The notes beneath the pieces were generated by a model, which did not search any database, was not told the origin of the DNA, and saw nothing but the letters and a program-made list of their open reading frames with translations. Both the position numbers and the translations under genes were made by a program. Positions 1-64,000 of a stretch of 64,000 nucleotides of DNA are shown one piece after another. Every line of letters starts with the position of its first letter. Position 1 is the stretch's first letter. Origin of the DNA: Chitinophaga niabensis (GTDB lineage Bacteria; Bacteroidota; Bacteroidia; Chitinophagales; Chitinophagaceae). The stretch covers positions 811,001-875,000 of the forward strand of contig NZ_CP154260.1 in assembly GCF_039545795.1 (NCBI RefSeq). Reading direction: 5' to 3'.

Positions 1-924
1 AGTATCCGTTCACTTGTTCCGGAAGAATGGAACCAGTTAGCCCCCGGAAAGATCCTCATGGGCGTTTACCAACCCCTCTACAACCAGGAGCTCATGCAGC
101 AATGGGCCGAAAAGCAACTCACTACTTTCAGTATGGACACCATTCCCCGCACCACACGTGCGCAAAGCATGGATGTGTTGAGTTCCCAGGCCAATATTGC
201 AGGTTATAAAGCAGTGATCCTGGCGGCATACACCTATAGCCGCTATTTTCCTATGCTGATGACAGCCGCAGGAAGTATCCCTCCCGCAAAGGTGCTGATC
301 CTGGGAGCCGGAGTTGCCGGATTACAGGCTATTGCCACTGCACGCAGGCTGGGAGCGGTTGTGGAAGTATTTGACACCAGGCCCGCTGTGAAGGAAGAAG
401 TGATGAGCCTCGGTGCGAAATTCGTGGAAGTGGAAGGTGCGGCAGATGCTTCCAAAGCAGGCGGATATGCCGTTGAGCAAACAGAAGAATATAAACAGAA
501 ACAGGTAGAGAAAATAGCGCAAAGCGCAGCGAAAGCAGATATCATTATCACCACCGCACAGATCCCCGGAAAAGCAGCACCCATACTGATCTCGCAGGAG
601 ATGGTGGAAAACATGCACACGGGCTCTGTGATCATTGATCTCGCTGCTGCCACCGGTGGAAATACCGCCGTTACCAAAAACGGTGAAACCATTGTGCATA
701 AAGGTGTAACCGTGATCGGTAATTCAGACCTGGCAGGCACGGCTCCTGCAGATGCCAGTAAACTGTATGCCCGCAACGTGCTGAACTTCCTGAAGCTCAT
801 GCTCACAAAAGAAGGGCAGCTGGATCTGAACTTTAAGGATGATCTGATCCAGGGCACCTGCATCACACATAAAGGAGAGATCGTAAATGAGCGCGTGAAA
901 AACCTCCAACCCGCAACCGCATAA
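1..924 (+). CDS. pntAA: NAD(P) transhydrogenase subunit alpha, part 1 (5' truncated)
   Basis: Soluble NAD(H)-binding domain I of the proton-translocating transhydrogenase, which passes hydride between NADH and NADP+ at the inner membrane using the proton gradient. The reading frame is open from base 1, so the start lies outside the window; 307 residues are present and roughly 60-70 N-terminal residues appear to be missing compared with the usual length of the split form. A Rossmann dinucleotide motif (GAGVAGLQA) followed by an acidic strand end (VEVFD) is visible, as is the alanine dehydrogenase/PNT-type stretch IIDLAAATGGN. Followed 14 bp later by pntAB and then pntB, the standard three-gene split arrangement. 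The first in-frame ATG (58) is internal and is not the true start. Confidence 0.96.
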   Translation, partial: SIRSLVPEEWNQLAPGKILMGVYQPLYNQELMQQWAEKQLTTFSMDTIPRTTRAQSMDVLSSQANIAGYKAVILAAYTYSRYFPMLMTAAGSIPPAKVLILGAGVAGLQAIATARRLGAVVEVFDTRPAVKEEVMSLGAKFVEVEGAADASKAGGYAVEQTEEYKQKQVEKIAQSAAKADIIITTAQIPGKAAPILISQEMVENMHTGSVIIDLAAATGGNTAVTKNGETIVHKGVTVIGNSDLAGTAPADASKLYARNVLNFLKLMLTKEGQLDLNFKDDLIQGTCITHKGEIVNERVKNLQPATA

Positions 925-938
925 AATAACCTGAACAT

Positions 939-1250
939 ATGAACGCAGTACTGGATTTTTTACAACTGCATATAGAGATGGTATACATCGTGATCCTCTC
1001 CATATTCCTGGGCATAGAAGTGATCTCCCGTGTTCCTGCTGTATTGCATACCCCACTTATGAGTGGCGCGAATGCTATTCACGGTGTGGTGATCATCGGT
1101 GCCATTATTGTAATGGGGAAAGCGGAATCAGATAATTACATCGCACTGGTACTTGGATTCCTGGCCGTGATATTGGGTACGCTCAATGTGGTAGGTGGTT
1201 TTGTGGTAACGGACAGGATGCTGGAAATGTTTTCAAAGAAGAAAAAGTAA
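939..1250 (+). CDS. pntAB: NAD(P) transhydrogenase subunit alpha, part 2 (membrane)
   Basis: Small 103-residue integral membrane subunit supplying part of transmembrane domain II of the transhydrogenase. About three hydrophobic helices are visible (residues around 10-30, 45-63 and 68-90), ending in a lysine-rich tail (FSKKKK). It is separated from pntAA by 14 bp and from pntB by 10 bp, so the three are almost certainly one transcript. In E. coli this part is fused to PntAA; separate AA and AB genes are common in many other phyla including Bacteroidota. Confidence 0.95.
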   Translation: MNAVLDFLQLHIEMVYIVILSIFLGIEVISRVPAVLHTPLMSGANAIHGVVIIGAIIVMGKAESDNYIALVLGFLAVILGTLNVVGGFVVTDRMLEMFSKKKK

Positions 1251-1260
1251 ATAGCCCTAT

Positions 1261-2790
1261 ATGCAAGCAAGTCTTTTGTCTATCGCTTACCTGATCGGCT
1301 CTGTTACATTCATTATTGGCCTGAAAATGCTCAGCCATCCTGCCTCTGCGCGCAAAGGTAACCTGGTTGCGGCTGCGGGGATGTTCCTGGCAATTGCCGG
1401 AACTATTTTCCTGTATGAAGAAGGCGGAGAGAAATTGCATAACTACGGCTGGATCTTTAGTGGTTTATTGATAGGAACAGTGATAGGTGTGATTGCTGCA
1501 CGCAAAGTGAAAATGACGGCCATGCCGGAAATGGTGAGTATGTTCAATGGTATGGGCGGAGCCTGTGCGATGTTGATTTCCATTGTGGAGTTTAATCATT
1601 TGACGCATGCGCCGGTAGCTGCTATGTCAGGCTCCAATCTGGCAGAAATTATTGCGGCTTTGATAACACAGGCTACAACAGGCATTCATGTAGGTGGCAA
1701 ACTTCTTATCATCCTCCTGGGGCTGATCATTGGAACCGTTTCCTTTGCAGGTAGTGTAATAGCCTGGGGCAAATTAAACGGAAAAGTAAAAGATTTTGCA
1801 TTTAAAGGACAGCATATCGTGAATCTCACCATGCTGGCTGTTATTGTGATCCTGGCCACATACCTCGTGGTAGTGATCAACGATAGTTATACTATTGTCA
1901 ACGAAAATGGCAGATATATTAGTCATGGCACTATCGGTGTCCTCCCCCAGATCACCATCTCCTTCTACGTTATCCTCGCCTTATCCATCGCATACGGCGT
2001 ATTATTCGTAATGCCCATTGGCGGTGCAGACATGCCGGTAGTGATCTCCTTATTGAACTCCTTTACCGGTGTGGCGGCAGCTTGCGGCGGTTTCTTATAC
2101 AACAATCCTGTAATGCTCACGGGTGGTATCCTTGTTGGTTCAGCCGGTACTATTCTTACCATCCTCATGTGTAAAGCCATGAACCGTTCCCTGAAGAACG
2201 TACTGATCGGTTCTTTCGGAGGAGTGAAAGCAGGAGGTGCAGCTAAAGAACAAACGGGCAGCTACAAAGAGATCAGCCTCTCCGATGCCGCAGTGGTACT
2301 GCGTTACGCCAATAAAGTAATGATTGTACCGGGATATGGTTTAGCAGTGGCCCAGGCCCAGCACGTTTGCCATGAACTGGAAAAAATACTGGAAGAAAAA
2401 GGCGTGGAAGTAAAATATGCCATTCATCCGGTAGCAGGCCGTATGCCCGGTCACATGAACGTTTTGCTGGCAGAAGCAGATGTGCCGTATGAAAAATTAG
2501 AAGAAATGGAACAGGCGAATGGAGAAATGAATACCACAGATGCCGTACTGGTACTGGGTGCCAACGATGTGGTGAACCCTGCAGCCAAACATGATCCGGA
2601 CAGCCCCATTTACGGTATGCCCATACTGGAAGTAGAAAATGCGAAGATGGTGATCGTGAATAAACGCAGTATGAAACCAGGATACGCAGGTATTGAGAAC
2701 GAGCTCTTCTTTCAACCCAAAACCTCCATGCTTTTTGGAGATGCAAAAGCCGTGTTACAGCAGCTGGTGGCTGAAGTGAAAATCGTATAA
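1261..2790 (+). CDS. pntB: NAD(P) transhydrogenase subunit beta
   Basis: Beta subunit with the remaining membrane helices and the C-terminal NADP(H)-binding domain III. 509 residues, somewhat longer than E. coli PntB (462). The N-terminal two thirds is a run of hydrophobic helices; domain III begins near residue 345 and contains the glycine-rich NADP site (PGYGLAVAQAQH), HPVAGRMPGHMNVLLAEADV and the GANDVVNPAA motif followed by RSMKPGYAG, all typical of the family. Third gene of the pnt operon. The methyltransferase gene follows after 17 bp and may be co-transcribed or use its own promoter. Confidence 0.96.
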   Translation: MQASLLSIAYLIGSVTFIIGLKMLSHPASARKGNLVAAAGMFLAIAGTIFLYEEGGEKLHNYGWIFSGLLIGTVIGVIAARKVKMTAMPEMVSMFNGMGGACAMLISIVEFNHLTHAPVAAMSGSNLAEIIAALITQATTGIHVGGKLLIILLGLIIGTVSFAGSVIAWGKLNGKVKDFAFKGQHIVNLTMLAVIVILATYLVVVINDSYTIVNENGRYISHGTIGVLPQITISFYVILALSIAYGVLFVMPIGGADMPVVISLLNSFTGVAAACGGFLYNNPVMLTGGILVGSAGTILTILMCKAMNRSLKNVLIGSFGGVKAGGAAKEQTGSYKEISLSDAAVVLRYANKVMIVPGYGLAVAQAQHVCHELEKILEEKGVEVKYAIHPVAGRMPGHMNVLLAEADVPYEKLEEMEQANGEMNTTDAVLVLGANDVVNPAAKHDPDSPIYGMPILEVENAKMVIVNKRSMKPGYAGIENELFFQPKTSMLFGDAKAVLQQLVAEVKIV

Positions 2791-2795
2791 ATTTT

Positions 2796-2803
2796 TACCT
2801 TTG
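2796..2803 (+). promoter_or_regulatory. Possible -7 promoter element TACCTTTG before the methyltransferase gene
   Basis: TACCTTTG fits the Bacteroidota -7 consensus TAnnTTTG and ends only four bases before the ATG at 2808, so a transcript from it would be nearly leaderless. No TTTG is present about 19 bases upstream, and the region is also inside a likely read-through operon, so this is weak. Confidence 0.3.
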
Positions 2804-2807
2804 CGGA

Positions 2808-4181
2808 ATGTCATCGTTACCATCAGCGTTTACGGATACGCTGGATCAATTACCCGGATTCAATAAAGAATCCTTCCTGGAGGTGCATAATTCCGCTGAG
2901 CGGATCACTTCCATCCGGCTGCACCCGCAAAAAGCCACGGCGCTTTTTCCTGAACTGGCGCCAACACCAGTACCCTGGAACCGTTACGGTTATTACCTTT
3001 CCGCCAGGCCTTCCTTTACATTGGACCCTTATTTTCACGCAGGTGCTTACTATGTGCAGGAAGCCTCTTCCATGTTCCTGGAAGAAGCGCTCCGGCAAAC
3101 AACAGATCTCTCGCAACCCCTGAAAGCATTAGATCTTTGCGCAGCCCCCGGTGGTAAAAGCACCCTCATACAAGCCGTGCTGCATCCGGACAGTCTGCTG
3201 ATAGCCAATGACGTCATCAAATCCCGCGCAGGCCTGCTGGCAGATAATATCACCAAATGGGGCGCAGATAATGTAGTGGTCACCAACAATGATCCGCGCG
3301 ACTTCGCAAGGCTGGGAGATTTTTTTGATGTAATGGTGGTAGATGCTCCCTGCTCCGGCTCCGGTTTATTCCGGCGCGATCCGGAGGCTGTGGAAGAATG
3401 GTCGCAGGAGAATGTGATTCTCTGCAGCCAGCGGCAGCAAAGGATCCTGGCAGATGTGCTGCCTGCCCTGAAACCAGGGGGTGTATTGATCTATTCTACC
3501 TGCTCCTATGCGAAAGAAGAGGATGAGAACATCATGGAATGGCTGCTTGGTAACTTTGAACTGGAAAATATTCCGCTCACTATAGATCCTGCATGGAACA
3601 TTGTAACCTCCGTTACTGATCAGTACAAAGCCCATGGATACCGCTTTTACCCGGATCAGGTGAAAGGCGAAGGATTTTTCATTGCTTGTTTCCGGAAAAA
3701 AGGAGAGGAAGGCGTGGCTAAGAAAATGCGTCAGCAGATAGCTGCGCTCCCTGCTAAAGAATCGGCCCGTTTATTGCCATGGTTAAGGGATGCAGCGAAT
3801 CTCACTTTTGTAGATCATAAGGGGGAAGTGATCATTTTACGATCTTCCATAGCAACAGAATTACCGGTGCTGCAAAAGAAACTCTACCTGCGAAAGGCAG
3901 GTGTGAAAGCAGGCCAGCTCACACAAAAGGAGCTGATCCCTGATCATCAGCTGGCCCTGAGCACCTGCATCTCAGCAGAGCTGCCTGCCGTGGAATTACC
4001 GCTGGAACATGCTTTACGTTATCTTCGCAAGGAGGACCTGCAGCTGGACCTCAGTGTAAAAGGCTGGACACTGATGCGGTATGGCGGTATGAACCTCGGC
4101 TGGGCAAAGGTTTTACCCAACCGGATCAATAACTATTATCCCAAAGAAATGCGCATCCTGAAAGCAGGAATGCCGGAATAA
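2808..4181 (+). CDS. rRNA cytosine-C5 methyltransferase (RsmF/NOL1-NOP2-Sun type)
   Basis: S-adenosylmethionine-dependent RNA m5C methyltransferase, 457 residues. The AdoMet-binding motif LDLCAAPGGKST, the motif IV cysteine in DAPCSGSGLFRRDPEA and the motif VI catalytic cysteine in YSTCSYAKEEDE are all intact. The C-terminal third (from about residue 300) resembles the PUA-like RNA-binding tail of RsmF-type enzymes and ends with the expected NLGWAKVLPNRINNYYP segment. The likely target is small-subunit rRNA, but the exact cytosine cannot be read from the sequence. It lies 17 bp after pntB on the same strand. Confidence 0.9.
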   Translation: MSSLPSAFTDTLDQLPGFNKESFLEVHNSAERITSIRLHPQKATALFPELAPTPVPWNRYGYYLSARPSFTLDPYFHAGAYYVQEASSMFLEEALRQTTDLSQPLKALDLCAAPGGKSTLIQAVLHPDSLLIANDVIKSRAGLLADNITKWGADNVVVTNNDPRDFARLGDFFDVMVVDAPCSGSGLFRRDPEAVEEWSQENVILCSQRQQRILADVLPALKPGGVLIYSTCSYAKEEDENIMEWLLGNFELENIPLTIDPAWNIVTSVTDQYKAHGYRFYPDQVKGEGFFIACFRKKGEEGVAKKMRQQIAALPAKESARLLPWLRDAANLTFVDHKGEVIILRSSIATELPVLQKKLYLRKAGVKAGQLTQKELIPDHQLALSTCISAELPAVELPLEHALRYLRKEDLQLDLSVKGWTLMRYGGMNLGWAKVLPNRINNYYPKEMRILKAGMPE

Positions 4182-4330
4182 AGGAATGTGGAAAACGTAA
4201 GAGGGCAGATGTGGAGAAATAGGATCGGCAACGGTTGCGGCCTAACAACAAAAGGCGGTTTTTGTCGTTTTTCAATAAACATTAATTCATTTTTAACACA
4301 TATATTCGTTCCCTTAAAGTATTAGATATT

Positions 4331-5389
4331 ATGTTAAAGTCAGTTTTGATAGGTGTTTTCATGGTCAGTACAATAGGAGTAACCGCACAGGATACGCTTG
4401 TTGCACAGGGCAGCGCACCCGATCTGTATTTGACACATACAGTGAAGAAAGGGGAAACCTGGTACAGTCTCGGTCGTGCTTATGGTTTGAGTCCTAAAGA
4501 CATTGCGGCGAAGAATAAAATGCAGATGGACCAGGGGCTTAGTTTAGGGAAAAGCATCACCATTCCTTTAAGCAAAAGCAACTTCATACAATCCAAAGAA
4601 GCACATGCCGGAGCCGGTTTCCGGCCGGTATATCACCAGGTGGCAGAAAAGGAAACCCTCTACAGGATCCATGTACGCTTTGATAAAGTGCCGTTGGACA
4701 ATGTGCGCCAGTGGAATAATTTCACAGGAGACGGGGTGAAGAAAGATGCTTACCTGATCGTGGGTTTCGTGAAAGGAAACGGGCAATCTATTGTTGCTCC
4801 GGTAGCTGCACCTGCAGTACCGGTAGTGGCGAAACAGGACCCTCCGAAACAAGATCCTCCGCCGGTTGTAAAACAAGATCCTCCCAGGCAAGATCCGCCA
4901 CCCGTAGTAAAACAGGATCCACCGCCTGTCGTAAAACAGGAAGTACACCAGGACCCTCCACCGGCAACAACACCTAAAACACAAGCTGCTGAACCAGAAA
5001 CCAGGCAGGAGCAGCCAGACAGCAAACCCTCTACCAGCCTGGGCCGCACGCCCGCAGTTCCGGAAGGAGGATTTGAGCAGCAATACCTGCAACAGACCAA
5101 TAACGGCAGAAATGTAGTGGGCGAAAAAGGGCCGGGTACCTGGTTCAGAAGCAATGCTGTAGTAGGTTCCGGTAAATATTATGCACTGCATAATACAGCC
5201 CCCCGCGGAACAATCGTAAAAGTGACCAATCCGCTCACCGGCAGATCCATCTACGCAAAAGTACTCGATGCCATACCACAACTCAAAGCAAACGCGAACC
5301 TGATCATCAAACTCAGCGATGCTGCACAGGATGCACTAGGTATCAACGAAGCGCGGTTTTATTGTGAACTCAGCTACGATGAGAAATAA
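4331..5389 (+). CDS. LysM domain protein with proline-rich linker and RlpA-like C-terminus
   Basis: Exported cell-envelope protein of 352 residues. An N-terminal signal peptide (cleavage near VTAQ) is followed by a LysM domain (HTVKKGETWYSLGRAYGL, about 35-80), a second weaker LysM (about 100-147), and a low-complexity linker (about 165-215) built from repeats of KQDPPP and PPPVV. The C-terminus (about 275-352) resembles the double-psi beta-barrel of RlpA-like proteins: APRGTIVKVTNPLTGRSIYAKVLD. A peptidoglycan-binding structural or hydrolytic role is inferred; catalytic activity cannot be judged. The linker repeats are near-identical at DNA level and could vary in copy number between strains. 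Confidence 0.82.
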   Translation: MLKSVLIGVFMVSTIGVTAQDTLVAQGSAPDLYLTHTVKKGETWYSLGRAYGLSPKDIAAKNKMQMDQGLSLGKSITIPLSKSNFIQSKEAHAGAGFRPVYHQVAEKETLYRIHVRFDKVPLDNVRQWNNFTGDGVKKDAYLIVGFVKGNGQSIVAPVAAPAVPVVAKQDPPKQDPPPVVKQDPPRQDPPPVVKQDPPPVVKQEVHQDPPPATTPKTQAAEPETRQEQPDSKPSTSLGRTPAVPEGGFEQQYLQQTNNGRNVVGEKGPGTWFRSNAVVGSGKYYALHNTAPRGTIVKVTNPLTGRSIYAKVLDAIPQLKANANLIIKLSDAAQDALGINEARFYCELSYDEK

Positions 5390-5411
5390 AGGGACTTAGC
5401 TATTTGAAATA

Positions 5412-5444
5412 AAAACGGTCAGGATGTTAGATCCTGACCGTTTT
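5412..5444. terminator. Bidirectional intrinsic terminator between LysM gene and fmt
   Basis: Perfect 14-bp stem (AAAACGGTCAGGAT at 5412-5425 and its complement at 5431-5444) around a 5-nt loop. The A-tract on one side and T-tract on the other allow termination in both directions between two convergent genes. Confidence 0.9.
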
Positions 5445-5485
5445 GCTTTATAGAGAACTTTCCTTCCGAAACTTATAGCAGTCTT

Positions 5486-6400
5486 CTAGAACCTATACCC
5501 TCGAAGAAACTCTACCACCCCCATTTTCTTCTTCCCTTCCAACTGCAATTCCACCAGGTTGATATACCCTCCATCCGCTGCAAACTTGAGGAAAGTCTTC
5601 TGATCTGTGTGCACAGAACCCAATGCATGCGCGTGTTTTGCATGTTCTTTCTCTGCTTTGAAGATCTTCAGTGTTTTATCATTCAACAGGGTGTACGCTG
5701 TAGGATACGGACTCAGCCCGCGTATCAGGTTGTAGATATTATCCACCGTATCTTCCCACTTAATTTTACAATCTTCCTTGAAGATCTTCGGTGCATGTTT
5801 CAATTCACTTTCAGGAATATTATTCTGCACCAGTTCCGGCGCGTTCCCTGCTTTCAAAGCAGCCACGGTTTTCAGCAATACACCTGCGCCTGCTACCATT
5901 AGTTCTGCATATAGTTCTCCCGCAGTTTCATCTTCACGGATAGGAACTTCCACCGTGAAAAGGATATTGCCGGTATCAATGGCATGTTGTAATTTGAAAG
6001 TAGTAACGCCGGAAACAGATTCCCCGTTGATCACAGCCCAGTTGATAGGAGCCGCACCACGGTATTGTGGCAGTAAGGATGCATGTACATTGATAGTGCC
6101 CAGCGGTGGCATATCCCACACAATTTCCGGTAACATGCGGAAAGCCACCACCACCTGCAGGTCTGCTTTATAGGAACGCAGTTCTTCAATGAAAGCAGGA
6201 TTCTTCAGTTTCTCCGGCTGCAATACAGGAATGTTTTTACCCAGCGCATATTGCTTCACTTCACTTTGTTGTAACTGCAAACCTCTGCCGGCGGGCTTAT
6301 CAGGGGCTGTAACCACAGCCACCACTTCATATCCGTTCTGAACAAGCGCATCCAGAGAAGCCACGGCAAATTCGGGCGTACCCATGAAAATTATCCTCAT
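5486..6400 (-). CDS. fmt: Methionyl-tRNA formyltransferase
   Basis: Formylates the initiator Met-tRNA using 10-formyltetrahydrofolate. 304 residues from the ATG at 6400, which gives the canonical start MRIIFMGTPEFAV; an upstream in-frame TTG extension reads as non-family sequence and is rejected. The formyl-THF/catalytic segment NVHASLLPQYRGAAPINWAV with its conserved SLLPxYRGAAP is intact, and the C-terminal tRNA-binding domain is present (FKAEKEH to GYRF). Convergent with the LysM gene and sharing its terminator; divergent from the FKBP gene. Confidence 0.97.
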   Translation of the reverse strand: MRIIFMGTPEFAVASLDALVQNGYEVVAVVTAPDKPAGRGLQLQQSEVKQYALGKNIPVLQPEKLKNPAFIEELRSYKADLQVVVAFRMLPEIVWDMPPLGTINVHASLLPQYRGAAPINWAVINGESVSGVTTFKLQHAIDTGNILFTVEVPIREDETAGELYAELMVAGAGVLLKTVAALKAGNAPELVQNNIPESELKHAPKIFKEDCKIKWEDTVDNIYNLIRGLSPYPTAYTLLNDKTLKIFKAEKEHAKHAHALGSVHTDQKTFLKFAADGGYINLVELQLEGKKKMGVVEFLRGYRF

Positions 6401-6571
6401 GAATGCAAATGTATTAGAAGTCTTGGAATTCAACAGCAGATATTGTATGCTAAAAATAAATATATAATTTGTGCAGATAAACAATGCCGGACAATTTAAC
6501 CGGCCGGGTCCCGGAATTCAAAAACAAAATCTGTACCTTCACACCCTATTGTATCATTTTAAATCATTTAT

Positions 6572-7000
6572 ATGCAACAAGTAAAGACCGGTGATACCGT
6601 TCGGGTGCACTATCACGGCCGTTTAGAGAATGGTGACACCTTTGATAAGTCCGAAGGAAAAGCTCCCTTGGAATTCAAGGTGGGAACCGGTTCTGTGATC
6701 AAAGGTTTCGATAATGGAGTTCTGGATATGAAGGTAGGGGAGAAAAAGACTTTGAACATCCCAGTAGAAGAAGCATATGGCCCTAAGAGCGATGAGTTGA
6801 TCATGGAGTTCCCCAAGGCTAATATTCCTGCTGATCTGAATCCCGAAGTAGGCATGGAATTACAAATGAGCAATCCCCAGGGCCAGGTGTTCCCTGTAAG
6901 AGTGGCTGCCGTTGGAGCAGAGTTTATCACACTGGATGCTAACCATCCGCTGGCTGGTGAACCACTGATCTTTGATATTGAACTGGTAGAGATCGTTTAA
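6572..7000 (+). CDS. FKBP-type peptidyl-prolyl cis-trans isomerase (SlyD-like)
   Basis: 142-residue prolyl isomerase. The FKBP signature is visible at the N-terminus (VHYHGRLENGDTFDKSEGKAPLEFKVGTG) and the fold is interrupted by an insert-in-flap chaperone domain (about 70-120), as in SlyD. It lacks a signal peptide, so it should be cytoplasmic, and lacks the histidine-rich metal-binding tail of E. coli SlyD. Ends in DIELVEIV as usual for the short forms. Followed by its own terminator. Confidence 0.92.
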   Translation: MQQVKTGDTVRVHYHGRLENGDTFDKSEGKAPLEFKVGTGSVIKGFDNGVLDMKVGEKKTLNIPVEEAYGPKSDELIMEFPKANIPADLNPEVGMELQMSNPQGQVFPVRVAAVGAEFITLDANHPLAGEPLIFDIELVEIV

Positions 7001-7027
7001 TATAGAAATTTTTGTGAAATATAGGGA

Positions 7028-7054
7028 AAGGCTGTCTGCAAGACAGCCTTTTTT
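7028..7054 (+). terminator. Intrinsic terminator after the FKBP gene
   Basis: 10-bp perfect stem AAGGCTGTCT / AGACAGCCTT (7028-7037 and 7041-7050) with a 3-nt loop and a T-run to 7054, just upstream of pepT. Confidence 0.9.
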
Positions 7055-7068
7055 AATAGGTTTGCCCA

Positions 7069-8316
7069 ATGGATAAAAATTATGCTTATTCGGTAACAGA
7101 ACGCTTCCTGCGTTATGTACAGATAGACACGCAGTCAGATCCGCTCAGCACCACATTCCCTTCCACAGCCAAACAGAAAGACCTGGCAAAGCTGCTGGTA
7201 AAGGAATTACTGGAGATTGGTATCACAGATGCGGTAACAGACGAATTTGGATACGTGTATGCTACGATCCCCGCTACCACTACAAAAGAGGTACCCGTGA
7301 TCTGCCTTTGCGCACACATGGATACAGCGCCTGATTGCAGTGGTACCAATGTGAAACCTATTGTGCACAAGGCTTACAATGGAGAGGACATTATCCTGCC
7401 GGATGATACCACACAGGTGATCCGCACAAAAGATCATCCATATCTCAAAGGAAAAATAGGAGACGATATTATCACCGCCAGCGGCAATACCCTGCTGGGC
7501 GCGGATAATAAAGCAGGCGTGGCAGAGATCATGGATGCCGCATTATATCTCATACAACATCCTGAAGTAAAACACGGTAAGATCCGCATCCTCTTTACAC
7601 CCGATGAAGAAGTAGGCCGTGGCGTACAGCATGTGAATATGGAACAGCTGGGCGCGCGGTTTGGTTACACCATGGATGGAGGAGAACTGGGATCGCTGGA
7701 AGATGAAACCTTTGCTGCAGATGGTGTGAAGATCAGCATCCAGGGCGTGAGTGTACATCCCGGTACGGCAAAAGGCAAACTGGTGAGTGCCATCAAAGTA
7801 GCAGCGGAAATAGTGAGCGCATTGCCAAAAGATATCCTTTCCCCCGAAACCACAGAAGACCGCCAGGGCTTTATTCATCCCGTACGTATAGAAGGTATGG
7901 TGGAAAAAGCAGAGATAGAATTCATCATCCGCGACTTTACCGCTGCCGAACTGGAAGGCCATGAATTTTACCTGCGTAAGATCATGGAAAACACTGTAGC
8001 CCGCCATCCCGGAGCCACAGCCATTATGAAGGTCACAGAGCAATACCGCAATATGAAAGAGGTGCTGGATAAACATCCGCAGGTAGTGGCCAATGCAGAG
8101 GAAGCCATCAAACGCGCAGGTATCAAACTGGAAAGAATGAGTATCCGTGGTGGTACAGATGGTTCCCGCCTGTCATTCATGGGCCTGCCCTGCCCCAATA
8201 TCTTTACAGGAGAAATGGCGCTGCACAGCAAACAGGAGTATGTAAGCGTGCAGGATATGCAGAAAGCGGTGAACACCATTATCGAGCTTGTACAGGTCTG
8301 GGAAGAGAGAAGTTGA
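7069..8316 (+). CDS. pepT: Peptidase T (tripeptide aminopeptidase)
   Basis: Cytoplasmic M20-family zinc aminopeptidase that removes the N-terminal residue of tripeptides. 415 residues, typical length. Metal-site motifs are complete: CAHMDTAPD, LLGADNKAG (bridging aspartate), FTPDEEVGRG with the catalytic glutamate pair, YTMDGGELG and the late histidine in ALHSKQEY. The dimerisation/lid domain contains GVSVHPGTAKGKLV. Starts 15 bases after the preceding terminator, so it must have a promoter very close to or overlapping that terminator. Confidence 0.95.
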   Translation: MDKNYAYSVTERFLRYVQIDTQSDPLSTTFPSTAKQKDLAKLLVKELLEIGITDAVTDEFGYVYATIPATTTKEVPVICLCAHMDTAPDCSGTNVKPIVHKAYNGEDIILPDDTTQVIRTKDHPYLKGKIGDDIITASGNTLLGADNKAGVAEIMDAALYLIQHPEVKHGKIRILFTPDEEVGRGVQHVNMEQLGARFGYTMDGGELGSLEDETFAADGVKISIQGVSVHPGTAKGKLVSAIKVAAEIVSALPKDILSPETTEDRQGFIHPVRIEGMVEKAEIEFIIRDFTAAELEGHEFYLRKIMENTVARHPGATAIMKVTEQYRNMKEVLDKHPQVVANAEEAIKRAGIKLERMSIRGGTDGSRLSFMGLPCPNIFTGEMALHSKQEYVSVQDMQKAVNTIIELVQVWEERS

Positions 8317-8390
8317 TAATAAATTACGTCTAAATCCGTTTTTATTATTACTTTAACCCCTTATAGAACTCGAATGTTAAAATTAAATTC

Positions 8391-9107
8391 ATGTTGCTAG
8401 GACTCGTTACGTTTATGCAGGACTCTCTTTTACTCCCTAAAGCGGACACAGTGGCCGCGGGTGTAAATGCAGCAACTGCCACAGCTCAGGAGATCAGGTT
8501 ATGGGATATGATCGTGAAAGGTGGGCCCCTGATGATCCCATTGGGTATCCTTTCCGTAATTGCGGTATATGTATTCGTTGAAAGGTTCATCACCATTCAA
8601 AAGGCAGGAAAGTTAGAAGATAACTTTATGCCCATGATCCGTGATCACATCACCTCTGATAATATCAATGCCGCCCGTTCTTTATCCAAGAACACCAACA
8701 GCCCCATTGCCCGGATGATCGATAAAGGCATCCAGCGCATTGGTAAACCTATCGACAACATTGAGAAATCAATGGAGAACGTAGGTAAGCTGGAAATATA
8801 TAAAATGGAAAAGAACCTGGTGATCCTGGCCATTGTGGCTGGTATTGCTCCTATGTTCGGTTTCCTCGGTACCATCGCAGGGATGATCCAGACCTTCTTC
8901 AACATCTCCCAGACCTCAGATATCACCCTCAGCACTATCGCCGGCGGTATCTATGTGAAAATGGTTACCTCTGCGGCAGGTCTGATCATCGGGCTGGTAG
9001 CCTACATTGGTTACAGCTACCTGAATGCACAGATCGATAAAGTGATCAATAAAATGGAAGCCACTACCGGCGAGTTTATTGATCTAATGCAAACACCGAC
9101 GAAATAA
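8391..9107 (+). CDS. MotA/TolQ/ExbB family proton channel protein
   Basis: 238-residue inner-membrane subunit of an ExbB-ExbD type proton motor that would energise TonB-dependent transport or envelope functions. One hydrophobic helix near residues 46-64 and two longer ones in the C-terminal half (about 140-162 and 185-208) match the family; the stretch APMFGFLGTIAGMIQTF is the conserved core around the proton channel. It is 10 bp upstream of an ExbD/TolR gene. No tonB gene is adjacent here, although the window has three SusC-type TonB-dependent receptors that need such a motor. Whether this pair is Exb or Tol cannot be settled from sequence alone. Confidence 0.92.
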   Translation: MLLGLVTFMQDSLLLPKADTVAAGVNAATATAQEIRLWDMIVKGGPLMIPLGILSVIAVYVFVERFITIQKAGKLEDNFMPMIRDHITSDNINAARSLSKNTNSPIARMIDKGIQRIGKPIDNIEKSMENVGKLEIYKMEKNLVILAIVAGIAPMFGFLGTIAGMIQTFFNISQTSDITLSTIAGGIYVKMVTSAAGLIIGLVAYIGYSYLNAQIDKVINKMEATTGEFIDLMQTPTK

Positions 9108-9117
9108 ATTACGATAT

Positions 9118-9534
9118 ATGAATTTGCGGAGGCGTAAAAAAGGATCGGCAGAATTACATAGCGGAGCGTTGAACGATATCCTGTTCATCCTCCTGTTGTT
9201 CTTTCTGATCGTGTCATCACTGGCCAATCCCAACGTTATCAAACTAATGTTGCCGAAAGCCAAAAGTAATACCAAAGCAAAGCAGACTGTTGTAGTGAGC
9301 ATCGATGCGAAACAGCAGTTTTTTGTGGGCACCAATAAAGTGAATTTTGAACAATTGCGGGAAACTTTGGTTCCTAAGTTGTCTCCCAACGAAGTAGATC
9401 CTACTATTGTGATCAATGCAGAAGAAACAGTACCTATCGGGGTAGTAGTGAGTGTGATGCAGATCGCCAGGGAATTAGGGGCTAAAACGGTATTGGGAAC
9501 AGCTAACCCACAGAACGCAGCAGCTAAGAAATAA
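9118..9534 (+). CDS. ExbD/TolR family biopolymer transport protein
   Basis: 138-residue partner of the upstream ExbB-like channel. A positively charged N-terminus (MNLRRRKKG) precedes a single transmembrane helix carrying the essential aspartate (Asp20 in LNDILFILLLFFLIV); the remainder is a periplasmic domain with the TolR/ExbD fold pattern (QTVVVSIDAKQQFFV, VVINAEETVPIGVVV). Followed by a terminator and then a tandem repeat array. Confidence 0.92.
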   Translation: MNLRRRKKGSAELHSGALNDILFILLLFFLIVSSLANPNVIKLMLPKAKSNTKAKQTVVVSIDAKQQFFVGTNKVNFEQLRETLVPKLSPNEVDPTIVINAEETVPIGVVVSVMQIARELGAKTVLGTANPQNAAAKK

Positions 9535-9551
9535 TAGTAAGTAATTATAGG

Positions 9552-9586
9552 TAACTGCATCCTCCAAAAGGGTGCAGTTATTTTTT
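9552..9586 (+). terminator. Intrinsic terminator after the exbD-like gene
   Basis: 11-bp stem (8 perfect pairs TAACTGCA/TGCAGTTA, one G-T pair, two further G-C pairs) around a 7-nt loop, followed by TTTTTT. Confidence 0.88.
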
Positions 9587-9780
9587 AGCATAGCGGGTAC
9601 AACATCCGGACTTGTTACCTTCTGCCACTTATTTTTAGCACAGCGGGTACAACACCCGGACTTATTACCTTCTGCCACTTATTTTTAGCACAGCGGGTAC
9701 AACACCCGGACTTGTTACCGGCGCCACTTATTTTTAGCACAGCGGGTACAACATCCGGGCTTGTTACCGGCGGCCACTTA
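9586..9780. repeat. Tandem array, about 4 copies of a 50-bp unit, at the prmC 3' end
   Basis: The marker CACTTATTTTT recurs at 9626, 9676, 9725 and 9775, giving spacings of 50, 49 and 50 bp. Copies differ at only a few bases (for example CACCCGG/CATCCGG and ACCTTCTG/ACCGGCG). The last marker at 9775 contains the prmC stop codon, and the gene's terminal codons share CATCCGG with the unit, although the bases between are diverged and 3 nt shorter. The repeat therefore looks partly derived from, or continuous with, the prmC 3' end. There are no unique spacers, so this is not CRISPR. Confidence 0.9.
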
Positions 9781-10632
9781 TTTTTTTACCGCCCTCACCA
9801 TCCGGTCTTTCCCAAACATATCCTGTTTGAGTTTGGCATCCTGGAAACCTTCCTCCTCCAGCATTTCCACCACTTCTTTACCCAGCGCTTCGTTGATCTC
9901 GAAATACAACTTGCCGCCATGTTCCAGTTTTTCTTTTGCCAGCCGGGCTATCCGCCGGTAAAACAATAAAGGATCATTATCGGGAACAAACAAAGCAATA
10001 GAAGGCTCAAAAGCTTCTACCTGTTCCTGCATGTTTGCACGTTCGGATTCACGGATATAAGGAGGATTGCTGACGATGATATTCAAAGATGGCAGTACTT
10101 TTGATGCATCTGTTGCCAGTACATCCTGCGGAATAAAACGGATGGGGGTATGTTGCAGTCCTGCATTTTTAGTAGCAACTGCCAGGGCACTGGGACTTAC
10201 ATCCATGGCCCACATATCTGCTGCAGGCCATTGTTTTTTCAGGGCAATGGGAATGCAGCCGCTGCCGGTTCCGATGTCCAGCAGACGCCAGGCAGGTTGG
10301 GCAGGATGGTCCAGTAGGATCCATTCCACCAGTTCTTCTGTTTCCGGGCGGGGAATTAACACCTGTTCGTTCACCAGCAGTTCCATGCCATAGAACCAGC
10401 TTTTGCCGGTGATATGCTGTACAGGCCTGTGTTCCAGCAAAGCGGTCATCGCCTGCTGGTATTGTGCCTCCTGGGGTGCAGAAAGGTCGCTGTCTTTATG
10501 GAAAACACGATCCAGTTTTCCTAATCCGGTAATATGTTCCATCACGAGATGCGCTATATTGGCGGCTTCCCGGTTATCGTACAATGGTGTAATCGCAGCC
10601 ACTAGTCCGGCATATGCAGTTTGAATCGTCAT
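9778..10632 (-). CDS. prmC: Peptide chain release factor N5-glutamine methyltransferase
   Basis: AdoMet-dependent methyltransferase that methylates the glutamine of the GGQ motif of release factors. 284 residues with the catalytic NPPY motif (IIVSNPPYIRESE), the AdoMet motif LLDIGTGSGCIPIALK and the N-terminal helical domain ending in LIPRPETEELVEW. It ends in VRAVKK at the edge of a tandem repeat array whose last copy carries the stop codon. It diverges from ribD, with 73 bp between its start and the ribD ATG. Confidence 0.95.
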   Translation of the reverse strand: MTIQTAYAGLVAAITPLYDNREAANIAHLVMEHITGLGKLDRVFHKDSDLSAPQEAQYQQAMTALLEHRPVQHITGKSWFYGMELLVNEQVLIPRPETEELVEWILLDHPAQPAWRLLDIGTGSGCIPIALKKQWPAADMWAMDVSPSALAVATKNAGLQHTPIRFIPQDVLATDASKVLPSLNIIVSNPPYIRESERANMQEQVEAFEPSIALFVPDNDPLLFYRRIARLAKEKLEHGGKLYFEINEALGKEVVEMLEEEGFQDAKLKQDMFGKDRMVRAVKK

Positions 10633-10670
10633 GATCTTTAGATAACAGCGGAAAATAGCCGCTGAAACGA

Positions 10671-10678
10671 TATTTTTG
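10671..10678 (+). promoter_or_regulatory. -7 promoter element for ribD
   Basis: TATTTTTG matches TAnnTTTG exactly. Transcription would begin near 10683, which lies after an in-frame TTG at 10676 and before the ATG at 10706; this supports the later start. No clear TTTG is seen at the expected upstream position. Confidence 0.45.
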
Positions 10679-10705
10679 CAAACATATATATTTCATAGGG
10701 CATTC

Positions 10706-11716
10706 ATGGTAAGTATTTCGCACGAATTTTTTATGCAGCGTTGTGTCGATCTGTCACAAACAGGTATGGGTGCTGTAGCTCCCAATCCTATGGTGGGTTC
10801 TGTGCTCGTGCATGAAGGAAGGATCATTGGAGAAGGCTTTCATCGCATATATGGTCAGGCACATGCGGAAGTGAATTGTATCAATAGTGTGCCGGAGGAA
10901 TTACAATCCCTCATCCCTAAAGCTACCATGTATGTAAGCCTGGAGCCCTGCGCCCATCATGGTAAAACACCTCCCTGCGCAGATCTGATCATTGCACGCA
11001 AGATCCCGAAAGTAGTGGTGGGCTGTGTGGATACCTTTTCCGCTGTAGCAGGCAAAGGCATTCAACGCATGAAAGATGCAGGAATAGAAGTGATCACCGG
11101 TGTGTTGGAAGAAACCTGCAGAGCCGTGAACCGCCGCTTTTTTACTTTTCATGAAAAGAAAAGGCCTTACATCATTTTAAAATGGGCGCAATCTGCGGAT
11201 GGTTTTATTGCTCCCCCGGATGGCCAGCCCGTAAGGATCTCCAATCCTTATGCTGACCGCCTTGTACATCAATGGCGCAGCAGGGAAATGGCCATCATGG
11301 TAGGCAAACATACCGCATTGAAAGACGATCCTAAATTAACGGCACGTCTCTGGCCCGGCAAACAACCACTGCGTATTGTGATCGACCGGCGTTTGGAAAT
11401 TCCAGGCCACTATCAATTGCATAGTGAAGAAGCACCCACTATTTTTGTGTCAGAAGATACATTTGATTTCAGTAAGGATATTATCCCGCAACTCTTAACC
11501 CGCCTGCACGCAGACAATATTCAAAGTGTGATCGTGGAAGGAGGAGCACATTTATTACAGCAATTTATAGGCAGCGTTTGGGACGAAGCCCGTGTGATCA
11601 CCGGAAAACATACACTGGGTGGTGGTTTGCAGGCGCCGGTATTGCATAATGCATTATTGCAGGAAGAACTGGAAGTACAGGGAGATCTCATTTCCATGTA
11701 TACTTCATCAACTTAA
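10706..11716 (+). CDS. ribD: Bifunctional diaminohydroxyphosphoribosylaminopyrimidine deaminase / reductase
   Basis: Carries out the second and third steps of riboflavin synthesis. The N-terminal deaminase domain has the zinc ligands in HAEVNC and PCAHHGKTPPC and the family start pattern FMQRCVDLSQTG followed by APNPMVGSVLV; the C-terminal reductase domain (about 155-336) includes KWAQSADGFIA and VEGGAHLLQQF. The ATG at 10706 gives 336 residues and the usual N-terminus; an upstream in-frame TTG lies inside the predicted promoter. The yigZ-like gene begins 3 bp after the stop, so they probably form one transcript. No other rib genes are in the window. Confidence 0.94.
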   Translation: MVSISHEFFMQRCVDLSQTGMGAVAPNPMVGSVLVHEGRIIGEGFHRIYGQAHAEVNCINSVPEELQSLIPKATMYVSLEPCAHHGKTPPCADLIIARKIPKVVVGCVDTFSAVAGKGIQRMKDAGIEVITGVLEETCRAVNRRFFTFHEKKRPYIILKWAQSADGFIAPPDGQPVRISNPYADRLVHQWRSREMAIMVGKHTALKDDPKLTARLWPGKQPLRIVIDRRLEIPGHYQLHSEEAPTIFVSEDTFDFSKDIIPQLLTRLHADNIQSVIVEGGAHLLQQFIGSVWDEARVITGKHTLGGGLQAPVLHNALLQEELEVQGDLISMYTSST

Positions 11717-11719
11717 AAA

Positions 11720-12316
11720 ATGGAAGTTTACTATACAATAGAAAAGACAGCAGTAGCGGAATTCAAGGATAAAGGAAGTAAGTTCCTCGCATATGCCTAC
11801 CCCGTTAAAACACCAGACCAGGTAAAAGAGTGTCTGCAGGAAGTAAAGAAGGAACATCCCAAAGCAACACATCATTGCTATGCCTACCGCCTGGGAACAG
11901 ATGGTCTGCAATTCCGTGCAGTAGATGATGGAGAGCCTTCCGGTTCTGCCGGTAAACCCATCCTGGGGCAGATCGACAGTAAACAGTTAACTGATGTACT
12001 GGTAGTAGTGGTGCGTTATTTTGGCGGAACATTACTCGGCGTGCCCGGTCTCATCAATGCCTACAAAATGTCCTGCGCCATGGTATTGCAGCTCATCCCT
12101 GCCGTACAAAAGAACGTGGAAGCAAAATACCGCCTTGTATTTGATTATACCATCCTGAATGATGTGATGATGGTAGTGAAACAAAATAACTGCACCGTAT
12201 TGAAACAGGATATCCAGCTTTTCTGTGAAATGGAGATAGGCATACCCAAGTCCAGCCGGGACCTTACCCTGCTACGGTTAAAGGATATCTATAACCTCGA
12301 AATAAAAAGCCTATAG
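11720..12316 (+). CDS. YigZ/IMPACT family protein
   Basis: 198-residue member of the IMPACT (UPF0029) family, whose eukaryotic relatives inhibit the Gcn2 kinase; bacterial function is not firmly established. The family core is clear: KDKGSKFLAYAYPV, HPKATHHCYAYRL, DDGEPSGSAGKPIL and VVVVRYFGGTLLGVPGLI. A C-terminal ferredoxin-like domain follows (about 135-198). Probably transcribed with ribD. Its stop codon abuts that of the convergent gene: the six bases CTATAG hold both stops. Confidence 0.93.
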   Translation: MEVYYTIEKTAVAEFKDKGSKFLAYAYPVKTPDQVKECLQEVKKEHPKATHHCYAYRLGTDGLQFRAVDDGEPSGSAGKPILGQIDSKQLTDVLVVVVRYFGGTLLGVPGLINAYKMSCAMVLQLIPAVQKNVEAKYRLVFDYTILNDVMMVVKQNNCTVLKQDIQLFCEMEIGIPKSSRDLTLLRLKDIYNLEIKSL

Positions 12317-13543
12317 TGCTTTTTTGATCTCCGCTAAAGTAACCCCGAATACTTTTTTCACAATAGGATCAAGGTGTTTATCATCCCCGCTGAGATGAAT
12401 GGTGCGGTGATAATGTTCCATACTACCGCCTGGTTTTAAAGCCGCAGCAGGAGAGGAGCTTTCCAGTTCATAGAAATTACCCAGCTGTGGCTGGCCTTCA
12501 GCAGGAGGCCCATCGTTATATGCATTAATGGCATCACCATTAAAAGGAAATGCCTGTATACCCCAGGATGAATTCACATACCGCTGTGTGGTAGTAGGCA
12601 TCGTGAATTGTACTATAGTCAGCAGCTTATGTGCTGCATCATAACTCCCCAGGTAATTATAACCGGCATGCTGCTTTAATCCTATCTTACTACGGTATTT
12701 CCCGTCTGCTTTAAAGTACACGATCTTTTCGTTTGCCCGTAAACGTTCCTGCGGTACTTTCCCGAAATAATTATCATTTACAGTACCGCCATTCCGTACA
12801 GGGATCATCACCGTATTATTTTCAGCTGCTACAAACATACCCAGGATCCATACGGATGGCATGCCATAAGCTGTATCCCATTTATGCTGTCCTGTATTAC
12901 TGATACGGTTGGCGGAATGAAAAGCCACTGCCTGCACGCTTTTATGCAGATCAGCACCAATGTAATTCCTTACATCCCTGCGTGCTATGAGTGTAATAGT
13001 TCGGGTGGCTTTGATATCAAACACATGGCCTTTGTAATTGGTGAGTTGCATATCCCGCTCAAAGGTAACAGCACCCTTTGTTTTGGAGATCAGTTTAAAT
13101 GCTTCCGTATCCAATGCCGCAGGTACCTGCCAGTGGGCAAGATCAAATGGATCCCCCGGTGCAAAATAGAAACTGTTCTGGCTGCCTTCCGGTCCCAGCC
13201 AGAATCTATCCTCACCACCATATGCATTAATATGAGCTTGTGTTTTCTCTGATGCAATCAGATCATGGTTCAGCCAGCCAAGACTTCTTCCATCATCACC
13301 TGCTGCAGTACTGGTCATCACTCTTCCCTGCCAGGCCGGTACAATTGCAATCGCTGCTTTGCTGGTACTATCCGTTAATACCACCGTTTCCACATATTCT
13401 TTCAGGAATGCAACATCCGCCCCGAAATTATCGGGCCGGGTGATCATTTCTTTCTTATCTGGCTGCTGGGCCTGCTCCTGTTGCTGAATACGCTGGCCGC
13501 AGGCCATCAAAAACAGGGCGCCATAGAGGATGCATTTTCTCAT
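12311..13543 (-). CDS. Predicted lipoprotein, probable DUF6786 family
   Basis: 410 residues from the ATG at 13543. The N-terminus MRKCILYGALFLMACGQ is a lipoprotein signal with a lipobox ending at the cysteine; an upstream in-frame GTG would spoil it. The body is rich in beta-strand-like segments and includes YGGEDRFWLGPEGSQNSFYF, which I associate with DUF6786, a Bacteroidota family of unknown function with some resemblance to carbohydrate-binding mutarotase folds. The family assignment is from memory and only moderately secure. It overlaps the 3' end of the convergent yigZ-like gene by 6 bp. Confidence 0.75.
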   Translation of the reverse strand: MRKCILYGALFLMACGQRIQQQEQAQQPDKKEMITRPDNFGADVAFLKEYVETVVLTDSTSKAAIAIVPAWQGRVMTSTAAGDDGRSLGWLNHDLIASEKTQAHINAYGGEDRFWLGPEGSQNSFYFAPGDPFDLAHWQVPAALDTEAFKLISKTKGAVTFERDMQLTNYKGHVFDIKATRTITLIARRDVRNYIGADLHKSVQAVAFHSANRISNTGQHKWDTAYGMPSVWILGMFVAAENNTVMIPVRNGGTVNDNYFGKVPQERLRANEKIVYFKADGKYRSKIGLKQHAGYNYLGSYDAAHKLLTIVQFTMPTTTQRYVNSSWGIQAFPFNGDAINAYNDGPPAEGQPQLGNFYELESSSPAAALKPGGSMEHYHRTIHLSGDDKHLDPIVKKVFGVTLAEIKKAL

Positions 13544-13686
13544 GATATGGTAATGTCCGGCGGAATAATTCACAATTATAGAATTTAAATTTCAATTCAG
13601 CTAGCTGTTCAATCGTTCTCCTGGCGATCATTATTTTGTTTCGCGGGATTGATCATTTAATTTTCTTTCCTGAATGCTAAAAAATA

Positions 13687-13717
13687 TTTGCAGGATTCAA
13701 TCTGTTTCCTATTTTTG
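13687..13717 (+). promoter_or_regulatory. Bacteroidota promoter of tRNA-Gly
   Basis: TTTG at 13687-13690 and TATTTTTG at 13710-13717 are separated by exactly 19 bases, matching the Bacteroidota sigma-A consensus. The start site would be about 14 bases before the mature tRNA. Confidence 0.88.
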
Positions 13718-13737
13718 CAATCCCAAAACGGGAAAGC

Positions 13738-13810
<73 letters not shown>

Positions 13811-13818
13811 CAAAAACA

Positions 13819-13849
13819 AAAAGCCTGGTTGATCGTCAACCGGGCTTTT
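13819..13849 (+). terminator. Intrinsic terminator after tRNA-Gly
   Basis: Stem of about 14 pairs containing AAGCC-T-GGTTGA with one T-G wobble, loop TCG, then TTTT, nine bases after the tRNA. Confidence 0.85.
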
Positions 13850-13870
13850 CTGCGTTCAGGGAAAGGCATT

Positions 13871-13919
13871 CCTATACCTTAGATAGGCTTGACATAGGCT
13901 CAAGATAGGGGTAGATAAG
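13871..13919. repeat. 11-bp-period repeat (AGATAGG-type) in a convergent intergenic space
   Basis: AGATAGG, ACATAGG, AGATAGG and AGATAAG start at 13881, 13892, 13903 and 13913, a period of 11, 11 and 10 bp. CCTAT at 13871 is an inverted partner of the ATAGG core. The block lies between the tRNA-Gly terminator and the 3' end of a minus-strand small membrane protein gene. A second block with the same period but another sequence is at 52164-52249. Confidence 0.7.
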
Positions 13920-13942
13920 TTCTTTCATAGCTTTGAGGATAT

Positions 13943-13972
13943 AAAAAAGCCGCACTCAGCGAGCGCGGCTTT
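13943..13972 (-). terminator. Intrinsic terminator of the small membrane protein gene
   Basis: On the minus strand the stem AAAGCCGC...GCGGCTTT, extended inward by GCTC/GAGT with one wobble, is followed by a T-run (the AAAAAA at 13943-13948 read on the plus strand). It lies 22 bp beyond the stop codon. Confidence 0.8.
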
Positions 13973-13993
13973 CAACATATCGTTCTGAAAAGA

Positions 13994-14191
13994 TTATTTA
14001 TACTTCGGTTCGTATAAGGAACTTTCATTTACCTGCACCTTAGGTTTACCCTTGTAACGGTGTTGCCACAGCTTAAAGGAACCGCCCACCAGAAAAGCCA
14101 CAATACAGGCTAATTTTACATAAAACAGGAAACGGGAGGAAGACACCCAGTCACGGGTAAAATCATTCGTATTTTCAACTGTATGCGCCAT
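13994..14191 (-). CDS. Small single-span membrane protein, unknown function
   Basis: 65 residues with a hydrophilic N-terminus (about 25 residues), one hydrophobic helix (about 26-44, FYVKLACIVAFLVGGSF) and a charged tail rich in lysine. I do not recognise the family. It stands alone between a tRNA and a glycosyltransferase gene and has a good terminator after it, which supports it being real. Nothing in the neighbourhood indicates its job. Confidence 0.7.
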   Translation of the reverse strand: MAHTVENTNDFTRDWVSSSRFLFYVKLACIVAFLVGGSFKLWQHRYKGKPKVQVNESSLYEPKYK

Positions 14192-14320
14192 ATAGATTTT
14201 TTTCGTGTCACAAACTTACAAAGTAAATCCACAATGTCCAAATATGTAAATAAAATCTATAATTGTTGCCCGCTGAAAATCAGGATGGATAAGGGCTGTG
14301 TGATCACTGGCTGATAAAAA

Positions 14321-15358
14321 TCACTTTTTCAGCTGTGTCAGTTCGTTAAATTTTTGCTTGTTGAGGAAGTAATACCGCCAGATCATGATTCCATGAAAAA
14401 CACCTTTCAGATCGTATAACCGTTTACGCGGAAATACATCCTGCAGTTTCTTCTCTTCCGTACGGCGCCATCGGTAATAATCCCGGTAAGCGCGGAAAAT
14501 AGCCATCATGTCTCTCGGTTTGCCGGAAACAAGACTTTTAAAAGCCGCCAGGAGGTCTAAAAAGTGCCTTTGGGAAAGAATGATCCATTGCTCTTTAAAA
14601 TGGAGGTTTTTGCAGAGCATGATCAGGTTATTGCGGAAATTCAGGTACAGTTTACGGGGATTACCCTGTGGCAGGCTGCCGCCGCCCACGTGGTAAACAA
14701 CAGATTGCGGGCAGTAAGTGATCCTGTAGCCGGCACGCTGCAGCCTCCAGCAAAGGTCCACTTCTTCCATATGGGCAAAGAAATAAGGATCAAAACCACC
14801 CACTTCAAAGAAATATTTGGAACGGATGAAGAGTGCAGCGCCTGTAGCCCAGAAAATATCCTGCGGATCGTCATACTGGCCTTTATCCGTTTCAATGGTG
14901 TAAAGGATCCTGCCACGGCAGAAAGTATAACCCAGGATGTCCATCCAGCCGCCGGCGGCACCGGCATATTCAAAATCTTCCCGGTCCTGGTAGCCCCTGA
15001 GTTTAGGCTGGCAGGCTGCAATGAGCGGGTCCTGCTGCATTTGCGCGATCACGGGATTGATCCAGTCCGGCTCTACTTCCACATCCTGGTTCAGGAGAAC
15101 AAAGATATCCGCCTGCACATGTTTCAGGGCCTCGTTGTAACCACCTGCAAAACCTGCATTGCTGGCATTACGAATGATCTTAACTTGCGGAAAATCAGAT
15201 GTTACATAAGCCAGGCTGTCGTCTGTAGAAGCATTATCCGCCACATAGATCTCCAGGTTGTCATACCGGGATGCACAAACGGATGGCAGAAAGCGTTCCA
15301 GGAAAGCTTTTCCATTCCAGTTTAATATAACCACAGCTACCGAGGGCAATACCTGCAA
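14321..15358 (-). CDS. Family 2 glycosyltransferase (rhamnosyltransferase-like)
   Basis: 345-residue GT-A fold enzyme. The start VAVVILNWNGKAFLERFLPS and the nucleotide-sugar segment VADNASTDDSL are characteristic, the metal-binding position reads LLNQDVEVEPDW, and the acceptor-side signature ATGAALFIRSKYFFEVGGFD followed by EEVDLCWRLQRAGY is complete. It resembles WbbL-type enzymes of surface polysaccharide synthesis, but donor and acceptor cannot be deduced. No other polysaccharide gene is adjacent, so it is probably an isolated glycosyltransferase. Divergent from the histidine kinase gene. Confidence 0.9.
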   Translation of the reverse strand: MQVLPSVAVVILNWNGKAFLERFLPSVCASRYDNLEIYVADNASTDDSLAYVTSDFPQVKIIRNASNAGFAGGYNEALKHVQADIFVLLNQDVEVEPDWINPVIAQMQQDPLIAACQPKLRGYQDREDFEYAGAAGGWMDILGYTFCRGRILYTIETDKGQYDDPQDIFWATGAALFIRSKYFFEVGGFDPYFFAHMEEVDLCWRLQRAGYRITYCPQSVVYHVGGGSLPQGNPRKLYLNFRNNLIMLCKNLHFKEQWIILSQRHFLDLLAAFKSLVSGKPRDMMAIFRAYRDYYRWRRTEEKKLQDVFPRKRLYDLKGVFHGIMIWRYYFLNKQKFNELTQLKK

Positions 15359-15485
15359 AAGAGATCCGTTTTATCCGTGACGAAATATTTTTTAGCAGTT
15401 GCAAATATGCAACATTGCCTCCGAATATTATTAATTTAGTTGATAGTTAACAGTCCTTTGATTGTGGCTTTACTTAAACAAACAG

Positions 15486-16628
15486 ATGTTTAAACAGTAC
15501 ATTGGTTGGAAGTTTACGTTGATTTCGGTAGCAGTGGTCATTATTGTGACCACTATCTGGTTCGTCAACAGCCTTACGGAAAAAATACAGCAGGAGGAAA
15601 CAAAGAAAGTAGCTACCTGGGTGGAAGCCTACCGGGAACTATTGCAGGCTTCTCCGGATGCGAACCTCAACCTGGTAGGGGAGATCATCACCACCAATAC
15701 CACCATCCCCATGATCCTCACAGATGATCATGGTACCATCATTGACCACCGGAATTTTGATTCCTCTAAGGTCGTTGGCCAATCTACTTTCCTGGATGAG
15801 CAGCTGCGTTCTTTTAAGAAACAGCATCCGCCCTTTATCATGGCCATTGATGCACATTCTAACAACTATATCTATTATGGCGATTCCCTGATCCTCAAAC
15901 AGATACGTTACTACCCCTACATCCAGTTACTGGTAGTGACTTTGTTCATTGGTATTGTATTATTTGCATTGTCTTCTACCAATAGGGCCACGCAAAACCT
16001 GGTATGGGTGGGTATGGCGAAGGAAACTGCCCATCAGCTGGGTACCCCTTTATCTTCCATGGAGGCCTGGTTGGAGATCCTGAAAGAAAAGGAAGAGAAC
16101 GAACCCCTGGCCAATGAACTGGCCAAAGATGTGAACCGCCTGAAACTGATTTCAGACAGGTTCTCGAAAATAGGCAGTGTGCCTAACCTGGAAGAATGTA
16201 ACCTCGTAGCCCAGATAGACAATATGGTGGCCTATATCCGGAAAAGGGCACCACAGAAAGTAACCCTCTCCCTGCAATCTGCTGAACAGGAAGTAAGCGC
16301 CATGATCTCACCACCGCTGTTTGACTGGGTGGTAGAGAACCTGCTGAAAAATGCACTGGATGCCATGGAAGGAAAAGGAAGTATTACCGTAGTAATAGAA
16401 AACCATCCCGCACATATAACAGTAGATGTAACGGATACCGGAAAAGGCATCCCGAAAGCCTTCCATGATAAAATTTTCCACCCCGGTTTCAGTACAAAAA
16501 AGAGAGGCTGGGGATTGGGCCTATCCCTTGCCAAACGGATCATTCAGGACTATCACAAAGGCCGTTTATCCGTGAAATGGTCAGAGGTGAATAAGGGTAC
16601 AACCTTCCGGATTTGGCTGCGAAAATGA
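15486..16628 (+). CDS. Orphan sensor histidine kinase
   Basis: 380-residue membrane sensor kinase. The ATG at 15486 is chosen over an in-frame TTG at 15462, giving MFKQYIGWKF before the first helix (about 9-27). A periplasmic sensor region of about 110 residues is bounded by a second helix (about 140-162). The phosphoacceptor is His183 in KETAHQLGTPLSS; the ATPase domain has the N box (VENLLKNALDAME), G1 (DTGKGIP) and the G2 GWGLGLSLAKRII. No response regulator is encoded next to it, so its partner must be elsewhere. A tRNA-Leu gene follows. Confidence 0.9.
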   Translation: MFKQYIGWKFTLISVAVVIIVTTIWFVNSLTEKIQQEETKKVATWVEAYRELLQASPDANLNLVGEIITTNTTIPMILTDDHGTIIDHRNFDSSKVVGQSTFLDEQLRSFKKQHPPFIMAIDAHSNNYIYYGDSLILKQIRYYPYIQLLVVTLFIGIVLFALSSTNRATQNLVWVGMAKETAHQLGTPLSSMEAWLEILKEKEENEPLANELAKDVNRLKLISDRFSKIGSVPNLEECNLVAQIDNMVAYIRKRAPQKVTLSLQSAEQEVSAMISPPLFDWVVENLLKNALDAMEGKGSITVVIENHPAHITVDVTDTGKGIPKAFHDKIFHPGFSTKKRGWGLGLSLAKRIIQDYHKGRLSVKWSEVNKGTTFRIWLRK

Positions 16629-16635
16629 AAATATA

Positions 16636-16666
16636 TTTGCTTATATTTAAAAAGGCTTTATTTTTG
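16636..16666 (+). promoter_or_regulatory. Bacteroidota promoter of tRNA-Leu
   Basis: TTTG at 16636-16639 and TATTTTTG at 16659-16666 are separated by exactly 19 bases, the same architecture as at tRNA-Gly. Confidence 0.88.
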
Positions 16667-16682
16667 CACACCTTATAACGCT

Positions 16683-16769
16683 GCGGAGGTGGCGAAATTG
16701 GTAGACGCGCTACTTTGAGGTGGTAGTGCCTGAAAGGGCTTGGGAGTTCGAATCTCCTCTTCCGCACCA
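16683..16769 (+). tRNA. tRNA-Leu (anticodon GAG)
   Basis: Class II tRNA with a long variable arm. The acceptor stem is GCGGAGG/CTTCCGC with one G-T pair, the anticodon loop is TTGAGGT giving GAG, the variable arm contains TGCCTGAAAGGGCT, and the T-arm is GGGAGTTCGAATCTCC. The discriminator A at 16766 is followed by an encoded CCA. Confidence 0.96.
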
Positions 16770-16778
16770 TCAAATTAG

Positions 16779-16813
16779 AAGGAGTTATTTCTTAACAGAA
16801 ATAGCTCCTTTGT
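16779..16813 (+). terminator. Intrinsic terminator after tRNA-Leu
   Basis: 14-pair stem with one T-G wobble (AAGGAGTTATTTCT and AGAAATAGCTCCTT) around the loop TAAC, followed by a short T-rich stretch. Confidence 0.82.
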
Positions 16814-16952
16814 ATTTTAGACCTATCCTGGTCAATTGAAGATCAGCATTCCCCAACTTGTTAAATTCTATGTAATATTCTCCCACTTCAAAAAAAGTCA
16901 TCAACTGTTGATTAAATTCGGATCCTGGTTAAAACATCAAAATCATTGACCC

Positions 16953-18089
16953 ATGATATCCTGTTTTAGAAAGCTACTCTCCATCATTTTTCTTTTAGTC
17001 AGTGTTTCAACCTTTGCAAATGATTCCTCCTATGTCAAATTCAACTTTGTTGATTCGTTATCCACCGGAAAATTCGGGATCACAATCTATGACGGCATTC
17101 AGGAACATCGTATAAACCCTCAAAATATAAGGGCCTGGCATGGGGAACTATTCGCTCCGTATGGACTTATTGTCATAGCCTACGAAGCTACAGATACCAA
17201 CTTTATTGTAAGGAAGGCTTTTTTTGAAAAAGGCTCCTCGGAAGTATTCCTGATCGCTTCTCCCATAGCGGGACAGCACTATTCCATTGATGAAAGATCA
17301 TCCATAAATATTATCCCATACAGTAAAATGGGAGGAGCTGCATATGATGCATTCACAAAGGAAAAAATTGATGCCTTTAATACTTTCTATCATAAGAACA
17401 AAAATAGTCTCGGGAGAGACACCCTTCTTGTCAAAAGGGCCTTTGCGTTGGCAGACTCGGTAAGGCTTAAGAAAATGGAATTTATCAGGCAATTCCCGGA
17501 ACTGTACATATCATTCTTCGCCTTTGCAACCGAAGGTTTTGCGAAAGCAAACGACCTGAGCCCAAAAGAGCTGATGGAATTTTATAACACGGTGCTCCCG
17601 GATAAATTTAAAAAGTCTAAAGCAGGCGATCATCTTGCTGGAATTATCCGGAACAAGATAGCGCTGACCTCCAAAAATAACTTTCCTGATTTTTCGGTCG
17701 TAGATATGAATGGCAACAAGATTGAACTGTCAAAGCTCAGAGGGAACTATGTGCTGATACAATTCTGGGCTTCCTGGTGTATCCCCTGTATAGCAGAAGT
17801 GCCGGATCTGAAGAAAATAAATGATAAATATGGTAGCTCGGCGTTCAAGCTTATTTCCTTCAGTATCGACAAGAGCCTTTCATCCTGCCGGAAAGCTATT
17901 GAGAAAAATGGAATGAACTGGGCGCAGGTAATGGGGGACGATCGCCTCTATAATTCGCTGGGGTACGTCTCAATACCTCAACTTTACCTGATAGACAAAA
18001 CCGGGCGCACTATTTACAATAGCAAAACAATAAACGATACTGATCTAACGCTATTGAAGAAATTGCTTTCCGAGCATCTCGGTCAGTAA
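16953..18089 (+). CDS. TlpA-like exported thioredoxin-fold protein
   Basis: 378 residues. A signal peptide (MISCFRKLLSIIFLLVSVSTFA) precedes an N-terminal domain of about 200 residues that looks like the DUF4369-type module often fused to thioredoxin domains in Bacteroidota. The C-terminal AhpC/TlpA domain (about 245-378) has the redox-active WCIPC motif in FWASWCIPCIAEVPDL and the cis-proline loop VSIPQLYLID. A periplasmic or outer-membrane-facing thiol reductase role is inferred. Monocistronic, with low-GC flanks, after the tRNA-Leu terminator. Confidence 0.87.
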   Translation: MISCFRKLLSIIFLLVSVSTFANDSSYVKFNFVDSLSTGKFGITIYDGIQEHRINPQNIRAWHGELFAPYGLIVIAYEATDTNFIVRKAFFEKGSSEVFLIASPIAGQHYSIDERSSINIIPYSKMGGAAYDAFTKEKIDAFNTFYHKNKNSLGRDTLLVKRAFALADSVRLKKMEFIRQFPELYISFFAFATEGFAKANDLSPKELMEFYNTVLPDKFKKSKAGDHLAGIIRNKIALTSKNNFPDFSVVDMNGNKIELSKLRGNYVLIQFWASWCIPCIAEVPDLKKINDKYGSSAFKLISFSIDKSLSSCRKAIEKNGMNWAQVMGDDRLYNSLGYVSIPQLYLIDKTGRTIYNSKTINDTDLTLLKKLLSEHLGQ

Positions 18090-18143
18090 AGGGTTTGGCT
18101 TAAATTGTTATTATTCAATGGATTAACCTTTCAGTTTTAAAAA

Positions 18144-18171
18144 AAGAACCTGCCAGGAATAGCAGGTTCTT
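18144..18171. terminator. Hairpin after the TlpA-like gene
   Basis: 10-bp stem AAGAACCTGC/GCAGGTTCTT with an 8-nt loop. The plus-strand tail is TGTG rather than a T-run, while the minus strand has a long T-run, so its polarity fits poorly with the plus-strand genes on both sides. Confidence 0.6.
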
Positions 18172-18344
18172 GTGAACAAAAACCATCATTAAACACATCG
18201 CTTCAAAAGTACATTTACGCATCCGCACGCCGTTCAAAAAACACCAATACTTTCTTTGCTCACACCAATAATATCTCCGGATTTCGGATGTACACGCACC
18301 GCAAAAAATCGCCTACCTTTACATATCGTTTAATCATGTGAATT

Positions 18345-19649
18345 ATGGGAACTTCGATCACTTGTCCTAGTTGTAAACACCAGTTTGTTATGGAAGATGC
18401 ATTTGCCGCTGATATTGAGCGGGAGATGCGTGGTAAGATGGAAACAGAATGGCGTAAAAGAATGGAGTCTTTACAGGCACAAAAAAATGAAATGGAGCAA
18501 CAGCGCCAGCAGATCCAGCTGGAGCGGCAACAGGTATCGCAGGAAAAGCAGCAGCAGGAGGAAGAACTGAACAAACGCCTGCAAGCCGAAAGAGCCAAAC
18601 TCCAGGAACAACTCTCTGAAAATATACGCAAAGATGTAAGTGCAGACTTCGAGAACCAGCTCCGCCTCATGAAAGAAACGCAGCAGGAGAATGAAGAGAA
18701 GCTGAAAGAAGCGCGTGCAAAAGAACTGGAATTCCTGCGTAAAACACAGGAACTCAATAACCGGGAACAGGAAATGGAGATAGACCTCCAGAAACGCCTG
18801 CTGCAGGAACGTAGCCAGTTGATGGAACAGGTACGGAAAGAAGAAACGGAGCGCAACAGCTTAAAAGAAACGGAAAACCAGATGCGTACCAAAGAACTGG
18901 AAAAGCAACTGGAAGACCAACGCAAACTGGTGGAAGAAATGCGCCGCAAAGCAGAACAGGGCTCCATGCAGTTGCAGGGAGAAGTGCAGGAGCTGGCCCT
19001 GGAAGAAATGCTGCGCACTCATTTCCCTTTCGATGCCATCTCTGAAGTAGGGAAAGGCGTAAGAGGAGCAGACTGTATCCAAACGGTACGGAACCAGTTC
19101 GGCCAGGAATGCGGGAAGATCATTTATGAAAGCAAACGCACCAAAGACTTTTCAAAGGAATGGCTCGAAAAGCTGAAAGCAGATATGCGCAGCCAGGGAG
19201 CAGATATAGCGGTACTGGTAACCCAAACCATGCCCAGGGACATGGAACGTTTCGGAGAAAGAGACGGTATCTGGGTATGTACTTTCCATGAGGTGAAAAG
19301 CCTCACCTTTGTACTGCGGGATGCCATCATGAGGGTATACAACGTTTCCAAAAACCACGAAAACAAAGGGGATAAAATGCACCTGCTCTATCATTACCTT
19401 ACCAGTGGCGAGTTTGCAGAGCAATGGAGTGCCATCAGGGAAGGTTTCAGGGCCATGAGGACCAGCATCCAGAAAGAAAGGGAAGCCATGGAAAAACTCT
19501 GGAAAGCCCGGGAAAAGCAGCTGGAGAAAGTATTGCTCAACGCTGCCCATATCAAAGGTTCTATTGAAGGTATTGCCGGCAGCGATTCCGTAGACCTTGA
19601 GTTACTGGATGACGCTACCGATGCCCTGCTTGCCGCGGGAGAAGAATGA
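18345..19649 (+). CDS. DUF2130 domain protein with long coiled coil
   Basis: 434 residues. It starts with a short zinc-ribbon-like segment (TSITCPSCKHQF), continues with a very long charged coiled coil (about 25-225, heavy in Glu, Gln, Lys and Arg) and ends with the globular DUF2130 domain (about 225-420), recognisable from GADCIQTVRNQFGQECGKII, YESKRTKDFSKEW and ADIAVLVTQTMPRDM. The domain has been likened to RmuC/restriction-endonuclease folds, but its function is not established. It is cytoplasmic by composition and appears monocistronic. Confidence 0.88.
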   Translation: MGTSITCPSCKHQFVMEDAFAADIEREMRGKMETEWRKRMESLQAQKNEMEQQRQQIQLERQQVSQEKQQQEEELNKRLQAERAKLQEQLSENIRKDVSADFENQLRLMKETQQENEEKLKEARAKELEFLRKTQELNNREQEMEIDLQKRLLQERSQLMEQVRKEETERNSLKETENQMRTKELEKQLEDQRKLVEEMRRKAEQGSMQLQGEVQELALEEMLRTHFPFDAISEVGKGVRGADCIQTVRNQFGQECGKIIYESKRTKDFSKEWLEKLKADMRSQGADIAVLVTQTMPRDMERFGERDGIWVCTFHEVKSLTFVLRDAIMRVYNVSKNHENKGDKMHLLYHYLTSGEFAEQWSAIREGFRAMRTSIQKEREAMEKLWKAREKQLEKVLLNAAHIKGSIEGIAGSDSVDLELLDDATDALLAAGEE

Positions 19650-19711
19650 TCTATGAAAATAATTCTATATAAATCCTTGCAAGGTTAATTTTAGCGTTAT
19701 ACATTTACTCC

Positions 19712-20332
19712 ATGAAGAACCATGCCTACCATTCTGTCATTTTTGATCTGGGAGCTGTGCTTGTTGATTGGAATCCGCGTTATCTATATAGCAAGATCTT
19801 CGCCACACCTGAAGAAGTAGAACATTTCCTGGAACACATCTGTACTTCAGACTGGAATGAAGCCCAGGACGAAGGCCGTACCCTCCAGGAGGGTACAGAC
19901 CTGCTGGTAAGCCAATTCCCCGAACATGAAGCTTCTATCCGCGCCTTTTACGGAAGATGGAAAGAAATGCTCGGTGGACCCATCCCCGAAACCGTAAAGA
20001 TCCTGCAGCAATTAAAAGAAAGCGGTCAGTATAAATTATATGCCCTCACCAACTGGTCCAACGAAACCTTTCCCATCGCATTGATGGAATATAAATTCCT
20101 GCAATGGTTTGATGGCATCGTAGTGTCCGGCAAAGAAAAACTCCGCAAGCCATCACCTGATTTTTATCAGCTTTTGCTCGATCGCTATGAAGTGAACAAA
20201 GCAAATACTATTTTTATCGATGATAATTTACGCAACGTAAAAGCGGCTGAAGCGTACGGAATTGAGAGTATCCATTTCCAATCATCTGCTCAGTTAGAAG
20301 AAGAACTCAGAAAACGTGGAATACTGAACTGA
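19712..20332 (+). CDS. HAD-superfamily phosphatase (YihX-like)
   Basis: 206-residue HAD-IA hydrolase. Motif I is FDLGAVLVDW, motif II is ALTNWS, motif III lysine is in KLRKPSPDFY and motif IV is FIDDNLRNVKAAE. The DxGxV form of motif I is shared with E. coli YihX, a glucose-1-phosphate phosphatase, so a sugar-phosphate substrate is possible but not shown. It lies 62 bp after the DUF2130 gene and is followed by a strong terminator. Confidence 0.9.
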   Translation: MKNHAYHSVIFDLGAVLVDWNPRYLYSKIFATPEEVEHFLEHICTSDWNEAQDEGRTLQEGTDLLVSQFPEHEASIRAFYGRWKEMLGGPIPETVKILQQLKESGQYKLYALTNWSNETFPIALMEYKFLQWFDGIVVSGKEKLRKPSPDFYQLLLDRYEVNKANTIFIDDNLRNVKAAEAYGIESIHFQSSAQLEEELRKRGILN

Positions 20333-20405
20333 TATAGTTATCATAATATACTACTGCAAAAAATAATATTCAAATTCGAGAATATATACTTTAAATCCCC
20401 CATGC

Positions 20406-20429
20406 AAACCGCCTCCCCGGGCGGTTTTT
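20406..20429 (+). terminator. Intrinsic terminator after the HAD gene
   Basis: 8-bp stem AAACCGCC/GGCGGTTT around a 6-nt loop (TCCCCG) with a T-tail. Confidence 0.88.
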
Positions 20430-20696
20430 GCTTTAACATTTCTTTAAACCTATTTTAACGTTTCTCCTGTAAACGAAAGTAACATTCTTCTGTCTATAGC
20501 GTTCAATAATTGATTGGTCGGTTGTGCAATTGATTGTGAAGATGATTATGTGTGTTTGGCAGAGAAGTAGCGTGCAGATGAACAGTGTAATGAACGATGA
20601 TGAACGTCCGTTTGTCCGGTTAACTAGTAATGCTTATGAGTAAAAGCGGACGTCATCACCGGCCATCCTAAGAACCAGTAGAAAAAATTAACACAT
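20430..20696. other. Intergenic region upstream of the DUF4136 lipoprotein
   Basis: The gap between the HAD stop and the next gene is 364 bp. After the terminator I see no convincing ORF, RNA or repeat. The sequence GATGATGAACGTCCGTTTG with the later GCGGACGTCATCA gives a short imperfect inverted repeat, not assignable to a known motif. A promoter for the next two genes must lie here. Confidence 0.5.
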
Positions 20697-21341
20697 ATGA
20701 AAAGAACAGGAATGATCTTAAGTGCAATTGCCGTTGGCGCCCTGTTGTTCAGCAGTTGCAGAAAAGAACCACTCAATGACATGACGGAAGAAGAATCCCG
20801 TATTTACGTTACCAACTATAACGACTCAGCAGACTTTACGTCCTACAAAACGTTCAGTATTGTAGATTCTGTTGCCGTTATCAGCAATAGGGCAGATGCC
20901 AAAAAAGAGTTGACAGCCTATGATGCGAAATTGCTGAATAGCCTGAAAACTTCGCTACAGGGCAGAGGTTATACATTAGTGGATAAAGCTGCGAAACCGG
21001 ACCTCGCCGTGAACGTGAGCCGCATCGATAACACCACTACTTCTATCGGTTACATCCCAGGTTACTGGACAGGTTTCCCGGGATATTGGGATTCAGGCTA
21101 CTGGGGATATCCCGGCTTTGATTACTGGTTCCCTTCTTACTATTCAGTGTTCCGCACAAGAGAAAAATCTGTTGTAGTGGACCTGGTAGATCTGAAGAAT
21201 GCACCGCATGCAGATAACAAACTGAATGCTATCTGGAATGCCATGTTACGTGGTACAGGTGTATGGAACAGTGATAACATTGACTCAATGGTGAAAGCAG
21301 TGTTTGATCAGAGCGCGTATCTGAAAGCGAGCAATAATTGA
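20697..21341 (+). CDS. DUF4136 lipoprotein
   Basis: 214 residues with a lipoprotein signal (MKRTGMILSAIAVGALLFSSC). The mature part has the DUF4136 pattern: ADFTSYKTFSIVDSV near the N-terminus, a central aromatic and glycine-rich stretch (PGYWTGFPGYWDSGYWGYPG) and a helical end (AIWNAMLRGTG). The family is common in Bacteroidota and proteobacterial envelopes, with unknown function. It is 25 bp from the next gene, a beta-barrel protein, so the two form a likely envelope operon. A second lipoprotein of similar design is at 58031-58666. Confidence 0.88.
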   Translation: MKRTGMILSAIAVGALLFSSCRKEPLNDMTEEESRIYVTNYNDSADFTSYKTFSIVDSVAVISNRADAKKELTAYDAKLLNSLKTSLQGRGYTLVDKAAKPDLAVNVSRIDNTTTSIGYIPGYWTGFPGYWDSGYWGYPGFDYWFPSYYSVFRTREKSVVVDLVDLKNAPHADNKLNAIWNAMLRGTGVWNSDNIDSMVKAVFDQSAYLKASNN

Positions 21342-21366
21342 TTGGACCAGCTAAAAAAGTAGAAAA

Positions 21367-21990
21367 ATGAAAAGTATTAAAGTAATTATATTATTGATGA
21401 TCGGCTCGCTGGGTGTGCATAGCGCCTTTGCCCAAAGTAGCCGCCCGCCGGTTTCTTTTAATGTGAACTATTCCATTGCACAGCCATTGGGTTCACTGAG
21501 CGATTATGCAAAGAACACCAGCTTCCGTGGATGGACCGCAGGATTTAATTATGCTATCAACGATCGTTTGAGCGTAGGTGGTAAAGTAGGGTATGCGGAT
21601 TTTTATGAAAGATTCCCCCGTGCAGTATATCCCGGTAAAGGAGAAGATGTGTCTGCCGTTCAGACGCATACACTGCAAACCATTCCCATCCTTGCCACAG
21701 TGCAGTATAATCTTGCTAAAGCAGATGCCCGCGTAATCCCATACGTTGGTGCAGGTATCGGTACAGCAAATATGAACTACGAAAAGTACTGGGGTGAGTT
21801 TGTGGAAAAAGAGAACAAATGGGCCTTTCAGGTGAGTCCTGAAGTAGGTATCAATATACCTTTTGGTAAATATTCTCCAGTAATGCTGAATGCGAATGTG
21901 CAGTACAACTATGCGCCTTTCAAAGTAAACGAGATCACAAATTTTAACTCGATACAAGCAAATATTGGACTAAAGTTCCATATCCAATAA
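21367..21990 (+). CDS. Outer membrane beta-barrel protein
   Basis: 207 residues with a signal peptide ending near SAFAQ. The mature protein alternates hydrophobic and polar residues in strand-like segments (SFNVNYSIAQP, WTAGFNYAINDRLSVGGKVGY, ILATVQYNLAKADARVIPYVGAGIG) and ends with the aromatic-rich terminal strand ANIGLKFHIQ, typical of small eight-strand OmpA/OmpW-like porins. Specific role unknown. Second gene of the operon with the DUF4136 lipoprotein; a strong terminator follows. Confidence 0.85.
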   Translation: MKSIKVIILLMIGSLGVHSAFAQSSRPPVSFNVNYSIAQPLGSLSDYAKNTSFRGWTAGFNYAINDRLSVGGKVGYADFYERFPRAVYPGKGEDVSAVQTHTLQTIPILATVQYNLAKADARVIPYVGAGIGTANMNYEKYWGEFVEKENKWAFQVSPEVGINIPFGKYSPVMLNANVQYNYAPFKVNEITNFNSIQANIGLKFHIQ

Positions 21991-22020
21991 ACCAAGTTAA
22001 CGGAACATGTGAGAATGGCG

Positions 22021-22047
22021 GGGCTGTCTGAGGACAGCCCTTTTTTT
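22021..22047 (+). terminator. Intrinsic terminator after the beta-barrel gene
   Basis: GGGCTGTC/GACAGCCC stem with a 4-nt loop followed by seven T residues. Confidence 0.93.
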
Positions 22048-22068
22048 ATGTTATGAAAAGTTTAGGAG

Positions 22069-22312
22069 CGCACCTTGCTCACAGCATCCTTTATTCTGCA
22101 AAGAAGTCAGGAGAATATATTCACAAATCTTGCCCACACAACATCTTTATTCTGCAAGAAGTCAGGAGAATATAATCACAAATCTTGCCCACACAACATC
22201 TTTATTCCGCAAAGAAGTCAGGAGAATATATTCACAAATCTTGCCCACACAACATCTTTATTCCGCAAAGAAATCAGGAGAATATTTTTCCCGCACCTTG
22301 CCGGCGTCATCC
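22069..22312. repeat. Tandem array of a 56-bp unit derived from the apbE 3' end
   Basis: The marker TTTATTC(T/C)GCA occurs at 22090, 22146, 22201 and 22257 (spacings 56, 55, 56). The last copy, 22257-22312, is the final coding segment of the minus-strand apbE gene including its stop codon; the three others lie outside the gene and keep the stop triplet and the terminal codon pattern (TCTCCTGA(C/T)TTCTT on the minus strand). A partial fifth copy precedes 22090, resembling CGCACCTTGC within the gene. One copy has lost a single A. Spacer-free, hence a tandem duplication and not CRISPR. Confidence 0.92.
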
Positions 22313-23244
22313 TTATACACATAAAAAGCCTGCAGCTTTAACTTAGGATGTTCGCTGATGAATTGCAATCCTGCATCCACACCTAGAATAATAAGCACAT
22401 TATCGAAAGCATCTGCCGTCATCGCATCCGGCGCAGTAACTGTAACGGAAATAATATTGTTATGCAGGGCCTGACCCGTACGGGGATCAATAGTATGTGC
22501 AAAGCGGGTACCGCCTTCATCAAAGAACCGCTGATAATTACCACTGGTAGCTACGCCTTTATTCTTCAACCGTAATAATGCCTGCACAGGCTGGCCGGCA
22601 CTGTCTGTATCCGGCGGCCTTTCTATACCAACACTCCAGGGTTGGCCTTGTGTATTTACACCCGATGCTACCAGTTCGCCCCCAACATCTACCAGAAAAT
22701 TATGAATACCCATGGCATGCAAAAGCCTGCCCACTGCATCTGAAGTATATCCCTGTGCAATACCATTGCAATCTATCTCCATACCTTCTCTTTTTTTGAT
22801 CAGGTATTTTGTACGTACGGTGAGCATATTATAATCCACTAATCGCCGCTTCATGGCAATATCTGCCTGGGATGGCTGCCCGTTATGTCTTATAACACCA
22901 AATCCCCAGAGATCTACTAATGGTTTGATGGTAATGTCGAACAACCCGTCCGTGAGTTTGCTTACTTCCTGCGCTTTGCGCACCACAGTACGCATGTGAT
23001 GGTCCATCACAACCTGTGGCCCTTTGTTGAACCGGTTGATCAAGGAACTGGGGAGATAAAGTGACATAGACCGGTCTATCTGCCTGAACAGGTCTTCCAC
23101 ATCTTCACGGAGGGAAGTAGTATCGTTACTGGTGTATTTGACGATGTAATAAGTGCCCTGCGCCTTTCCCTGGAAGCTGATCAGCTTCTGGGCAGAGGTG
23201 CTAACGGAGATGCATATACCAATTAAAAAGAGTAAACCCTTCAT
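22258..23244 (-). CDS. apbE: FAD:protein FMN transferase (ApbE family)
   Basis: Transfers FMN covalently to threonine residues of target flavoproteins in the periplasm. 328 residues from the ATG at 23244, which begins a signal peptide (MKGLLFLIGICISVSTSAQ); an in-frame ATG at 23283 would place the start inside the upstream gene and is rejected. Family motifs include GIAQGYTSDAVG, FLVDVGGELVASG, HTIDPRTGQ and the metal-binding TAPDAMTADAFDN. It starts 26 bp after the acyl-CoA dehydrogenase stop, so the two are probably co-transcribed. Its last 18 codons form one unit of a tandem array that continues beyond the stop. Confidence 0.93.
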   Translation of the reverse strand: MKGLLFLIGICISVSTSAQKLISFQGKAQGTYYIVKYTSNDTTSLREDVEDLFRQIDRSMSLYLPSSLINRFNKGPQVVMDHHMRTVVRKAQEVSKLTDGLFDITIKPLVDLWGFGVIRHNGQPSQADIAMKRRLVDYNMLTVRTKYLIKKREGMEIDCNGIAQGYTSDAVGRLLHAMGIHNFLVDVGGELVASGVNTQGQPWSVGIERPPDTDSAGQPVQALLRLKNKGVATSGNYQRFFDEGGTRFAHTIDPRTGQALHNNIISVTVTAPDAMTADAFDNVLIILGVDAGLQFISEHPKLKLQAFYVYKDDAGKVREKYSPDFFAE

Positions 23245-23269
23245 GTCTCTAAAATAAGCAATCCATTTT

Positions 23270-24448
23270 TCAGGAAAAAGCATTCAGCCCTGTAATATCC
23301 ATGCCGGTGATCAATAAATGTACTTCATGTGTGCCTTCGTAAGTGATCACACTTTCCAGGTTCATCATATGCCGCATGATAGGGTATTCCCCGGAAATGC
23401 CCATGGCGCCCAGGATCTGACGTGCTTCCCTGGCAATATGTACGGCTGTTTCGCAGGAATTCCTTTTAGCCATGGAGATCTGTTCCGCCGTTGCTTTTCC
23501 TTCATTGCGTAGTACACCCAGCCGCCAGTTCATCAACTGTGCTTTGGTGATTTCGGTGATCATTTCCGCCAGTTTCTTCTGAATAAGCTGAAAACCGCCG
23601 ATAGGCCTGTTGAACTGTACCCGCTCTTTTGCATAACGTAATGCCGTATCGTAACAATCCATGGCAGCACCGATAGCGCCCCAGGCAATCCCATAACGGG
23701 CAGAGGATAAACAGGAGAGAGGGGCTTTAAGCCCTTTTGCATCCGGCAGGATATTGGTTTTGGGAATGCGTACATTATCCATCACCAGCTCCCCGGTAGC
23801 ACTGGCACGCAGGCTCCATTTATCTTTTGTTTCAGGCGTAGAAAAACCTTCCATACCGCGTTCCACAATCACACCGCGGATCTTTCCTTCAGGATCGCGC
23901 GCCCATACCAATGCAATATCTGCAAAGGGGGCATTGGAGATCCACATCTTGGCACCATTCAGTAAAATATGATCGCCATCATCATCAAAATAAGTAAGCA
24001 TGCCGGCAGGGTTGGAGCCAAAGTCAGGCTCTGTGAGTCCAAAACAACCCATCACTTCTCCCGTTGCCAATTTGGGGAGGAAACGTTCTTTCTGGGCTGC
24101 ACTGCCGAATGTATAAATAGGATGCATCACTAAAGAACCCTGTACAGATGCAGTGGACCTTATGCCACTGTCTCCCCGTTCCAGTTCCTGCATCATTAAG
24201 CCATAAGCAATGTAGTCGAGCCCTCCGCCACCTGATTCTACAGGAATGGTAGGACCAAAACAACCAAGACTGCCAAGCCCCCTGATGATCTGGACAGGAA
24301 ATTCTGCACGTTGGCAGTAACCATCAATAACAGGAGAGATCTCCGTTTTTATCCATTGCCGCACAGAGGCCCGGATCATTTTATGTTCTTCCGTCAAAAG
24401 TTCATCTATCTGGAAATAATCAGGCGATTCAAACAAGTCTTGATGCAT
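23270..24448 (-). CDS. Acyl-CoA dehydrogenase, glutaryl-CoA dehydrogenase-like
   Basis: 392-residue FAD enzyme. Typical segments are CFGLTEPDFGSNPAGM, KMWISNAPFADIALVWA, ARYGIAWGAIGAAMDCYDTA and RPIGGFQLIQKKLAEM. The C-terminus has the catalytic glutamate in the pattern ITYEGTHEVHLLITG, which with FGSNP points to glutaryl-CoA dehydrogenase (oxidation and decarboxylation to crotonyl-CoA in lysine/tryptophan breakdown). The substrate is inferred from these motifs only. The neighbouring apbE is probably in the same transcript but has no known direct link. A 3-hydroxybutyryl-CoA dehydrogenase gene at 31518 could act later in the same route. Confidence 0.9.
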   Translation of the reverse strand: MHQDLFESPDYFQIDELLTEEHKMIRASVRQWIKTEISPVIDGYCQRAEFPVQIIRGLGSLGCFGPTIPVESGGGGLDYIAYGLMMQELERGDSGIRSTASVQGSLVMHPIYTFGSAAQKERFLPKLATGEVMGCFGLTEPDFGSNPAGMLTYFDDDGDHILLNGAKMWISNAPFADIALVWARDPEGKIRGVIVERGMEGFSTPETKDKWSLRASATGELVMDNVRIPKTNILPDAKGLKAPLSCLSSARYGIAWGAIGAAMDCYDTALRYAKERVQFNRPIGGFQLIQKKLAEMITEITKAQLMNWRLGVLRNEGKATAEQISMAKRNSCETAVHIAREARQILGAMGISGEYPIMRHMMNLESVITYEGTHEVHLLITGMDITGLNAFS

Positions 24449-24546
24449 AGCATTCCATTTTAAGAGGGGAGCAGGTTATAGCCCTCGGCTCCTAATTTAC
24501 GGAATTACGGATATTTATTACCTTAGGGCCAGCAAATCTGAAGCAT

Positions 24547-24966
24547 ATGGCTAAACTGTTGCCTGTATTACTATTGGCGGTGTTCCTGACTTTTGTGATC
24601 GCCAGATTTACATCAAAATCAGAAAAAACAACGGCTACAGGAGAGCCGGTTCAAAAAACAGAGAGCAAGAAATATTGGATGGTGATGTTGCGTTCGGACA
24701 TAAACAGGCAACAGGATCCCGCTACCACTTCACAACTCCGGGATGCACATATCAACTCCGTCAGGAATCTCGCGAAAGAAGGAAAATTAATCGTTGCCAG
24801 TCCTTTTACGGAAAATGAGCAGCTGCAGGATGTAATTATCGTAGAATGTAAGGACAGCCTGGAAGTGGCAGACCTGATCGAACAGGATTCCGCCGTTGCC
24901 GCCGGCTGGCTGAAAGCAGAGATCAGGCCCTGCTGGACGGCAAGAAGTTTATCCCCTAAGCAGTAA
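24547..24966 (+). CDS. Membrane-anchored YciI-like protein
   Basis: 139 residues. An N-terminal hydrophobic segment (about 4-20) and a short linker precede a YciI-like ferredoxin-fold domain (about 40-132): KYWMVMLRSDINRQQD, LRDAHINSVRNLAKEGKLIVASPF and a late DVIIVECKDSLEVADLI. YciI domains are usually soluble and of unclear function; the anchor or signal sequence places this one in the periplasm. Its last 11 bp overlap the convergent pyrF gene. Confidence 0.8.
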   Translation: MAKLLPVLLLAVFLTFVIARFTSKSEKTTATGEPVQKTESKKYWMVMLRSDINRQQDPATTSQLRDAHINSVRNLAKEGKLIVASPFTENEQLQDVIIVECKDSLEVADLIEQDSAVAAGWLKAEIRPCWTARSLSPKQ

Positions 24967-25762
24967 TATATCGCGCCATTTCCGCCTGGTACTGCAAAGC
25001 AACCGCACGGGCATCTTCTGCAAATTTCTCATCATTGCCGGCATAGATCACCGCCCTGCTGGCATTTACCAGCAAACCTATTTCTTTGTTCATGCCTTTT
25101 TCGGAGATCTCTTTCAGACTGCCACCCTGAGCACCAATGCCTGGAACCAGGAAGAAGTGATCCGGTAATAAACGGCGGATATTTGCCACTACATCAGCTT
25201 TTGTAGCACCCACCACAAACATCATATTATCCGGAGTACCCCAGGATGCGGTGGTTTTCATCACTTTCTCATATACAAATTCCCCATCCAGCTGCAATTG
25301 CTGTACGTCGCGGGTCCCTTCATTGGAGGTCAGGCCCAGTACAATGGCCCATTTCTCAGAGAAGCCCAGGAATGGTTCCACACTGTCGCGCCCCATGTAA
25401 GGAGCCACCGTAACGGAATCAAAACCATAGGTTTCGTAAAAGGTTTTGGCGTAATAAGTGGAGGTATTGCCGATATCGCCTCTTTTGGCATCGGCTATGG
25501 TGAAGATCTCTTTCGGAATATATTCAACAGTACGTTGGAGGCTTTCCCATCCGCGGATACCCAGGCATTCGTAAAAAGCCGTATTGATCTTATACGCTAC
25601 ACAAATGTCCCTGGTGGCATCAATTATCGCTTTATTGAAGGCAAAGATGGGGTCAGGGTGAGATAATAAGTGTTTGGGGATCTTATGTATATCTGTATCC
25701 AGTCCGATACAAAGGTAAGATTTTCGCTCCCTGATAAGCTGCACCAATTCCTGTCTGTTCAT
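24956..25762 (-). CDS. pyrF: Orotidine 5'-phosphate decarboxylase (type 2)
   Basis: Final step of UMP synthesis. 268 residues, the longer type 2 form common in Bacteroidota and actinobacteria. The start CIGLDTDIHKIPKHL and the catalytic ADAKRGDIGNTSTYYAKTF with its Asp-Lys-Asp triad are intact, as is the phosphate-binding FLVPGIGAQGGSL. It overlaps the 3' end of the YciI-like gene by 11 bp. No other pyr gene is adjacent. Confidence 0.96.
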   Translation of the reverse strand: MNRQELVQLIRERKSYLCIGLDTDIHKIPKHLLSHPDPIFAFNKAIIDATRDICVAYKINTAFYECLGIRGWESLQRTVEYIPKEIFTIADAKRGDIGNTSTYYAKTFYETYGFDSVTVAPYMGRDSVEPFLGFSEKWAIVLGLTSNEGTRDVQQLQLDGEFVYEKVMKTTASWGTPDNMMFVVGATKADVVANIRRLLPDHFFLVPGIGAQGGSLKEISEKGMNKEIGLLVNASRAVIYAGNDEKFAEDARAVALQYQAEMARYITA

Positions 25763-25878
25763 AAGTGTATTTGCAATTATTGGCGAATTTCCTTCATTTT
25801 TATGAAAACCCGATTTTGATTTTCCGATTTAAGTTCTTAATTTTTGGCTTACCCACGTATCGAAAAACGAACTTTTCC

Positions 25879-26742
25879 ATGAAAAAATATGCTTTTCTTC
25901 TGCTATTCCTCTTGTTACAAGGTCTTTATCTGCAATCGAATGCACAGAAGAGCAGTATTCCTCCTTTGGGCGTATGTACTTCATTTGAGAACGACAGCCT
26001 CCTGAAAGCCGCAGGATTCTCCTACATCGAGGAGTCTGCCCGCAAAATATTGGCCCCCTCCATGCCGGATTCCGCCTTTAAAATTCAGCTTGCCCGGATC
26101 AGGAAAATGAAACTCAAACTTGAAACCTGCAATGTTTTCCTGCCCGGTACTATCCGCCTCATTGGAAAAGAAGCAGATGAAAAAGTGATCCTTGGATATG
26201 TAGATTCCGTTATGCAACGTGCTAAAATAGTAGGCATAAAGATCATCGTATTCGGCAGTGCAGGCTCCCGCAAATTGCTGGAAGGGCAAGATCCCGTACA
26301 ATCTAAAAAAGAACTGATCGCTATCTCCCGCAAAATGGCAGAAGTAGCAAAGAAATACGACCGCATCATTGCCATGGAAAGCCTCAATACATCAGAGGAT
26401 AATTTCATGAACAGCCTGCAGATCGTAACAGATGTGGCACAACAGGTGAACCATCCCAATTTCAGGCTCACGGTAGACCTCTATCATATGAAGAAAGAAG
26501 GAGAAGACCCCGCAGATATCCTGAAAGCTGCACCGTACCTGGTACATTGCCATATTGCAGAGAAAGAAGGCCGCAGAGCGCCGGGCACCAGCAAAGAAGA
26601 TTTCAAACCCTACTTTGCCGCCATGAAAAAAGCCAATTACAAAGGCCGCATCATGATAGAAAGTGGTTGGAAAAATATGGCGGAAGAAAGCAGGCCAGCA
26701 TTCCTCTATCTCACAGAACAACTGAACGAAGTATATAAATAA
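25879..26742 (+). CDS. Exported sugar phosphate isomerase/epimerase-like TIM barrel
   Basis: 287 residues from the ATG at 25879, which begins a signal peptide (MKKYAFLLLFLLLQGLYLQSNAQ); an in-frame GTG at 25765 is rejected. The xylose-isomerase-like AP-endonuclease fold shows in ILGYVDSVMQRAKIVGIKII, IAMESLNTSEDNFMNSL, FRLTVDLYHMKKEGEDPAD and LVHCHIAEKEGRRAPG, with likely metal ligands Glu, Asp, His and Glu (last in IMIESGW). It is 20 bp upstream of a Tat-exported Gfo/Idh/MocA oxidoreductase, so both should act in the periplasm, possibly on an oxidised sugar. Confidence 0.87.
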   Translation: MKKYAFLLLFLLLQGLYLQSNAQKSSIPPLGVCTSFENDSLLKAAGFSYIEESARKILAPSMPDSAFKIQLARIRKMKLKLETCNVFLPGTIRLIGKEADEKVILGYVDSVMQRAKIVGIKIIVFGSAGSRKLLEGQDPVQSKKELIAISRKMAEVAKKYDRIIAMESLNTSEDNFMNSLQIVTDVAQQVNHPNFRLTVDLYHMKKEGEDPADILKAAPYLVHCHIAEKEGRRAPGTSKEDFKPYFAAMKKANYKGRIMIESGWKNMAEESRPAFLYLTEQLNEVYK

Positions 26743-26762
26743 CCAAAAAAACACTGTACAAA

Positions 26763-28133
26763 ATGACAGAAGCTAAAAAGAACCGCCGCGAATTCCTGAA
26801 GCTTTCCATGATGGGAGGTGCCGGAGTTGCTCTCAGTGCAATGGGGATGCCAGCGAGCAGTTATGCACGTATTATTGGAGCCAACGACCGTGTGAATGTA
26901 GGCGTGGTAGGCTATTCTGACCGTTTTCGCCAGGCCCTCATGCCTTGCTTTCTGAAGAATCATAAAGAACTGAACTTTGATATCATCGCCGTTTCCGATA
27001 TCTGGAACCGCCGCCGTGAAGAAGGTAAAGCCGCACTGGAAGGCAAACTGGGCCATAGTGTTCAAACCTGCGTGAACAACGATGAGCTGTATAAGATCAA
27101 AGACCTCGATGCAGTAATGATCGCTACAGCAGACTTCCAGCATGCCTTCCATACCATTGAAGCGGTAAAGAATAAGAAAGACGTTTACTGCGAAAAACCT
27201 TTCGCGGAAACAATGGAAGATGCCCGGAACGCGCTCAAAGCAGTAAAGGAATCTAAAAAAGTTTTCCAGGTAGGCACGCAACGCCGCAGTGGTGCCAGCT
27301 ATCATGCCGCAGCCAACTTCATCAAAGAAGGAAAGTTCGGCCCCATCACCATGGTGGAGATGACCTGGAATGTAAACCAGCCCGGCCGTTGGCGCAGACC
27401 GGAACTCACAAAATCGATCAAAGAATCAGATGTGGATTGGAACCGTTTCCTCTGCAACCGCCCCAAAGACAGCTGGGATCCGCGTAAATATTTAGAGTTC
27501 CGCCTTTTCTGGCCATACTCTTCAGGTATCTTCGGCCAATGGATGACGCACCAGATAGATACTGTACACTGGTTCACCGGTTTGCAGCATCCGCGCAGTG
27601 CAGTAGCAAATGGTGGTATCTACCAATGGCAAGATGGCCGCAGCAATGCAGATACACTCACCGCGGTATTCGATTACGGTCCGCAGAATGATCCTAAGAA
27701 TGGCTTCCAGGTAGTATACAGTTCCCGCTTCCACAACTCAGCAGGGGGGACAAAAGAACTCTACTATTCCAATGGTGGCATGATAGACATGAGCACAAAC
27801 AAAATTAGTCCTACCGGTGGTCTGAGAGAAAAAGAAGCAGCTGAAATGGGTATGAAAGCAAATCTCCTTCCCAGCATGGACCTTTCCAGTGTAGCTGCTT
27901 CTATTGAAACCAGCGCCAACACAGGCGGAGATGATACTACGGATGCGCACGTACGTAACTGGATGGAATGTGTGCGCAAACAGGATGTTAAAACAAACGC
28001 TCCCATTGAAGCGGCCTATTCTCACTCAATAGCGCTGATCATGGGTACCGCTGCATATCGTACTGGCCAGAAAGCTACTTTCGATGAAGCTAAACAAGAC
28101 GTAATTGTTGGAGGCAAAGTATTCACACTCTAA
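26763..28133 (+). CDS. Tat-exported Gfo/Idh/MocA family oxidoreductase
   Basis: 456 residues. The N-terminus has a Tat signal (NRREFLKLSMMGGAGVALSA), so the protein is likely folded with its NAD(P) cofactor before export. The Rossmann domain follows (VNVGVVGYSDRFRQAL), with the family catalytic lysine in DVYCEKPFAETMEDA and the substrate-domain pattern SSGIFGQWMTHQIDTVHWFTG. Such enzymes oxidise or reduce sugar hydroxyls, and exported versions have been linked to 3-keto-glycoside metabolism; the substrate here is unknown. It shares an operon with the TIM-barrel isomerase. Twelve bases after its stop lies the first of two long hairpin elements. Confidence 0.9.
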   Translation: MTEAKKNRREFLKLSMMGGAGVALSAMGMPASSYARIIGANDRVNVGVVGYSDRFRQALMPCFLKNHKELNFDIIAVSDIWNRRREEGKAALEGKLGHSVQTCVNNDELYKIKDLDAVMIATADFQHAFHTIEAVKNKKDVYCEKPFAETMEDARNALKAVKESKKVFQVGTQRRSGASYHAAANFIKEGKFGPITMVEMTWNVNQPGRWRRPELTKSIKESDVDWNRFLCNRPKDSWDPRKYLEFRLFWPYSSGIFGQWMTHQIDTVHWFTGLQHPRSAVANGGIYQWQDGRSNADTLTAVFDYGPQNDPKNGFQVVYSSRFHNSAGGTKELYYSNGGMIDMSTNKISPTGGLREKEAAEMGMKANLLPSMDLSSVAASIETSANTGGDDTTDAHVRNWMECVRKQDVKTNAPIEAAYSHSIALIMGTAAYRTGQKATFDEAKQDVIVGGKVFTL

Positions 28134-28144
28134 CTAAGTGCGCC

Positions 28145-28242
28145 GAAACCAGTATATGTATTTTTTTAAGGAAAAAACTAGCCCAATGTTGCGCTTAGGC
28201 AGTACGGAGAGCTTTCCTTAAAAAAATACATATACTGGTTTC
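28145..28242. repeat. Hairpin element A: perfect 30-bp inverted repeat with conserved 38-nt loop
   Basis: The arms 28145-28174 and 28213-28242 are exact reverse complements over 30 bp and enclose the 38-nt loop 28175-28212. The inner stem contains TGTATTTTTTTAA. The loop begins AAACTAGCCCAAT and goes on TTGCGCTT and GGCAGTA; inside it AGC, CAA, TTG and GCT can form a small nested hairpin. The same loop, in reverse orientation, occurs in element B at 28386-28487. The T-run lies within the 5' arm and not after the hairpin, so this is not a standard intrinsic terminator. Confidence 0.93.
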
Positions 28243-28385
28243 TCTTTTAGTTCCGGTGTTTGCAGGCTCAACGGTATTGATACATCTTTTAGCAAAGCAG
28301 CTGGTTCTCACAGGTTACAGGCATTATCCTTCCATCCCCTCCACAAACCCGCCAAGACCTCATCCCACATTAACGGTAGGCCCAG

Positions 28386-28487
28386 GAAAATAAAGGGTGT
28401 GTATTTTTTTAATAAATTCTGTCTTTACTGCCAAAGCGCAATATTGTGCTAGTTTATTTATTAAAAAAATACACACCCTTTATTTTC
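28386..28487. repeat. Hairpin element B: perfect 31-bp inverted repeat, inverted relative of element A
   Basis: The arms 28386-28416 and 28457-28487 are exact reverse complements over 31 bp around a 40-nt loop. Read on the minus strand, the loop matches element A at 27 of the first 30 positions (AAACTAGC, CAAT, TTGCGCTT and GGCAGTA are shared), and the inner stem again has TGTATTTTTTTAA, while the outer stem halves of A and B are unrelated in sequence. The right arm includes the stop codon and the final lysine codon of the minus-strand PaiB gene. About 143 bp without recognisable content separates A and B. Confidence 0.93.
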
Positions 28488-29103
28488 GCCCCCGTCTTAA
28501 TTCCATCTCGGAAGCAATCCGGTGAGAATGATCATCTCCAATCTCTTTCAGATGATCCACCACACTGAAATAATCGTGATCATTCCTGTTCTGGCTAAGC
28601 TTAAACCGCGTATCCACCCTGTCTACACTGATCTCAAAACCAGTGATCGCTTTAAGGTTATTTTGGAATTCCTTAGCAGGAATATCATGCACATGCACCG
28701 GGTTTTCAGACCCCGCTTCGTAGTGCTGCATGAGTTGATGAAGTGACTCAGCCAACTCAGCTTCAGAGAGAACGCGCAGCACACCGTAAATATGCACCGC
28801 TATGTAATTCCAGGTAGGGATCTTCCCCTTTTCATACCAGGAAGAAGAAATGTAAGCATGCGGGTCCATGAATACAACCATGAAAGTCTGCCCGCTTACA
28901 AAGGTGGCAGACTGATCATTGGCATTGGCAATATGCCCATGGAGCACAAACTTACCCGGCGTTTTTTCAACTAATTCAATGGGAAGATGTGTGCCGATAG
29001 GAAGGCCGTCATGTATACTGATCAATAACCCGAAACCATTCTGCCGGATAAATGCAGCAACTGTTTCCCAGTCCTTTTCCTCATTGTACTTAGGGCTATA
29101 CAT
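28480..29103 (-). CDS. FMN-binding negative transcriptional regulator, PaiB family
   Basis: 207 residues with a split-barrel flavin-binding fold. The PaiB pattern is clear: YSPKYNEEKDWETVAAFIRQ at the start, GLLISIHDGLPIGTHLPI, HGHIANANDQSATF, MVVFMDPHAYISSSWYEKG and PTWNYIAVHIYG. In Bacillus the homologue is linked to control of sporulation and protease genes; in Bacteroidota it may simply be a flavin-dependent oxidoreductase or pyridoxamine oxidase-like protein. Its 3' end is part of hairpin element B. Divergent from the RDD gene with 43 bp between starts. Confidence 0.9.
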   Translation of the reverse strand: MYSPKYNEEKDWETVAAFIRQNGFGLLISIHDGLPIGTHLPIELVEKTPGKFVLHGHIANANDQSATFVSGQTFMVVFMDPHAYISSSWYEKGKIPTWNYIAVHIYGVLRVLSEAELAESLHQLMQHYEAGSENPVHVHDIPAKEFQNNLKAITGFEISVDRVDTRFKLSQNRNDHDYFSVVDHLKEIGDDHSHRIASEMELRRGRK

Positions 29104-29146
29104 ACAGTGGTATTTTAGTTATATTAGCAAAGTAAATTCCTATACT

Positions 29147-29575
29147 ATGATCGATCACCTGGACGATGTTCCTGTATCCGAACCTTCATACCCAGGAGTG
29201 TCAAAAAGAGAACAATCCGCCATTATTGATCTCTCAATAATTATGATCCTCATGCTTTTTGCTTCCCTGACGTTGAATGCGATCAGAGAGGAAAAAGATA
29301 CGCCAACATGGGTTAATATTGTTCTTTTTTTGAGCGTCTGGGGATTATATGAACCTTTTGCGATAGCATACGGTTGTACGCCGGGAAATTATATTATGAA
29401 GATCCGTGTGGTAGATGTCAATGATCGAACAAAAAAGATCGTATTATGGAAAGCTTTTGTAAGATGTGTCCTGAAAGCTTCCCTGGGCTGGTTATCTTTA
29501 CTCATTGCGCGTTTAAACCCCCAGCGCAGAGCCATACATGACTTCGGCGCCGGGAGCGTAATGATTCAGAAATAA
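29147..29575 (+). CDS. RDD family membrane protein
   Basis: 142 residues from the ATG at 29147 (MIDHLDDVPVSEPSYPG); longer upstream in-frame starts fall inside the divergent gene and are rejected. The RDD pattern is present: a first helix with an acidic position (SAIIDLSIIMILMLF), a second helix (WVNIVLFLSVWGLYEPFAIAYG), the GNYIMKIRVVDVND turn and a third segment (VLWKAFVRCVLKASLG). Possibly a small transporter or membrane anchor; function unknown. It is convergent with the mrp gene, with one base between stop codons. Confidence 0.85.
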   Translation: MIDHLDDVPVSEPSYPGVSKREQSAIIDLSIIMILMLFASLTLNAIREEKDTPTWVNIVLFLSVWGLYEPFAIAYGCTPGNYIMKIRVVDVNDRTKKIVLWKAFVRCVLKASLGWLSLLIARLNPQRRAIHDFGAGSVMIQK

Positions 29576-29576
29576 A

Positions 29577-30674
29577 TTAAACTACTATTTCAACGATCTT
29601 TGTCGGTTCAATATTGGCATTGCGCATAGCAATGCTGCGGGCTGTAGCACCTGCAAATTCAGCAAAAGCATTTTTGGTGATGGCATCGTTCCCCGCAACT
29701 GCCGGAACACCTTCATCACCTCCTTCACGGATGCTTTGTACTAAAGGTATCTGGCCAAGGAAAGGGATCTCCAGTTCTTCTGCCAGTCTTTTTCCACCTT
29801 CTTTACCAAAGATGTAATATTTGTTATTGGGTAATTCAGCCGGTGTGAAGTAAGCCATGTTTTCCACGAGGCCAATGATAGGTACGCGGATCTGGGGGCT
29901 GCTGAACATACCGATACCTTTTTTGGCATCTGCCAGGGCCACATCCTGTGGCGTGGTTACAATTACAGCGCCGGTTACAGGTACACTCTGAACAAGGGTC
30001 AGGTGAATATCGCCGGTGCCGGGAGGCATATCAATGATCAGGTAATCCAGTTCTTCCCAGTAAACATCACTCACAAATTGCTTCAATGCACTGCTGGCCA
30101 TGGGCCCGCGCCATACGATCGCCTGTTTTTCATCTACCAGCAAGCCGATAGACATGAATTTGATCCCGAACTTCTCCATAGGAACAATCATTCCCTTACC
30201 TTCCACATTCACCATCATAGGTCTTTCTCCGCGAACACCAAACATAATGGGAACAGAAGGTCCGTAAATATCCGCATCCATCAGGCCCACTTTAGCACCA
30301 TCCTGTGCCAGGGATAATGCGAGATTGGCAGCTACAGTGGATTTACCCACTCCGCCTTTACCGGAGGCCACCATAATGATATTTTTCACATTTGGCAGCA
30401 GGCCTTTTCCATCTTTCCTGTTGGTGCTTACATTGGCCGTCATTTTCACTTCAACCTCAGCTTCCTTGCTTACCAGGTGAATGATGGCATTCACACAGGC
30501 ATTTTTTATCATTTCCTTCAGCGGACAAGCCGGTGTGGTCAGTACTACGGTAAATTTAACTTTATTGCCGTTGATCTCGATGTCTTTCACCATGTTCAGT
30601 GTCACCAAATCCTTACCCAGATCGGGTTCTTCCACATTCGACAGCGCCTCGAGCACCATTTCTTTTGTGATCAT
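29577..30674 (-). CDS. Mrp/NBP35 family Fe-S cluster carrier ATPase
   Basis: 365 residues. An N-terminal MIP18/DUF59 domain (about 1-85, MITKEMVLEALSNVEEPDLG and TTPACPLKEM) precedes the P-loop ATPase with the deviant Walker A VASGKGGVGKSTVAAN, switch LMDADIYGPSVPIMFG and DYLIIDMPPGTGDIHL. ApbC/Mrp proteins load and pass iron-sulfur clusters to target proteins in the cytoplasm. The canonical late CxxC is replaced by sequence with no cysteine pair that I can see (VENMAYFTPAEL), as in several Bacteroidota members. Confidence 0.93.
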   Translation of the reverse strand: MITKEMVLEALSNVEEPDLGKDLVTLNMVKDIEINGNKVKFTVVLTTPACPLKEMIKNACVNAIIHLVSKEAEVEVKMTANVSTNRKDGKGLLPNVKNIIMVASGKGGVGKSTVAANLALSLAQDGAKVGLMDADIYGPSVPIMFGVRGERPMMVNVEGKGMIVPMEKFGIKFMSIGLLVDEKQAIVWRGPMASSALKQFVSDVYWEELDYLIIDMPPGTGDIHLTLVQSVPVTGAVIVTTPQDVALADAKKGIGMFSSPQIRVPIIGLVENMAYFTPAELPNNKYYIFGKEGGKRLAEELEIPFLGQIPLVQSIREGGDEGVPAVAGNDAITKNAFAEFAGATARSIAMRNANIEPTKIVEIVV

Positions 30675-30783
30675 AAATTGATGTTAAAATTGTTTCCGAT
30701 CAGCAAAGTTAACCTAAAAAGAGGTTTAATTTGTTGGTTTTATATTCCTCTTTCCGGGAGTATATATTTATCTTAGTAGCTGC

Positions 30784-31422
30784 ATGCATAAGAAACTGAT
30801 CATATTTTTGTCCCTGCTGTTCATGCCGTTTTTGTTAAAGGCACAGTTGAAAGCATTCAAAGACAGCATTATACAAATATCCGGTATTACCATGACGGCG
30901 GACAGCCTGAGGGCTATTCCCGCTGTAAGTATCATCGTAAGGGGGCAGAACCGTGGTACCATTTCCAATAGCCAGGGGGTATTTTCCATCGTGGCTTTTA
31001 AAGGAGATACGCTGAGTTTCTCTGCTGTGGGCTTCCGCAAAAAAGACTACAAGATCCCTGCAAACCTGCCCGGAAACAGTTATTCCGTGATCCAGCTCCT
31101 CACCGAGGACACCATTTACCTCTCAGAAACCATCATCAAACCTTATCCCAGCAAAAGGGAATTTGAAAAGGCTTTTGTAAGTATGGATATTCCGAATGAT
31201 ATGTATGAAGTGGCCCGTAAGAATAATGACCAGGCCAAGATCCGTGCCCTGGCCCGTTCTATCCCCATCGATGCTGGCGGGGCTTATGGTGTTTTTATGC
31301 AGAAACAGCAGCAATCCCTCTACTATGCAGGCCAAACGCCTCCTCAGAACATCTTCAACCCAATCGCCTGGGCCCAGTTCATAGAAGCCTGGAAGCGGGG
31401 TGACTTCAAGCGCAAAGATTAG
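30784..31422 (+). CDS. Exported carboxypeptidase-like regulatory domain protein
   Basis: 212 residues. A signal peptide (MHKKLIIFLSLLFMPFLLKAQ) is followed by a CarboxypepD_reg-like beta-sandwich (about 45-110): IPAVSIIVRGQNRGTISNSQ, GVFSIVAFKGDTLSFSAVGF. The same domain begins SusC proteins, but here there is no barrel, and the C-terminal 100 residues are helical and unassigned. Function unknown; probably periplasmic or surface associated. It stands alone between mrp (divergent) and the hbd gene. Confidence 0.82.
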   Translation: MHKKLIIFLSLLFMPFLLKAQLKAFKDSIIQISGITMTADSLRAIPAVSIIVRGQNRGTISNSQGVFSIVAFKGDTLSFSAVGFRKKDYKIPANLPGNSYSVIQLLTEDTIYLSETIIKPYPSKREFEKAFVSMDIPNDMYEVARKNNDQAKIRALARSIPIDAGGAYGVFMQKQQQSLYYAGQTPPQNIFNPIAWAQFIEAWKRGDFKRKD

Positions 31423-31517
31423 ACCCGGGTAAAGTATAATAACCGCAGCGCCTGCCGCATGTGAATGGTTTTTCCTTAAATTGCCGGATTATTGACCATT
31501 CACCAAAATGAATCTTT

Positions 31518-32411
31518 ATGCAGAAAATTGCTGTGATCGGAGCCGGAACCATGGGCAACGGTATTGCACACGTATTTGCCCAAAACGGATATACCGTTCA
31601 CCTGATAGATGTTTCCCCCACTGCACTCGACAAAGCACTCGCTACGATCGATAAAAACCTGGAACGGCAGATCGCTAAAGAAATTATCAAAGAAGCAGAC
31701 AGGAAAAACACCCTGGACCGCTTAAAGACTTTCACAGACCTCGCCGAAGGTGTGAAAGATGTGGAACTGGTAGTAGAAGCTGCTACAGAAAATGTAGACC
31801 TCAAACTGAAGATCTTCCGCGAGCTGGACCAGCATACGGGTGCAGACGTGATCCTCGCTACCAATACTTCCTCTATCTCCATTACAAAAATAGCCGCCGT
31901 CACAAAGAAGCCGGGGAAAGTGATCGGCATGCACTTTATGAATCCGGTGCCCGTAATGAAACTTGTAGAGATCATTAATGGTTACGCCACGGAAAAGGCC
32001 GTTTCTGAGCAGATTAAAGCACTTACACTGCAACTGGGTAAAGTTCCCTGCGTCGTAAATGATTACCCGGGATTCATCGCTAACCGCATCCTGATGCCCA
32101 TGATCAATGAAGCTATCTATTCTCTTTTTGAAGGAGTGGCAGGTGTGGAGGAAATTGATACCGTGATGAAACTAGGCATGGCACATCCTATGGGGCCATT
32201 ACAACTCGCGGATTTTATAGGGCTGGATGTATGTTTATCTATCCTGCAGGTATTACACGATGGGTTCGGTAATCCTAAATACGCTCCATGCCCCTTACTC
32301 GTAAATATGGTCACCGCAGGATACCTCGGTGCTAAAAGCGGAGAAGGCTTTTATAAGTATACAGTTGGCAGTAAAAATATTATTGTAAGCGACAGGTTCC
32401 ACAAAATATAG
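31518..32411 (+). CDS. 3-hydroxybutyryl-CoA dehydrogenase
   Basis: 297-residue 3-hydroxyacyl-CoA dehydrogenase of the short, single-function type. The NAD-binding GAGTMGNGIAHVFAQNG, the aspartate ending strand 2 (HLIDVSP), the catalytic histidine region GMHFMNPVPVMKLVEIING and the substrate-side DYPGFIANRILMPMINEA and GLDVCLSILQVL are all present. It oxidises 3-hydroxybutyryl-CoA to acetoacetyl-CoA in fatty acid, butyrate or amino acid catabolism. The last three coding codons and the stop lie within a hairpin. Confidence 0.94.
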   Translation: MQKIAVIGAGTMGNGIAHVFAQNGYTVHLIDVSPTALDKALATIDKNLERQIAKEIIKEADRKNTLDRLKTFTDLAEGVKDVELVVEAATENVDLKLKIFRELDQHTGADVILATNTSSISITKIAAVTKKPGKVIGMHFMNPVPVMKLVEIINGYATEKAVSEQIKALTLQLGKVPCVVNDYPGFIANRILMPMINEAIYSLFEGVAGVEEIDTVMKLGMAHPMGPLQLADFIGLDVCLSILQVLHDGFGNPKYAPCPLLVNMVTAGYLGAKSGEGFYKYTVGSKNIIVSDRFHKI

Positions 32412-32420
32412 GAACCTGTC
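32391..32420 (+). terminator. Hairpin overlapping the hbd stop codon
   Basis: Perfect 10-bp inverted repeat GACAGGTTCC/GGAACCTGTC with a 10-nt loop. The left arm encodes the Asp-Arg-Phe near the C-terminus and the right arm begins on the final G of the TAG stop. There is only a short T-rich tail (CTCTTT), so it may act as a weak terminator or as a 3'-end stabiliser. Confidence 0.6.
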
Positions 32421-32473
32421 ACCTCTTTCCTGAACATACGTGTCTTAGATGAGTAAATACTCAAACAGGACCT

Positions 32474-34567
32474 ATGAGGAAAAATATACTTTTCAGCATT
32501 ACAACCATAATACTGTTATTTAAGGCGCCAGCCGGCTTTTCACAATCAGTTGTTCTTCCGGACGACAAGATTGTAGATAACGAAGCACTGGTATATTCCA
32601 CGAATGCCTATGGCTACTACCCCAGTATCCAAAGCTTTAGCCAGCCACCGGTTATTACCTATAATAATTATCAGTATGTAATTTATTATAACAAGGACCG
32701 GCGTGTTTGCCTGGGAAGGAGGTCCTTGTCCGGAGGAGCCTGGGAAACGCTGGTGTTCACGGATTATCTTTTCAGCACAATTGATTGCCATAATGTACCC
32801 GTGCTGGGGATTTCCACTGATGGAAAGATCCATCTCTCTTTTGACCATCATGTGTCTGCACTGAAATACCGTGTTTCCGGTTCCGGTGTGGCAAACAACC
32901 CGGGCAGCTATACCTGGGATGCAGCTTTATTTGGCGCTATAACAGACACTTTACCAGGAATGACGGTGCCGCAATCTGCCGTAACATATCCTGCTTTTAT
33001 AGCTACGCCATCCGGAAAACTTCAACTGGTGATGAGGTTGGGGAATAGTGGGAACGGGAAGGAAAGGCTTTTTGAATATGATCCTTCCACCGGTAACTGG
33101 ACCGATCTTGGATTTTTCACTTCTTCCGCCGGTATTTATACCGGCCCTGTTACAGATGGGCAGCACAGGAATATTTACCGTGATGGAATGGGGTATTTTG
33201 GAGGTAGCAGATTGCATCTTCTTTTCACCTGGCGCGAAACCGGAGATGTACAATCTGAACATGACATCCTGTATAGCTATAGCGATGACGAAGGAAGAAC
33301 ATGGAAGAATTCCGCGAATGTTTCCTTTGCTACTACAGGAACAGATCTGATAGGCCTGATCGATACAGCCGCTGTTGTATACCCCCTGGGGCAAAAGCAT
33401 GGCCTGCTGAACCAGGAATTTATGTATGCGGATAAACAGGGAAGGATACATGCATTCAAGAAACATATGCTTGCTACGGAGGCAGATGCAAGCAGCTGGG
33501 ACGATGCTAAAACCAAATCCAAAGCATATCATCATATGCGGGCCACAAATGGCACATGGACAACCAGTTTGTTGCCTTTCAATAACCACCGGGTTAGTTT
33601 TGTTGCAGATACCAACGGCATCTTATATGCTGTAACAGGTAATAAGCTGGATATCTGGGCGGCTACGCCAGCCAGTGGTTATACGGATTGGGCATTGATC
33701 CACCGTTTTGACAGTCTGGCAAAATATGCGGAAGAAACTATCCTGATTGATAAGGAAAGAATGATAACATCGAATATTCTTTCCGTTTTAGTGCAGGAGA
33801 AATATACAGCAAGTGGTCAACCTTCAAAGATCCATACCATTGATTTTACTTTATCTGCGGAGCCTTCCATTACACTGGATAATACAACCGCAGAAATAAC
33901 AGGTACCTGGAATACATCTTCCGCCATATCAAATTATTATGGTGTTAATTATCGCGTGAGGGCTTCCGGAGGTACCGGTACAAATTATGTGAAATGGCGC
34001 GCTACCATTCCGGAGGCCGGGGATTATGCTGTATATGTATGGCTGCCGGATGGGCTTCCCTCCCGTGCAACCAATGCAAAATATGTAGTTTACCATAGCG
34101 GTTACAATACCACCTATTATGTAGATCAATCGCTTCCCGGCGGCCGTTGGGTATTGCTTGGAACACATACCATGACCACCAATACAACCGGTAATGGTGT
34201 GGTGATGTTAACGGACGAAGGGAATAATGATTTTGTGATTGCTGATGCGGTGCGGTTTGTTAAACAAAGTTCCGGATCCGCCAGGAAAAGCCTGCCGCAG
34301 CAAATAAAGCGGCCTGAGATAGCCCAATCCCTGCAATTCTGGGCCTCTCCCGGAGAAGTACACGCAACTTTTTATGCAGCACTTCCAACGAGAGGCAGTA
34401 TCAGGATCATTGATCTTTTAGGCCGGGTATTGCTGCAGCAGAACATCCAGGTAGAAAAAGGCTATAATATACTTAATGTGGGAACAGCAGGTTTGCCCAG
34501 AGGTTTCATGATAGCTGTTTTAAGTACGGGCCCGGAAAACAGAACGCTTAAATTTATCAAATATTAG
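32474..34567 (+). CDS. Secreted BNR-repeat protein with golvesin-like domain and T9SS sorting tail
   Basis: 697 residues, probably a polysaccharide lyase or hydrolase-like protein. A signal peptide (ending near AGFSQ) is followed by a BNR_4-type beta-propeller (about 30-440) with DGKIHLSFDHHVSALKYR, characteristic of the family that contains ulvan and related lyases. A golvesin/xanthan-lyase-type binding domain (about 465-600) has YRVRASGGTGTNYVKWRATI and VMLTDEGNNDFVIADAVRFV. The last 80 residues form a type A T9SS sorting domain (IRIIDLLGRVLLQQNI to LKFIKY). The neighbouring SusC operon, 57 bp downstream, suggests a role in glycan use. Catalytic residues are not assignable. Confidence 0.83.
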   Translation: MRKNILFSITTIILLFKAPAGFSQSVVLPDDKIVDNEALVYSTNAYGYYPSIQSFSQPPVITYNNYQYVIYYNKDRRVCLGRRSLSGGAWETLVFTDYLFSTIDCHNVPVLGISTDGKIHLSFDHHVSALKYRVSGSGVANNPGSYTWDAALFGAITDTLPGMTVPQSAVTYPAFIATPSGKLQLVMRLGNSGNGKERLFEYDPSTGNWTDLGFFTSSAGIYTGPVTDGQHRNIYRDGMGYFGGSRLHLLFTWRETGDVQSEHDILYSYSDDEGRTWKNSANVSFATTGTDLIGLIDTAAVVYPLGQKHGLLNQEFMYADKQGRIHAFKKHMLATEADASSWDDAKTKSKAYHHMRATNGTWTTSLLPFNNHRVSFVADTNGILYAVTGNKLDIWAATPASGYTDWALIHRFDSLAKYAEETILIDKERMITSNILSVLVQEKYTASGQPSKIHTIDFTLSAEPSITLDNTTAEITGTWNTSSAISNYYGVNYRVRASGGTGTNYVKWRATIPEAGDYAVYVWLPDGLPSRATNAKYVVYHSGYNTTYYVDQSLPGGRWVLLGTHTMTTNTTGNGVVMLTDEGNNDFVIADAVRFVKQSSGSARKSLPQQIKRPEIAQSLQFWASPGEVHATFYAALPTRGSIRIIDLLGRVLLQQNIQVEKGYNILNVGTAGLPRGFMIAVLSTGPENRTLKFIKY

Positions 34568-34624
34568 GTACCGGATCGTCACCCGTTTTGATCATTCAGG
34601 GGTCTTAGTAATACGTTATTCAAT

Positions 34625-35785
34625 ATGGAAAATTTAAACCCTTTTGAAAAGGCAGATCTGCTGTACAGGTATCTGCGGGATGAGCTCCGGGAAGAGGAGC
34701 GCACCATGGTGGAAGATTGGCTGGCAGCAGATGAGGATAATCAAAAACTGATAGATCAGTTCAGAGATCAGCTGGCATTGGATAAGGAAATGGCGCTGTT
34801 TTCATCCGGCGATAAAAGCAAAGCCTGGGAATTAATTGCGGCGCGTACCGGGAATACTAACAAGCGGAAAAAGGTCCTGTGGTCTGCTGCCGCAGTAGCT
34901 TTGCTGTGCCTCGCCGGTGGATGGCTGATCTGGCAGCCTCCCGGGGCTATTAAACAAGATACAGTAGTTCAGAAAAAAAATACACCTCTAAACATCAACA
35001 AAACCAGGCTAACGCTGGCAGATGGCTCTGTGATAGCGCTGGATGAAACGGATGATGGAGCGCTATATGAAGATGGATCTGCGAAACTGACCAAAAAGAA
35101 TGGAGAATTATTATACCAGGGAAAAGAAGATGATAAAGGAGCGCTTGCAGGATATAATATGGTGCATACGCCTGTAGGCGGGCAATACCGTATTGTGCTG
35201 CCTGATAAAAGTAAAGTATGGCTAAATGCAACTTCTTCCCTGCGTTATCCAACTGCTTTCCATGATTCTGTTCGTGTGGTGGAACTTAGCGGGGAAGCCT
35301 ATTTCGAAGTGGCGAAGAATAAAAGTATGCCGTTCATTGTAAAGGCAGGAGAAACAAAGGTGGAAGTAGTAGGTACACATTTTAATATAATGGCCTACCC
35401 GGATGAGCAAACAACCAGGACCACCCTGCTCGAAGGTGCGGTGATAGTAAGTAAGGGCAGGGAAAAACAAAAGATGAAACCAGGGCAGGAAGCTGTTGCC
35501 GGTGACGGCATCAGGTTGCTGGAAGCTGATCTTCAGGCCGCGGTGGCATGGAAACAGGGCTTTTCCCATTTTGAGAATGCCGGCATAGGAATGGTGATGC
35601 GTCAGTTGGTCCGTTGGTATGATATTGAAGTAGTATACGAGAAAGGGATGGTTCCTGATATTCATTTCAGTGGCATCATTTCCAAGAACTCATCTGTTGA
35701 ACAGGTGATTGCTATGCTCAATGCATCTGGTAACCTGCACATGGAAGTGCAGGGAAGAAAGGTGTTGGTAAAAGCCGTTAAATAA
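34625..35785 (+). CDS. FecR family anti-sigma factor
   Basis: 386 residues. The cytoplasmic N-terminal anti-sigma region (about 1-80, LYRYLRDELREEERTMVEDW) is followed by one transmembrane helix (about 84-104), a periplasmic FecR domain (about 180-270, GGQYRIVLPDKSKVWLNATS and AYFEVAKNKSMPFIVKAG) and a C-terminal DUF4974 domain (about 310-385, HFSGIISKNSSVEQVIAML). It relays substrate sensing by the downstream STN-containing SusC receptor to an ECF sigma factor. The sigma gene is usually directly upstream; here the upstream neighbour is the BNR protein gene and the only sigma gene is at the far end of the operon (41875). Confidence 0.94.
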   Translation: MENLNPFEKADLLYRYLRDELREEERTMVEDWLAADEDNQKLIDQFRDQLALDKEMALFSSGDKSKAWELIAARTGNTNKRKKVLWSAAAVALLCLAGGWLIWQPPGAIKQDTVVQKKNTPLNINKTRLTLADGSVIALDETDDGALYEDGSAKLTKKNGELLYQGKEDDKGALAGYNMVHTPVGGQYRIVLPDKSKVWLNATSSLRYPTAFHDSVRVVELSGEAYFEVAKNKSMPFIVKAGETKVEVVGTHFNIMAYPDEQTTRTTLLEGAVIVSKGREKQKMKPGQEAVAGDGIRLLEADLQAAVAWKQGFSHFENAGIGMVMRQLVRWYDIEVVYEKGMVPDIHFSGIISKNSSVEQVIAMLNASGNLHMEVQGRKVLVKAVK

Positions 35786-35857
35786 TTGAATGTAACCCCG
35801 GAAATTAAGCGAATAGTTTTTATAAGCACGTCAACCGATTTTTAAAAGTTCCAGGTT

Positions 35858-38800
35858 ATGAAAGTATTGCTATTATTCAGTAGAAATAGCACATTGTATC
35901 AGCCATTATGCAAAACATCACTCCTGATGAAGATGGTGTTCCTGTTAGCTGTATTTATACAGCTGAGCGGAAAAGTACATGCGCAGGATGTCACAATATC
36001 AGGGCAGCAACTGTCTCTAAAGAACATTTTTAAAGAGATCAACCGGCAGACCGGGTATCTGTTCATCTATAGTGACGAGCTCCTCCAAAAGGCAAAACCC
36101 GTAAATATTAATGTTACAAAGGAGCGGTTGGAAGAAGTGCTAAAGATCTGTTTCGCAGAGCAGCCGCTTACCTACCAGATCATGGAAAAAACGATTGTTG
36201 TAAAACTTTCCGTGGTAAAGGGCAATGCAGCACCAGTCACCATAAAGGGTAAGGTGGTGAATAACAAAGGGGAACCACTCCCCGGTGTAAGCATAAGACT
36301 GAAGGGAACTAATACAGGTGTTGCAAGTAATGCCGGAGGAAGTTATACGATAGATCTACCCGGAGAACAGGGGACATTAACTTTTACGTATATGGGATTC
36401 AAATCCCGGGAAGTAGCTGTGAATGGCCCGGGCCCTTATAATGTAACGCTGGATGATGATATAAAAGTACTGGACGGCGCCGTTGTTATTGGTTATGGCA
36501 GTGTAGCAAGAAAAGACCTGACGGGTTCCGTCAGCCGGGTAAACGTAACTGATATGCAAAAGGCACCTGTTGTTTCTTTTACAGAAGCACTGGCTGGCAG
36601 AGTACCTGGTGTTGTTGTATCTACAACAGACGGCCAGCCTGGAAAGGGGCAGGATATTGTGATCAGGGGAGCCGGGTCCTTAACGCAGAATACATCGCCG
36701 CTGTATGTGATAGATGGATTTCCTGTAGAGGATTTTGATGCCCGTTCGTTGAATAATGATGATATAGCAGCTATCAATGTGCTGAAGGATGCCTCAGCTA
36801 CAGCTATATATGGAGCGAGAGCAGCAAACGGCGTAATCATCGTAGAAACAAAAAAGGGAAAACAGGGGAAACCGGTGATCACTTTCAGTTCCCTCTATGG
36901 ATTTAGTGAAACAAGAAAGCAGATGAGGCTGATGAACCCCTATGAGTTTGTTTCATATCAATATGAAAGGAATCCTGTATCAACCGCCTCCCGTTATTTT
37001 ACGGACGGGAGAACACTGGATGATTATAAAAATATACAGGGAATAGATTGGGCAGATGAAGTGTTTGATCCCAGCCCTTATAGCATGAATAACTTTGCGG
37101 TGAGAGGTGGTAACGATCAAACAACATATGCCGTATCCGGGGCCCTTAATAATACACAGGGGATCATTTCCAATACAGGCACGCGTCGTTACCAGGGCCG
37201 TATAGCTCTGGATCAGGTGATCAATTCCAAAATAAAGGCCGGTGTTTACCTGAATTATAGTAATAACTCAAATACGGGTATTGTAGCTGCTTCCTCTGCC
37301 GGTAATAATACTACATCCTATCTTTTTTCAAATATCTGGGGATATCGCCCCATCGGCAATGATCCTAATAAGAACCTGCTGGAAGGTGATTTCGATGACC
37401 TGGTGGTAAATGCAGATAACGCAAGATTTAACCCTGTAGTTACCGTACAGAACACAAACCGTGTTAGCACAGCCAAAGAGTTATTGGTGAACGCTTATAT
37501 CAACTATGCTATCAATCAGAATTTTACCCTTAAGATCACAGGAACGGTAGATAACCGGCTTTCAGAGAATAAGAACTTCTATAACTCCAGAACAATCCAG
37601 GGTTCTCCCTTTAACCCATTAAATGTGAGAGGGGTAAATGGAGACGTAATGTATACGGAGATCAACAACTGGTCTAATGAAAATACACTTAGCTACCAAA
37701 AAACAATTAACAGGGTACATAAGATCAATGCAGTTGGAGGATTTTCCATGCAAAGTAGTACCAGCAAAATGCATGGAGTGGCAGTTCAGGATATACCGAA
37801 CGAGGAATTAGGATACTCCGGGTTTGATGAAGGGATCGCTTATGCAAGCCCTGCAACCAGCGGAAAGTTTACGCTGGCTTCTCTTTATGCCAGGCTGAGT
37901 TATAATTACAAGTCGAAATACCTCTTTACAGCTACCATGCGGGCAGATGGGTCTTCCAAATTTGCAAAGGGGAATAAATGGGGCTATTTCCCCTCTGCTG
38001 CCATTGCCTGGAATATGACGCAGGAGCCCTTTTTTAAAGGCCTTCCCTTTGTATCTGAATCCAAGATCAGGGCCAGTATCGGATATACAGGTAATAACCG
38101 CGTAAGTGATTTTGCTTACTTCACCAGCCTGGGGATGCCTAATACAGCTGCTTATTCCTGGAACAATGGTACACCGCTGAAAGGGATCATCCCCCTTGAT
38201 CTGGGGAATCTTGATCTGAAATGGGAAGTGGCCGAACAGGTGGATATCGGATATGATCTCGGCCTCTTTAATGGAAGGATAGAACTAACCGCAGAGGTCT
38301 ACCGCAAAACAACAAAGGACCTCCTCCTCAACGCACAACTCCCCGGAACTACAGGGTTTAAAACAGTGTTCAGGAATATTGGCAGATTGCAGAATGAAGG
38401 GCTTGAATTAGGTATCAATACAGTTAATATCAACAAAAAGGACTTCAAATGGGCAAGCAGCTTTAACATCAGCTTCAACAGAAATAAAGTACTGGCGCTT
38501 ACCAAAGGGCAGGATAAACTTTTTTCCTTTGTGAATTTTGAATCGCAATACAATACTACTCCTTTATATGTTGCACAAACAGGGATGCCTGCCGCTATGT
38601 TCTATGGTTTTGTATTTGACGGCGTTTACCAGTATGGAGATTTTGATAACCCTTCTCCCGGAGTATACAGACTTAAAAGTTCAATCCCTGCCAATGGGAA
38701 CGCAAGAGATGTTATTCAACCCGGCGATATCAAATACCGGGACCTAAATAATGATGGTACAGTAGATAGCTATGATCAAACTATCATCGGCAGTGTTTTC

Positions 38801-39301
38801 CCCGTTCATACGGGCGGCTTTACCAACAATTTCAGTTATAAAGGCTTTGACCTGAACATATTACTGCAATGGTCTTACGGTAATAAGATCTACAATGCGA
38901 ACCGCATCCTGTTTGAAGGGAATGCAACAGTAAGAACAGAGATGAACCAGTATGCCAGCTACAATAATCGCTGGAAGCCGGATAATCCCAGTAACACACT
39001 TTTCAGAGTAGGAGGGCAGGGGCCGCTGGGCAGATATTCAGATCAGGTAATTGAAGATGGCTCTTATCTGCGGCTGAAAACAGTTTCATTGGGATACAAT
39101 ATACCGCCCGGTATCATAAAAAGGATAGGTATTAAAAATCTCCGTTTAACGGCCGCTGCACAGAACCTGCTCACCTGGACGAATTACTCAGGTATGGACC
39201 CGGAAGTATCAGCACGGAATTCAACCCTTACACCGGGTTTTGATTTTTCCTCCTATCCGCACGCACGTACACTGGTATTTGGTTTAAATGCTACTTTATA
39301 A
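35858..39301 (+). CDS. SusC/RagA family TonB-linked outer membrane receptor with STN domain
   Basis: 1147 residues. A signal peptide (ending near KVHAQ) is followed by a secretin/TonB N-terminal STN domain (about 45-125, LSLKNIFKEINRQTGYLFIYS), which contacts FecR, a CarboxypepD_reg domain (about 128-205, GEPLPGVSIRLKGTNTG), the plug (about 210-330, SRKDLTGSV-like and VIVETKKGKQG) and a 22-strand barrel ending LVFGLNATL. It imports oligosaccharides through a SusC/SusD pedal-bin complex powered by TonB-ExbB-ExbD. The SusD gene follows after 9 bp. The STN domain and the FecR gene upstream show transenvelope signalling. Confidence 0.96.
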   Translation: MKVLLLFSRNSTLYQPLCKTSLLMKMVFLLAVFIQLSGKVHAQDVTISGQQLSLKNIFKEINRQTGYLFIYSDELLQKAKPVNINVTKERLEEVLKICFAEQPLTYQIMEKTIVVKLSVVKGNAAPVTIKGKVVNNKGEPLPGVSIRLKGTNTGVASNAGGSYTIDLPGEQGTLTFTYMGFKSREVAVNGPGPYNVTLDDDIKVLDGAVVIGYGSVARKDLTGSVSRVNVTDMQKAPVVSFTEALAGRVPGVVVSTTDGQPGKGQDIVIRGAGSLTQNTSPLYVIDGFPVEDFDARSLNNDDIAAINVLKDASATAIYGARAANGVIIVETKKGKQGKPVITFSSLYGFSETRKQMRLMNPYEFVSYQYERNPVSTASRYFTDGRTLDDYKNIQGIDWADEVFDPSPYSMNNFAVRGGNDQTTYAVSGALNNTQGIISNTGTRRYQGRIALDQVINSKIKAGVYLNYSNNSNTGIVAASSAGNNTTSYLFSNIWGYRPIGNDPNKNLLEGDFDDLVVNADNARFNPVVTVQNTNRVSTAKELLVNAYINYAINQNFTLKITGTVDNRLSENKNFYNSRTIQGSPFNPLNVRGVNGDVMYTEINNWSNENTLSYQKTINRVHKINAVGGFSMQSSTSKMHGVAVQDIPNEELGYSGFDEGIAYASPATSGKFTLASLYARLSYNYKSKYLFTATMRADGSSKFAKGNKWGYFPSAAIAWNMTQEPFFKGLPFVSESKIRASIGYTGNNRVSDFAYFTSLGMPNTAAYSWNNGTPLKGIIPLDLGNLDLKWEVAEQVDIGYDLGLFNGRIELTAEVYRKTTKDLLLNAQLPGTTGFKTVFRNIGRLQNEGLELGINTVNINKKDFKWASSFNISFNRNKVLALTKGQDKLFSFVNFESQYNTTPLYVAQTGMPAAMFYGFVFDGVYQYGDFDNPSPGVYRLKSSIPANGNARDVIQPGDIKYRDLNNDGTVDSYDQTIIGSVFPVHTGGFTNNFSYKGFDLNILLQWSYGNKIYNANRILFEGNATVRTEMNQYASYNNRWKPDNPSNTLFRVGGQGPLGRYSDQVIEDGSYLRLKTVSLGYNIPPGIIKRIGIKNLRLTAAAQNLLTWTNYSGMDPEVSARNSTLTPGFDFSSYPHARTLVFGLNATL

Positions 39302-39310
39302 CATTATAAT

Positions 39311-40861
39311 ATGAAACGGATCTCGTTGATAATACTTGTTTTAATGATTTTGTCCGGCAGCTCCTGTACCCGTTTCCTGGATACTACACCTACGGACCGG
39401 CTGTCTCCGCAGACTTATTATCAGAATGAAAAACAACTAACAGCTTCCCTCATTGGTGTATATGATATATTAGGTGCAAGGAATGTGTATGCACGCCACT
39501 ATACCTGCCGGCTGGGAATGGAAGCAGATGAGGGATTTTATAATACAGATGCAGTTGTGACCGGCCCGCAGGTATATAACTTCTCTCCTTCAGATACTTA
39601 TGTATCCGGCCTGTGGAATGAACTTTATATAGGGATTAACAGGGCAAACAGCTTATTGGCAAATCTTAATAATAACCCGCAGATCGATGAAGCAGTCAGG
39701 AACCGGATAAAAGGAGAAGCCCTCTTTTTAAGGGCATACTTTTATTTTTTACTGGTACAGCAATTTGGAGGTGTGCCACTTATATTGGCCCCTACCTTAA
39801 CAGGTGATGATGTGGAAATTCCCAGAAGCAGTACAAAGGAAGTATATGAGAAGGTGCTGGAGGATATGGAAGAAGCAGAAACTCTTGTAGTACCCATTCA
39901 AACGCTTGGCTTTGGCGGCAGGGTGAGCCAGTCTGCAGTGCGTGGTGTTTTAGCACGCGTGTGCCTGTATATGGCAGGATATCCTTTAAGGGATGTTACT
40001 AAGTATGAGAAGGCAGCTTTCTGGGCCAAAAAAGTGATAGATGATGCAGGCGCAGCACATGATCTCAATATTGACTACCAACAGGTATTTATCAACTATG
40101 CGCAGGATAAGTATGATATAAAGGAAAGCATCTGGGAAGTAGAATTCTGGGGAAATGTGTCCGGCGCTTATGACGAAACGGGGCAGATCGGGGCCTGGAT
40201 AGGGATCACTTCAACCAATACAACTATCATCGGGTTTGCTTACGGATTCCTGAATACAACGGCAAAGCTGTATAAATCATATGAAACGCAGGACCTGAGG
40301 AGAGATGTAGCCATTGCACCCTATAAGTATACAGCTGCCGGTGGTAAAACAAATCATACTTACACGAAAGATGCAGACCTCTATCTCCGCAATGTGGGGA
40401 AATACCGCAGGGAATGGGAATTGGTTAAACCAGGTTCAGCCAATTCAACGCCCACAAATTTTCCCTTACTGCGTTTTTCCGATGTGCTTTTAATGTATGC
40501 AGAAGCGGAAAATGAGGTACATGGCGCACCCACACCTGCTGCACTGGATGCCTTGAACAAAGTAAGGGCGAGAGCTAAAGCCACATTGGTTAACATCACT
40601 GATAAGAATGAGTTCTTTGACCAGATCGTAGACGAACGCTCCAGGGAGTTGTGTTTTGAGGGATTAAGAAAGCCGGACCTTATCCGCTGGGGGATCTTTA
40701 TACCTGTTATGAAAAATGTTGCTGCGGAAATGTCTCAGCATGGTGCTACGGCGTTCTACGCATTGGCATATAAAAATGTAAATGAGCGGCATTTGCTTTT
40801 TCCCATACCTTCCAAAGATCTGAGCCTGAATACGGCATTGGTTCAGAATCCTAATTGGTAA
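39311..40861 (+). CDS. RagB/SusD family nutrient uptake lipoprotein
   Basis: 516 residues. The lipoprotein signal MKRISLIILVLMILSGSSC is followed by the SusD start RFLDTTPTDRLSPQTYYQNE, the TPR-like helices (IKGEALFLRAYFYFLLVQQFGGVPL) and the C-terminal signature (FDQIVDERSRELCFEGLRKPDLIRWG to LLFPIPSKDLSLNTALVQNP). It caps the preceding SusC barrel and binds glycan at the cell surface. 9 bp after SusC and 16 bp before the DUF5017 gene. Its ligand is unknown. Confidence 0.95.
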   Translation: MKRISLIILVLMILSGSSCTRFLDTTPTDRLSPQTYYQNEKQLTASLIGVYDILGARNVYARHYTCRLGMEADEGFYNTDAVVTGPQVYNFSPSDTYVSGLWNELYIGINRANSLLANLNNNPQIDEAVRNRIKGEALFLRAYFYFLLVQQFGGVPLILAPTLTGDDVEIPRSSTKEVYEKVLEDMEEAETLVVPIQTLGFGGRVSQSAVRGVLARVCLYMAGYPLRDVTKYEKAAFWAKKVIDDAGAAHDLNIDYQQVFINYAQDKYDIKESIWEVEFWGNVSGAYDETGQIGAWIGITSTNTTIIGFAYGFLNTTAKLYKSYETQDLRRDVAIAPYKYTAAGGKTNHTYTKDADLYLRNVGKYRREWELVKPGSANSTPTNFPLLRFSDVLLMYAEAENEVHGAPTPAALDALNKVRARAKATLVNITDKNEFFDQIVDERSRELCFEGLRKPDLIRWGIFIPVMKNVAAEMSQHGATAFYALAYKNVNERHLLFPIPSKDLSLNTALVQNPNW

Positions 40862-40877
40862 TAAACTGAGAAATAAT

Positions 40878-41798
40878 ATGATGAAGAATATATTCACGCT
40901 GATAGCCGGTTTTCTGACATTAACCGCCTGCACGCAAAAACTGGAAGTGAGCGCACCTGAGTTTGATGTTACGCAGAAAAAAATTACTGCCAGGGCAGGA
41001 GAGGAGATCAAATTCCTGCTTACCGGCAATCCGGACCTTATCACTTTTTATTCCGGAGAAGCATTGCATGATTATGCATTTGCTGCCGGAAGGATCGTAA
41101 AAACAAACAGCCTTGACTTTTCATTCAGGAGCAATGTGGAGTTTGGCAAACAAACGGACCAGCTGCGGGTAATGGCATCTGTTGATTTTAACGGTGGTGC
41201 CACTTTTGAGGATGTTGCGGCTGCAAGCTGGACGGATATTACCAGCAGATTTACTTTGGGTACGAATGCTACTTATAAAGCTTCCGGAGAAGCAAACCTG
41301 GCAGACCTAAGTATTGAAGGGAAACCCTTTTACCTGGCTTTCCGGTATATTGTGAGGAATCCAACCGTATATGGTACAGGTAATGTCTGGAGGATACAGA
41401 ATTTCCTGTTAAATGCACGAACTTCAATAGGACCGTTGAGCCTGGGAAATATGCAAAACGCCGGCTTCAGGATCTACGAACAGAAGCAGAAGACCGCCCC
41501 CTGCAGATCTACCATATCTACCACCACATTACAGCTGATAGCACCTGCACTGGTGGATTCCACCAGAACAGTAGAAACGGAATGCTGGATTGTTACCAAA
41601 GGGTTTGATACAGGAGACATGGACTATGGCCCGGACAGGCCCGTTGCTATTAAAGGATATGCCGATCCAAAGATAAAAGAGGCGGTTTATGTTTATACCA
41701 CACCGGGTAATTATAAAGCTGTATTTACGGCATATAATGGAAATGTTGCCGGTAGAAAGGAAGTGATCCGGGAAGTGGCAGTAGAGATCACGCCCTGA
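40878..41798 (+). CDS. DUF5017 lipoprotein, surface glycan-binding candidate
   Basis: 306 residues. The lipoprotein signal ends in LTLTAC. The mature start LEVSAPEFDVTQKKITARAG, followed by EIKFLLTGNPDLITFYSGE, is the DUF5017 pattern, a family found beside SusC/SusD pairs. The rest is beta-rich and probably forms a sugar-binding module exposed on the surface (SusE/F-like position). The exact ligand cannot be inferred. Third structural gene of this operon, 77 bp before the sigma gene. Confidence 0.83.
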   Translation: MMKNIFTLIAGFLTLTACTQKLEVSAPEFDVTQKKITARAGEEIKFLLTGNPDLITFYSGEALHDYAFAAGRIVKTNSLDFSFRSNVEFGKQTDQLRVMASVDFNGGATFEDVAAASWTDITSRFTLGTNATYKASGEANLADLSIEGKPFYLAFRYIVRNPTVYGTGNVWRIQNFLLNARTSIGPLSLGNMQNAGFRIYEQKQKTAPCRSTISTTTLQLIAPALVDSTRTVETECWIVTKGFDTGDMDYGPDRPVAIKGYADPKIKEAVYVYTTPGNYKAVFTAYNGNVAGRKEVIREVAVEITP

Positions 41799-41874
41799 TA
41801 AAATTACAGCAGAAGTTTTTATATTTATATTCAGATGTCAGGCCTTGAAATTCCAGTTATAAAAAACGTTCGAC

Positions 41875-42408
41875 ATGCAGAAATTTCCGTTAGAAGTAAT
41901 TTTTAATGAGTACTATGACCGGCTTGTCTATTTTTCCCTTAAAATATTAGACGATAAACAGGATGCTGAGGATGCTGTTCAGGAGGCTTTTGTCCGATAT
42001 TGGAATAATAAGGACAAGGTCGCTCAGGAATTGCATTCGATCAGGAGTTATCTCTATGCTACCGTTAAGAACATCAGCCTGAATGTTATCCGTCACCGCC
42101 AGGTAGTAAAGAACTTTGAACAACAGACATTATCCCCCGCAGCTGAGAACCAGGTAATAAACCATATCATTCAAACCGAAGTATTAACAAAGATCTGTAA
42201 GGCAATGGAAACATTACCGGATGCTTGCCGCCGCATCTCCTGGATGGGATATATTGACGGTATGAAAAACCTTGAAATTGCAAAGGAACTGGGTATCTCA
42301 GTGAATACTGTTAAATCACAAAAACTCAAAGGTTTGAAAATATTGAGAATGAAACTGATCCCTGACCTGATCGTTTCTATTTATCTGCTGACAATGAATT
42401 GGCCTTAA
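41875..42408 (+). CDS. ECF RNA polymerase sigma factor
   Basis: 177 residues. Region 2 (about 10-75) has FNEYYDRLVYFSLKILDDKQ and DAEDAVQEAFVRYWNNKDKV; region 4 (about 110-165) has ETLPDACRRISWMGYIDGMK and the HTH IAKELGISVNTVKSQKLKGL. This is the typical Bacteroidota ECF type controlled by FecR proteins. The gene is last in the operon, after SusC, SusD and DUF5017, instead of preceding FecR; it is followed by a strong terminator. The 77-bp gap before it could carry a separate promoter, but no clear consensus is seen. Confidence 0.94.
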   Translation: MQKFPLEVIFNEYYDRLVYFSLKILDDKQDAEDAVQEAFVRYWNNKDKVAQELHSIRSYLYATVKNISLNVIRHRQVVKNFEQQTLSPAAENQVINHIIQTEVLTKICKAMETLPDACRRISWMGYIDGMKNLEIAKELGISVNTVKSQKLKGLKILRMKLIPDLIVSIYLLTMNWP

Positions 42409-42435
42409 CATCCTGACCTGTTTTCCACCCTAAAG

Positions 42436-42462
42436 AAAAGCCCGGTACATCCGGGCTTTTTT
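42436..42462 (+). terminator. Intrinsic terminator after the ECF sigma gene
   Basis: 10-bp perfect stem AAAAGCCCGG/CCGGGCTTTT with a 5-nt loop and a T-run; it separates the first SusC operon from the second. Confidence 0.92.
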
Positions 42463-42541
42463 AATTCCCCGTTAATTTTCCAGCACTAATAAGCAAGATG
42501 CTATCATAATCCTGCTAAAGCTTATATTAATTTAGCTTTCA

Positions 42542-42619
42542 GCAAACGATTGCATAGAAGATACCTAACTCAACCAAAATGATTGCCCTGACCGATTTGC
42601 GTGGTATGACAACGATTGC
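42542..42619 (+). promoter_or_regulatory. Candidate LacI-type sites upstream of the second SusC gene
   Basis: GCAAACGATTGC at 42542-42553 is a near-palindrome with the central CG pair typical of LacI-family operators, and AACGATTGC recurs at 42611-42619. The same nonamer builds the palindrome before the third SusC gene (62345-62368), next to the only LacI gene in the window. The remainder of this 374-bp gap (42409-42782) holds a terminator at its start and nothing else I can assign. Confidence 0.45.
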
Positions 42620-42782
42620 TCAAAAAGACTAGAACCTTATCAATTAAATTCCACTTATGACACTAGTACGTTCCCAATTATCAGATCCCTAAACGACTGA
42701 TTTAAAAATCTTTACTGGTCAATTTTCTGCCCATGCGATTTTCTGTATGGGTACGGATTCCTCATTTTAATAGTTAAACGTT

Positions 42783-45700
42783 ATGAAAAAACAGCTCTGG
42801 AGGCAGGCCATGCGCCGCCTTTCAGGCTTTGCGATCATCGTAATGGGAGTGGCATGCCTTTTAATGGCGGCACTCCCTGCGTTGGCAGAAAGCAATCCTG
42901 ATCCCATATCCTTTGTCCAACGGGATTCCACACTACATGGACGCGTCACAGATTCACTCGGCACAGCTTTACCTGGTGTTACCATCAAGATCAAAGGCAC
43001 CTCAAATGGTACGGCCACCAATGCAAACGGATACTATCAATTAGCAGCCCCTAAGAACGCAGTGCTGGAGATCTCTTACATCGGCTTTCAGCCACAGGTT
43101 GTAAATGTAGGAGGCCGTTCCATGATTGATATTATCATGCAGTCTTCCGCTACACAAATAGGAGAAACAGTGGTAGTAGCCTTTGGTCGCCAAAAGAAAA
43201 CAGAAGTGGTAGGAGCTGTGACTTCTATCAATCCTGCTGAAATGAAAATCCCTTCCAGTAACCTCACACAGGCATTGGCCGGCCGTTTGGCGGGAGTGAT
43301 CGCTTATCAGCGAAGCGGCGAACCCGGACAGGATAATGCAGAGTTCTTTATCCGCGGTGTCACTACTTTCGGTTACAAACAGGATCCCCTCATCCTCATT
43401 GATGGTATGGAACTTACCACTACTGACCTCGCCCGTATGAATGTGGACGATATCGCCACTTTCACCATTATGAAAGATGCAACGGCTACTTCATTATATG
43501 GTGCAAGAGGTGCCAATGGTGTGATCCTGGTAACTACAAAAGAAGGTAAAGAAGGTGCGGCCAGGATCAATATCAGGTTGGAGTCATCCTTATCCAAACC
43601 CACACGCGACCTGGAAATGGCGGATAATGTAACCTATATGAAGTTACATAATGAAGCTATTACCACCCGTAATCCTTTGGCCATAACACCTTACACGCAA
43701 TATAAAATAGATCAGACCGCTGCAGGTGCAAACCCCGTAGCCTTCCCTTCCAATAACTGGCAGGACGTACTGCTGAAAAAACAAACGATCAACAAACGCG
43801 GCAACTTCAACGTAAGCGGTGGTGGTAAAGTGGCGATGTATAATATCAGCGGTTCTTACAGTCATGATAATGGATTGTTCAAAGTAGATAAACGCAACAA
43901 CTTCAACAGCGGCATAGACCTGAAAAGTTACGGGCTGAGGGCTAACCTGAATGTGAATATTACCCCTACTACAAAGGCTGGTTTCCGTTTCTATGGATCA
44001 TTTGATGACTATAACGGCCCTATCCAGGGCGGGGAATACATGTACCGGCTCATTATGCGCTCTAATCCCGTGCTGTTCCCTGCTTATTTTCCAAAGGATG
44101 AAGAACACGAGCACGTAAGGCATATCATGTTCGGGAACGCAGAGAATGGCGCTTACATCAATCCTTATGCGGAAATGGTGAAAGGGTATAAAGATTATTC
44201 GCGTGCCCTGATGCTGGCGCAGTTTGAAGTGAACCAGGACCTGAAAGCCATTACAGAAGGTTTGAGGTTCCGCGGCATGATGAACACCAACCGCGAAAGC
44301 TTCTTTGACATTGCGCGGAACTATATCCCCTTCTATTACCAGATGGGATTCTATGATAAAAGAACAGATACCTATAGGTACGATCAGATCGAACAGGGAG
44401 AGGAATTCCTCAGTAATGGTGTCGGCAAACGGGATGTGACCACCAACTTCTACCTGGAAAGTGCATTGGATTACCGCCGTGTATTCAATAAATACCACAC
44501 CTTAAGCGGTATGCTGGTATACACTATGCGTAACAAGCTGGAAGCAACAGATGGTGATATCCAATCTTCTTTACCATTCCGTAACTCAGGGCTATCCGGC
44601 CGTTTAACATATGGGTATGATGACAGGTACTTTGTAGAATTCAACTTTGGTTACAATGGATCTGAACGTTTCTATAAAACAGAACGTTTTGGTTTCTTTC
44701 CTTCTGCCGGCATGGGCTGGACGGTTTCAAACGAACCATTCTGGAAACCATTCAAACGCGTGGTGAACAACCTGAAACTACGCGGTACATATGGATTGGT
44801 AGGGAATGATGCCATCGGCAGGAAACAGGACCGCTTCTTCTATCTCTCTAACATCAACATGAAGAATAGCGCAAAGGGCGCATCATTCGGATTTGAAAAT
44901 GCGTTGACCCAACAGGGGGTTTCCATTTCCCGTTATGATAACCGTTTCATCACCTGGGAAACATCAGATAAAACAAACCTGGGTATTGAAATCGGCTTAT
45001 TCGAAGCGATCAATATACAGGCAGACTTCTGGCACGATTACCGGCATAACATCTTAATGGCCCGTACAACTATACCAGCCTCCATGGGCTTGCAGGCCAC
45101 TACATATGCCAATATGGGGAAAGCTTCTTCCCAAGGGCTCGATTTCTCTATAGATGGAAATAAACACTTCTCTCAGAACTTCTGGGTAGGGCTGCGCGGG
45201 AACTTCACCCTCAGCGCCAACAAGTACAGGAAGTTTGAAGAGCCCGAATACAATGAAAAATATCTCTCTAAAATTGGCTATAGCACAAACCAGGTATGGG
45301 GATTCATTGCAGAGAGATTATTTGTGGATGAACATGATGTGGCAAACTCTCCCAGGCAGACCTTCAGTACAGATTACATGGCGGGAGATATTAAATACAG
45401 GGATGTGAATGGAGATGGAGAGATCACCGATCTCGATAAAGTACCGATCGGTAATCCTGAAAAGCCGGAGATCGTTTACGGATTTGGTGTAACAGCCGGT
45501 TACAAAGGATTCGACTTCTCTATGTTCTTCCAGGGAATGGCACAGGAGTCTTTCTGGATAAACCCCAGTGCAGTAAGTCCTTTTGGAGCATATAACTATA
45601 ACGGTGAGGCCGCCCTTCCCGGCAGGCCAGTTAACCAGTTGATGAAAGCCATTGCTGACGATCATTGGTCTGAAGACAACCGGAATATCTACGCATTATG

Positions 45701-45980
45701 GCCTCGATTAAGTGAACAGATGAGTGCGAACAATGCACAGACCAGTACCTGGTGGATGCGTGATGGTTCTTTCCTTCGCCTGAAATCCATTGAGATCGGT
45801 TACACGCTGCCTAAACCATTGCAACGCCGTTACAGTATGACCAATTTCAGGATCTATATGAACGGCACTAATCTGCTCACCTGGAGTAAGTTCAAACTCT
45901 GGGATGTGGAAATGGCGGGAGAAGGGCTGGACTATCCTATCCAGAAAGTGTTCAACCTTGGTTTAATGGTGTCTTTCTAA
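42783..45980 (+). CDS. SusC/RagA family TonB-linked outer membrane protein (no STN domain)
   Basis: 1065 residues. An unusually long charged start (MKKQLWRQAMRRLSGFA) leads into a hydrophobic signal segment ending near PALAE. A CarboxypepD_reg domain follows (about 50-120, HGRVTDSLGTALPGVTIKIK), then the plug (about 125-260, ending GVILVTTKEGKEG) and the barrel ending VFNLGLMVSF. It lacks the STN domain found in the preceding SusC, so it cannot signal through FecR; control must be by another regulator. First gene of an operon with SusD, DUF4959 and DUF4998 lipoproteins. Confidence 0.95.
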   Translation: MKKQLWRQAMRRLSGFAIIVMGVACLLMAALPALAESNPDPISFVQRDSTLHGRVTDSLGTALPGVTIKIKGTSNGTATNANGYYQLAAPKNAVLEISYIGFQPQVVNVGGRSMIDIIMQSSATQIGETVVVAFGRQKKTEVVGAVTSINPAEMKIPSSNLTQALAGRLAGVIAYQRSGEPGQDNAEFFIRGVTTFGYKQDPLILIDGMELTTTDLARMNVDDIATFTIMKDATATSLYGARGANGVILVTTKEGKEGAARINIRLESSLSKPTRDLEMADNVTYMKLHNEAITTRNPLAITPYTQYKIDQTAAGANPVAFPSNNWQDVLLKKQTINKRGNFNVSGGGKVAMYNISGSYSHDNGLFKVDKRNNFNSGIDLKSYGLRANLNVNITPTTKAGFRFYGSFDDYNGPIQGGEYMYRLIMRSNPVLFPAYFPKDEEHEHVRHIMFGNAENGAYINPYAEMVKGYKDYSRALMLAQFEVNQDLKAITEGLRFRGMMNTNRESFFDIARNYIPFYYQMGFYDKRTDTYRYDQIEQGEEFLSNGVGKRDVTTNFYLESALDYRRVFNKYHTLSGMLVYTMRNKLEATDGDIQSSLPFRNSGLSGRLTYGYDDRYFVEFNFGYNGSERFYKTERFGFFPSAGMGWTVSNEPFWKPFKRVVNNLKLRGTYGLVGNDAIGRKQDRFFYLSNINMKNSAKGASFGFENALTQQGVSISRYDNRFITWETSDKTNLGIEIGLFEAINIQADFWHDYRHNILMARTTIPASMGLQATTYANMGKASSQGLDFSIDGNKHFSQNFWVGLRGNFTLSANKYRKFEEPEYNEKYLSKIGYSTNQVWGFIAERLFVDEHDVANSPRQTFSTDYMAGDIKYRDVNGDGEITDLDKVPIGNPEKPEIVYGFGVTAGYKGFDFSMFFQGMAQESFWINPSAVSPFGAYNYNGEAALPGRPVNQLMKAIADDHWSEDNRNIYALWPRLSEQMSANNAQTSTWWMRDGSFLRLKSIEIGYTLPKPLQRRYSMTNFRIYMNGTNLLTWSKFKLWDVEMAGEGLDYPIQKVFNLGLMVSF

Positions 45981-45999
45981 ACATTTAAAACTCATCACC

Positions 46000-47910
46000 G
46001 TGAAACGGATCAAAATATTAGCATTCGCCGCATTGCTGGGTATGGTGGCTGGTTGTAATAAGTACCTGGACATTGTGCCGGATAACATTGCTACCATCGA
46101 TTACGCTTTTGCTATGCGCTCTACTGCAGAACGATATCTATTCACCTGTTACAACTACATGCCGGCAACAGGCGATTTTAATACCAACGTAGCTTTTATG
46201 GGAGCCGATGAAGTGTGGTTCATGTATCCCTCAAAAGATATCGACGCTACCAACTGGAATATGGCAAGAGGTGGGCAGAACAAAGTGAATCCCATCAGTA
46301 ATTACTGGAGTGGGGCCGCAACAGGGAAACCTTTATACCAGGGCATCCGGGATTGTAATGTATTCCTGGAAAAGATAAGCCTCGTGAAAGATATTGATGA
46401 TGATGAAAGAGCCCGCTGGATAGCAGAGGTGAAATTCCTGAAGGCCTATTATCATTTTTTCCTGCTGAGGATGTATGGTCCTATTCCTTTGGTAAGAAAG
46501 AATATAGACGTAATGAATGAACTGGAAGAAATGAAAAGGCCCAGGGAACATTTTGATACCTGCGTAAATTACATCTCCAGGCTGCTGGATACCGCTGCAG
46601 TTGATCTGCCGATGCGTATACAGAATGAAGTAGCAGAACTGGGCAGGGTTACACGGCCCATCGCACTGGCGCTTAAAGCTAAGTTGCTCGTACTGGCGGC
46701 CAGCCCCTTGTTCAATGGTAATCCGGACTATGCGGATTTCGGCAAAGGAGTAAAGCTCTTCCCTAACACCAATGATCCTGATAAATGGGTGAAAGCCGCA
46801 GCAGCCTGTAAAGCGGCCATAGATGCCTGTCACGAAGTGGGGATGCGTTTATACCGCTTCAGGCCGGTGATCAATACGCTGGTGATGAATTCCCAGATCA
46901 GGACCCAGATGGATGTGCGCATGGCAGTAACAGATAAATGGAATTCAGAGATCATCTGGGCAAATACCCAAAGCAGGGTGAACCAGCTCCAGCGTTTTTC
47001 CATGCCGAAGTTATACAACTGGACCTCCGTTAGCGGTAACCCCAAAGGGATGTATGCAGCTACGGAAAAGATGGCAGAACTCTTCTACACAAAAAATGGC
47101 GTGCCCATCGATGAAGATAACCAGTTCAATTATGCAGAAAGATACAGCGTGAGAAAAGCGGCGCCGGAAGATTCTGCACTCGTTAAAAAGGGAACAGAAA
47201 GCGCTTACCTGCATTTCGACAGAGAGCAGCGGTTTTATGCCAACCTTGGTTTTGACAGGGGTATATGGTTTGGCAATGGCAGTTCAGATGATAACAACAC
47301 CAATATCAATACCGCCATGTACATACAGGCCCGTAAAAGCCAGATGGCTGCACAGGCTGGGCATACCAACTATTCCATCACCGGTTACTGGCCCAAGAAG
47401 CTGATACACTACCTGAGTGTGGTGGAAAAGAGCGGCAACTTTACCATGCAGCAATACCCTTATCCTGAAATGCGCCTGGCGGACCTCTACCTGCTATATG
47501 CAGAAGCAGAAAATGAAGCCAACGGCCCTACCAACCAGGCATTTGAATACATCGATTCTGTACGTTCGCGCGCAGGTTTGAAAGGCGTGAAAGAATCCTG
47601 GGATACTTATTCAAACAAAGGTCCGAAGTATGCTTCTAAAGAAGGCCTGCGCAAGATCATCCAGCAGGAACGAATGATTGAACTGGCCTTTGAAGGACAT
47701 CGCTTCTGGGACCTGCGCAGGTGGAAAATAGCCCATATTGAAATGAATAAACCTATCACCGGATGGGATATCGACCAGGAACAACCGGAAGCTTACTACC
47801 GCCTGAAGGTATTATTCATGCAAACATTTACGATGCGTGAATACCTCTGGCCTATCCAGGAAAGGGAAATACTGAACAACCGTAACCTGGTGCAAAATCC
47901 CGGTTGGTAA
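46000..47910 (+). CDS. RagB/SusD family nutrient uptake lipoprotein (GTG start)
   Basis: 636 residues, longer than usual for SusD (about 500-600). It starts with GTG, giving MKRIKILAFAALLGMVAGC, a good lipoprotein signal; no ATG lies nearby in frame. The body has NKYLDIVPDNIATIDYAF, the TPR-like AEVKFLKAYYHFFLLRMYGPIPL and the late LRKIIQQERMIELAFEGHRF followed by WDLRRWK. It ends with the canonical NNRNLVQNPGW. It lies 19 bp after its SusC partner. Confidence 0.94.
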   Translation: MKRIKILAFAALLGMVAGCNKYLDIVPDNIATIDYAFAMRSTAERYLFTCYNYMPATGDFNTNVAFMGADEVWFMYPSKDIDATNWNMARGGQNKVNPISNYWSGAATGKPLYQGIRDCNVFLEKISLVKDIDDDERARWIAEVKFLKAYYHFFLLRMYGPIPLVRKNIDVMNELEEMKRPREHFDTCVNYISRLLDTAAVDLPMRIQNEVAELGRVTRPIALALKAKLLVLAASPLFNGNPDYADFGKGVKLFPNTNDPDKWVKAAAACKAAIDACHEVGMRLYRFRPVINTLVMNSQIRTQMDVRMAVTDKWNSEIIWANTQSRVNQLQRFSMPKLYNWTSVSGNPKGMYAATEKMAELFYTKNGVPIDEDNQFNYAERYSVRKAAPEDSALVKKGTESAYLHFDREQRFYANLGFDRGIWFGNGSSDDNNTNINTAMYIQARKSQMAAQAGHTNYSITGYWPKKLIHYLSVVEKSGNFTMQQYPYPEMRLADLYLLYAEAENEANGPTNQAFEYIDSVRSRAGLKGVKESWDTYSNKGPKYASKEGLRKIIQQERMIELAFEGHRFWDLRRWKIAHIEMNKPITGWDIDQEQPEAYYRLKVLFMQTFTMREYLWPIQEREILNNRNLVQNPGW

Positions 47911-47942
47911 TAGCTATTAAAACATTTCTTAAAAGCATTGAA

Positions 47943-49115
47943 ATGAAAACATTCATCATACCATTACTGGCCTGCCTGTTGTTATTAGGCTGTTCAGATG
48001 AAAAGCGAGGCCCGATAGAAGGTGGGGGTGCGCCGCCCAAGCCTGTTACCAATTTAAAGGTGGAAAATCTGCATGGTACAGCTAAGATCACCTATTCCAT
48101 CCCCGATAATCCGGACCTCCTATACATAAAGGCAGTGTACGAACCGCGCAAAGGCCTGATCCGGGAAGCCAAATCTTCTTTTTATATCAATTACATCGTA
48201 CTGGAAGGTTTCTCCGCTTCGGAAGAATACGAGGTGAAGTTATATGCCGTGAATAAAAGTGAAGTATCCTCCGAACCGGTTTCCATTAAAGTAAATCCTT
48301 TAACACCTCCGGTAGAAGAAGTATTTAATTCCCTGGAAGTAGCGCCGGATTTTGGCGGATGCAATATTAAATTCCTGAATAACGATGAAACCAATATCGT
48401 GATCGGTGTGATCACGCTGGATTCTACAGGTGACTGGGTTTCTTCAGATAATTTCTATACAAAGCGGAAATCCGCCAGTTTTGCTGTACGTGGCTATAAA
48501 GCAGAGGAAAGAACATTCGGGATCTTTATCAAAGACAAATGGAATAATTTCTCTGATACCCTTATCACCAAACTCGTACCTATCCATGAAGAGCTGCTGG
48601 ATAAAACGAAGTTCAGGGATGCACGTTTCCCCAGTGAGCCAAAGAACTACAGCTCCAGCTGGACCATCCAGATGTTCTGGGACGATAACCTGACCAAAGG
48701 TTTCCACACTTTGCAAAATGTGGGCTTGCCATTGAATTTTACCATGGACCTCGGTGTAAAAGCCAAGATGAGCCGTTTTAAGATCTGGCAGCGTACCGGC
48801 ACTTACCTCTACGGCCATGGCAATCCCAGACGCTGGGAATTGTGGGGCTCTGATGCACCCTCCACTGATGGCAGTATGACTAACTGGACCATGATCGGTT
48901 CATTTGAATCCATTAAACCATCCGGAGAACCTTATATCTCCACACAGGAAGATAAAGAATATGCAGAAGCAGGAGAGGAGTTTATTGTACCCCTTAATGC
49001 AGGATCTTACCGTTACCTGCGCTGGAGGGTACGTGAAGCATGGGGTGCTGCAGAAGGATCTCCCGGCGGATTTTTTCACCTGATGGAAGTTACCATTTGG
49101 GGAAATAGTAGATAA
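47943..49115 (+). CDS. DUF4959/DUF5000-type surface lipoprotein
   Basis: 390 residues from the ATG at 47943; an in-frame TTG at 47904 inside the SusD gene is rejected. The lipoprotein signal is MKTFIIPLLACLLLLGC. Two fibronectin-like modules (DUF4959 about 30-120, with NLKVENLHGTAKITYSIPDN; DUF5126 about 125-215) are followed by an F5/8-type C-terminal module (DUF5000, about 225-390) with MSRFKIWQRTGTYLYGHGNP and RYLRWRVREAWG. Such three-domain proteins sit in SusC/SusD operons as surface glycan-binding proteins. Domain names are from recall of typical architecture. Confidence 0.83.
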   Translation: MKTFIIPLLACLLLLGCSDEKRGPIEGGGAPPKPVTNLKVENLHGTAKITYSIPDNPDLLYIKAVYEPRKGLIREAKSSFYINYIVLEGFSASEEYEVKLYAVNKSEVSSEPVSIKVNPLTPPVEEVFNSLEVAPDFGGCNIKFLNNDETNIVIGVITLDSTGDWVSSDNFYTKRKSASFAVRGYKAEERTFGIFIKDKWNNFSDTLITKLVPIHEELLDKTKFRDARFPSEPKNYSSSWTIQMFWDDNLTKGFHTLQNVGLPLNFTMDLGVKAKMSRFKIWQRTGTYLYGHGNPRRWELWGSDAPSTDGSMTNWTMIGSFESIKPSGEPYISTQEDKEYAEAGEEFIVPLNAGSYRYLRWRVREAWGAAEGSPGGFFHLMEVTIWGNSR

Positions 49116-49127
49116 TCTTTTAAATGA

Positions 49128-49826
49128 ATGAACATGAAGAAGAATAGTAAACACGGAATACTGGCATGCATCGTTGCATGCTGTTTCCTGGCCTGTGCAA
49201 AACAGGATGATACCTATCGTGATTTCCTGAGAGGAGGAGAGATCCTGTACATCGGCCGTGCTGATTCCGTGAAGAATTATGGCGGTAAAGGAAGGATCGG
49301 TTTCAGCTGGTTACTCACCTCTGATCCCAAGATCACCAAATGCCGCATCTTCTGGAACGGTATGGCTGATTCTGTGGAGATCCCGGTAACAAGAACCCAG
49401 GGGGTGGATACGGTGAGGATCATATTGAATAATATGACGGAAGGTGTGAAAACCTTTTCCATCTTTACCTATGATAATGCAGGGCATCGTTCTGTAAGAG
49501 TGGAGAAGATTGCAAATGTTTATGGAGACATCTTCCAGCTGTCCTGCCTGCCCCGCATCACAAAAGATATTGTGAAACGCAGCAATGGTTTAATGCGTTG
49601 GGAATGGATCGGAACAACGGAAAATTATATCGGGGTGAAGATGACGTATGTTGATCTGGCTGGTGTAACCAAAGAAGTATGGTGGCAACCGAATAAACTC
49701 AGCGCGGATTCACTTGCTGGTGTAAAACCGGAGTCTGAGTTTACGTATGTAACCTATTTCAAACCGGAACCTGCTGCATTGGATACTTTCTATTCCGTGC
49801 CGGTAACCAAGAAATGGCCGAAGTAA
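49128..49826 (+). CDS. DUF4998 lipoprotein
   Basis: 232 residues with a lipoprotein signal ending in CFLAC; the start may be 49128 or the second ATG at 49134. The mature part has RDFLRGGEILYIGRADSVKN and GRIGFSWLLTSDPKITKCRI followed by FWNG, a pattern I associate with DUF4998, a fibronectin-like family next to SusC/SusD pairs. Probably a surface glycan-binding accessory. Last gene of the second SusC operon, with a strong terminator 14 bp downstream. Confidence 0.82.
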   Translation: MNMKKNSKHGILACIVACCFLACAKQDDTYRDFLRGGEILYIGRADSVKNYGGKGRIGFSWLLTSDPKITKCRIFWNGMADSVEIPVTRTQGVDTVRIILNNMTEGVKTFSIFTYDNAGHRSVRVEKIANVYGDIFQLSCLPRITKDIVKRSNGLMRWEWIGTTENYIGVKMTYVDLAGVTKEVWWQPNKLSADSLAGVKPESEFTYVTYFKPEPAALDTFYSVPVTKKWPK

Positions 49827-49839
49827 GGAATTAAAAGTA

Positions 49840-49872
49840 ACAGGCCACCTGAAATACCAGGTGGCCTGTTTT
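49840..49872 (+). terminator. Intrinsic terminator after the second SusC operon
   Basis: 12-bp perfect stem ACAGGCCACCTG/CAGGTGGCCTGT with a 6-nt loop and a T-tail. Confidence 0.92.
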
Positions 49873-49980
49873 ATTCGTTTGTTTAGTATTAATAAATGAT
49901 CGCCATTTTGATTCCTTCGGTACAGGTTCTCCATCTGTTCGCTCAGCCTTCTCTATCGCTGTTTTTAGCCTGTCTAAACA

Positions 49981-50940
49981 TTACCCTGCATACTTCTCTC
50001 TATACTCCTTCGGCGATAAGCCCACAATCTTCCTGAACACCTGCCGGAAAGCTTTGGCATCCTCATACCCGGTATGCATCATCACACCCGTAATGTTCTG
50101 AGACCGTTGTTCGAGTAATTTCTTGGCTGCTTCCACCCTGATGCGTTGTAAATATTCGATGGGCGTAATACCGGTGGCCATTTTAAAACGCCGGATAAAA
50201 TTCCTTCTGCTCACTGGCAGATCATGGATCACTTCTTCCACCGTCAGCCTGTCTTTAAATCGGTTTTCCATCCTGGTCTGCGCTTCTGTTACCAGTTCAT
50301 CCTGGTGGCGCCGGGAAGGAGCCCAGTTTGCAAAATAGGATTGCTGATAACGGTCCATGTCAATAGCAAATACTTTCGCTATAACGATCGCCATTTCCCG
50401 GCTACAGTATTTTTCGATCAGGTGCAGGAGCAGGTGGAAAGTGGAAGTAGCGCCACCACTGGTGTAGATACCGCCATCATCTGTTACTACTGCTTCCGGT
50501 TGCACTTTCACCAGGGGGAATTTAATCGCCAGGTCCTGGATAGCCATCACATGGGAAGTTGCCTTTTTATTGTCCAGCAAACCAGATGCTGCCAGCAGGA
50601 AAGCCCCTGTGCAGAAACTCGCAATTTCAGCCCCCAGCCGCTGCTGCTCCTGTAGGTAAGGAATAAAAGCACTGTTTCCCATGAGGTTCACATTGTCGCT
50701 CTGGAACGCGGGGATGAGCACGAGGTCTGAGATGGGCGCATCTTTCAGCAATACCGGTTCATAAAGATCATACACCGGTGCAGATGGAAGATCGTCATCC
50801 AGGCATACTAATGTGATGTCAAAAAATGGTTCTCCGTTTGCTGCCTTATAATGTGTATTCACTGTTTGAAATACATCCAGTATGGCAGCCACGCTGAGAT
50901 GTCTGTACTTTTTGCTAAGTAATACGGTTAACTTTTTCAT
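49981..50940 (-). CDS. GlxA family transcriptional regulator (DJ-1/PfpI + AraC)
   Basis: 319 residues. The N-terminal DJ-1/PfpI-like domain (about 1-190) has the nucleophile-elbow cysteine in ASFCTGAFLLAASGLLDNKK and the GGIYTSGGATSTFHL segment; the C-terminal AraC double HTH (about 215-319) includes VSRRNFIRRFKMATGITPIE and GYEDAKAFRQVFRKIVGLSP. Such proteins are activators responding to small metabolites. It is divergent from the VOC gene, 126 bp away, which is its most likely target. Confidence 0.92.
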   Translation of the reverse strand: MKKLTVLLSKKYRHLSVAAILDVFQTVNTHYKAANGEPFFDITLVCLDDDLPSAPVYDLYEPVLLKDAPISDLVLIPAFQSDNVNLMGNSAFIPYLQEQQRLGAEIASFCTGAFLLAASGLLDNKKATSHVMAIQDLAIKFPLVKVQPEAVVTDDGGIYTSGGATSTFHLLLHLIEKYCSREMAIVIAKVFAIDMDRYQQSYFANWAPSRRHQDELVTEAQTRMENRFKDRLTVEEVIHDLPVSRRNFIRRFKMATGITPIEYLQRIRVEAAKKLLEQRSQNITGVMMHTGYEDAKAFRQVFRKIVGLSPKEYREKYAG

Positions 50941-51066
50941 ATAGTTGCTGCAGTGTGAGGTTCAATATAGCTTATTTTTTTGTCACAAATGACCAATAAG
51001 TTGACGGTTTTACCAGACGCAAGTTCCGTTGTTAATGATTAATTTGCAATATTAACAAAACCGTTT

Positions 51067-51438
51067 ATGAATAAGCAACCCGGAACATTCATCGGTTTCG
51101 ATCTTACCGTACCTAATGCCGCAGAAGTAAGTAATTTTTATCACGAAGTTGTAGGCTGGGAAATTGGCACACAACAGATGGGAGACTATGAAGATTATTT
51201 CATGAAAAACCCTGAAACAGGTGATATCATTGCTGGGGTTTGCCACAGCAAAGGCAGCAATAAACACCTGCCGCCCATGTGGCTGATATATGTACAGGTG
51301 GCCGATCTCGACCTTAGCCTTGCTAAATGCGAAAAGCTCGGTGGAAAGATCATGAGTGAAAAAAGGAGCTGTGGTAAGATGGGTGAATTTGTACTTATAC
51401 AAGACCCCGCCGGAGCGTATATTATGTTGTGGTCTTAG
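51067..51438 (+). CDS. VOC family protein (glyoxalase/bleomycin resistance fold)
   Basis: 123 residues, two beta-alpha-beta-beta-beta modules: GFDLTVPNAAEVSNFYHEVV at the start and VADLDLSLAKCEKLGGKIMS near the middle, ending QDPAGAYIMLWS. VOC proteins include glyoxalases, dioxygenases and drug-binding proteins; this one lacks features to choose among them. Divergent from the GlxA-type regulator, which probably controls it. Confidence 0.88.
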   Translation: MNKQPGTFIGFDLTVPNAAEVSNFYHEVVGWEIGTQQMGDYEDYFMKNPETGDIIAGVCHSKGSNKHLPPMWLIYVQVADLDLSLAKCEKLGGKIMSEKRSCGKMGEFVLIQDPAGAYIMLWS

Positions 51439-51574
51439 AAAAATAAATACCCAAAGGGAAAGGATACCTGTGATCTGTTTATTTACCTGTTGCAACATCT
51501 ATGAGGTAAAGATATGATAACCTCATCCTGCATGAATAATTTCATAATTTGCGGATGCTCCTAAATCAAACTAT

Positions 51575-52141
51575 ATGTCCAACTCAGCCCAACAAACCGT
51601 AGACGAGATCTTTGAACTGTACCAGCAACATGGCCATCATGAATATGGAGAAAGCGTTACCATGATGATGCACATGATGCAGGCTGCGTTGATCGCAGAA
51701 CAGGAAGGTTATGATGATGAAATGATCCTGGCTGCTTTCCTGCACGACATCGGCCATTTCTTTGAAACCGAAGAGCAGATGCATGTATACGGCACCATGA
51801 AGCACGATGACCTCGGAGGCCGTTACCTGATGGAAAGAGGTTTTCCGGAAAAGATGGCCAAACTGGTGGCCAGCCACGTAGCTGCAAAACGTTACCTCAC
51901 CTTTGCCGATCCTGCCTATTACGATACATTGTCCGAAGCCAGCAAACAAACACTCGGTTTCCAGGGAGGCCCTATGTCTGCAGAAGAAGCGGCTGCCTTT
52001 AAGAGCGATCCTTTATTTGATGCCTATATCCGTATACGCATCTGGGATGATATGGGGAAGGATGCCAACCAGCCTGTGCTGGAAGAAGATATTGCCCGGT
52101 TGAGGTATAAAACGTATCAGTATTTGAGCGCTAAAGCCTAA
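51575..52141 (+). CDS. HD-domain protein, PhnZ/TmpB-like diiron oxygenase candidate
   Basis: 188 residues. The HD-domain ligands are His33, His57-Asp58 (AAFLHDIGHF), His77, His101 and Asp158 or Asp159, closely following the layout of PhnZ, the mixed-valent diiron oxygenase that cleaves C-P bonds. A Glu26 matches the active-site glutamate of PhnZ, but the nearby tyrosine (Tyr24 in HEYGES) is one residue off the spacing I recall. Conserved SHVAAKRYL is also typical of the phosphonate-associated HD family. A phytanoyl-CoA dioxygenase-type gene, the class of PhnY/TmpA, lies 1.3 kb away on the other strand. The substrate is therefore an inference. Confidence 0.78.
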   Translation: MSNSAQQTVDEIFELYQQHGHHEYGESVTMMMHMMQAALIAEQEGYDDEMILAAFLHDIGHFFETEEQMHVYGTMKHDDLGGRYLMERGFPEKMAKLVASHVAAKRYLTFADPAYYDTLSEASKQTLGFQGGPMSAEEAAAFKSDPLFDAYIRIRIWDDMGKDANQPVLEEDIARLRYKTYQYLSAKA

Positions 52142-52163
52142 AAAATGCTGTGTAAATAGTGTT

Positions 52164-52249
52164 ATCCTTGCTTCATCCTAGCTTCATCCTTGCTTAAACC
52201 CCTGCTATCACACATAGATGAAGCTAGGATGAAGCAAGGTTAAAGCTAC
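52164..52249. repeat. Inverted repeat built from 11-bp direct repeats
   Basis: The arms 52166-52188 and 52217-52239 are exact reverse complements over 23 bp with a 28-nt loop. Each arm is itself made of 11-bp direct repeats: ATCCTTGCTTC, ATCCTAGCTTC, ATCCTTGCTTA on the left from 52164, and GATGAAGCTAG, GATGAAGCAAG, GTTAAAGCTAC on the right from 52217. It lies between two convergent genes. The period matches the block at 13871-13919, though the sequence does not. Confidence 0.88.
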
Positions 52250-52303
52250 CATGGCGGGTTTCAGCAGTGAAGGTGCTCCTATTTCATTGTGGATCAAAAC
52301 ATT

Positions 52304-52337
52304 AAGGGCTGTTTCATGTTAAAATGAAACAGCCCTT
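52304..52337. terminator. Hairpin at the 3' end of the zinc-ribbon gene
   Basis: Perfect 14-bp stem AAGGGCTGTTTCAT/ATGAAACAGCCCTT with a 6-nt loop, 5 bases beyond the minus-strand gene's stop. T-tails are weak on both strands, but the stem strength and the convergent position favour a shared terminator. Confidence 0.78.
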
Positions 52338-52342
52338 TGATA

Positions 52343-52594
52343 TTATTTTCTCTTTTCCGGTTTTATAAACTCGTACCCGCAATAAGCGCAATGTGTTAAG
52401 CCCCTTTGCCTGGCATCCTTCGCCCCGCAGGCCGGGCAATCTCCTCCTTCTCCATGATCATCATAATCTGCTGCCTCCGGCGGAGGGTGTAATTTGAGCT
52501 TATCAATAATGTCCCGCGGCTTATTATGTTCGTCTGGCATTCCAATTAATTTTGCTTTTGATTCATACTGTTTGGCAGATGGGTAACTTCTCAT
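52343..52594 (-). CDS. Small zinc-ribbon protein
   Basis: 83 residues, hydrophilic. The C-terminal half has two cysteine pairs, CPACG and HCAYCG, spaced as a zinc ribbon (GGDCPACGAKDARQRG then HCAYCGYEFI). The N-terminal half is charged and proline-containing with no recognised fold. No partner gene is evident; it may be a small RNA- or DNA-binding protein. Followed by a strong hairpin. Confidence 0.72.
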   Translation of the reverse strand: MRSYPSAKQYESKAKLIGMPDEHNKPRDIIDKLKLHPPPEAADYDDHGEGGDCPACGAKDARQRGLTHCAYCGYEFIKPEKRK

Positions 52595-52652
52595 CTAATG
52601 TCAGTATAAATATAACAAAATAATTTAAAATGAAAGACCCTTAGGCACAAAT

Positions 52653-53471
52653 TTATGTAGCTGCCGGAACAGCCTGCAGGTCTGAAGATAACTGTGCCGG
52701 TTCATAGATCCCCGCCGCTATCTTTTCCACAAATATCTTCGGGAAAAATTTAGGCAGGAAGCCATTCAGCCTGTTGGTAAATCCGGGGATGATCTCCGCT
52801 TTTCCTGCAAATAACCCCTTCACCGCAATCTTAGCCACCTGCTCCGGCGTCATATTGAACCGCTCTGCAATACGCAGGGTTTTAAGCCCCATCCCGGCCC
52901 TGTTCACAAAATCAGTATCCGTACTGCCCGGTATCAGGCAACTCACGGAAACAGGGGATTGCCGCAATTCAAAACGGAGGCCCCGGGTGAAGGACAATAC
53001 AAATGCTTTGGACGCTGCATAGATGTTCAGAAAAGGCACCGTCTGAAAGGCAGTGGTACTCCCCACATTCAACAGGTATGATCTGGGAAAACTGCGAAGG
53101 ATGGGAATGAAGGTATGCGAAATAGAAACCTGCGCCCTGATGTTCACATCAATGATATTAAGCTGGTCTTTAACAGACAGTTCTTCAAACCGCCCGTTCA
53201 AACCATATCCTGCATTGTTCACCACCACACTCAGTTCCCTGTGATGGTCCGCCGTCCATACTTTTACCTGCTCTGCAGCATCTGGTTTGGACAGATCAAG
53301 ATGTAATACCTGCACCGGTACTTTGTATTGAACGATCAGTTCTGCCGCAGTGGTATTCACACCATGAGCATCAAGGTCTACCAGCAGCAACCCGTAATTC
53401 TTTGCAGCCAGTTCTGCTGCAATGGCTTTGCCAATTCCTTTGGCTGCGCCGGTTACTAAAGCGTAAGGCAT
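52653..53471 (-). CDS. Short-chain dehydrogenase/reductase
   Basis: 272 residues, classical SDR. The cofactor motif is VTGAAKGIGKAIAAELA with an aspartate after strand 2 (LLLVDLDAHG), which favours NAD(H); NNAGYG is present, the catalytic serine is in LLNVGSTTAFQ and the YxxxK is in YAASKAF. The C-terminal end resembles a fatty-acyl/ketoacyl reductase-like branch, with substrate unknown. It begins one base after the stop of the PhyH-type gene, so the two are translated from one transcript. Confidence 0.9.
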   Translation of the reverse strand: MPYALVTGAAKGIGKAIAAELAAKNYGLLLVDLDAHGVNTTAAELIVQYKVPVQVLHLDLSKPDAAEQVKVWTADHHRELSVVVNNAGYGLNGRFEELSVKDQLNIIDVNIRAQVSISHTFIPILRSFPRSYLLNVGSTTAFQTVPFLNIYAASKAFVLSFTRGLRFELRQSPVSVSCLIPGSTDTDFVNRAGMGLKTLRIAERFNMTPEQVAKIAVKGLFAGKAEIIPGFTNRLNGFLPKFFPKIFVEKIAAGIYEPAQLSSDLQAVPAAT

Positions 53472-53472
53472 A

Positions 53473-54351
53473 TTATAGTGAATTTAATTCCGGAATGTTT
53501 TTCTCTTTTGAACGGAAAGCAGCAATGCCAGTGTTCTTCAAAGAGCCAAGCTGTGCCAGCTTATGATAGAAGGGTGTTGGACTGTCCGCATGTTTAGGTT
53601 GATAAGCACCTGTGATAATAGGAATGTACATCACACGCCGGCGGCTTTTTTCTCCATAGAATGGTGATTGCTGCACCCTGTGCCATAATCTGCCATCATG
53701 GATAGTAAGGTCGCCTGCTTCAATATCAAAACCCACTTCTTTTTTATCAGGATCATTATCAATGAAGTATTTTTTCCTGAACAGTAAACGGAACAATCCC
53801 TGGTGATGTGTGCCGGGCAATACGCGCAGGCCGCCATTTTCTAAAGGGCAGTCATCTAAATGCAGCCCCACATTCAGCATCGGCATAATGCGGGAACCCA
53901 GGAAGAGATCACGCGGACTGTCTGTATGCCAGCCCAACTGTTTAAACTGACTTTCTTCCGTGTTCACATAATGGTTCACCACCAGGCCGTCTTTTTCATT
54001 TTCACCAATGCGCCCGTCATAGGGGGCCAGCAATTGTGTGAGTGCCCGCAGGCGTTTGTCTTTGAGGAAATTACTAAGGGTGTCGCTGTATTGCGAAGCA
54101 AAAGCAATACGCTGGATGAAAGGCGCTCCGGTTTCGTCCTGGCCAAATTTGAGAGGAATACCATTTACTTTTTTGATATCATATCGCAGTAACTGATCCT
54201 GTACATTCTCTGTTTCACGAATGAAACGTTGTACAGTATTCCTGTCTACAAAATTCTTGAATTGAATAATACCGTGTTTACGGAAATATTGCAGCTGCGG
54301 GTTAGTGATCGTTCCTTCGAAACGAAACACGGGTTGTTCTGTTTTGTTCAT
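53473..54351 (-). CDS. Phytanoyl-CoA dioxygenase (PhyH) family protein
   Basis: 292-residue Fe(II)/2-oxoglutarate dioxygenase. The iron-binding facial triad is visible as HxD in LGWHTDSPRDLF and the distal histidine in IHDGRLWHRV, with the 2-oxoglutarate-binding arginine in the following SRRRVMYIPI. The family includes the phosphonate hydroxylases PhnY and TmpA as well as many unrelated enzymes. The SDR gene follows immediately and a PhnZ-like HD gene is nearby in the opposite direction, so phosphonate oxidation is one possibility; lipid or secondary-metabolite hydroxylation is another. Confidence 0.87.
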   Translation of the reverse strand: MNKTEQPVFRFEGTITNPQLQYFRKHGIIQFKNFVDRNTVQRFIRETENVQDQLLRYDIKKVNGIPLKFGQDETGAPFIQRIAFASQYSDTLSNFLKDKRLRALTQLLAPYDGRIGENEKDGLVVNHYVNTEESQFKQLGWHTDSPRDLFLGSRIMPMLNVGLHLDDCPLENGGLRVLPGTHHQGLFRLLFRKKYFIDNDPDKKEVGFDIEAGDLTIHDGRLWHRVQQSPFYGEKSRRRVMYIPIITGAYQPKHADSPTPFYHKLAQLGSLKNTGIAAFRSKEKNIPELNSL

Positions 54352-54707
54352 GACAAAAATTTTGGGAAGTAATGATTGGTTATTATTGGTCCATAAGGAC
54401 TCCGTCCCGTTTTTATACCGGGAAATGGTTGGTGCAGCGGAAGATAAAATCTAAAACGGTGAGAATGTTGATGTTAGCATTTACAACAACAGCATGCACC
54501 GGAGCGCATGACAACAGAAAAAGTGAAGAGATCACTAAATACTTGGTGGTGGCAGGTTTCGAACGTTTCGGTTTGTACTTTCATGGTTGGATTTTTAATA
54601 GTCTACCAAACTTGTAGACAAATATAAATGGTAATATTCAATTCTTCAAAAAAAAGTTTTTTATTGCCTACATTTACAACATCGTTTTTAGGCTGCACGC
54701 AATTAAC
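54352..54707. other. 356-bp intergenic region with possible gene remnant and small palindrome
   Basis: Between the divergent PhyH and adhesin genes. A short plus-strand frame near 54464-54617 reads like the start of a lipoprotein (MLMLAFTTTACTGAHDNRKS) but stops after about 50 residues; it may be a decayed adaptor-protein gene or chance. GTCTAC at 54601-54606 and GTAGAC at 54614-54619 form a 6-bp palindrome with a 7-nt spacer, a possible operator with no linked regulator. Neither is secure. Confidence 0.3.
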
Positions 54708-57068
54708 ATGTTGAAATACAGTTCCCTTTACCTACTGATACTCCTGGCATTCACCCACCGGGCTTATTCTCAAGCTGCTTGTTCGACAATTGGTCAGACG
54801 CCTGCCACTGCATTTCCTGTATGCGGATCACAAACTTTTATACAACAATCCGTACCCATTTGTGGATATAGGGACGTACCAGGCCCTGCCTGTAACAACA
54901 CCGGAGATTTTCTTCATAAGGATAAAAATCCTTTCTGGTATAAGTTCACTTGTTACACAGAAGGTACACTTGGCTTTACCATCACACCCAATGATCTGCG
55001 TGAAGATTACGATTGGCAGATCTGGGATATTACTGGCCGTGATCCCAACGAAGTATACACCAACACGAATTTATATCTCACCATGAACTGGTCAGGGGAA
55101 AAAGGGCTTACCGGAGCATCCGCAGCAGGGAGATCATTGGATGTATGCGGAGGTCTTGGACAGGATCTGTTCAGTTCCATGGCCAGCTTAAAGAAAGGGC
55201 ATGAATACCTCTTGTTGATCAGTCATTTTTCAAATTCACAGAGCGGATATAAACTGAGTTTTGGCGGAGGTACTGCAGATATTACAGATCCTGTGCTGCC
55301 TGCATTGGTATCTTCAAAATATGATTGTGCGAATTTTGCAGTAGGCATAAAGTTATCCCGCAAAGTATTATGCAGTACACTGGATCCTGATGGAAGTGAT
55401 TTTACATTTGGCCCCGGAGGCCCAGCTATCAGGTCTGCAAAAGGCGTGACCTGTGCAAACGGATTTGATCTGGACTCTGTAATTCTTTACCTGGATAAAC
55501 CATTGGACCCCGGTGTATATACCATCATGGCGCAGGACGGAAAAGATGCCAATACTTTATTGAATGCATGCAGTAAACAATTGCCCGCAGGGGAAACAAC
55601 CGGCTTTACAGTAATAGCAGCACTGCCGGTAGGCATGGCAAAGATGAAAATATTACCCTGTGCGCCGGATCAGCTGGAACTTGAATTCCCGGATGATATC
55701 AGGTGTAGCGCTGTAGCAGCAGATGGCAGTGATTTTAGACTGAGTGGTCCTTCCGCTGTAAATATTACATCAGCCTCCACTACCTGTAATGCAAATGGCC
55801 TCACCCGCACGGTAATATTAAAACTGGATCAACGCATATTGGAGGCAGGTGATTATACCGTAACACTGGTAACTGGTACGGATGGTAATACCATTGCCAG
55901 CAATTGCCATGTGGAAACTTTGCCGGGAGGGGAAGCGTTGTTCAGTATCGCAGCGCAACCTCCGGTATTACTGAGAGGCATAGCATCCCCAGGTTGTGCA
56001 CCGGTAGCTGTGAAATTAGGTTTGAGTATACCGGTAAGATGTAGTTCTATTGCAGCAGATGGCAGTGATTTTATGATTAACGGGCCAATTCCAGTTACCA
56101 TCACCAACGCAACGGGCATCTGTAATGCCAATGGATTTACAGATACAGTGATCCTGAAATTTTCGGCGCCCATTTTCACCATGGGAAGTTTCCAGGTGCA
56201 AACAGCAACGGGTACAGATGGTAATACTTTACAGGGTGAGTGCTGGCAGGCAGCAGCCGTGGCACAGGCATCCGGTTTTAATACAGCCGATACCGTTAAT
56301 TCGGATTTTACTTTCTCCCTGCAGTTCAATTGCAAACTAACCACCGCAGGTTTTGTACATGATGGAAGCAATCATGTAAACAGCTGGAAATGGACCATGC
56401 CGGATGGAGAGATCCGCCGGGAGCAGCGGCCGGTGAAAGTGTTTGATAGTTTTGGTAACAAGCTGGTACAGCTGGAAGTATCCAATGGCGTATGCCATGC
56501 AAAAGTAGCTACCTCCATCCTGATCACCAGTGAGCTGGAAGCTGTTTTCTCTGTAGCGCCCGGTCCATATTGCCCTATGGAAATAGTAAAACCGGTGAAT
56601 GAAAGTACCGGGAATATACTAACCTGGGAATGGGATTATGGCAATGGTACAACCAGTATGGGGGAGCAGCCACTCTCCATGCGTTATTTCCCGCAATCAA
56701 AAGAACAGGATTACCGCATCCGCCTGATCGTTCGTAATAATGTGAACTGCAGGGATACAATGGACCGGTATATAAAAGCAGCACGCAGTTGTTACATTGA
56801 TGTGCCTTCTGCTTTCTCTCCTAACCACGATGGGCAGAATGATTATTTCTACCCGCTGAATGCTTACAAGGCGCAGGACTTAAAATTCCAGGTGTACAAC
56901 CGTTTGGGGCAACTGATGTTTGAGTCCGGGGACTGGCGGAAACGCTGGGATGGATGCCATAATGGTATACCGGTAGGAATGGGCACTTATGCCTGGATGC
57001 TGGAATATACGGATGGTGAAAGCGGAAAGAAAGTTTTCAGAAAAGGCACGGTTGTGCTCGTCAGATAA
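54708..57068 (+). CDS. Large secreted protein with PKD-like domain and type B T9SS tail (CHU_C)
   Basis: 786 residues. A signal peptide (ending near AYSQ) is followed by a beta-rich N-terminal domain (about 20-190), three similar Ig-like modules (about 200-500) marked by repeats of DGSDF and TDGNT patterns, a PKD-like domain (about 610-690, LTWEWDYGNGTTSMGEQP) and the gliding-motility-type C-terminal domain (about 700-786) with IDVPSAFSPNHDGQNDYFYP and a terminal RKGTVVLVR. This tail directs type IX secretion and surface attachment. Likely a surface adhesin or structural protein. Confidence 0.87.
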   Translation: MLKYSSLYLLILLAFTHRAYSQAACSTIGQTPATAFPVCGSQTFIQQSVPICGYRDVPGPACNNTGDFLHKDKNPFWYKFTCYTEGTLGFTITPNDLREDYDWQIWDITGRDPNEVYTNTNLYLTMNWSGEKGLTGASAAGRSLDVCGGLGQDLFSSMASLKKGHEYLLLISHFSNSQSGYKLSFGGGTADITDPVLPALVSSKYDCANFAVGIKLSRKVLCSTLDPDGSDFTFGPGGPAIRSAKGVTCANGFDLDSVILYLDKPLDPGVYTIMAQDGKDANTLLNACSKQLPAGETTGFTVIAALPVGMAKMKILPCAPDQLELEFPDDIRCSAVAADGSDFRLSGPSAVNITSASTTCNANGLTRTVILKLDQRILEAGDYTVTLVTGTDGNTIASNCHVETLPGGEALFSIAAQPPVLLRGIASPGCAPVAVKLGLSIPVRCSSIAADGSDFMINGPIPVTITNATGICNANGFTDTVILKFSAPIFTMGSFQVQTATGTDGNTLQGECWQAAAVAQASGFNTADTVNSDFTFSLQFNCKLTTAGFVHDGSNHVNSWKWTMPDGEIRREQRPVKVFDSFGNKLVQLEVSNGVCHAKVATSILITSELEAVFSVAPGPYCPMEIVKPVNESTGNILTWEWDYGNGTTSMGEQPLSMRYFPQSKEQDYRIRLIVRNNVNCRDTMDRYIKAARSCYIDVPSAFSPNHDGQNDYFYPLNAYKAQDLKFQVYNRLGQLMFESGDWRKRWDGCHNGIPVGMGTYAWMLEYTDGESGKKVFRKGTVVLVR

Positions 57069-57085
57069 ATGCCTAACTTGGTTGT

Positions 57086-57970
57086 ATGAATTACCATACA
57101 TTAGGCAAGTCTTCTTTAAAGATCAGTGAGGTATCCTTCGGCTGCATGTCTCTCCCTGCTGAAGATGGCGGGAAATTGATCCGCCAGGCAATAGACCTGG
57201 GTATTAACTATTTTGATACGGCGGACCTGTATGATAAAGGTGCCAATGAAAGCCTGCTCGGGAAAGCATTGGAAGGCAAAAGGGAAAAAGTGATCATAGC
57301 CAGTAAAGTGGGCAACCAGTGGCGGGAAGATGGCAGTGGCTGGGATTGGAATCCCCGGAAGGAATACATCTTATCAGCAGTAGAAGGCAGCCTGCAACGC
57401 CTGAAAACAGATTACATTGATCTGTACCAACTGCATGGCGGAACCATAGAAGACCCTATCGATGAAACCATAGAAGCATTTGAACGTTTAAAGGAACAGG
57501 GAAAGATCCGTTACTATGGTATTTCTTCTATTCGCCCTAACGTGATCAGGGAGTATATCATACGCTCCAATATAGTAAGTGTAATGATGCAATACAGTTT
57601 GCTGGACCGCAGGCCGGAGATCAGTTGCCTGCCCCTGCTGGAAAAACACAACATTGGCGTACTGGCCAGGGGGAGTGTGGCAAAAGGATTACTGATCAAC
57701 AAACCTGCTGCGCCTTACCTGAGTTATACAACGGAAGAAGTGCAGCGGGCAAAAGAAGCAATAGCCGCGGTTTCCGGCTCAAAGCGCCTGCCTTCCCAGT
57801 CAGCTGTAAAATATGTGCTGATGCATTCCGCTGTAACTTCTGCTGTAGTTGGTATCCGTATGCAGGAACAGCTGGAAGAAGCTGTTGCAAATGTGCCGCG
57901 GCTGAATGCATCAGAATACGAGCAACTCACAGCTGCTGTACCCGTAAAGGATTATACAGAACACCTGTGA
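57086..57970 (+). CDS. Aldo/keto reductase
   Basis: 294-residue NADPH-dependent TIM-barrel reductase. The catalytic tetrad is visible: Asp in NYFDTADLYDKGANES with Tyr, Lys in VIIASKVGNQ, and His in DLYQLHGG; the NADP site is near SAVKYVLMHSAVTSAVVGIR. It resembles the YghZ/oxidoreductase group acting on sugars or carbonyls, with substrate unknown. It starts 17 bp after the adhesin gene. Its final codons and stop are the first unit of a 30-bp triple repeat shared with the convergent gene. Confidence 0.92.
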   Translation: MNYHTLGKSSLKISEVSFGCMSLPAEDGGKLIRQAIDLGINYFDTADLYDKGANESLLGKALEGKREKVIIASKVGNQWREDGSGWDWNPRKEYILSAVEGSLQRLKTDYIDLYQLHGGTIEDPIDETIEAFERLKEQGKIRYYGISSIRPNVIREYIIRSNIVSVMMQYSLLDRRPEISCLPLLEKHNIGVLARGSVAKGLLINKPAAPYLSYTTEEVQRAKEAIAAVSGSKRLPSQSAVKYVLMHSAVTSAVVGIRMQEQLEEAVANVPRLNASEYEQLTAAVPVKDYTEHL

Positions 57971-58040
57971 TCAGTTCTTTATAATGCAGAACATCTGTGA
58001 CTAATTCTTTATTACACAGAACACCTGTGATCAGTTCTTT
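57951..58040. repeat. Three tandem 30-bp units spanning two convergent stop codons
   Basis: Units at 57951, 57981 and 58011, each exactly 30 bp. Each unit reads as (A)TTATACAGA-like 10 bases, ACA(C/T)CTGTGA, then TCAGTTCTTT or CTAATTCTTT. The first unit contains the aldo/keto reductase 3' end and its TGA; the last contains the lipoprotein gene's terminal codons and its TGA on the minus strand. In the middle unit the minus-strand stop has changed to TAG, and both triplets remain stops. The two genes would have had directly adjacent stops (TGATCA) before the triplication. Confidence 0.95.
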
Positions 58041-58666
58041 AAAATTCCCTGTTTCTCCAGCTCCTTCACCATCGCAGCAGTATAACTCTTAGAGAAATCA
58101 TCCACGCTGTTGGGGTTCATGGTAGAAGACTGGACGGAAAATAAGAGTGCTTCCGATTGGGCATCATACACATTGCTCTCCATCACATAGGTTTTATCCG
58201 TAGTGTAATAACCGGGATCATACATCATGGGAGACCAATAGGAGTAATATCCCCAGAAGCTGCCGTACCAGCCATAACGCGGGTAAGGAGCATACCTGCC
58301 GGAACCGGGTACATACCGTGTTTCGCTTTCCTTGTCGAGCAGGGTAACAGTAAAGATGGCGTCACATCCCTCTTGCTGTATTTTGTTCAACATGGCTGTT
58401 TTGTCTGATGGATTTTCTTTACTGAAATTGGGAGGAAACGCATCAATACTTTTAACCACCTTGTATCCTTTTGCCGTGGCGGCATTCGCAAGGTTGTTTT
58501 CAATAGCTCTTTTTGCATTCACATTATTTACCAGTGCTGCAATGAAAATGCTCTTGTAAGTTTTGGTGGGCGCTGCATCGGTTTTCCAGAAATTAGTAAC
58601 GTAAGTAGGGGTGCTGCAGGAAAAGAGCGCAGCGAACAATAACAATAAGCAGGTGGCCTTCTTCAT
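58031..58666 (-). CDS. Lipoprotein, DUF4136-like, unknown function
   Basis: 211 residues from the ATG at 58666, which gives a lipoprotein signal (MKKATCLLLLFAALFSC); a longer in-frame extension is rejected. The design recalls the DUF4136 lipoprotein at 20697: an early KTYKSIFIAALV strand, a helix (AKRAIENNLANAATAKGYK), a central aromatic/glycine/proline segment (RYAPYPRYGWYGSFWGYYSY) and a final helix (VDDFSKSYTAAMVKELEKQG). It is convergent with the aldo/keto reductase gene, with a 30-bp repeat at the junction. Confidence 0.8.
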   Translation of the reverse strand: MKKATCLLLLFAALFSCSTPTYVTNFWKTDAAPTKTYKSIFIAALVNNVNAKRAIENNLANAATAKGYKVVKSIDAFPPNFSKENPSDKTAMLNKIQQEGCDAIFTVTLLDKESETRYVPGSGRYAPYPRYGWYGSFWGYYSYWSPMMYDPGYYTTDKTYVMESNVYDAQSEALLFSVQSSTMNPNSVDDFSKSYTAAMVKELEKQGILKN

Positions 58667-58827
58667 AGCATAACAGTTTAATAAACAACGTACTTGTCTT
58701 GTGATTTGTTCATAATCGAACAAGTGCTGTATCAAAAGCGGACACTGCTGTTTTATAATAAATTGATTTCCAGTATCTCCGCATCATGGTATTTTATTTG
58801 ACGATCATCATCTCATAACCTGAATCT

Positions 58828-61236
58828 ATGTTTCGCAACTACCTCCGCATTGCCTGGCGCAACCTTTTAAAGAACAAAACGTTTTCTTTTATCAACATCA
58901 CCGGCCTTGCCATTGGTATGGCTTCGTGTATAATGATCATGTTGTTCGTAACTTATGAAAGGGATTTTGATGGACAACATACAAAGAACATCTACAGGTT
59001 ATGTGAAGTGCAGAAATTTGAAGGGATGGTAGCCCCGCAGAATGTTGCGTTGAGTATGTACCCTATGGCTACTGCACTGAAGCGTGAGTATCCTGAAGTG
59101 AAGAACTTTACCAGGGCACAACCACTCAGCAATGTAGATCTGAACTACGGAGAGAAAAGGATATTTATAAAAACAGCGCTCCTGGTAGATTCTACTTTTC
59201 TGCAGCTGTTTGATTTCAAACTCACGGCAGGAGATAAGAATACAGCATTAATGAAACCAGGCAATATTATCCTTTCGGAAGAAACGGCTAAAAAAATGTT
59301 TGGGGAAGAAGATCCTATCGGTAAGATCATTGTGAAGAATATAGGGGATACAATTCCTTTATACGTAACCGGTGTTGTAAAAGTACCTGCCGCTTCTCAT
59401 ATGCAATTTGAAGCGCTGGTGTCTCTGAATACACGTTATAACCCAAGATGGGAACAGAACTGGGGAGGCAACTGGCTGACCACTTACCTGGAATTAACGC
59501 CGAACGCCAATATTGCCGGGCTCACCAATAAGTTTCCTGCATTCCTGAAGAAATACATGGCAGAAGACGACAGGTGGAAGAGATATGAACTATTCCTGCA
59601 ACCCTTGAAAGACGTGCATGCCAGTTCTACGAATATCACACACGACTATATCAATTTCCAGAAATTCGATAAACGGTATACTTACATCTTCTTTATCATT
59701 GGTGTGATGATCCTGATCATTGCCTGCATCAATTTCATGAACCTCTCTACAGCACGGTCTGCCGAAAGGGCAAAAGAAGTAGGCATCCGCAAATCGATCG
59801 GCGCGCATCGCTCACAGTTAGCCTGGCAGTTCATCGGAGAATCTGTGATGTTATCATTCATCGCATTGATCTTTGCTGTAGGAATAGTGATGCTCACATT
59901 GCCATACGTGTCTGATTTCAGCGAACGGGCATTACACTTTCCGCTATTCACCAATCCCAAAGTATTTAGCCTGGTAATAGGCGGTACGTTATTGTTAGGC
60001 ATATTAGCCGGTTTGTACCCTGCAGGATATCTCTCTTCCTTTGAACCTGTGAAAGTATTGAAGGGCTCCATGCAATCCGGCAGGAACAAGGGCAACCTGC
60101 GGAATGCATTAGTAGTGGTACAGTTCACGGCGGCGGTGTTCCTTATCATTGCCACTGTATTTGCACTGAAGCAATTGCATTTCATGCAAACGAAAGATCG
60201 TGGCTTTAACGGAGATCAGGTATTACTGCTGAAACTGGATAGTGAAACAAATGGTAAATACGAAGTGATGAAGCAGGAGCTGTTGGGCAATTCGCTGATC
60301 TCTGCCGTATCTGCTTCCCAGCAAAGATTGGGAGCTAATATTCACCAGGGCGGCGTAACATTTCATGGAGAAGGCCCTGCACGTAACTTAGCTACTTCTG
60401 GTGTAGTGGTAGATAAGGATTTCATCAGGTTATATAAGATCCCGCTTGTAGCCGGTGAAGATTTTTCAAAGGATGTGGCCAATAATGCCAAAGAGTATAT
60501 CATCAATGAAACACTAGCCAAAGAATTGCTGAAGGAAGAAAAGAAAGGCGCTACCATGGAATCCCTTGTAGGCAAAATGTTCGGATATGGCGGCATGGAC
60601 TCTTCCGGCAGGATCGTAGGGGTTGCGAAAGACTTCAATTTTAATACCCTCCACCATAAGATAGAAACCCTGATGATGTTCAATCAGAAAGACTGGGGTT
60701 ACAGCGAAATGGCCATCCGCATCAATGCTAATAAGGTCAAAGAATCCATGGCTTTTGTGGAAGCCACCTGGAACAAACACGTGACAGGGCATCCTTTCGA
60801 TCCCTATTTCCTGGATCAGCACTTTGCCAAGATCTATCAGTCTGATAAACAGGTCAGTACCGTGGTATTGATCCTCGCCCTGCTGGCTATTGTTATTTCC
60901 TGCCTTGGTTTATTCGGCCTGGCATCCCATGCTGCGGAGAGAAGGCTGAAAGAGATAGGCATCCGCAAAGTACTGGGCGCTACAGTACAGAATATCGTAG
61001 CGATGATCAGCAAAGACTTTGTGAAGCTGGTGATCATTGCTAACCTCATTGCCTGGCCAATTGCCTGGTATGCCGTGTACACCTGGCTGAACGATTTTGC
61101 TTACCGTATCAGCATCAGCTGGTGGGTTTTTGGTATAGCCGGTATCATTGCAGTTGTGATTGCATTGGCAACGGTGAGTTACCAGGCCATCAGGGCGGGT
61201 TATAGTAACCCCGTAAAAAGCCTGAAACTGGATTAA
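58828..61236 (+). CDS. ABC transporter permease, MacB/FtsX type
   Basis: 802 residues. The start FRNYLRIAWRNLLKNKTFSF and first helix (about 20-43) lead to a periplasmic MacB_PCD domain (about 45-240). An FtsX domain (helices about 290-310, 345-365, 382-400) with ERAKEVGIRKSIGAHRSQL is followed by a second periplasmic region and a second FtsX domain (helices about 680-700, 735-755, 770-790) with ERRLKEIGIRKVLGATVQNI. This duplicated form is abundant in Bacteroidota and is usually paired with a separate ATPase, absent here. Likely roles are peptide or lipid export or stress response. Its stop overlaps the convergent lacI-type gene's stop (TTAA). Confidence 0.92.
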   Translation: MFRNYLRIAWRNLLKNKTFSFINITGLAIGMASCIMIMLFVTYERDFDGQHTKNIYRLCEVQKFEGMVAPQNVALSMYPMATALKREYPEVKNFTRAQPLSNVDLNYGEKRIFIKTALLVDSTFLQLFDFKLTAGDKNTALMKPGNIILSEETAKKMFGEEDPIGKIIVKNIGDTIPLYVTGVVKVPAASHMQFEALVSLNTRYNPRWEQNWGGNWLTTYLELTPNANIAGLTNKFPAFLKKYMAEDDRWKRYELFLQPLKDVHASSTNITHDYINFQKFDKRYTYIFFIIGVMILIIACINFMNLSTARSAERAKEVGIRKSIGAHRSQLAWQFIGESVMLSFIALIFAVGIVMLTLPYVSDFSERALHFPLFTNPKVFSLVIGGTLLLGILAGLYPAGYLSSFEPVKVLKGSMQSGRNKGNLRNALVVVQFTAAVFLIIATVFALKQLHFMQTKDRGFNGDQVLLLKLDSETNGKYEVMKQELLGNSLISAVSASQQRLGANIHQGGVTFHGEGPARNLATSGVVVDKDFIRLYKIPLVAGEDFSKDVANNAKEYIINETLAKELLKEEKKGATMESLVGKMFGYGGMDSSGRIVGVAKDFNFNTLHHKIETLMMFNQKDWGYSEMAIRINANKVKESMAFVEATWNKHVTGHPFDPYFLDQHFAKIYQSDKQVSTVVLILALLAIVISCLGLFGLASHAAERRLKEIGIRKVLGATVQNIVAMISKDFVKLVIIANLIAWPIAWYAVYTWLNDFAYRISISWWVFGIAGIIAVVIALATVSYQAIRAGYSNPVKSLKLD

Positions 61237-62264
61237 AGCGGTTTGGAGGAATCGCGGATAATAAGGTGGCTGGACAATACCTCCTGCTCAAAATCCGTGA
61301 TGGGTTTCTTGCTTTCTATCATTTCTATCAGTAATTCCGTGGCCCTTTGCCCGATCTCAAAAGCCGGTTGCCGTACCACACTTACAGACGGCGTAAAAAG
61401 GTCTGCCAGGTTAGTATTGGTGAACCCAATGAAGCCTACCTGTTTATATTTATTCTGCACATTTTTCAGTGCGCTCAGGCATACAGTTGTTAAACGATCA
61501 CCGGCCGTAAATAAAGCGTCAATTTTACTCTTATTGAAGAATAAACTCTCCACTGCCTCCTCTACTTCTTCATAGATCATACCCCCACGATTGCAATGTT
61601 TTACCAGTTCCTCATCATAAGGAATATGATGTTTCAGCAGCGCATCTTTATACCCCTGTAATCTTTCCCTTGTGATATTCAGGTTGTTAGTACTGGTGAT
61701 GTGCCCGATCTTCCTGAAGCCCTGGGAGATGAGATGTTCCGTGGCATGGAAAGCACCCTGGTAATTGTCTGCTATCACTTTATGAGTATCCAGGTCTGCC
61801 ATCACCCTGTCGAACTGCACCATGGGAAAGCCTTTTTCATGCAATTGCTGGAAGTAGGCCATATCTGTGGTTTCGCAGGAGAAGGAGAGCAGGAGCCCAT
61901 CTACATTACGGGAAACGAGGTGCTGCACATTCACCATTTCCCTGTCCCGGCTCTCGTGGCTTTGCGTAATGATAACGTGGTAACCCCTGTTATACGCAAT
62001 GGATTCAATACCATTAATAGCCTGGGAAAAGAAGTTGTTGGCAATCTCCGATACTACGATGCCGATGGCTTTGCTACGTTGTTCCTTCAGGCTCAATGCA
62101 ATAAGGTTGGGCCTGTAATTCATGCGCTCAGCATACTCGAGTACCATCTTCTTTGTTTCTGCAGATATCTCATACCGTCCCCGTAATGCGCGGGACACCG
62201 TGGAAGTGGAAAGGTTTAGCGCCTTGGCGATATCCTTGATCGTTATTACATCATCAAATTTCAT
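61233..62264 (-). CDS. LacI family transcriptional regulator
   Basis: 343 residues. The HTH is at the N-terminus (TIKDIAKALNLSTSTVSRAL), with the hinge YRPNLIALSLKEQRSKAIGI, and a periplasmic-binding-protein-like sensor domain (about 65-343) with VSEIANNFFSQAINGIE and GLLLSFSCETTDMAYFQ. Divergent from the SusC gene at 62479; the 214-bp space holds a palindromic operator candidate, so it most likely represses that gene, and possibly itself, until a sugar is bound. The same half-site also occurs upstream of the SusC gene at 42783. The effector sugar is unknown. Confidence 0.93.
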   Translation of the reverse strand: MKFDDVITIKDIAKALNLSTSTVSRALRGRYEISAETKKMVLEYAERMNYRPNLIALSLKEQRSKAIGIVVSEIANNFFSQAINGIESIAYNRGYHVIITQSHESRDREMVNVQHLVSRNVDGLLLSFSCETTDMAYFQQLHEKGFPMVQFDRVMADLDTHKVIADNYQGAFHATEHLISQGFRKIGHITSTNNLNITRERLQGYKDALLKHHIPYDEELVKHCNRGGMIYEEVEEAVESLFFNKSKIDALFTAGDRLTTVCLSALKNVQNKYKQVGFIGFTNTNLADLFTPSVSVVRQPAFEIGQRATELLIEMIESKKPITDFEQEVLSSHLIIRDSSKPL

Positions 62265-62344
62265 ATTGGCTGATAGGTCAAAAAACGTACGTGGATAACT
62301 AAAATAAGAAATTTAACGAGTTAATCGGGATTTTTCATCCCTGC

Positions 62345-62368
62345 GCAATCGTTATCGGGAACGATTGC
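62345..62368. promoter_or_regulatory. Palindromic operator candidate for the LacI regulator
   Basis: GCAATCGTT, six bases (ATCGGG), AACGATTGC: a perfect 9-bp inverted repeat, 81 bp upstream of the lacI-type start and 110 bp upstream of the SusC start. Each arm contains a central CG dinucleotide as expected in LacI-family operator halves. Confidence 0.75.
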
Positions 62369-62478
62369 ATAAATAAAGTTACGTATAAATTGTGCAGGTG
62401 ACACTTTATGATGTAGCATTGCTATACAGTTGAACAAGGTTTCCACGTAACCTATTTTATTTTATCAACCCTCCACAT

Positions 62479-64000
62479 ATGAAACTGATATTACCCTCAT
62501 TGTTCATTTTCCTGTTCATCGCAGTTCCTGCTATGGCCCAAACCCGCAAGATCACCGGTCAGGTGACAGCTTCCGGTTCCGGTTCGCTGGCTGGCGTAAC
62601 GGTGCAGGTAAAGAACAGCAAAACAGGCGTTTCCACAGATGCATCAGGCAGATACAGCCTGGATGTACCTGCTTCCGGAGACCCCGTTCTCATTTTCCGC
62701 TTCATGGGCTTTAAGACGGTAGAAGAAAAAGTGAATGGCCGTAGTGTGATAGATGTAGTGCTGGCGGAAGAAGCCTCTTCCCTGAATGATGTTGTGATCA
62801 TTGGTTATGGCACTGCCCGGCGGCGGGACCTTACAGGTTCTGTTTCCTCCGTTAATGCCAAACAGATCAAAGACATCCCTATTAACTCTGCTGCACAGGC
62901 ACTTACAGGAAGGCTGGCCGGAGTGCAGGTAACAGGTACCGAAGGTTCTCCCAATGCGGATGTAATGATCCGCGTAAGAGGCGGTGGTTCCATTACACAG
63001 GATAATTCCCCGCTGTATGTAATAGATGGGGTACAGGTTGAAAATGCCCTCTCTGCTATTTCCCCCCAGGATATTGCTTCCATCGATGTGTTGAAAGACG
63101 CATCCACCACCGCTATTTATGGAGCCCGGGGAGCTAACGGGGTTGTGATCATCACTACCAAAGGAGGCCGGAATGCTAAAACTACCCTGAATTACAGCGG
63201 TTTTATGGGCTTCCGTAAACTGGCCAACAAACTGGAAGTGATGAAACCCTATGATTTTGTGACGTACTGGTATGAAAGAACAAGAGGCACGGTGGCAGAC
63301 AGTACTGCTTTTGCCAGGGCTTATGGTACCACCTGGGATACACTCGCCAATTACAAGAACGTGCCGTTTGCAGACTGGCAGGAGGAGATGTTTGGCCGCA
63401 GGGCAATGATGCAAACCCACAATGTAAGTGTGAACGGTGGCAATGCCTCCACGCAATACAATCTCAGTCTTACCTCCAATACAGAAGAAGGGGTAATGCT
63501 GCGGTCTGACTTCGACAGAAAGCTGGCCAGTTTTAAGTTTGATCATACCATGAATAAGATGATCAAAGTAGGTTTTAACACCCGTTATAATCATACTGTA
63601 GTGAATGGAGCCGGTACCACTAATGAAGGTTCTGCTTCTACCAACAGGCTGCGCCATAGTCTCAAATACCGGCCTTTACTGATGAAGGGATTGGGGATAG
63701 ATGATTTTGACCAGGAGTACTGGCTGGAAACAAATGCGAACAGCCTCAGTCTTGGTAATCCCATCCTACTGAACCAATCAGAGTATCGTAAGGGTATCAT
63801 CGACATCCTTAACCTCAGTGGTTATGCCAACGTGGAACTCACCAAATTCCTGAGCTTCCGCAGCACTTTCGGTTATGACCTGAATACGGAAGAAAGAAGA
63901 CAATTTGATGATACGCTGACCGCTAATGCACGCCAATATGGTGTGGCACCTCTTGCGAATATTCAGAATATTAAAAAGGTGACCCTCAATAATTCTAATG
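62479..64000 (+). CDS. SusC/RagA family TonB-linked outer membrane protein (3' truncated)
   Basis: Frame open from the ATG at 62479 to the window end: 507 codons, about half of a SusC protein. The signal peptide MKLILPSLFIFLFIAVPAMA is followed by a CarboxypepD_reg domain (about 22-100, KITGQVTASGSGSLAGVTVQ) and a plug domain (about 105-235) with RRRDLTGSVSSVNAKQIKDI, SPLYVIDGVQVEN and the STTAIYGARGANGVVIITTK signature. Barrel strands follow. No STN domain is present, so it is not FecR-linked; the adjacent divergent LacI gene and operator suggest direct repression. A SusD gene is expected just beyond the window. Confidence 0.94.
   Translation, partial: MKLILPSLFIFLFIAVPAMAQTRKITGQVTASGSGSLAGVTVQVKNSKTGVSTDASGRYSLDVPASGDPVLIFRFMGFKTVEEKVNGRSVIDVVLAEEASSLNDVVIIGYGTARRRDLTGSVSSVNAKQIKDIPINSAAQALTGRLAGVQVTGTEGSPNADVMIRVRGGGSITQDNSPLYVIDGVQVENALSAISPQDIASIDVLKDASTTAIYGARGANGVVIITTKGGRNAKTTLNYSGFMGFRKLANKLEVMKPYDFVTYWYERTRGTVADSTAFARAYGTTWDTLANYKNVPFADWQEEMFGRRAMMQTHNVSVNGGNASTQYNLSLTSNTEEGVMLRSDFDRKLASFKFDHTMNKMIKVGFNTRYNHTVVNGAGTTNEGSASTNRLRHSLKYRPLLMKGLGIDDFDQEYWLETNANSLSLGNPILLNQSEYRKGIIDILNLSGYANVELTKFLSFRSTFGYDLNTEERRQFDDTLTANARQYGVAPLANIQNIKKVTLNNSN

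Follow-up and report, generated by a model that had tools for sequence, protein, structure and literature searches.

Intergenic hairpins with conserved loop ends and jointly changing arms in a few Chitinophaga species: a probable case of arm-to-arm DNA copying

The window analysed here is a stretch of 64,000 nucleotides of Chitinophaga niabensis (NCBI RefSeq assembly GCF_039545795.1, contig NZ_CP154260.1, positions 811,001 to 875,000 of the forward strand); the genome that holds it, a single contig of 7.2 Mb, is called G000 below. Two hairpins, A and B, are located between an oxidoreductase gene and the gene of an FMN-binding protein:

26763..28133, + strand: gene of a GFO_IDH_MocA oxidoreductase (Pfam PF01408), which stops 11 bp before hairpin A
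28117..28144, no strand assigned: AAGTATTCACACTCTAACTAAGTGCGCC, the end of the oxidoreductase gene including its stop codon, with the leader to hairpin A; a near-same stretch stands at the second pair of G000, at 1.256 Mb
28145..28242, + strand (loop sense +): hairpin A, perfect 30-bp arms at 28145-28174 and 28213-28242, 38-nt loop AAACTAGC..GAGAGC; model match at genome positions 839145-839242, + strand
28243..28385, no strand assigned: 143-bp spacer between A and B, the first part of which (TCTTTTAG..GGTATT) resembles in alignment the spacer of the second pair of G000, the remainder aligning poorly
28386..28487, - strand (loop sense -): hairpin B, perfect 32-bp arms at 28386-28417 and 28456-28487, 38-nt loop; model match at genome positions 839386-839487, - strand
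28480..29103, - strand: gene of an FMN_bind_2 protein (Pfam PF04299), the last 8 bases of which overlap the outer end of hairpin B

The arms of A and B are 100% complementary and the two hairpins are inverted relative to each other. The initial annotation had described two perfect inverted hairpins 143 bp apart with agreeing loops, and both the complementarity and the loop-pattern counts confirm this: the loop pattern CTAGCNCAATNTTGCGCTTNGGCAGTA has three sites in G000 at no more than 3 mismatches, as against none for the reversed control. The sizes it gave are right for A (30-bp stem, 38-nt loop) but not for B, which has a 32-bp stem and a 38-nt loop instead of 31 bp and 40 nt. When six sequences were folded (four hairpins, two of them on both strands), the z-scores were -11.1 to -12.1 and none of 200 shuffles folded as well. 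In both hairpins the T-run lies in the 5' arm and the A-run in the 3' arm, which differs from an intrinsic terminator with its GC-rich hairpin and trailing U-tract. TGTATTTTTTTAA is common to A and B, and their outer stems are unrelated. A second convergent pair was found in G000 at 1,255,829-1,256,136 with the same two stem subtypes; the stems of A and B, earlier called unrelated, thus do differ in their outer parts, but they represent two subtypes that recur together.

Covariance-model searches, with one model built from 4 copies of G000 and then one from 23 copies, revealed 46 hairpins in 5 of 79 Chitinophaga genomes: 14 in G000, 11 each in G003 and G061, 7 in G053 and 3 in G021. The loop therefore occurs elsewhere in G000 and in related species, as the initial annotation expected of an element family. 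What is supported is a family of small mobile hairpins that do not code for protein, keep their loop and have arms that are free in sequence but almost perfectly complementary. It should be noted that the genus-wide count of 5 in 79 comes from model R1, run with stricter filters and 51 scored candidates in each genome, whereas the more sensitive model R2, with 150 candidates, covered G000 and 8 other genomes, so that weak copies elsewhere may be missed; since the models reward pairing, badly decayed copies are under-counted. To judge from the open-access literature and Rfam, which is short of a full literature search, the family of small intergenic hairpins to which A and B belong, found in a few Chitinophaga species, appears not to have been described. 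In Rfam, 8 weak matches were found, none of which reached its gathering cut-off.

The loops across the family share the framework AACTGGGC...GGCA...GGGCACAG, which can be written out as AACTGGGC-nnTGTnnTTTnnGGCAnTGGGCA-CAG, where AA is a bulge followed by CTG paired with CAG; the AA bulge beside CTG/CAG is nearly fixed among the copies. Across the family the loop is conserved mostly at its two ends, and the middle palindrome AGC-CAA-TTG-GCT seen in A and B is not general. The arms are 23-33 bp long in all 45 scored copies, AT-rich near the loop and otherwise free in sequence: 36 distinct 5' arms occur among the 45 copies, stems are mostly unrelated between subfamilies, and, with the AATAAGC subfamily set aside, the 31 copies left have a mean arm identity of 51% for the inner 23 positions and of 43% for the outer 13. 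The unit is an arbitrary palindrome of about 30 bp around a loop of about 35 nt with the ends AACTGGGC...CACAG, often present as two convergent units approximately 105-290 bp apart.

Several look-alikes were set aside. An exact hairpin pattern, which fixed part of the stem, found 4 hairpins in G000 and none in 59 other genomes of the genus. A strict-pattern scan of genome contigs gave 7 loci, of which only those in C. barathri (L096, L097) and C. chungangae (L091) are true; the other four pair at 11-15 of 28 positions, and the strict pattern misses several subtypes. With a loose loop pattern, 25 sites were found in the five carrier genomes and none with the reversed control; 16 lie in hairpins and 9 elsewhere, and the 7 of these 9 that were checked are without a comparable stem (8-16 of 28 pairs). 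The 40 pattern matches in viral contigs all lack a stem, pairing at 5-14 of 28 positions where true copies pair at 25-28, and plasmids and phages gave no pattern match. An R2 search across 294 genomes of the bacterial family scored just 14 candidates in each, so that its near-lack of matches counts for little; the sole one beyond G000, found in G262, looks like an ordinary terminator and was rejected as a family member. The matches in G078 were likewise left out of the 46 copies as different palindromes. That genome carries very long perfect or near-perfect palindromes with arms of 94 and 62 bp and GCAAAG-rich repeats (L030, L040), which are unrelated to the hairpin family.

Close inspection of the surroundings showed that the position of the family is intergenic and not specifically convergent. 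Twelve pairs, in G000, G003, G021 and G061, are intergenic inverted doublets with convergent loops in 11 of the 12, and they are found between convergent, tandem and divergent genes, so the convergent gene ends earlier proposed as the setting do not hold for the family. G000 and G053 have 16 single copies; for 15 of them, crude ORF calls place the end of a same-strand gene 10-86 bp upstream, and the sixteenth is behind the orthologue of a gene with a sense copy in G000. Three further single copies, in G003 and G061, are also downstream of a same-strand gene, while two others (G003:359496 and G021:627873) are not behind a same-strand stop. A role as strictly 3'-end elements was dropped once the tandem and divergent pairs were seen.

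The positions of the single copies are one reason to consider a structured RNA or 3'-end element, such as a terminator, an RNA stabiliser or a protein-bound loop, with a stem maintained through selection on the pairing of the RNA. The conserved pairing and the fixed loop ends are consistent with such an element, and in some copies the loop with its flanking A- and T-tracts resembles a weak terminator core. The pairs between tandem or divergent genes and the two copies without a same-strand stop argue against it, as do the failure of any Rfam family to reach its gathering score and the finding that in 7 of the 12 copies listed a seemingly complete classical terminator precedes the hairpin.

At the window locus, the two genes enclose a hairpin pair in four genomes (G000, G021, G003 and G061) and one remaining hairpin in G053. 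The same two genes are separated by a short spacer in G012, G059, G025 and G020, which by eye is an ordinary terminator, and in G062, G060, G007 and G009 the neighbours are other genes. A tree of one gene (13 rows, the G053 row being cut slightly off frame and used as DNA) groups G000, G053 and G021 and, apart from them, G003 and G061. Because its deeper order is not resolved, a single gain with losses and independent gains are not distinguishable. Between the two species groups the stems at this locus share little, yet each is perfect or nearly so. For hairpin B, 14 of 31 aligned pairs differ between G000 and G003 on both sides and none on one side only.

These comparisons also bear on the idea that the pair arose by a simple recent duplication of one hairpin, which the near-identity of the second pair's subtype A to hairpin A, flank included, would suggest. 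For A versus B this is refuted, as they have little outer stem in common and the pair stands at the same locus in three other species (G003, G061 and G021), with stems in G003 and G061 that differ from those of G000. The initial annotation had held that an outer stem conserved among further copies would mean such a duplication; in general the further copies have no common outer stem, and that outcome did not arise. We regard duplication as extremely improbable.

Comparison with relatives, which had been proposed at the outset, revealed empty sites in sister species. At positions 4,255,823, 707,714 and 507,110 of G000, the hairpin is missing from the fetched orthologous stretches of sister species, and the pair at 1.256 Mb is missing in G053 and G021, where a short terminator-like hairpin is found instead. 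On side A, the insert at 1.256 Mb includes the 3' end of the gene next to the window pair, and a similar likeness on side B is weaker. The AATAAGC subfamily has the common ends CCGCTCCC/TCCGCTGGT in 10 of the 10 copies listed, which lie after different genes in G000 and G053, in 7 cases behind a seemingly complete terminator. Taken together, the dispersed near-identical copies, the empty sites and the carried gene end indicate that the units move and that some of the adjoining sequence can be copied along with a pair. A MITE of a DDE transposon would share terminal inverted repeats with an autonomous element and have a target-site duplication; the empty sites have diverged too far for a duplication to be read. 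A different history applies at 5,888,689, where G053 seems to have lost sequence between T-runs by a deletion that spared the hairpin end; the presence of the hairpin there is therefore older. In G053, downstream of the gene matching that at 507,110 of G000, a minisatellite with units of about 80 bp (CTTGCCACGCAGCAGAGAGCGGAGG..., L150) occupies the place where G000 has a hairpin, and a second intergenic site (L146, L147) has related stretches, GCGCAGCA..GGGCGG.

We then turn to how the arms change. Among 23 distinct copies, 97.2% of the cells pair, and the covariation is 0.739, compared with 0.155 in shuffled and at most 0.150 in slid alignments. The 23 aligned copies contain 233 cells changed on both sides and 1 changed on one side; the both-sided number is 63 in shuffles and at most 69 when slid. 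Because RNA pairing tolerates G.U but not A.C, the type of intermediate, G.T or A.C, is what separates copying from RNA compensation. In 45 copies, with position 1 left out since its pairing is ambiguous, the stems contain 1274 Watson-Crick pairs, 5 G.T (0.4%), 9 A.C and 14 other pairs; with position 1 included, the numbers are 1315, 6, 16 and 15 (46 copies). One copy (G061:1050021) was dropped from the pair counts, ungapped scoring having stopped after 5 pairs, which leaves 45 of the 46. In terminator-like hairpins at the same loci, G.U makes up 10.8-13.6% of the pairs: 33 of 306 in the 32 clean ones, and 73 of 537 when bulges are allowed and the number of hairpins rises to 52. A wider terminator control (101 G.U in 647 pairs of 62 hairpins, 15.6%) held loop cores of the family and non-classical folds, and 5 such cores were dropped. 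The co-variation is thus nearly free of G.U, and G.T is not above A.C, so the selection on RNA pairing that the initial annotation offered as one option is not supported. A structured RNA does not explain the co-variation well, and we consider it unlikely as an account of the family.

Orthologous stems were compared as well. In nine comparisons between G003 and G061 (o1-o9), 57 pairs changed on both sides and 6 were scored as one-sided, the six being 2 substitutions (o4, o9) and 4 that are due to two 1-nt bulges (o3, o6); the sum leaves out o6b, o10, o11, o12, o13 and the G000/G003 comparisons. Unchanged are 201 of 264 stem pairs and 240 of 317 loop columns, 76% each. In o7, o8 and o12, net length changes are equal in both arms and are flanked on both sides by conserved sequence. 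That both arms change together, length included, is a further point against a stem held by RNA pairing. In one case (L046 versus L142), G003 and G061 have the loop in opposite orientations at the same place, which also speaks against a structured RNA; this hairpin adjoins a gene that we take to be GlgB.

The same observations weigh on a DNA-binding or cruciform site, in which a protein recognises the loop of the extruded hairpin and selection on DNA pairing keeps the arms perfect. The scarcity of G.T would be expected if a perfect DNA duplex were needed, and the conserved loop ends with their nearly fixed AA bulge would suit a recognised loop. However, the o1-o9 stems are as diverged as the loops, which is faster than expected from two-step compensation, length changes that match in the two arms would hardly come about step by step, and mismatched copies persist and spread. 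In our judgement a cruciform site, too, has a low probability.

The mismatches allow a view of the intermediates. Stems are perfect over the whole scored length in 20 of 45 copies and from position 2 onward in 25 of 45. One A.A mismatch is retained in nine copies of the AATAAGC subfamily, and the hairpin A copies in G053 and G021 carry A.C mismatches. Given these incompletely perfect stems and retained mismatches, correction is not immediate. At one orthologous site the G000 copy has the A.A mismatch, whereas the G053 copy is perfect there and has one further both-sided change. The close relatives of hairpin A show 1 both-sided and 2 one-sided changes in each of the comparisons o11a and o11b, o13 shows 0 and 2, and o10, with two decayed copies, 7 and 4; the numbers are 2 and 0 for o11p, 4 and 1 for o12, and 2 and 1 for o12p. 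One-sided changes are proportionally commoner in closer relatives. From these alignments a mutation appears to be one-sided at first and evened out later, a course that would fit copying but also slow compensation.

We consider it probable that these are mobile intergenic hairpins whose arms stay paired because one arm is copied from the other by quasipalindrome template switching. The near-absence of G.U together with the both-sided changes fits template switching better than selection on RNA pairing, and the copying of one arm from the other, an option that the initial annotation had raised, gains support from these two features and from the loop inversion; the copying itself we infer from its footprint in the sequence. 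In the proposed mechanism, a replicating polymerase at the hairpin would switch template and copy one arm from the other, so that a substitution or indel in one arm would be transferred to the other arm in one step. The loop, being outside the copied arms, would evolve normally under whatever constraint keeps its conserved ends, and these ends point to some function or recognition beyond what arm copying supplies. Movement might be brought about by a transposase acting in trans on the loop or by template-switch copying between sites. A related possibility, which we hold to be rather doubtful, is a mobile element whose identity lies in the loop and whose recognition depends on nothing else; one arm would be regenerated from the other whenever the element moves or is replicated, through a hairpin-primed single-stranded intermediate and without a Y1 transposase, the palindrome being a rewritable, sequence-free part.

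It has long been asked by what means extended stems remain paired although their sequence changes, and the Chitinophaga hairpins provide a natural bacterial series for this question: dozens of stems of about 30 bp, together with their orthologues, intermediates that carry mismatches, empty sites and an inverted loop, which make the alternatives separable. Strong covariation, the usual proof of RNA structure, can come from DNA copying, and the scarcity of G.U is its tell-tale. We regard the family as real and as a variant of the small mobile palindromic repeats. Template switching that makes quasipalindromes more perfect is described as established in E. coli (PMC7202029), and the Chitinophaga stems are suited to an E. 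coli reporter. For RNA stems, template switching has been proposed, loop inversions included (PMC8794818). The likeness to both extends to arms made identical by copying, both-sided changes and the occasional inversion of a loop; the difference is that those cases concern single-site mutations or mostly short rRNA stems, whereas here a mobile family with stems of about 30 bp bears the footprint in five species. The coding palindromes of Nematomorpha mitochondria are similar in being long perfect inverted repeats with arms that evolve in concert, but they lie in mitochondrial protein genes (PMC6649704), and they are not known to share a loop or to form a dispersed family.

Among mobile palindromes, the closest in layout are REP/REPIN (BIME) elements, which are small intergenic palindromes, often in inverted pairs with a spacer, dispersed as non-autonomous units. 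The double-hairpin or repetitive hairpin elements of mitochondrial DNA are small mobile paired hairpins as well, but of organelle DNA, unlike those of Chitinophaga. A REP/REPIN-type element moved by a RAYT (Y1) transposase would have the inverted palindrome pairs with spacer, the intergenic position, the many copies and the conserved recognition sequence that are described as REPIN architecture (PMC3116915). Y1_Tnp (PF01797), however, has no match at E 0.001 in G000, G003, G021, G053 or G061, although G001 and 5 of 14 control genomes match, and the tags GTAG and CGTC each occur in only 3 of 46 copies (within 12 nt, both strands), scattered and at no fixed place. The stems of 23-33 bp are at least twice as long as the 5-13 bp given for REP stems (PMC3733652) and largely free in sequence, and it is the loop ends that are conserved. 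The REP/BIME-like membership suggested earlier is accordingly not supported and is very unlikely; to revive it would take a highly diverged HuH enzyme that acts on the loop. Between two divergent genes (L138 versus L143), G061 has a pair with one hairpin decayed, where G003 has a single hairpin in which 4 pairs are non-Watson-Crick and which may be a fusion.
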